Origin: Porodaedalea pini
Lineage: Eukaryota > Basidiomycota > Agaricomycetes > Hymenochaetales > Hymenochaetaceae
Reading direction: 5' to 3'
Length of the DNA stretch: 26,497 nucleotides
NCBI GenBank assembly: GCA_002794775.1
Contig: NBAY01000171.1
Coordinates: 1 to 26,497 of the forward strand
Part shown: positions 1 to 26,497 of the stretch, in pieces
How the letters are laid out: every line of letters starts with the position of its first letter
Numbering within the stretch: the stretch's first letter is position 1
Notes under the pieces: generated by a model
Told to the model about the DNA's origin: nothing
Databases searched by the model: none
What the model saw: only the letters and a program-made list of their open reading frames with translations
Made by a program: the position numbers and the translations under genes

Positions 1-87
1 GCATCGATTCTTGTAAATAATCCCGAACCGAGACAGCCGAGAGCTTAAGCTTGTTCCACATTAATAAGTTAGCTTTGCTCCCTCGAA

Positions 88-400
88 AGTCTGCTTGGGC
101 CAAGGGCCTCCTCAAGCCACATTCGCAGTGTCTTTACCTCGCTCTCAGTCGCCAGCTCTTGCCACTCCTCAGGCTCAGACACAGTCGCATTCGAGAACGT
201 CTTCGCAACTAGGAGGTTTCAAGGATGCAGTCGGTGTCAGGATTGCGAGCGGGCCAAGGGGCAGTGTTCCGCCCTCCAAGACGGGTACGTTATGCATTCC
301 CATCTTTCCTTGTTTAACCTTGTTCATCCTGTCTAACACGAATTCGCAGCAAATCCGATTAGTTTTGGTACGGTAAATGGCCCCGTGAACAATAAAACGA
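88..400 (+). pseudogene. eIF4G: eIF4G N-terminal fragment
   Basis: Low-complexity Ser/Pro/Gln-rich reading that resembles the disordered N-terminal part of basidiomycete eIF4G, the translation initiation scaffold that binds eIF4E and eIF4A. It runs from a GPPQ-containing stretch at about 100-115 through RSQSPALATPQ, across a GT-AG intron at 285-349 that joins in phase, to NPISFGTVNGP after the intron. A single-base frame break lies near position 97. The segment stops abruptly at about 400, where MUB1-like sequence begins, and eIF4G resumes at about 1476. The assignment rests on the ISFG-type motif and on the clear eIF4G piece downstream. Low-complexity sequence makes this less certain than the other fragments. 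Confidence 0.42.
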
Positions 401-1475
401 TTGTCCACCTCCTTCGCGCCCTTCCCCTCCGCCGCCTGAGAATCCATCGGCGATCTTTGGTCTGTCGCCCCCGGGCTTTCCACGTCCGGCGCTTGTGCCA
501 GCCCTGAACCCAAAGTCGTTCGACCGGCACGCCGCATACCGATTCTCCCTTGCATTCCAATGTGTAGTCAACATCAATGTGCGTGGCTCAGTGCCCATCC
601 GGAGTCGCGTCGTCCAGGCAGATACTCTCGAGGTCGTTGGGTTGCGTGTTGGAGGCATGGCTGGCGTCAGAAGGATTTGCTGTCGGGCCGAGCGCGAGTG
701 CGAGCGGCATACCACGCGAGACCGTGAACAGCGTCAGCAACGACGGCAGCAGCAATTAGAACAGCGTCAGCGCGAGCAGGCACAAGAACTCGTCAGACTG
801 CTCGCTGTCGAACAATCCCTTGTGAATGCCGAGGTGAGTCATCCATCATCTTTGCTATTGGCTGACTGATCTGAGGGCCTTTCAGGAGGAACAAAGCTTT
901 GCCACATAAGATGCTGAGACGTCCGTCTCGACTGACACGTTCTGCGAATGCGACGCCGTCTGGCTCAGGTACCCCAACAAGTACGGTCATCGTACCAGGG
1001 CGTGACAGATCTGGCACAGTCGTGGCGCGCCGAGTTTGGGACACACAGCCGAATGCACGCGAACAGACAACTGTGGGTGCGTCGATGGCGCGCTCTCTAA
1101 CAATTCGCGTCGGATGGTGGCAGAAGCGGCAACGCCCTCGACATCAACTTCGAGGCCTGACACAGAGACGGAGGATGATGGCGAGCCGGATGCGGATGCG
1201 GATGTGGATGTGATGTCGAGATGGAGACGACGACATCACACGACCAGGACATGGACAAAAACTTGCCCTCAGCCTCCTTTCACTTCCCCACGGACGTCGG
1301 ACCGTCGGAATCGTTGCAAACTCTCCCTCGCCAGCGGCGACCGGTGCAGCTGGTGTAGGTGTCGCGGGCACGTCGATGCGCTCGATGTCGATTTGAATGC
1401 ACATATCATTATCAACACGAATGCAGCGGACGATGACGTCGCAGATGGGATTGTTGCACTCGATCAAAACGTAAA
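401..1475 (+). pseudogene. MUB1: MUB1/samB-like fragment, copy 1
   Basis: Internal part of a protein resembling basidiomycete MUB1/samB, a MYND zinc-finger protein known in yeast as partner of the Ubr2 ubiquitin ligase and in Aspergillus for polarity. In changing frames it reads PPPPENPSAIFG, then NPKSFDRHAAYRFSLAFQC, then a Gln/Arg-rich coiled stretch (RQQRRQQQLEQRQREQAQEL) at about 735-795. An intron of about 50 nt begins at the gtgagt near 833. An acidic Thr/Asp-rich stretch follows at 1140-1220. The MYND finger is not present. The piece is about 90% or more identical by eye to 11919-12986, but copy 2 extends further on both sides. Both flanks here are eIF4G-like. Several frameshifts relative to copy 2 show that it is not functional. 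The gene name comes from remembered family motifs only. Confidence 0.55.
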
Positions 1476-2771
1476 ACGATGGACGACGTGCAGCAGTTCG
1501 GCTAGAGACGAAGAAGCAAGGTTGAAGAGAATTACGGGGAGCAGGTACAAAAGGCGAAAGAAGAGGAAGAGCGTCAGCGCAAGGAAGCGGAGGAAAAGCA
1601 ACGGTTCCAGAAGGCAGAGGAAGAGGCCAATGCTAAAGCAGAGGCGGAGGCTGAGAAGTCAAAGCCTGTTGCACTCGTGATCAAGTCGAAGAAAGAGGGT
1701 GAAGCGTCCTCAGCTGTATCCGACGTCCCACCTTCTACGTCGCCTGAAACATCCAAGAGACGGCCTATCCCTAGACCGCTCGAGCTCTCCTCAACTCACA
1801 AATCCATCCCTCAACCTCTCCCATCCGCCCTTGCTACCACCCGCCACATCCAAGATGTTTACTAGGTCCAGTATCCGGAAGGCATCAAGAGTCCCAAGCC
1901 AGAGCTTAACACGAACGCAAAGGATGGCAAGTTCCGGTTCGTATTTATTGTCTCGCTTTCTTTCCGTGACTAGCAAGCTAACGCTATATTTCTGCGATTA
2001 GCTACGACCGAGACTTCCTTCTCCAATTCATGTACGTGTGCAACGAAAAGCCGGACAATCTCCCTCTCTTGAGGCTATCGGTCTCGAGTCATCCGACCAA
2101 TCGCACTCTATGGGCCGGGGTGGCTCTGGACGCCGAGGTGTATCTGGTAGTATGGGCCGGCCATCTTCTACTGCTTCAAGGCAAGCATCGATTGGGCTTG
2201 GCATCGGTGCTTTGAACGGCTTCGGTGGCGAACCTGGTTCAGGCTTTGCGATGGGCAACTTCTCTGCACCGAACAAACTATCAAGTGAAGAGCGCTGCAT
2301 GCGCTCGACGTCGATGAGCGATAGGCCCGGTGGCCTTCCATTTGCAAGCGGGCGCCATCGCTATGGTTCGCTCTTCCAGTCAGGATGGTGCGGGCGCTTT
2401 GGGCAACAAGCGTACGCGTAGCAAACGTGGCGACTCAACACGCAACGAGTCGAACCGTATCAGCGCTTCTGCCAATCAGTTCAACACGAATGCTGCTTCC
2501 TCCGTCGAACCTGGCGCGCCGCTCGAGCAGTCTGCGAACCGCTGGGTCGCGGGGAGCGCGTCCAGGCGTGGGGCCTCGAATGACCCAGACTCACCCGAGA
2601 TCGTGGACAAGAAGGTCCGTTCGCTGCTTAACAAGCTCACTATGGAGAAGTTTGAGTCTATCTTAAACCAGATCATTGTGTGGGCAAACAAGAGTGAGAG
2701 CGAGAAGGATGGGTGTACGCTTATTCATTTCATCCGGCCTGTGTTCGAGAAGGCGACGGATGAGGCGGCTG
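1476..2771 (+). pseudogene. eIF4G: eIF4G middle region fragment
   Basis: Second eIF4G piece. It starts with a Glu/Lys/Arg-rich helix (about 1520-1665, KAEEEANAKAEAEAEKSKP) and passes through YPEGIKSPKPELNTNAKDGKF. After a GT-AG intron at 1937-2001 it continues with YDRDFLLQFMYVCNEKPDN, a Gly/Ser-rich stretch (GRGGSGRR), RTRSKRGD, and the start of the MIF4G domain ([16 protein letters not shown], then KSESEKDG and FEKATDEAA). This is the eIF4A-binding HEAT domain entry. The sequence stops a few helices in and changes to PRP8 at about 2771, in frame. Several local frame changes occur around 2040-2330. The order and motifs match eIF4G well, so the family is secure. The gene is truncated and fused, so not functional as eIF4G. 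Confidence 0.82.
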
Positions 2772-5271
<2,500 letters not shown>

Positions 5272-6608
5272 GTTGAAGGGAAGTGAATCCCGTTTGGCTT
5301 CAGGCATCGCACACTACCTCACTTTACGAAGGATGACTTCAGCCCAGAGGCGCGCGGTTTCGTGAGAAGTCGTATCTTCGTGGATTAACTCCGCAAGAGT
5401 ATTTCTTCCACGTTATGGCTGGTCGCGAAGATTTGATCGATACCGCTGTCAAGACGGCCGAGACTGATTATATTCAGCGTCGACTTGTAAAGGCACTTGA
5501 AGACGTGGCTGTCTGCTATGACGGGACTTGTGCGAAACTCACTGGGTGACCTGATCCAATTCGTGTATGGCGAGGATGGTATGGACGGTGCTTTTATTGA
5601 ATGGCAAACGATCAAAACGTTCGGTATCAATGATCGCGAGTTCGAACATCACTATCAGGTCGACGTCACTGACCCGAAGGGTGGATTCCTTTCTGGTGTT
5701 TTGCAAATCGGTATCGACGACTCATCCCTCGAGCTCTCGACGAGGAATACGACCGTCTTCATGAGGATCGTAAATTGCTCCGTGAATTCATTTTCCCGGG
5801 CCGTGACAATTCCGCTGTCCACTATCTTCCTGTCAACCTGAACCGCATCGTGCAGAACGCAACGCAGATTTTCCATATCGACCGCAGAAAGCCGAGCGAT
5901 CTGGAGCCGGTTTACATCATTGAGCATGTGCAGCAGCTGGCAGACCACCTCATCGTTGTGCGCGGCGACGATCTTTTAATAAAGGAGGCTGCCGAAAACG
6001 CTTCTGTTGCATTCCGCATGCACCTTCGGGCGACTTTTGCCATGCGTCCAGTCCTAGAGGAGTTCCATTCAACAGAGAAGCGTTTGACTGGGTCTTGGGC
6101 GAGGTGGAGATGAAGTTCAACCAGTCGGTCGCTCATCCGGGCGAGATGTGCGGCACACTCGCTGCTCAGTCGATTGGTGAGCCGGCGACGCAGATGACAC
6201 TAAATACCTTCCATTACGCTGGTGTTTCGAGTAAAAACGTCACGCTCGGGGTGCCGCATCTTAAAGAAATCATCGACGTCGCTGTGAATATCAAGACTCC
6301 GTGTACCTGGACCCAGAAATTGCTGCTGTCGACACAAGGGCCAAGTCGGTGCAAACAGAACTTGCGTACACATCGCTGCGTACCGTTACAGCGGCGGTTG
6401 AGATCTACTACGATCCTGATTCAAGTACGACGATCATTGAGGATGATAAGGAGTTTGTTGATGCATTCTTCGCCATCTCCGACGAGGAAATTGAGTCGGG
6501 TCTTCATCTTCAGTCGCCATGGTTACTTTGTCTTGAGCTCGGTCGCTCGAAGATGCTTGACAGGAAACTTACGATGAACTACATTGCTGGCCGTATCGCG
6601 GAAAGCTT
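5272..6608 (+). pseudogene. RPB1: RNA polymerase II largest subunit (RPB1) fragment, copy 1
   Basis: Internal third of RPB1, the catalytic largest subunit of nuclear RNA polymerase II. It covers the cleft and trigger-loop region: [16 protein letters not shown] at the start, then [85 protein letters not shown] (the trigger loop) and ending [15 protein letters not shown]. The trigger-loop wording identifies Pol II rather than Pol I or III. An in-frame TGA at 5284-5286, a frameshift near 5526, a deletion near 5735 and a frameshift near 6297 break it. The TGA and the 6297 change are also in copy 2. It lacks the active-site aspartates and the CTD heptads, which lie outside the captured part. It joins the CAP-Gly piece at GAAAGC/TTTGCC. 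Confidence 0.94.
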
Positions 6609-7348
6609 TGCCATTGCCAAAAATGCCATCTAAGGAAAATATTGACCCTGAAAATCCTCCCAATACAGGCAGTACATTGACGATTAAAGGGAAGGAGAAG
6701 GGGAAAGGGCAGGCGGACGCCATCATCGCAGTCGACAGATCTCTGCGATCGAGCGACAACGGATCAAATACAACTCTCGCTACATTGCGGCACAAGGAAT
6801 CGAATGACACCATTACCCTCAATCGAGTACCTGCGGGGGAGACAGCGTCTGCAGGCGAGACGGTCACGCTGCAACCCCGTTGTGCTACATTGGACATTGG
6901 CATTCCATGTATCATTACTTCAAAGCGGAAGTGGTTCCGTGCATTTGCCCGTTATATCGGTGAGGTTGAGGGTGAGAGCGGGCCATGGGTTGTTGTCGAG
7001 GTGCTCGTGGGCGATGATTGGGCAGACGATCAGCTCGATGGCCGCCAGTGGAATGACGGCTCGTGGGGTGGCGTGCGCTACTTCGACGTCGGGACTTTGG
7101 CATCGGATTGGGGCGACAACGAATGCATGACTCGCCAGCAACGCGTTGATTTGACGAATAACTATGGAACTAGCGTCATTAGTGGCTGGAAGAAGCGCGA
7201 GGGGGAGCAGCTCAGCGTTGACCGCAAGAAGCATTTCCGTAGCACGTCGCCATCAGTGTCGGATGTGTCGAACGTGGAGTATCAAGGTCTCTTTGTGAGG
7301 CCACAGCAGGTGCTGTATGTTGTAAATGCTGTCGGTTCGGACTTGTGA
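6609..7348 (+). pseudogene. CAP-Gly C-terminal end of a BTB/CAP-Gly protein, copy 1
   Basis: C-terminal end of an Agaricomycete-type protein with a CAP-Gly domain, a microtubule-tip binding fold. An uninterrupted frame starts upstream at 6584, inside RPB1 sequence, and runs to TGA at 7346-7348. The native part starts near KMPSKENIDPENPPNTGS. A Ser/Thr-rich linker follows, then DIGIPCIITSKRKWF, RYIGEVEGESGPWVVVEV, QWNDGSWGGVRYF (the CAP-Gly signature, with Trp before the usual NDG) and a C-terminal FVRPQQVLYVV. In family members I recall, this domain ends a protein whose N-terminal half is a BTB domain like the one at 9350-10640. This copy keeps a clean frame while copy 2 does not. It could be translated only as a headless chimera. 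Confidence 0.72.
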
Positions 7349-7606
7349 ATCTTGGAATATATTTAAGTTCAGATTCCTGCCCTTTTTCTTTTTCTTTCTT
7401 TCTTTCTTTTACCCTACTCCCATGTTTAGTCACTCTTTGCTCTGGGCAGATGCCCTCATCACCGAAATCACTTGTTGGCATGTTCATATTCCTCTCTTAT
7501 CTACTCAATCGGATCACTCTGGATTCAATTGCACCTTTTGGAGAATTTTTTAATCAGTTTTTGAATGCTGTCGGTTTTTTAGTTAGTACATTTGTGTTGA
7601 GTTTCT
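7349..7606 (+). other. 3' tail shared by both chains, with CTTT tract
   Basis: Non-coding sequence downstream of the CAP-Gly stop. It has a pyrimidine tract of repeated CTTT at about 7383-7408. It matches 16191-16432 closely and ends at TTTAGTTAGTA, after which the two copies part. It is probably the original 3' untranslated region and terminator of the BTB/CAP-Gly gene, carried along in the duplication. Confidence 0.6.
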
Positions 7607-7870
7607 GTACAAACGGCATTCTTGTGCCTCATGCAATAAGTTAGAAATCATTTTGGAGTATGTTAGCACACAGATGAGTTGTGCATTGCATTTCAATTGG
7701 ACATGTAGTCAGTGCTATAATAGTAATATAATGAAGGCATGATGAATAAGGCAATAATATGTAGTTATGTCACTAGAGTCCAACCAAGCTACCTAGAAGA
7801 GAACAATGACAAAAAGTAAGAATACAGACAATTGTAGAGAAACAAAGGATTCAACTATTTGTCTCTATGT
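7607..7870. other. AT-rich spacer, no gene seen
   Basis: About 265 nt of AT-rich sequence between the end of the duplicated chain and the first MITE. No frame of note, no repeat and no match to the corresponding place in the second chain, where a MITE sits directly at the end of homology. Confidence 0.5.
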
Positions 7871-7871
7871 A

Positions 7872-8063
7872 CTTGAGGTAGTGGGCCATTGGGATGGCAA
7901 GCTACAGTTACTGTTTTCTGAGTCTTTCATTCTATATGATTCATTTTATATGAGAGGACTAAAGCTTGAAAATTATACTAAAACATTATTCTCATTAGTG
8001 AATTATTTGATATTCAGTAAACAGTAATTGTAGCTTGCCATCCTAATGGCCCACTACCTCAAG
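7872..8063 (+). mobile_element. MITE, copy 1
   Basis: A 192-nt element with terminal inverted repeats of roughly 45 nt. The left tip CTTGAGGTAGTGGGCCATT is matched by AATGGCCCACTACCTCAAG on the right, and the inner part is AT-rich. It has no coding capacity. The left flank is TA and the right flank TT, so the TA target duplication seen around copy 2 is decayed or lost here. Its interior matches the reverse complement of 16433-16610, with an extra stretch of about 14 nt near 7930-7945. The inverted repeat length and TA target suggest a nonautonomous Tc1/mariner-like element. The superfamily is inferred. Confidence 0.9.
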
Positions 8064-8119
8064 TTTTAACAAGTCTGAACTTGAAACTCCTGAAACTTCT
8101 TGGTCAGTCCCCCTGGTGG

Positions 8120-8388
8120 TTACGCCTGACCACTTGCAAAATCCTGTGAGTCAACCACCTCATTGTCATTGTCTTCCTCCTCCACATGGTTCTCCACTGT
8201 TGACTTTTGAGTGTCTACGACTTCCTCAAATGCTGACTCCTTCATTGCGCCAAGTTCATCTGCAAAGGCATGGCAAACATCCAGTTCCATCATCCGGACC
8301 ACCCTCTGCATGATCTGTTTCGCCTGTGGATATGTGTTCTTAAAGTGCCCTGGCTGGCCACACAACCAACAGGCTCCCCATCATCACA
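8120..8388 (-). pseudogene. Gag-like zinc-knuckle remnant
   Basis: Minus-strand open stretch of about 90 codons beginning after a TGA and reading CWLCGQPGHFKNTYPQ, which is a retroelement CCHC zinc knuckle (C-x2-C-x4-H-x4-C) except that the last Cys position is Tyr. That would be a TGT to TAT change. A Met/Val/Glu-rich helix and an acidic tail (EEEDNDNE) follow. This is what remains of a nucleocapsid-type gag protein; no protease, reverse transcriptase or integrase is visible nearby. It lies between MITE copy 1 and the BTB fragment and is too short to assign to Ty1/copia or Ty3. Confidence 0.4.
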
Positions 8389-8446
8389 TTTCATTTATAG
8401 AGATGTCCATTGCTTGTCCAGCACCTCTGAAGGTTATGCTGGTCAC

Positions 8447-9240
8447 TGTTAGAACTCAAACTTTCCCCTTTTCTTTTATTTTCCTTTTTACCATTTCTTT
8501 GTTAGGATCTCAAGTGCGCATACTATTATTTCCTTTCTTCCATCGTCATCATCCCCATCGACGTCCCTTTCCCCCTCCCACACCGAACTCTTCCCTTTGT
8601 CGCTCGTTTGTTGATGTCACCCACTTATCAATCGCGAGACCCTTGCACGCGGTCGCAGGCGACGTCGTCCGCTCATTATTAATCACATTCCATGACGTTC
8701 CATCACATTCCATTTCCCAGGAACGTCATTCTCTTTATAGTAGTCGGGTCACACAGGTATTGAGTATATAGGTAGCTCGTTCACCTGTATTGTCCCTCAC
8801 CTCAGTATTCTTGGAATCCACTGCTGCTTACTCTTGACAACGTCGTCCGCGACACTTGTGCGTTTGACTCCTCCCCTCTTCGCTCTTGTTACGATTACTG
8901 AGTTTACGAAGTATCGTCTTTTGTTATGGGCAAAGTTAGGGAGCCCGATTTGGGTTTTTGTCAGCTTTTATAAGCTGATGGCATACCATATATGTTAATT
9001 TTGGACCCCTTTTCTGCTAAATTGAGCGGTGGCGATGAAGTCGTTCACTGCTTTTGTGGCTGTACAGTGCTCACTTTCTTCATCAACATATTTAATTTTA
9101 TTAAACCATCCAAATCTCAACCTTGAACCATGTAAAAAAACTTCAGACAAATCTCTATCTGTCTATGTATTTTTTGTAAAATAAAGTGGCCTGGTTGAAT
9201 TAAAAATCAGTCGAAAGCAAAGTTGACGACAGTGCCAACA
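8447..9240. other. Promoter-like or LTR-like non-coding stretch
   Basis: About 790 nt with no convincing gene. It starts TGTTAGAAC and ends GTGCCAACA, so TGTT...AACA ends are possible for an LTR. It contains a TATA-like TATATAGG at about 8764-8771 followed by CT-rich sequence, as in fungal LTRs or promoters. I find no second copy in the window and no flanking target duplication. It could equally be the upstream region of the BTB gene whose fragment begins just after it. Confidence 0.25.
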
Positions 9241-9252
9241 TGATCTCCAACC

Positions 9253-10644
9253 TCAGTGGGAGGCACCGTCGACGAGTCTGTCTCCTTCACCTTTCTCTTG
9301 GGATTTCTCTGCTTTTTTCTTTATCACACTACATCACTGCTTGTCTTGGTAGCCGTCCCGTCACAGCTGCCTGCCTGCCCAACTGCACTGCTCGAGGCAA
9401 CGAAGAGGTCGACAACAGCATGGCAAGAGGACCTCCAATCGCTCTTTCATCGCGCGAAGGATTGCTTCCCAGACGACGTCTGGGATCTAATGGGTGAGGA
9501 CGCGATGGACAAAGGCCGCAACGCGGACTCGGAGGTTCGGGGACATAAAGGTGAGCACAAGCGCAGAACCTACCACCTGTCCTTGAGACTAACAAATGCT
9601 AGCTATCATTTATGCTCGTGCACTACTCAGTTCCCAGGCGCACTATTTCTCGTTCCGCCCGACACCTATCGTGTCCCCACTTCCTTTCGCTGCCTCTCCG
9701 ACATTGTCACTTCCAATGCCGACAACATCTGCACACTCTCTCAACCTTGGCGTTGAGTTCCCCTACCGCCTCAATGTGCTCCACTTCACCTTCCCAATTC
9801 TGGCCTATCTCCCCTGCGCCCTCTGTAATCGGCTCCCTCACGCGCATATCTCTCAACCATAATCCCGTGTTATTCACCAACGAGCTCGAGTATCTCTATA
9901 CAGGAAAGGGATTTGGGGATGTGTTTGAGTTTTTGTTCGATGCGAATGAGGAGGGCCGGGAAGGCGACGCCAATGTGGAAGAGGCACGCGTCGACAAGCT
10001 TCGCGAGGACCTTGTGTTCGTGTGGAGGTCTCGTCTGTATTCTGACGTTCGCATTGAACTACACAGCGATATGCCAACAATAGGTGCTCCTTCCAATGAA
10101 GAAGAGACGACCGCCGTCTTCTGCTCACATCGATTTTTTGTTCTTGTAACGCGTGCACCGTATTTCTGCGATCAACTCATCACCTATGGTCTCAAGAATA
10201 CCCCTGGCCCCGGCGAGCTCACGACCCTTTGCCTTCCCTCACCTCCCTTTGTTCCTCCAGCGCTGCACTTTTCCTTAGGATACTCATACACCGAAACGCT
10301 CAGCTTCAGCGACCGTCCATATGACTTGGACACCGCTTTCGCTATCCTGTGCTCCGCGAACTATCTTCAATTGCAGACGCTCCATGACAAGGTGCAGGCA
10401 CGCCTCGTGCAGGAGATTCTCCATGGGCTCTTCCACGCTTTCCTCGAATTTGCTGAGTATGAACGTATCACTGGAGGTCGCTGGGGCACAGGTGGGTCTC
10501 GCTGCCGCCAGTGTGCACGTCGCGCACCGCATACGCTCGCGTTTTCCGTGCGTCCAGACGTGCAGAACACATACCTTGAGCGTGGCGTGCGGCGCGCCCT
10601 TGTTGGTCTTTTCGGAGAGGGCTGGTGCATGAAGTGGTTACCAC
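9253..10644 (+). pseudogene. BTB-domain N-terminal fragment of a BTB/CAP-Gly protein
   Basis: N-terminal half of a BTB (POZ) domain protein; BTB domains mediate dimerisation and often cullin-3 binding. The early part reads WQEDLQSLFHRAKDCFPDD and ends GHK. A GT-AG intron (about 9551-9601) joins to AIIYARAL, the usual start of the buried BTB strand. After a frame change it continues LFTNELEYLYTGKGFGDVF, LREDLVFVWRSRLYSDV, LGYSYTETLSFSDRPYDLD, LCSANYLQLQTLHDKVQ, LEFAEYERITGGRWGTGG and a Cys pair region (CRQCARR), ending ALVGLFGEGW. Family members known to me carry a CAP-Gly end, so this and 15479-16190 are probably the two ends of one gene whose middle has been replaced. It joins P4-ATPase at about 10645. 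Confidence 0.7.
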
Positions 10645-11430
10645 TCTTTCGCGTAAGTCCATTGGCGTCGTCGATTGGAATGGGCGGGCACCTGGTACGG
10701 CACGTTGGGAACGCACGCTCTCGAATCGGAGACATTGTTCTGTTGCGCAATAACGATCAAGTGCCGGCCGACATCATTGTCCTTTCTACTTCGGAAGAGG
10801 ATGGCTTATGCTATTTGGAGACGAAGAACCTGGATGGCGAAACGAATCTGAAGCCTCATCGGTCATTGAAGGCGACATCATCTCTGCAGAGCGAGGAAGA
10901 CATTGAGCATGCAAGTTTCATCCTGGACTCCGAACCGCCGCACGCTAATCTGTACCTTTACAATGGCGTGCTGAGATACCGCGAGCACGAGGCGGGGGCA
11001 GAGAAAGTCGAGCCGGCGACCATCAACGAGATGCTATTCCGTGGATGTTCAATGCGAAACACAACGTGGATTATTGGCTTAGTTGCATTCACTGGCGCGG
11101 ACATGAAGATTATGTTGAACAGTGGGAGCACGCCTAGTAAACGGAGCAAAATCGAACGGGAGACGAACTTTTCTGATTCTTATGTGTCTTGCGACGGGCA
11201 TTGCTAATGGCGTTATGGACAGTAAGTCGGATACTAGTGTACATTTCTTTGAACAGGGTAGCGATCCGTCGAGCTCTTCGGCCGTTAATGCAATCGTTAC
11301 TTTCGTGTGAGTGTCTTTATGGTTCCCTCTGCGATCGCTTACTGATCTTTGACTGTAGGTCTTGCTTGATTGCATTTCAGAACATCGTTCCGAGCTCTCT
11401 TTACATCTCCATCGAAATCGTGAAGACTAT
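10645..11430 (+). pseudogene. P4-ATPase (phospholipid flippase) fragment
   Basis: Piece of a P4-type ATPase, the family that moves aminophospholipids to the cytosolic leaflet (yeast Dnf1/Dnf2 type). It covers the actuator domain and the next membrane segment: SIGVVDWNGRAPGTARWE (frame-shifted), IGDIVLLRNNDQVPADI, CYLETKNLDGETNLKP with the family DGET motif, FILDSEPPHANLYLYNGVL, MLFRGCSMRNTTWIIGL, FTGADMKIMLNSG, and after a frame break LILMCLATGIANGVMD, FFEQGSDPSSSSAV. A GT-AG intron (about 11308-11358) precedes SCLIAFQNIVPSSLYISIE. The phosphorylation motif DKTG lies outside the piece. A deletion of a few codons with frameshift near 11169 and the abrupt change to NOT1 after IVKTI show that it is dead. 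Confidence 0.9.
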
Positions 11431-11750
11431 CCTGGCGCCGGAAACTCGGAGCCTACATTCACTGTCATCAGCTATTCCTCTGACATTGAAGCAGAGGTCG
11501 ACGGCATTTTAAAGCAGATGTATGGCGAACAGATCACGATCGACCAAGTCATCATCGTGCTACAATGCAGTAAGAAATCTACTAACCGCGCGACCACGAA
11601 ATCTTCCCTTGCATGCACCACTTCCTCTTCGACGAATCCAAATTCTTCCAGACGTTCTACCTGCCGTGCGAACTCGCGATGACGGGCCATCTATTCGGAT
11701 CTATCATACAACAACAGCTAGTTGACTATATCCCCTTCGGTATTGATCTG
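11431..11750 (+). pseudogene. NOT1: CCR4-NOT scaffold NOT1 fragment
   Basis: Short piece of NOT1 (yeast Cdc39), the scaffold of the CCR4-NOT mRNA deadenylase complex. In frame it reads SSDIEAEVDGILKQMYGEQ, then TIDQVIIVLQ. After a frame break it continues HHFLFDESKFFQTFYLPCE and LAMTGHLFGSIIQQQLVDYI. These blocks belong to the HEAT-repeat MIF4G-like middle of NOT1. The normal stretch between VLQ and the HHFLF block is shifted out of frame by a small indel near 11590. Flanks are P4-ATPase on the left and MUB1-like on the right, so this is a captured internal piece of about 100 codons. Confidence 0.88.
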
Positions 11751-13160
11751 TTCTGCTCATCGCCGCCGCCAGTGTGCTCGACTGACTGCTCATCGTACAC
11801 AGCGCTCGATACTACGTCTCCCTTGCCATTGCTGAACTCGCTCACGCACCTCACATATCTCATTTCGACTTCACCACGCATCCGAGAGATCCTCACGTGC
11901 GACGGTGGCCTCGAGTGCTTGTCCTCCTCCTTCGCGATTTCTGCCTCTCCCCTCCGCCGCCTGAGAATCCATCGGCGATCTTTGATCTGTCGCCCTCGGG
12001 CCTTCCACGTCCAGCACTTGTGCCAGCCCTGAACCCAAAGTCGTTCGACCGGCACGCCGCCTACCGATTCTCCCTTGCATTCCAATGTGTGGCCAACATC
12101 GGTGTGCGTGGCTCAGAGCTCATACGGAGCCGCGTCGTCCAGGCGGGTACTCTCGAGGTCGTTGGGTGCGTGTTGGAGGCATGGCTGGAGTCAAAAGGAT
12201 TTGTTGTCGGGCCGAGCACGAGTGCGAGCGGCATACCACGCGAGACCCGTGAACAGCGTCAGCAACGACGGCAGCAGCAATTAGAACAGCGTCAGCGCGA
12301 GCAGGCCCAAGAACTCGTCAGACTGCTCGCTATCGAACGATCCCTTGCGAACACCGAGGTGAGTCATCCATCATCTTTGTTATTGGCTGACTGATCTGAG
12401 GGCCTTTCAGGAAGAACAAAGCATTGCCACATTGGATGCTGAGACGTTCGTCTCGACTGACACGTCTGCGAATGCGACGCCGTCTGGCTCAGGTACCCCA
12501 ACAAGTACGGTCATTGTACCAGGGCGTGACAGATCTGGCAAGTCGTGGCGCGCCGAGTTTGGGACACACAGCCGAATGCACGCGAGCAGGCAACTGCGGG
12601 TGCGTCGATGGCGCGCTCTCTAACAATTCGCGCCGGATGGTGGCAGAAGCGGCAACGCCCTCGACATCAACTTCGAGGCCTGACACAGAGACGGAGGATG
12701 ATGGCGAGCCGGATGCGGATGGTGATGTCGAGATGGAGACGACGACATCACACGACCAGGACATGGACGAAGACTTGCTCCCGCCTCCTTCACTTCTCCA
12801 CGGACGTCGGACCGTCGGAATCGTTGCAGACTCTCCCTGACCAGCGGCGACCGGTGCAGCCGATGTAGGTGTCGCGGGTACATCTGATGCGCTCGATGTC
12901 GATTTGGATGCACATATCATTATCGAGACGAATGCAGCGGACGATGACGTCGTAGATGGGATTGTTGCACTCGATCAAAACGTAAACAATTACCTCGCTA
13001 TGGGTGCCCCGCCAGGTGCTCCCGGTGCTATCGATGCGACGCCGCGCACACGCACAAATACTCTCACGTTGAACACACGGAACATCAACCTACCGCGCGA
13101 ACACCATCATCACCACGATCCGCACGTACATGGCCGTGAGGAGCTTACGCCGCGCGCGGT
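11751..13160 (+). pseudogene. MUB1: MUB1/samB-like fragment, copy 2 (long)
   Basis: Longer copy of the MUB1/samB-like piece. It begins upstream of the copy 1 limit with LDTTSPLPLLNSLTHLTYL and TSPRIREILTCDGGLE. After a frame break near 11917 it continues LLLRDFCLSPPPPENPS, NPKSFDRHAAYRFSLAFQC, RSRVVQAGTLEVVGCVLEAW, the Gln/Arg-rich coil and an intron at about 12359-12410. The acidic DADGDVEMETTTS stretch, then AMGAPPGAPGAIDATPR and a His-rich HHHHHDPHVHG run follow. It ends at GELTPRAV-like coding sequence fused at GCTCCCATCCCATT to PRP8. The extra sequence at both ends relative to 401-1475 gives the best view of the source gene. No MYND finger is included. The name is inferred from remembered motifs. 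Confidence 0.6.
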
Positions 13161-14166
13161 GCTCCCATCCCATTCCCGTAAGATCCAAATAACTACGCCT
13201 TTCAATAGCTCTCACTGATGTTTCCATACAGTCCCCTTTCGTACAAGCATGACGCGCACAGCGTCAAAGGTCGTCTTAACCAATCTCAGCGTGAGGAGCT
13301 TGCTCTCATTGAGCAGGCGTATGACAATCCACGCGAATGTATGTTTTTTTTCTAATTGGTCGTAGGGTGTAGCTAATCGATTCGCGTGCAGGTCTGTCTA
13401 GGATCAAGCGTCTCTTGCTCGCTCGGCGAGCCTTCAGAGAGGCAGGCATTGAGTTCTTCGACACATATGGCAAGCTCATCCCCTGCTACGACATCGAACC
13501 CGTTGAGAAGATTACAGACACATATCTTGACCAGTTCTTATTCTTTGAGGCTGACAGGCGCGGGTTATTCCCGGCATGGATCAAGCCTGCGGACATTGAA
13601 CCTCCTCCCCTTCTGGTGTACAAGTGTTGTCAGGGTATCAATAACTTGACGGACATCTGGGAGACAAGCGAGGGCGAATGCGTAGTGATGATGGAGACCG
13701 TACTGTCGAAGGTCTACGAAAAGATTGACTTGACCCTTCTCAACCGTTTGCTTCGTCTTATTCTCGACCATAATCTTGCGGACTATATCACAGCGAATAA
13801 TAACTGTGTTTTCACCTACAAAGATATGGCACATACGAACACATACGGGATGATCCGCGGTCTGCAGTTCTCTGCCTTTGTCTTCCAATATTATGGTCTT
13901 GTCCTCGATCTTCTCATCCTCGGCTTGCAACGCGCAAGTGAAATGGCGGGTCCCCCACAACTGCCCAACAATTTCCTGCAGTACCGTGATTCTGCGACCG
14001 AGACACGCCATCCAGTCCGTCTCTATTTTCGTTATGTTGAACGTTTGCATATTTTATTCCGCTTCACCGCCGAGGAATCACGCGACCTTATACAACGTTA
14101 CCTCAACGCGAATCTGGATCCAACAAACAACAACATTATTGGGTATAACAACGAGAGGTGTTGGCC
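13161..14166 (+). pseudogene. PRP8: PRP8 fragment, copy 2 (short)
   Basis: Shorter PRP8 piece matching 4307-5271 of chain 1. It starts at the GCTCCCATCCCATT word next to an intron (donor gtaag at about 13178). It then reads [19 protein letters not shown] with the same missing block of about 15 codons as chain 1, keeps the intron ending about 13391, and continues [15 protein letters not shown]. It retains [18 protein letters not shown], lost in chain 1, then [52 protein letters not shown] and the ERCWP block. The frame is open from 13415 to 14284, better preserved than in chain 1. It joins RPB1 after TGTTGGCC. The upstream 1.5 kb of PRP8 present in chain 1 is absent. Confidence 0.92.
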
Positions 14167-15478
<1,312 letters not shown>

Positions 15479-16190
15479 CCATTGCCGAAAATGCCATCTA
15501 AGGAAAATATTGACCCTGAAGATCCTCCCAATACAGGCAGTACATTGACGATTAAAGGGGAGGGGAAGGGGAAAGGGCGGATGGATGCCATCATCGCAGA
15601 CGACAGATCTCTGCGATCGAGCGACAACGGATCAAATACAACTCTCGCTACATTGCGGCACAAGGAATCGAATGACACCATTACCCTCAATCGAGTGCCT
15701 GCGGGGGAGACGGACATGCTGCAACCCCGTGGCGCTACATTGGACATCGGCATTCCATGTATCATTACTTCAAGGCAGAAGCGGTTCCGTGCGTTTGCCC
15801 GTTATATCGGCGAGGTTGAGGGTGAGAGCGGGCCATGGGTCGGTGTCGAGATGCCCGTGGGTGATGCTTGGGCAGACGATCAGCTTGAGGGCCGCCAGTG
15901 GAATGACGGCTCATGGGGTGGCGTGCGCTACTTTGGCATCGGAATGGGGTGACGACGAATGCATGACCAGCCGGCAATGCGTTGATTTGACGAATAACTG
16001 TGGAACTAGTGTTATTAGTGGCTGGAAGGGCACGAAGCGCGAGGGGGAGCAGCTCAGCGTTGACCGCAAGAAGTGTTTCCGTAGCAGTTCGCCGTCAGTG
16101 TCGGACATGTCGAACGCAGAGTATCGAGGTCTCTTTGTGAGGCCACAGCAGGTGCTGTATGTTGTAGATGCTGTCGGTTCGGGCTTGTGA
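15479..16190 (+). pseudogene. CAP-Gly C-terminal end, copy 2
   Basis: Second copy of the CAP-Gly end. From the same joint with RPB1 it reads KMPSKENIDPEDPPNTGS, TLDIGIPCIITSRQKRF, RYIGEVEGESGPWVGVEMP and QWNDGSWGGVRYFGI. It then hits a premature stop at about 15950, because 14 nt present in chain 1 (between two ACTT words near 15933) are missing. The downstream frame resumes SEWGDDECMT, then GTKREGEQLSVDRKKCFRS and FVRPQQVLYVVDAVGSGL with TGA at 16188-16190. Apart from that deletion it is closer to family consensus than copy 1 (VGVE rather than VVVE). It is probably the 3' end of the same gene as the BTB fragment at 9253. Confidence 0.72.
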
Positions 16191-16432
16191 ATCTTGGAAC
16201 ATATTTAAGTTCGGATTCCTGCCCTTTTTCTTTTTCTTTCTTTCTTTCTTTTACCCTACTCCCATGTTTAGTCACTCCTTGCTCTGGACAGATGCCCTTA
16301 TCACTGAAATCACTTGTTGGCATGTTCATATTCCTCTCTTGTCTACTCAATCATATCACTCTGGATTCTCGAATTGCACCTTTTGGAGAAATTTTTAATC
16401 AGTTTTTGAATGCTGCTGGTTTTTAGTTAGTA
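16191..16432 (+). other. 3' tail of chain 2
   Basis: Non-coding sequence matching 7349-7606, with the same CTTT tract (about 16224-16252). Homology to chain 1 stops exactly at the TA where MITE copy 2 begins. On the far side of the MITE the sequence is unrelated to the downstream flank of chain 1. Confidence 0.6.
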
Positions 16433-16610
16433 CTTGAGGTAGTGGGCCATTAGGATGGCAAGCTATGATTACTGTTTACTGAATAGTAAATAATTCACTA
16501 ATGAGAATAATATTTTAGTATAATTTGCAAGCTTTAGTCCTCTCATATAAAATGAAAGACACAGAAAACAGTAATTGTAGCTTGCCATCCCAATGGCCCA
16601 CTACCTCAAG
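16433..16610 (-). mobile_element. MITE, copy 2
   Basis: A 178-nt element of the same family as 7872-8063, opposite in orientation by its internal sequence. Inverted tips are CTTGAGGTAGTGGGCCATT and AATGGCCCACTACCTCAAG, and it is flanked by TA on both sides (16431-16432 and 16611-16612), a TA target duplication. It sits exactly where homology between the two chains ends and 8 nt from the stop of the transposon-like frame on the minus strand. Confidence 0.92.
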
Positions 16611-16617
16611 TAGCTCT

Positions 16618-17591
16618 CTAGCACTTCCTCCATTCCCAGAACAGTGACTGGAGGATAGGCATCTGTGTTTGATGCTCTTCTCTATCTGCCATTTCATCAA
16701 AATCACCCCATAGGAGCATCTTGGTCTTGAAGAGGGGTATATCACAAACTTTGCACCTCAGGTCACACTTGGAGTCTGCAGGAAAGACATGCTGGCATGT
16801 AGGACACATAGGAAGGACCTTGAAGTAATCTTGGAGCCCTAGTGCTTTGAATGTGGTCTTGAGTGTGATTATAGGCTTGTAATCAAGGGAGAAGATGCCA
16901 AGATTAAAAATAAGGCACTTGAGGACTGAAAGAATGAGGTTACAGCTGCAAAACGGCAGATGGAAGTGAAGATTAAGGCATGCAACAAGAAGCAAAATGA
17001 CATGCCAAAGCTTGTTGCATTTGTTCGAGTTGGCTGCATCTTGAGTTACAGGCAGTGGCGGTGGGCTTCCTTTAAGTTCTTGCTGCTCTGTTTCATGTGT
17101 AAGTTCATTGAGATCATCATCCAGATGCCAAAAGTTATCAAGTCCGTCATCATCGATGTCCATGTGGTCATCAGACATGTCTTCAGGCAAAAAGTGCCTG
17201 TCACTCCCAACAGCTGCCTTGTCCTGTGTACCAGTGCTTCCACCTGTCCCTAGCCCAACAGCAGCAGCAGCAAGCCCTGAAGCAACAGCAGTACCAGCAG
17301 CAACAGCAGCAACAACAAGACCAGCAGCAGCAGCAGCAACGACAGCAACAGCAGAGGTGCCAGCTGCACTGACATCCTTCAAATCTTGTGTGTCCTTCAC
17401 TCAAGCAGCAGTGAAGTGCTTGACATGGGAGCATTGCGTGGAGGCTTTGATATAGCATCCCTTTGGCAAGACCACGATGCACAACTTGCATGAGCACCAG
17501 GCCATGCGCTTTGATTTCGATTTCTGTTAAAAGTTAATATATTTTATTTAGTAAAGGACTATATTGAACTCACAGAATTAGCCTTGGCCAT
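16618..17591 (-). pseudogene. N-terminal part of a CACTA/Plavaka-type transposon protein
   Basis: Minus-strand frame in two exons. A short first exon (17591-17574, MAKANS) is joined across a 50-nt GT-AG intron (17573-17524) to KSKSKRMAWCSCKLC, followed by a Gly-Tyr-Ile/Thr/His pattern that resembles the N-terminal zinc-binding motif of basidiomycete Tnp2-type (CACTA/Plavaka) proteins. An in-frame TGA at 17403-17401 interrupts it. The frame then continues 260 codons with an Ala-rich stretch encoded by the CAG tract, an acidic stretch (DMSDDHMDIDDDG), a hydrophobic segment, and a second Cys motif CPTCQHVFP...CKVCDIPLF. It stops next to MITE copy 2, and no catalytic domain is present. The family is inferred from the two Cys motifs and could be wrong. 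Confidence 0.42.
17255..17358 (+). repeat. Imperfect CAG/CAA trinucleotide tract
   Basis: About 100 nt made almost entirely of CAG and CAA words on the + strand. On the minus strand, in the transposon-like frame, it encodes the Ala/Val-rich low-complexity stretch. Confidence 0.85.
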
Positions 17592-17939
17592 TGTGGATGT
17601 GTGATGAGAGGCACAAGTATGTGCCAGGGGTGCCGCTCATCACGAATCCACGAAGTCCAGCACCTGGGACACGTTGTGACAGATCATGTCAGGAGTACTG
17701 AGTCTGATTGTAATCTATATCGCCTAACAAGTCCTTGATGCAGATCCTCACCGATCATCCTTGACTATCTCATCTTATCTATTATCATATGGTCCGGTAA
17801 GCGGCGGTTCCATATTATTCCAGGCTTTAAATTCAGATCTGACAAAAACTTCACACGGATAAACTAATCACATATATTGCCAGATTACACTATACTACGT
17901 TACAGCACATCTACCGGGAACGCGGTGAATGCCTACGCT
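17592..17939. other. Non-coding spacer
   Basis: No gene, RNA or repeat recognised. It is moderately AT-rich and probably holds the upstream part of the transposon remnant and the border of the FKS1 piece. Confidence 0.4.
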
Positions 17940-18700
17940 CATTATGCTGCTTTATGTGACCATGACGCTGTGGATCCCGCATTGATCTACTTCTGGATCA
18001 CGACGCTCGCGCTGTGCTTGGCGCCGTTCATTTTCAACCCCCACCAGTTCTCGTTCGCGGACTTCATCATTGACTACAGAGAGTGCCTGCGCTGAGTGTC
18101 GCGTGGCAATGTGCGCGCACATAAGAACACGTGGATCGGATACTGCAGGCTGTCGCGTACGATGATCACAGGATACAATAAGAAGAAGCTGGGCCAGCCG
18201 TCAGACAAATCGACGGGCGGAGACACACCGCATGCAGGCTGGCGCACCATCTTGCTTTCTGAGATCGTGTTCCTGATCTGCATGGCGATTTTGTTCATTA
18301 TCGCATAGCTTTTCATATAGTCTTTCCCGCAGGTCAGCGGAAAGGAGAACACGAGCACCCTCGTGCGATTTGCGATTGTGAGCTTGGGACCGATTGTGTG
18401 GAATGCGGTGGTGCTGCTTGTGTTGTTCTTGATATCGCTGTTCTTGGGTCCGATGCTTGATACGGTAGTGCCGAAGTTTGGATCGGTTATGGCGTTCTTT
18501 GCGCATGCACTAGCGCTCGTGGGTATGGTTGGATCCTTTGAGTTCCTTGTAAGCATTTTTTTTCTTGATACTTCATCGATGATGTCTGATCTGGCTTCTG
18601 GACAATGGAAATATTGAACACGTGGTGTCTTTGTTGAACGTTTCCCTGAGCATTATTGCGCGCCGAGCCAATTTCCACCAGTTGATGATTTGGAGTGGCT
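17940..18700 (+). pseudogene. FKS1: 1,3-beta-glucan synthase (FKS1) C-terminal-region fragment
   Basis: Piece of the GT48 glucan synthase catalytic subunit, a plasma-membrane enzyme that makes cell-wall beta-1,3-glucan. Blocks in order are [115 protein letters not shown] and LGPMLDTVVPKFGSVMAFF. A GT donor follows SFEFL at about 18550. This is part of the C-terminal membrane-segment cluster. It carries a one-base loss near 17975, a TGA in place of Trp before SRGN (about 18094), and two TAG stops at about 18307 and 18319. Neither end of the gene is present, so this is a decayed internal piece like those upstream. Confidence 0.92.
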
Positions 18701-19264
18701 CAGGCAAGTACAATTGCTCATCCGTCTCTACAACAATGATCGCAAAGTGTCATTGTAGAGCTCAAAGAACAAGTGCATTCTCTCCCGAGCTACGTACAGA
18801 GGAAAGCTGTATTAACAGTCCTGACCAGATCAGTATGTCCAGAAATGTCTATAAACCAAAGACCAAAGAGATGAAAGCGTGCAGCGATCAATATGAGTCC
18901 AGAGTGGACAGAAGTGGTGTAGTATAAGAGGAATTGTCCGTCCTCTAGGTAAACAAGAAGAACAACCCATATGAGCATTCTGCAGATAATGTACGTCGAG
19001 TCGGAAGCAAAGGCAAGATGAATAGAGAGTGACTGGGAATGTCGTTAAAGTCTTTATAATCAAGTGAGTGAGGAAAGCAGAAAGCGATAAATGGATATCA
19101 AGAAGACGTGGGACGGAAGCACGACAGAGCCCAACGGTAGACGAAGGCCACCGGAATAACGACAATACATCCAAAAATCCCGGTTGAAGTTTTGAGCCAA
19201 GGGAGACGGACAAGAAAAAAGCACGTCGATTCAAACGCCTACAAGTGTACCAGAGTGCATTTCA
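18701..19264. other. Spacer and probable 3' region of the GH5 gene
   Basis: No gene supported. A minus-strand frame of 134 codons at 18830-19234 has no recognisable motif. The part nearest 19264 is the downstream untranslated region of the minus-strand glucosidase. Confidence 0.4.
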
Positions 19265-21909
19265 TCATGCTGCCGGCGGCGGAGTGACAAGCATGTCCCT
19301 CGCCATCCGTGCAGCAGTTGCGCTTCCAGTGCAGGTCGTTGTCGGGAAAGGCAGGCCAAGCGCCATCCAGGCAGGTGGACTAGAGTCATACAACACTTTT
19401 TCAGCACAGAAGTCCAGTTCACATTAGATAAATGCCACTCACTAGCTGCACCCAACAACCTCTGTCACGCCGCTCGCTGTATCCTGCGGATCCGCCCAGC
19501 CGTTCCCAAGACTAACTGTCTTCGCTGCGGCCGTAAACGTGTCTGGCGGGAGCGTCGACAGCCCGACCGTCGACGTGTACGTTGGGAGCAAGCTCACAGC
19601 ACCCGTCGCACCGCTGATCGTCGTCGGTGGCCACGCAGTGAAGCTTTCGCGCACATCAGGCGATATTGTACCCGCCCCCGGTCCACCCGTCTGCCACGCG
19701 GAGAACGAACCGTCGAACTGAGTGCCGGTGACGCTGAGGCTCGCGCACATGCCCGTTGCAGAGCGCGGGTCATCCGGCATCCAGCCGTTCTCGAGGCCGA
19801 GCTGGTATGACCACAGCGGCGCCTGCACGGAGTTCGTCTCAGAGGAGTTCCCGATCTGTCCGTGTTGTGAGAACGTGGTTGTTGCTACGGAGAACAATGA
19901 CTGACCTTCCACGTCCAAAAGAAATAGTTTTGAAGCGCTGTCCATATTATGAGAACGTGGTTGTTGCTGCAGAGGACAATGACTGACCATCCATACTAGC
20001 GAGTGCGAAGTCCCTGAGACCCGCTTTGAGCGTATCGTTCCATTGCGTGTAGTCATTCCAAAAGTCACAGCCGCCCGGGTAGCTTGACGTACTGCCCACG
20101 CCATTGAGGTACAGCCCACAGTCATTGATTCCGTTACTGAATTCGCCCGCAATAGTAACACCAAATTGAATCTGGCTAGAGATAACAATATTAGAAAAGA
20201 AAGTCAGCAGATACGTAGACGCTCGCACCTCTGGTTCATAGTAAGTCCCCATGACAAGCAAGCCTTCTGTGGCCAAGCTCCTATTGGATCTAAGTCCTGA
20301 GCGGCGCCGCCAAATGCGAAGTACGGGTGCGTATCGAGATTGATACGGTCTGAACCAGGGAAGAAGTTTGCCCAATCGGAAAGACTCTGGAAACCATCAT
20401 GAATGCTGATAAATGGGCCTTTCCCTTCACCGATGCCAGTGATGTTACGTATCATGTCATATGCGGCAAGGTAACTGAAAAGCAAATTAGCAATGCTAAT
20501 AGGAAAAGAAGTAGCAGAAAACGTGCAAATGCGATATGTTATCCTGCCCAATTATTCCTGTCAGTGCTGAAGCGAAGGTCAAATTCAATGATGATAGCGG
20601 GGAAAAATAGGAGAAAAGCGCGTACCTTCATTGATGATTCCGAACATCGGTATGAGATCCGTGTACTCTGGCTGTGAGATGAACTCCGTGAAGACTCTAA
20701 TATATTCAAGCATACGCTCCGCGTTCGCAAAGCCCATGATGCCGTTCATAAAATTAATCTGGCCAGATTTTCCCGAGTGATTGTACCCGTTCTGCGAACC
20801 GGGGGCAGTGTGCAGGTCGAGGTTGACGCGTAACCCATACTTGCGCGACCAGCGAAGGACGCGCAGGATGTACTTCCAGCAGGTGCGCGCGAGGAAGGGC
20901 TCTGGTGCGGAGGCTGTGTCCCATTTATCGATAGCCCAGAAGGGAACGGGCAGGCGGATCCAGTTGAGTCCTGCCCCTGCGATCTGTGCGATGTCTTGCT
21001 CTGTGCTGCATCGAAGAAGAAAAATCAGCTAGTGTAAGATTGAGAAGAGAGTGAGACACACATAAAAGTATTGTAGTGGTCTTCAAGCTGTGAGAGCCCA
21101 CCGCCAGGAGAAGTGTCCGCAGCCATCGCCATTGATAGCGTCCATTCATCAACGACGGTGTTTGACCCATTCTGATACTTTTGGAAAAGCGCCGGGACGA
21201 TGAATGGCTCAAGAACAAAGAGCCCGCCCAGGTTAGTACCCGCGATCTTGTCGACACCCCATGTCCAGCTCGAGTTTAGCGGCGGCGTCCAACTGTTCGG
21301 CTGTGCATTGTTGTTGAACGGATCCGAAGGGTCGTTGACCCAGAATCCACCAAATTTATTGCTATAAATGAACGTCTGGCCATCTTCTGTTGTGACCATC
21401 GACCCATCCCCGCCGGTGATAGCTCCCTTGCTGCTTGAGCTCCCCGAGCTCCCCGAGCCGCCTGCACTGCTAGATCCGTTCTTCTTCCCAAGGATGACAC
21501 CTAGAGGCACCGCAACGGCAGCGGCGACAATAAGGGCAACAATGCCCACGATCCACCAGACACGCTTGCGTCCCACGGCAATGCCCATCTCCTTTTCCTC
21601 GCCATCGACGCCTCGCTCTGTTTTTGAGCCGGCGAGTGCCGCGCCGGCAGCTGCAAGGGGCGCGGCTGCAGTCTCGTCGGCATCATTGGACAGCACGGAA
21701 TCGTGGGGGGAATCCATCGTGAGCGATGGAGATAACGAAGAGAACCGCCGTGGGTTTGGCGGCATGAGCTGCTCATTGCCAAGAAACGCACTCGACTCCG
21801 ATGGACTCAGACTCGGAGACGCAGTGCTATCCGGTCCGGGTGTCGCAGGCGTGCTGGCGGAGCCCTGCTGGTCCTCGAACAAGTTGTTCGTCGAGTTGCG
21901 TACCGACAT
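19265..21909 (-). CDS. Glucan 1,3-beta-glucosidase, type II membrane GH5 enzyme
   Basis: Exo-beta-1,3-glucanase of glycoside hydrolase family 5, exgD-like, releasing glucose from cell-wall beta-1,3-glucan outside the plasma membrane. I place eight exons: 21909-21062, 21005-20626, 20566-20527, 20474-20229, 20175-19988, 19937-19906, 19855-19443 and 19379-19265. All phases agree and give 753 residues. Residues 1-117 are Ser/Pro-rich and cytosolic, ending GRKR. A membrane anchor spans about 118-140 (WWIVGIVALIV), followed by a Gly/Ser linker. The catalytic domain has IAQIAGAGLNWIRLPVPFW, RVNLDLHTAPGSQNGYNHSG, FGIINE with proton donor Glu409, THPYFAF, and VTIAGEFSNG with nucleophile Glu516, then APLWSYQLGLENGWMP. 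The last exon supplies YPPAW...PTTTC, the usual family ending; the TAG at 19442-19444 is read only if the final intron is retained. One intron has a GC donor, and two others are near-identical. Confidence 0.93.
19856..19905 (-). repeat. Intron 6 of the GH5 gene, near-copy of intron 5
   Basis: 50-nt GT-AG intron between WTWK and IGNSSE. It matches intron 5 at 44 of 50 positions, all differences being C/T on the gene strand (positions 13, 17, 19, 39, 42, 44). The match does not extend into the flanking exons. Confidence 0.93.
19938..19987 (-). repeat. Intron 5 of the GH5 gene, near-copy of intron 6
   Basis: 50-nt GT-AG intron after SMD, starting gtcagtcatt and ending ggacag like intron 6. Only a 32-nt exon (19937-19906, ALQNYFFWTWK) separates the pair. 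Confidence 0.93.
20475..20526 (-). other. GC-AG intron (intron 3) of the GH5 gene
   Basis: The only way to join ALTGIIGQDNISH to YLAAYDMIR in phase is a donor reading CATTT/gcacgt and an acceptor cag/TTACC, which gives HFYLAAYD, the family wording. This makes a 52-nt intron with a GC instead of GT donor. A GT at gttttc 4 nt downstream would break the frame. Confidence 0.75.
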
Positions 21910-22545
21910 GGTGGTGATAGAGCACGTATGTTGCCGTGGAGCGTGGGCAGGATGCGCTGGCCATGAGCAGGCCGAAAGAAGAGCTAGCTAAAATACGACT
22001 GCTTCAAATCCCACAGGATCTATAAGTCCCGCTTTTGTTTACCAATGAGATAAAGGTGCATACCGTCATAGCTTCTACCCCTCTGCATTCTCAGCGGCCA
22101 TTGATGCTTCCTATCGTCCGTTTGTATAGATGGAAGTTGGAGAGCTTTTCTTGCAATCTTGCTGCCGCATCTAGCGTTTCGTCGGATGTTGAGTGCACCA
22201 GATCAGGATGGAGAGATCTGCTAGGTCTTGTTATATCTTGTATCCTGAGTTTGATTGAAAAATACGTCGATTGCATTTCCAAACGCGTGACGATACATTC
22301 CCGAATGCGGCTGCCTTATCGGAGTTTAGACTTCTCTTCATCCTTCATGCTGATCCGCGCACTTCATTTCAACAACACTTCTGCTCATATCTATCTTCTC
22401 TACGCTCTTATCTTCGGCTCGTCAAGCCGAGTGCTGTTTGTTTTTCGAAGTTCTCACACAGACTATTCCTGGCCCATGCGCCGCCTTCGCTATTCACTCA
22501 ACTCGGCCGTCGAGAAAAAGGGTTGGGTTAGCGGCCTAAAACTAT
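21910..22545. other. Upstream region of the GH5 gene, no gene seen
   Basis: Promoter-side sequence of the minus-strand glucosidase. A + strand frame at 22035-22562 covers much of it but has no recognisable motif or family-like composition, so I do not call it. No clear operator or TATA assigned. Confidence 0.4.
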
Positions 22546-22599
22546 ATGCGAGTTATAAGTGAGCAGCTCACTACCACTGATTCTGAAACGCCCTCTCAG

Positions 22600-22791
22600 A
22601 CAATGCCTCCCTGTGCATTGGCTTGCGTCTCAACTGCCTGCTTATTGTTGTTCAATCCCTGCACGCCTGGTGATGCTCCGCTGTACGAGGATATCCAATG
22701 CACTGTGAATGCAGGACATGTCTGGCAAGAAGGGAGACGCCACGTCAAGACTGTCAGCAAACTGATGATCATGGAAAGAAGCGAGCACTAG
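22600..22791 (+). pseudogene. Possible CFEM-domain exon remnant
   Basis: After a ctctcag acceptor-like word at about 22594-22600 the frame reads MPPCALACVSTAC, then NPCTPGDAPLYEDIQC and TVNAG. This resembles the start of a fungal CFEM domain (PxCAxxCxxxA...C...D..CxC...), a secreted or GPI-anchored eight-Cys fold often involved in heme binding or the cell surface. The Cys spacing is incomplete, no signal peptide is attached in the open frame, and the stretch is cut by the solo LTR that starts at 22792. Treat as a weak resemblance. Confidence 0.28.
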
Positions 22792-23214
22792 TGTCAGCGA
22801 CGGACTACGGGTACGCAAATGGTAGCCGGGTCGCGCGGAACTCAGTCAGAGGAGGAGGGAGACAAGAGAGAGAGCAGTGAGCCAGGGGAACTGACACAGC
22901 GCGGAGATAAGGAGTAGCTTCTGGACGTAGCCAGGTAGAATTGACCAGGTCGAAACTAGGGGATAAGTACAGGAGGACTACCTACTTATATACCCTTCAG
23001 CGGCTGCGCACGGACCAGGGAATTAACTACTACATAAGGATAGATGATAGAACGTCGTGGAACTTCATAGAATAATGAAATCATAGGATCGGTCAGCGAG
23101 TAAGGATAGTGCGAGAAGGAGCGTAATGAATAATGAGTAAGCAGGAATAAGCGTGATTAGTGATGGATGGATAAGATATGATAAGATAAGATAATTTAAA
23201 AAGCGTCCATGACA
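22792..23214 (-). mobile_element. Solo LTR
   Basis: 423-nt element with ends TGTCA and TGACA (perfect 5-nt inverted ends of the TG...CA type), flanked by ACTAG on the left and GCTAG on the right, a 5-nt target duplication with one mismatch. Read on the minus strand it has a TATA box (GGGTATATAAGTA, about 22989-23001) followed by a pyrimidine-rich leader, as in the R/U5 part of fungal LTRs. There is no internal region, primer site or coding frame. It is probably a Ty3-type or related LTR left after recombination between two LTRs. Confidence 0.78.
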
Positions 23215-23379
23215 GCTAGCAACTAGTGTGGAAGGCTGAACATTCCGTAAAGTTCACCTGCAATGACATACAGATTGGTATTCGATTTACATAGATGATA
23301 GCCTACAAAAGCGATCTAACGAAAAGATGCAGACAGCCCCCATTCCTCGCAGGCCTCTAATGAGGTGTGTATCTCCGCA

Positions 23380-24000
23380 TATCTCGGTCGCCTAATATGT
23401 TCTGCCTTCGATCCTTTTCCGCTCAGTTGTGCGTCTCTGTATTATACTCATGGAATAACCAAGCAATTATGACCGCATATCTTCCTCAGCTGTATGGATT
23501 CCAGGCTCAGCACATCCTAATTCTAAGGCAACGATCTTCGACTCTACTGGCTTATTGAATGTAAGCTGTGATAACTCTTTGATTAACTACTTCTCGTTGC
23601 CTCCACTCTAAGGTTTATCTGCAGCGTCGAATCTACGCAATGCACATCAGAAGCCACAAAATGCTCGCTTTTCTCTCTGCCTTTCTATTCTGTGTACTTT
23701 CGATGGTCATTATAATTTCTGTCTTCGTGATGAATGAGCAGACCAGTGAGTCTTCTCGAATTTCATGCTTTCTACCTGAGCACTATTCTCATCATCCTTT
23801 GGACTTGTAGTAGTATTTGCCGATGTCAGAGCAGGTTCTAACAGCATACTGGACAGCCCACGCTTTCATCGAAACGATGCAATTTGAGCTTGCTCCTAAC
23901 AGAGAGCTTCGGGATTCATTGAGTGGACTCGCAAAACCGATTACTTGAAAACCCAACCAAACTCCTGCTTCACGGGTCTTCAAAAGAATCAGATGGGCAA
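23380..24000 (+). pseudogene. Possible remnant of a small multi-pass membrane protein
   Basis: Three exon-like pieces separated by good GT-AG introns (23561-23612 and 23746-23810). The middle piece, 23613-23745, reads VYLQRRIYAMHIRSHKMLAF followed by a strongly hydrophobic helix (LFCVLSMVIIISVFV). The piece before it has YLPQLYGFQ. The one after it, in another frame, has TAYWTAHAFIETMQFELA. The layout recalls the abundant DUF6533-type seven-helix proteins of basidiomycetes, but frames do not join cleanly and the match is only impressionistic. It may be a decayed gene or chance. Confidence 0.25.
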
Positions 24001-24433
24001 ATAGGCACTTAAATCCATCTGATGCTGTTTTGAACCCAGTTCACAGGTTTTACAGCATTTCTGAGATTTTTACAAGGGAGGTCTTTCCTGATGTGGATAG
24101 TCTGCTATTCGTCGAATATCCTGAATGAGCTACGGTTCTCAGTGACTCCTCTTCAGGCTTGTGTCGCAGAGAATATCCGCCGGTAATCTATTCAGGTCAA
24201 GATGAAAATGTGTGCAACTCGATCCTCTCCCTTCCATTAATAATAATATTGTTCCTTGCTCCTGGCGGTAAAATGCGGCAACGTGGCGACGCGTTTGCCG
24301 CACGTGATAGCGACTAAGCGGCGTCTCTAATGATGACGCTCTTGGGCAGATGATGATGTCACCGCGTCCCTCCTTAAAGCTGCTCCTCGCCAACCATGTA
24401 ACTTCATCTGAACACTCGTCCTCACTCAACGCC
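24001..24433. other. Spacer and promoter side of the OM14-like gene
   Basis: No gene supported. The last 60 nt before the ATG at 24434 are C/T-rich as is common for fungal start regions. Confidence 0.4.
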
Positions 24434-25322
24434 ATGTCTTATGCCAATGTTGCCGCTCACAACGCACCCCCGCCATCCCTGCAGGTACGTGCCAAGCTTC
24501 ATGATGTCCAGTGGAACAGAATCTGACGTCGACCGCAGCCCAAGCCTGACCAAGCGCTGCTCAACACCGATGCTCCTGACACAACGCTCGTCGCAGATGA
24601 CGCCGCCAAAGTAAACCTTGTTGCACCCAACTTCAAGCGTGATCCCGTCACAGTCACTTCTGAGACGGAGCCCTTCGCCATCGACACCGACTCTGAAGAC
24701 GAAGACGAAGGGAACGTAAACGGCAGCGAGAAGCGCAAACGCCGAGCGAAGAAGCAGTTGCGCAATGCCGAGACAGAAGCAGCGGGACTATGGCTTTCGC
24801 GAAAGAGCAGTTGCTCCGCCCCGGTGTTGCTGGTGGTCTGATCAGCGTTGGTGCGTCACATTTCTTATTCTACGTGTTCGAACGCATGCTGACAACTTTG
24901 CAGTGAATGTTGGCCTCCTTGGCTACGCATCCTATGCTCTCTACACCACCCCTCCCTCCGACGCGACACCCGCACCCTCTCCTTCGGGGGCGTCTCTCTC
25001 CTCGCGCTTCTCGGACTTGAAGGTTATGGTGCAGAACGATACGCTCAGACACCACGCGGTCGTGCCGAGCGTAAGCGCGCACGCAAAGAGGGTGCCTCGC
25101 TCTATCGCCACTCACGTGAAGTCGTCCTTCGCCCAGGAGTCCTCGGCGGTCTCGTCGGCCTGCTCAATGTCGGCGTTCTCGGCGGCGTCGGCTATGCCGC
25201 GTATGCGAACTGGGAAGCACCGCGTTGGGATAGAAGAGTGGTCAGCGCTGTTAGTGTGGGCTTGCTGGCTTATGGGCGGAGAGGGCATACTTGCGGAGAA
25301 GCATCGCGAATCGCGCAAGTAA
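24434..25322 (+). pseudogene. OM14 C-terminal-domain-like mitochondrial outer membrane protein, frameshifted
   Basis: Basidiomycete protein of the OM14-domain type; yeast OM14 is an abundant mitochondrial outer membrane protein that helps ribosome docking. Exon 1 (24434-24484) is MSYANVAAHNAPPPSLQ, intron 24485-24538, exon 2 from 24539 (PKPDQALLNTDAPD, acidic stretch, KRKRRAKKQLRNAETEAAG), intron 24851-24903. The domain has two related helical hairpins, LLRPGVAGGLISV-VNVGLL and VLRPGVLGGLVGLLNVGVLG, then WDRRVVSAVSVGLL and GGEGILAEKHRESRK with TAA at 25320-25322. The coding continues only if the frame shifts three times, near 24791, near 24953 and near 25268, each looking like one missing base. 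So it is either a recent pseudogene or a good gene with assembly errors. Start and end both look normal. Confidence 0.72.
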
Positions 25323-26296
25323 CTGCAATAATTTCAATTTGGACTGAGTCTTCATTGTACACTGCTACTGTGACACTCGCACTTCTCGATCTACTCTAGT
25401 ATGGTTTAACTATGTTGCTTTAAACCTTCTGTCTGGGTGTTGACTTGCTTGCTTGAATGTGCTTAAGTCCCAAGCCAAGATGGAAAAAAGGAGGGAAGTG
25501 TAAGATATATCGATAGGTGAAAGTGATGATGAATGAGCAGATATAAACCGGTAAAGGAGGAAAAATATGCATTCTCGAATTGGCCAACGTCAATGTTCAC
25601 AAAGGGCAGGAACGCTGCGAGAAGGATACAAATGACTCGCCCACTCTATATCAGTTTTGTCGCTCGACTCAAACTCTTATTAACAAATTGGATGCGAAGC
25701 AGAAATGTTGAATTTCTTTTATAAACTTACGCAACGATACCCAATGAAATGTTCTGCGACACGTTTTTTTTTTTTCACAAGGAATGGCGGAGGCGCCGAT
25801 GTTTCTGGGATAGATGAGTATTTAAGACGCGCAGTGGGCAAGATTGAGGTCACCGTCAGTTTACTCGGCGATCTGGTGGCTTGGCTAGCTGCCAATGGAC
25901 GAACAGTATACAATCAACGGGAGTCCGAAAAGATTCCAAAATTCGGCTACTCACAGTCAGTGCGGAACACAGGGAAAGGCGACGGATAAGGCTGCTGGAC
26001 TTAATTGTGGTTAGCGCCAGCGGGAGACTAGAAGAAAGGAGAAGACATGAAGGATCGTTTACGTTGCTTGCTGCTTCGTAGCCGGTTTTGCCTCGGTGAT
26101 AAACTCAGCGCAGTCGGTGAGCGAGCTTGTATCGTATCCGACGACAGACAATTTCATCATCGCAGTCCCGGAGTTCTCCATCATTCTATGGTTGTCAATC
26201 ACGTTCTACCACTCACAAACAGTACATTGTAGATCAAGTCGATATCATATTATAGAGAATCGTCATAGACGAACCGAGTCGCGAGCGAGAGCAAAA
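25323..26296. other. Intergenic region, no gene seen
   Basis: Nearly 1 kb downstream of the OM14-like gene. Short frames occur on both strands without recognisable motifs. A run of T lies at about 25766-25777. Confidence 0.4.
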
Positions 26297-26497
26297 TCAG
26301 ACTGCAGCGGTCAGAGGAGAGTCGACTTCTCCTCTAGCCATGCTAGATGCCGTGCGATTGGAGGGAACAGCAGTGCCCTTGAAGACGAGGAAGAACCGGT
26401 TATGTACCAAATTTGGATTGCGTCGGTCGAATGACGCAGCCTGGTAGCCCGGGACGGTCGTGTCTGAGCGCGCAACAGTGTGAGAAAGAAGGAGGTT
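26297..26497 (-). CDS. Partial open frame at the right edge, unknown
   Basis: Minus-strand frame open from the window edge to TGA at 26299-26297, 66 codons, reading SHTVARSDTTVPGYQAASFD and later NRFFLVFKGTAVPSNRT. It has an ordinary amino-acid mix, but I recognise no family and see only the C-terminal end if it is a gene. It may be a last exon or chance. Confidence 0.22.
   Translation of the reverse strand, partial: NLLLSHTVARSDTTVPGYQAASFDRRNPNLVHNRFFLVFKGTAVPSNRTASSMARGEVDSPLTAAV

Follow-up and report, generated by a model that had tools for sequence, protein, structure and literature searches.

The window, the whole 26,497-nucleotide stretch of Porodaedalea pini DNA that was analysed, very likely contains a complete mobile element whose ends are of the Helitron2 type (element 2) and a relative truncated at its front (element 1), both of which were probably moved by rolling-circle transposition through a Rep-helicase encoded elsewhere in the genome. 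Between them the two elements carry fragments from six or more host genes, and several of these fragments lie inside a broken copy of one gene (Table 1). An earlier note on this DNA had described a single patchwork from 88 to 16432; its internal, same-strand gene pieces are real, but they belong to two elements, both carrying the PRP8-RPB1 joint, and its reading of the locus as a gene-fragment collector is supported.

Table 1. Coordinates of the two elements in the window and of their parts.
Feature	Position	Strand	Basis
Element 1, left end missing, contig begins within it	1..8064	+	matches C143 and C106
MUB1-like block (label of the earlier note)	401..1475	+	sequence match to element 2 block
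eIF4G fragment	1479..2774	+	91% to C33:45102-46330 and C33:77589-78814
PRP8 fragment	2775..5272	+	93.2% to C12 over 2585 columns
RPB1 fragment	5270..6608	+	92.2% to C5
BTB/CAP-Gly gene, 3' part	6752..7345	+	tblastn
Palindromic right end of element 1, same 180-bp tail as element 2	7870..8064	+	
Element 2, complete, 7.72 kb	8889..16611	+	copies on C143, C106, C1, C7, C41, C26, C75, C133
Left (5') terminal region, tip TTAYGATTACTGAGTTTAC	8889..9281	+	11 different left flanks adjoin tip
5' asymmetric terminal inverted repeat TACGATTACTG	8890..8900	+	local alignment to inside of right end
BTB/CAP-Gly gene, 5' part (residues 8-391 of Sparassis P0243)	9379..10628	+	tblastn
P4-ATPase fragment	10630..11436	+	92% to C71:171893-172733
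NOT1 fragment	11429..11745	+	88% to C3:1910318-1910635; CNOT1_TTP_bind (PF16417) 2e-13
MUB1-like block (label of the earlier note)	11919..12986	+	92.6% to 401-1475
PRP8 fragment, intron retained	13160..14167	+	91.8% to PRP8 on C12
RPB1 fragment	14165..15476	+	89.7% to RPB1 on C5
BTB/CAP-Gly gene, 3' part (residues 585-778 of Sparassis P0243), one frame break	15620..16187	+	tblastn
Palindromic right end, 180-bp, each arm with 3' tip	16431..16611	+	
3' asymmetric inverted repeat, 31 bases inside right tip, one mismatch	16569..16579	-	
3' hairpin GCCAT-CCCA-ATGGC	16584..16597	+	folding against shuffles

Regarding the ends, which had earlier gone unnamed, the tips are TTACG (left) and CTCAAG(T) (right), the terminal T at either edge of element 2 being ambiguous between element and host. 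A canonical Helitron (Helitron1) was rejected, as 5'-TC and CTRR-3' do not stand at the borders, and the ends are not plain terminal inverted repeats either; they are of the Helitron2 type, with an asymmetric terminal inverted repeat and a 3' hairpin downstream of the 3' repeat. The 11-bp repeat lies one base in from the 5' edge and recurs at a distance of 31 bases from the 3' edge; the 3' repeat is perfect in four of the nine copies of element 2 and carries a single mismatch in the remaining five. In the last 40 nucleotides the 3' hairpin stands out clearly (-8.9 against -3.5 +/- 2.1 for simple shuffles), but it is weak in the last 60 (-8.9 against -6.2 +/- 2.4). A predicted 5' hairpin containing the 5' repeat falls, at -5.4, within its shuffles (-4.1 +/- 2.0). 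The left tip has 104 exact occurrences in the genome (none for the reversed control) and the right tip 172 (control likewise none). Pairing was scored for 101 of the 104 left tips, 59 of them on contigs with a complete list of right tips; a same-strand right tip lies within 16 kb for 40 of these 59, against 15 with the strand flipped, and 19 have no right tip within that distance. No exact left tip stands near 26 of the 50 BTB/CAP-Gly loci or near 25 of the 57 RPB1 fragment loci. Among the first 100 of the 172 right tips there are 37 palindromes with both tips exact. The palindrome is placed at different points in different chains and may thus be a separate unit that lent its tip to the elements.

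Insertion without target-site duplication was observed at one insertion site, that of a relative with the same ends on C48, for which 34 of 40 scored matches (of 1038 candidates) cross the site in full. Three empty copies were read, with the insertion falling between CCA and TAG and with neither duplication nor loss; the other three insertions in the same query yielded no empty sites. The TT target of Helentrons (T^T) was rejected, the sole empty site read, CCATAG, having a single T. As carrier of the pieces, a Pack-type DNA transposon (terminal inverted repeats, DDE transposase) is very unlikely: such elements do collect gene pieces and the palindromic tail resembles a terminal inverted repeat, but the tips are not inverted copies of one another and the empty site read bears no target-site duplication. 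Other movers that leave no target-site duplication include tyrosine-recombinase Cryptons, which also have no long inverted repeats. A mover of this kind is nevertheless highly improbable, given that the asymmetric repeat with a 3' hairpin is the Helitron2 pattern (Bao and Jurka, PMC3627910, in excerpt) and that Rep-helicase genes lie near the same gene pieces.

These Rep-helicase genes were located through Helitron_like_N, of which 10 rows correspond to eight loci in the genome; DUF6570 is present in two of the three proteins scanned, and PIF1 was detected on C54. PRP8 pieces lie within 12 kb of a Rep-helicase at seven of the eight loci, C105 included, of which those on C54 and C128 were read. 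A single orientation had been reported for all pieces. Within the window this is true of the host pieces; of the seven loci with a Rep-helicase gene near PRP8 pieces, however, six have the two in opposite orientations. On C79 and C77 the palindrome adjoins Rep-helicase sequence, which insertion or rearrangement would also explain. The Rep-helicase is thus the inferred mover: reading through has given no element with both tips and a Rep-helicase, the stretches covered on C54 and C128 included.

The cargo consists of copies of DNA from host loci that are not linked to one another. One intron is preserved in it, and an intron-size gap is also retained at 9550-9601 in the 5' part of the BTB/CAP-Gly gene (tblastn). 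Pfam profiles bear out the internal, same-strand pieces of PRP8 (PROCN 9e-42 and 2e-103; RRM_4 4e-45 and 7e-46), RPB1 (domain 6, 2e-42 and 5e-67; domain 5, 1e-25 and 7e-36), CAP-Gly (1.6e-6 and 3e-8) and NOT1, and the eIF4G block is confirmed by its two matching places on C33, which lie beside the two best MIF4G matches of the genome. For the ATPase piece, the E1-E2_ATPase match (7e-4) scores 19.5 bits, under the cut-off of 28.1, but the C71 match spans just that block (41 rows, best 40 of 78 candidates); the piece is presumably of the P4 subtype, as first labelled, judging from motifs of that subtype. The MUB1-like blocks had no Pfam match in the parts scanned (396-869 in element 1, and the element 2 block). 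BTB and CAP-Gly, first listed as separate genes, are both real pieces, but they come from a single gene. The claim that nearly all pieces come from essential genes is softened, the frame gene being a BTB/CAP-Gly gene that may or may not be essential.

Alignment to the intact parental loci, as had been proposed, traced five pieces to sources on different contigs, with DNA identities of 88-93%, namely C12 (PRP8), C5 (RPB1), C71 (P4-ATPase), C3 (NOT1) and C33 (eIF4G). The C12 locus remains PRP8 on either side of the captured stretch (PRO8NT, U5_2 and U6 domains), and on C5 the RPB1 sequence lies within a 1207-aa open frame. The abrupt joints are likewise upheld, the window tracking the C12 gene up to the PRP8-RPB1 joint and the C5 gene after it; overlaps at the joints (CCG at PRP8-RPB1, ATCC at P4-NOT1) are short enough for chance. 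The RPB1 fragments in the genome appear to derive from one capture, because RPB1_7 has a single full match and 63 partial rows, none of which extends beyond position 83 of 136. In other fungi, a protein query across the PRP8-RPB1 joint matched PRP8 relatives (560 matches, best 120), the RPB1 part being absent in the eight read by eye.

A search for chains sharing the same joints, also proposed earlier, recovered element 2 in nine copies on nine contigs. The eight other copies are 98.99-99.65% identical to that in the window and have the right tip in common; seven have the exact left tip, C133 has a variant of it, and the C75 copy contains an additional 0.9 kb. Some element copies have one flank in common. 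The element 1 match extends through 8937 on C143 (99.65%) and through 8387 on C106 (99.73%), and because these matches include the flank past the right tip, the copies in the window, on C143 and on C106 may be one insertion. A chimeric assembly had been named as what would overturn the patchwork, and this applies in part: copies on further contigs support the elements, but the contig of the window combines two insertion loci, by recombination or misassembly. Its left flank is that found on C143 and its right flank that on C7, and the switch at most diagnostic sites falls between 12353 and 13281, inside element 2. This mosaic, and the fact that C106 and C171 begin at the same base, would suit a chain produced by faulty assembly or by a single template-switch event, but such an origin is scarcely credible in view of the nine copies with the same joints and the 57 RPB1 fragment loci. 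A subtelomeric repeat was rejected as the defining feature, since TTAGGG arrays (39 matches) are on C6, C44, C88, C129 and C186, none of which is a contig that yielded fetched copies. On C44 an RPB1 piece lies about 2 kb from the array.

Regarding the mechanism, nicking by Rep at the 5' tip would be followed by copying of one strand as far as the 3' hairpin and by its insertion next to a T. An element would have taken in nearly the whole BTB/CAP-Gly gene first, later breaks within this cargo likely being repaired by copying pieces of P4-ATPase, NOT1, PRP8, RPB1 and eIF4G, and transposition would then multiply each new patchwork. In element 2 the remaining cargo pieces sit between the 5' and 3' parts of the single BTB/CAP-Gly gene, an arrangement more readily explained by repair of internal breaks than by capture at the 3' end. 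Serial capture by end bypass, in which a Helitron2-type element reads through to a new terminator, is rather unlikely: this route was confirmed for a bat Helitron that had been reconstructed (described in an excerpt of PMC5148889), and the same palindromic 3' end closes chains at different points, like recruited terminators, but bypass adds at the 3' side, whereas no other cargo stands between the 3' end of the BTB/CAP-Gly gene and the right tip, and the foreign pieces are internal. Returning to internal repair, it is a tentative proposal that the captured BTB/CAP-Gly gene may be a standing docking site in a fungal Helitron2 lineage, breaks in it being mended again and again with sense-strand pieces from housekeeping genes that are strongly expressed. 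Capture would then be internal and repair-coupled (perhaps transcription-coupled), and the palindromic double 3' end would allow any sequence nearby to be split off as a new element.

Two views compete on how Helitrons collect gene fragments, end bypass and internal filler repair, and the order of capture could be reconstructed here from dozens of related elements, given their source loci, defined ends and split frame gene. No large host-gene capture in fungal Helitrons was found in the open-access literature searched, at the level of titles and the starts of abstracts, and absence from print is not claimed.

Comparison with known systems is with excerpts of the papers cited. Helitron2 elements (Bao and Jurka, PMC3627910) resemble those described here in the 5' repeat 0-2 bp from the tip, the 3' repeat about 20-30 bp inside the end and before the hairpin, the 5' T, and a Rep-helicase that is opposite in some elements; some are reported with target-site duplications, and the present elements differ in the 180-bp palindromic 3' end, the heavy load of host genes and a 5' hairpin no better than chance. 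Helentrons/DINE-1 (PMC4067079) share subterminal inverted repeats, a 3' stem loop and an unmodified target, but have a TT target and an endonuclease domain, which was absent from the Rep-helicase parts scanned here (partial protein coverage). Maize helA/helB (PMC3288121) similarly gather 0-12 gene fragments per element, stepwise and from unlinked genes, but in a plant host and with CTAG 3' ends. Among fungi, the xanA capture in an Aspergillus nidulans Helitron (told in PMC6544945) and the TET/JBP gene in an Agaricus bisporus Helitron2 (PMC12730594) each involve one gene, not a series of unlinked pieces. HELPO1 and HELPO2 of Pleurotus ostreatus (PMC4289320) are basidiomycete Helitrons with a Rep-helicase, HELPO1 carrying one to four added genes of origin not known, but they have CT[A/T]G 3' ends and, according to the excerpted account of their authors, P. 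ostreatus gene fragments are not evidenced. FoHeli of Fusarium oxysporum (PMC5148889) shares fungal Helitron2-type ends, near-identical copies and an ambiguous terminal T. The present elements bear on both of these reports (PMC4289320; PMC5148889), which in the parts available describe little host-gene capture in fungal Helitrons: for FoHeli 27 putative captures are given, with no evidence of an important role, whereas here host pieces fill the element.

Investigation of the window, which is one entire contig (C171) of a 53.3 Mb genome assembled in 201 contigs, revealed two related blocks on self-comparison, with 92.6% identity between 401-1475 and 11919-12986 and 91.0% identity between 4306-7589 and 13160-16433. 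Twenty stretches fetched around copies in the same genome were aligned to the window, and those on C106, C1 and C41 match it from 8888/8889 to 16611/16613, delimiting a complete mobile element (element 2); on C26 and C75 the alignment has identical outer limits and an interruption inside, and the match on C133, which carries a variant left tip, begins at 8893. A 1,3-beta-glucan synthase remnant lies just past element 2.

The left tip TTAYGATTACTGAG directly follows 11 different flanks, and a T comes after the right tip GGCCCACTACCTCAAG in every one of the 19 palindromes of at least 120 bp (right ends with a tip on each arm, ~180 bp long in element 2) in the fetched stretches and the window. 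The exact left and right tips occur 104 and 172 times in the genome, respectively, and reversed control sequences of both tips gave no matches genome-wide. Of the 100 right tips at the head of the listing, 74 belong to 37 palindromes, and left and right tips are not paired everywhere, 19 of 59 left tips having no right tip within 16 kb. Since its position differs between chains, the palindrome may be a recruited 3' end. Four left tips stand in tandem with 25-base spacing at C77:170607-170700, and another group of candidate element starts, TGGAAGTGTGATTCTGACACTTA or near-identical, preceded by T and with differing flanks, was seen in three fetched stretches (L017 ~9280, L020 ~5748, L034 ~2139) and in a strip of C128.

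Regarding the insertion site, a relative with the same tips is present on C48, in a sequence also found elsewhere without the insertion; this site is crossed in full by 34 of the 40 scored rows (of 1038 candidates). The three empty copies of the site that were read show CCATAG and the filled site reads CCA-TTACG...CTCAAG-TAG, with neither duplication nor loss of bases, the element start being readable as TT or T as the border T is ambiguous. No empty site was found for the other three insertions in the same query.

The contig itself is a mosaic, with a left flank also present on C143 and a right flank also present on C7. The majority of diagnostic sites as far as 12353 are shared with C143, C1 and C41 (exceptions 10252 and 10317, as C7); the majority from 13281 onward are shared with C7, and many of these with C106 too (exception 14374, as C143). 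Site 12481 fits neither. This may be explained by genuine recombination among copies or by a misjoin. The chimeric assembly named in the earlier note as a threat to its reading of the locus as a gene-fragment collector may thus apply to the contig, but the existence of the element is untouched. On C1, a left flank like that of C41 is joined to a right flank like that of C143, and C106 and C171 start at the identical base. Because neither the window nor C143 shows a left end of element 1, the front-truncated relative at 1-8064, whose three near-identical copies have flanks in common, we only infer a mobility of its own.

All identified source loci of the cargo are on separate contigs (see table), those on C71 and C3 having been read as short stretches. 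On C12, the flanks of the captured stretch are still PRP8, with PRO8NT before and the U5_2 and U6 domains after, and C5 encodes RPB1 domain 7 in full, within an open frame of 1207 aa. The PRP8 fragment retains an intron, which indicates that the copied template was DNA rather than mRNA, as judged from sequence. The PRP8/RPB1 joint is identical in elements 1 and 2, and RPB1 domain 7 has one full match genome-wide and 63 partial rows, none extending past position 83 of 136; a single capture with later spread is the simplest reading. Another dispersed family has an eIF4G piece (e.g., C114:63620, C44:46394, C31:80136), with a common start in 26 rows corresponding to window 2257; many MIF4G rows have frames of ~360 residues. 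On C44, an RPB1 piece and a TTAGGG array are ~2 kb apart (C44:394754 and C44:396714).

Features beyond element 2, cargo sources and a palindromic element in and beside Rep-helicase genes
Feature	Location	Strand	Support
Decayed 1,3-beta-glucan synthase C-terminus, three adjacent pieces	17973-18450	+	PF02364 3e-15, 5e-10, 1e-4 (last below cut-off)
Likely glycosyl hydrolase family 5 gene	20585-21028 within 19442-21987	-	PF00150 0.004, below cut-off
PRP8 source	C12		93.2% identity
RPB1 source	C5		92.2% identity
P4-ATPase source	C71		92% identity
NOT1 source	C3		88% identity
eIF4G source, probable	C33, two inverted copies		91% identity
~860-bp palindromic element	L043/L029/L044 (C54); L041/L033/L042 (C128); L039 (C77)

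As the earlier note had stated for all pieces, the host pieces in the window share one orientation, that of the element. Were orientation free, seven genes would lie the same way with an inferred chance of ~1.6% (2 x 0.5^7, counting the MUB1-like block), which is at most suggestive because the pieces are non-independent.

The two parts of a BTB/CAP-Gly gene enclose other cargo pieces of element 2. A query joining the BTB piece to the CAP-Gly piece matched 340 proteins, of which 8 among the 120 listed have both domains; these two-domain relatives (770-796 residues) include Plicaturopsis, Sparassis, Postia and Heliocybe, and the named best relatives are from mushroom-forming fungi. In the Sparassis protein P0243 both domains were confirmed, residues 8-391 corresponding to window 9379-10628 and residues 585-778 to 15620-16187. 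Parts of the middle absent from element 2 were found at 50 loci of the same genome, 24 of them lying at most 5 kb downstream of a left tip on the same strand (strand-flipped control, 1). Many elements therefore hold more of this gene than element 2, in which its middle has been replaced by other gene pieces. Such replacement favours the filler-DNA model of capture over end bypass, and the joint overlaps CCG and ATCC, though short, are consistent with it.

The genes that would move these elements are the Rep-helicase genes, with a Rep domain at eight loci (ten rows), DUF6570 in two of three scanned Rep proteins and PIF1 downstream of Rep on C54. Relatives of Rep number 196; among the 120 listed, most of those with a name are from mushroom-forming fungi. 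By coordinate comparison, a PRP8 piece lies within 12 kb of Rep at seven of the eight loci (C54, C128, C5, C37, C79, C77 and C105), opposite in orientation at all but C77, and upstream of Rep on C54 and C128. A palindromic element of ~860 bp, running CAGCC...GGCTG and bounded by TTA and TAA, has inserted repeatedly, both in and beside the Rep-helicase genes and also as arrays.

Maize Helitrons are described as carrying up to 12 fragments, acquired stepwise (PMC3288121), and fungal surveys report little capture of host genes (PMC4289320, PMC5148889), with xanA (PMC6544945) and a TET/JBP gene (PMC12730594) as single captures; no fungal Helitron of comparable load was found in searches of an open-access library, judging by titles and abstract starts. 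As outlined for Helitron2 (PMC3627910), the defining pattern is an asymmetric repeat with a 3' hairpin, and the present elements have both: an inverted copy of the left tip TACGATTACTG sits 31 bases inside the right tip, with one mismatch in the window and perfect in four of nine copies, and the hairpin GCCAT-CCCA-ATGGC comes after this repeat. The counterpart of the Helitron2 5' hairpin folds no better than chance. The filler-DNA capture argued for an insect Helitron (PMC6544945) also fits the split BTB/CAP-Gly gene described here.
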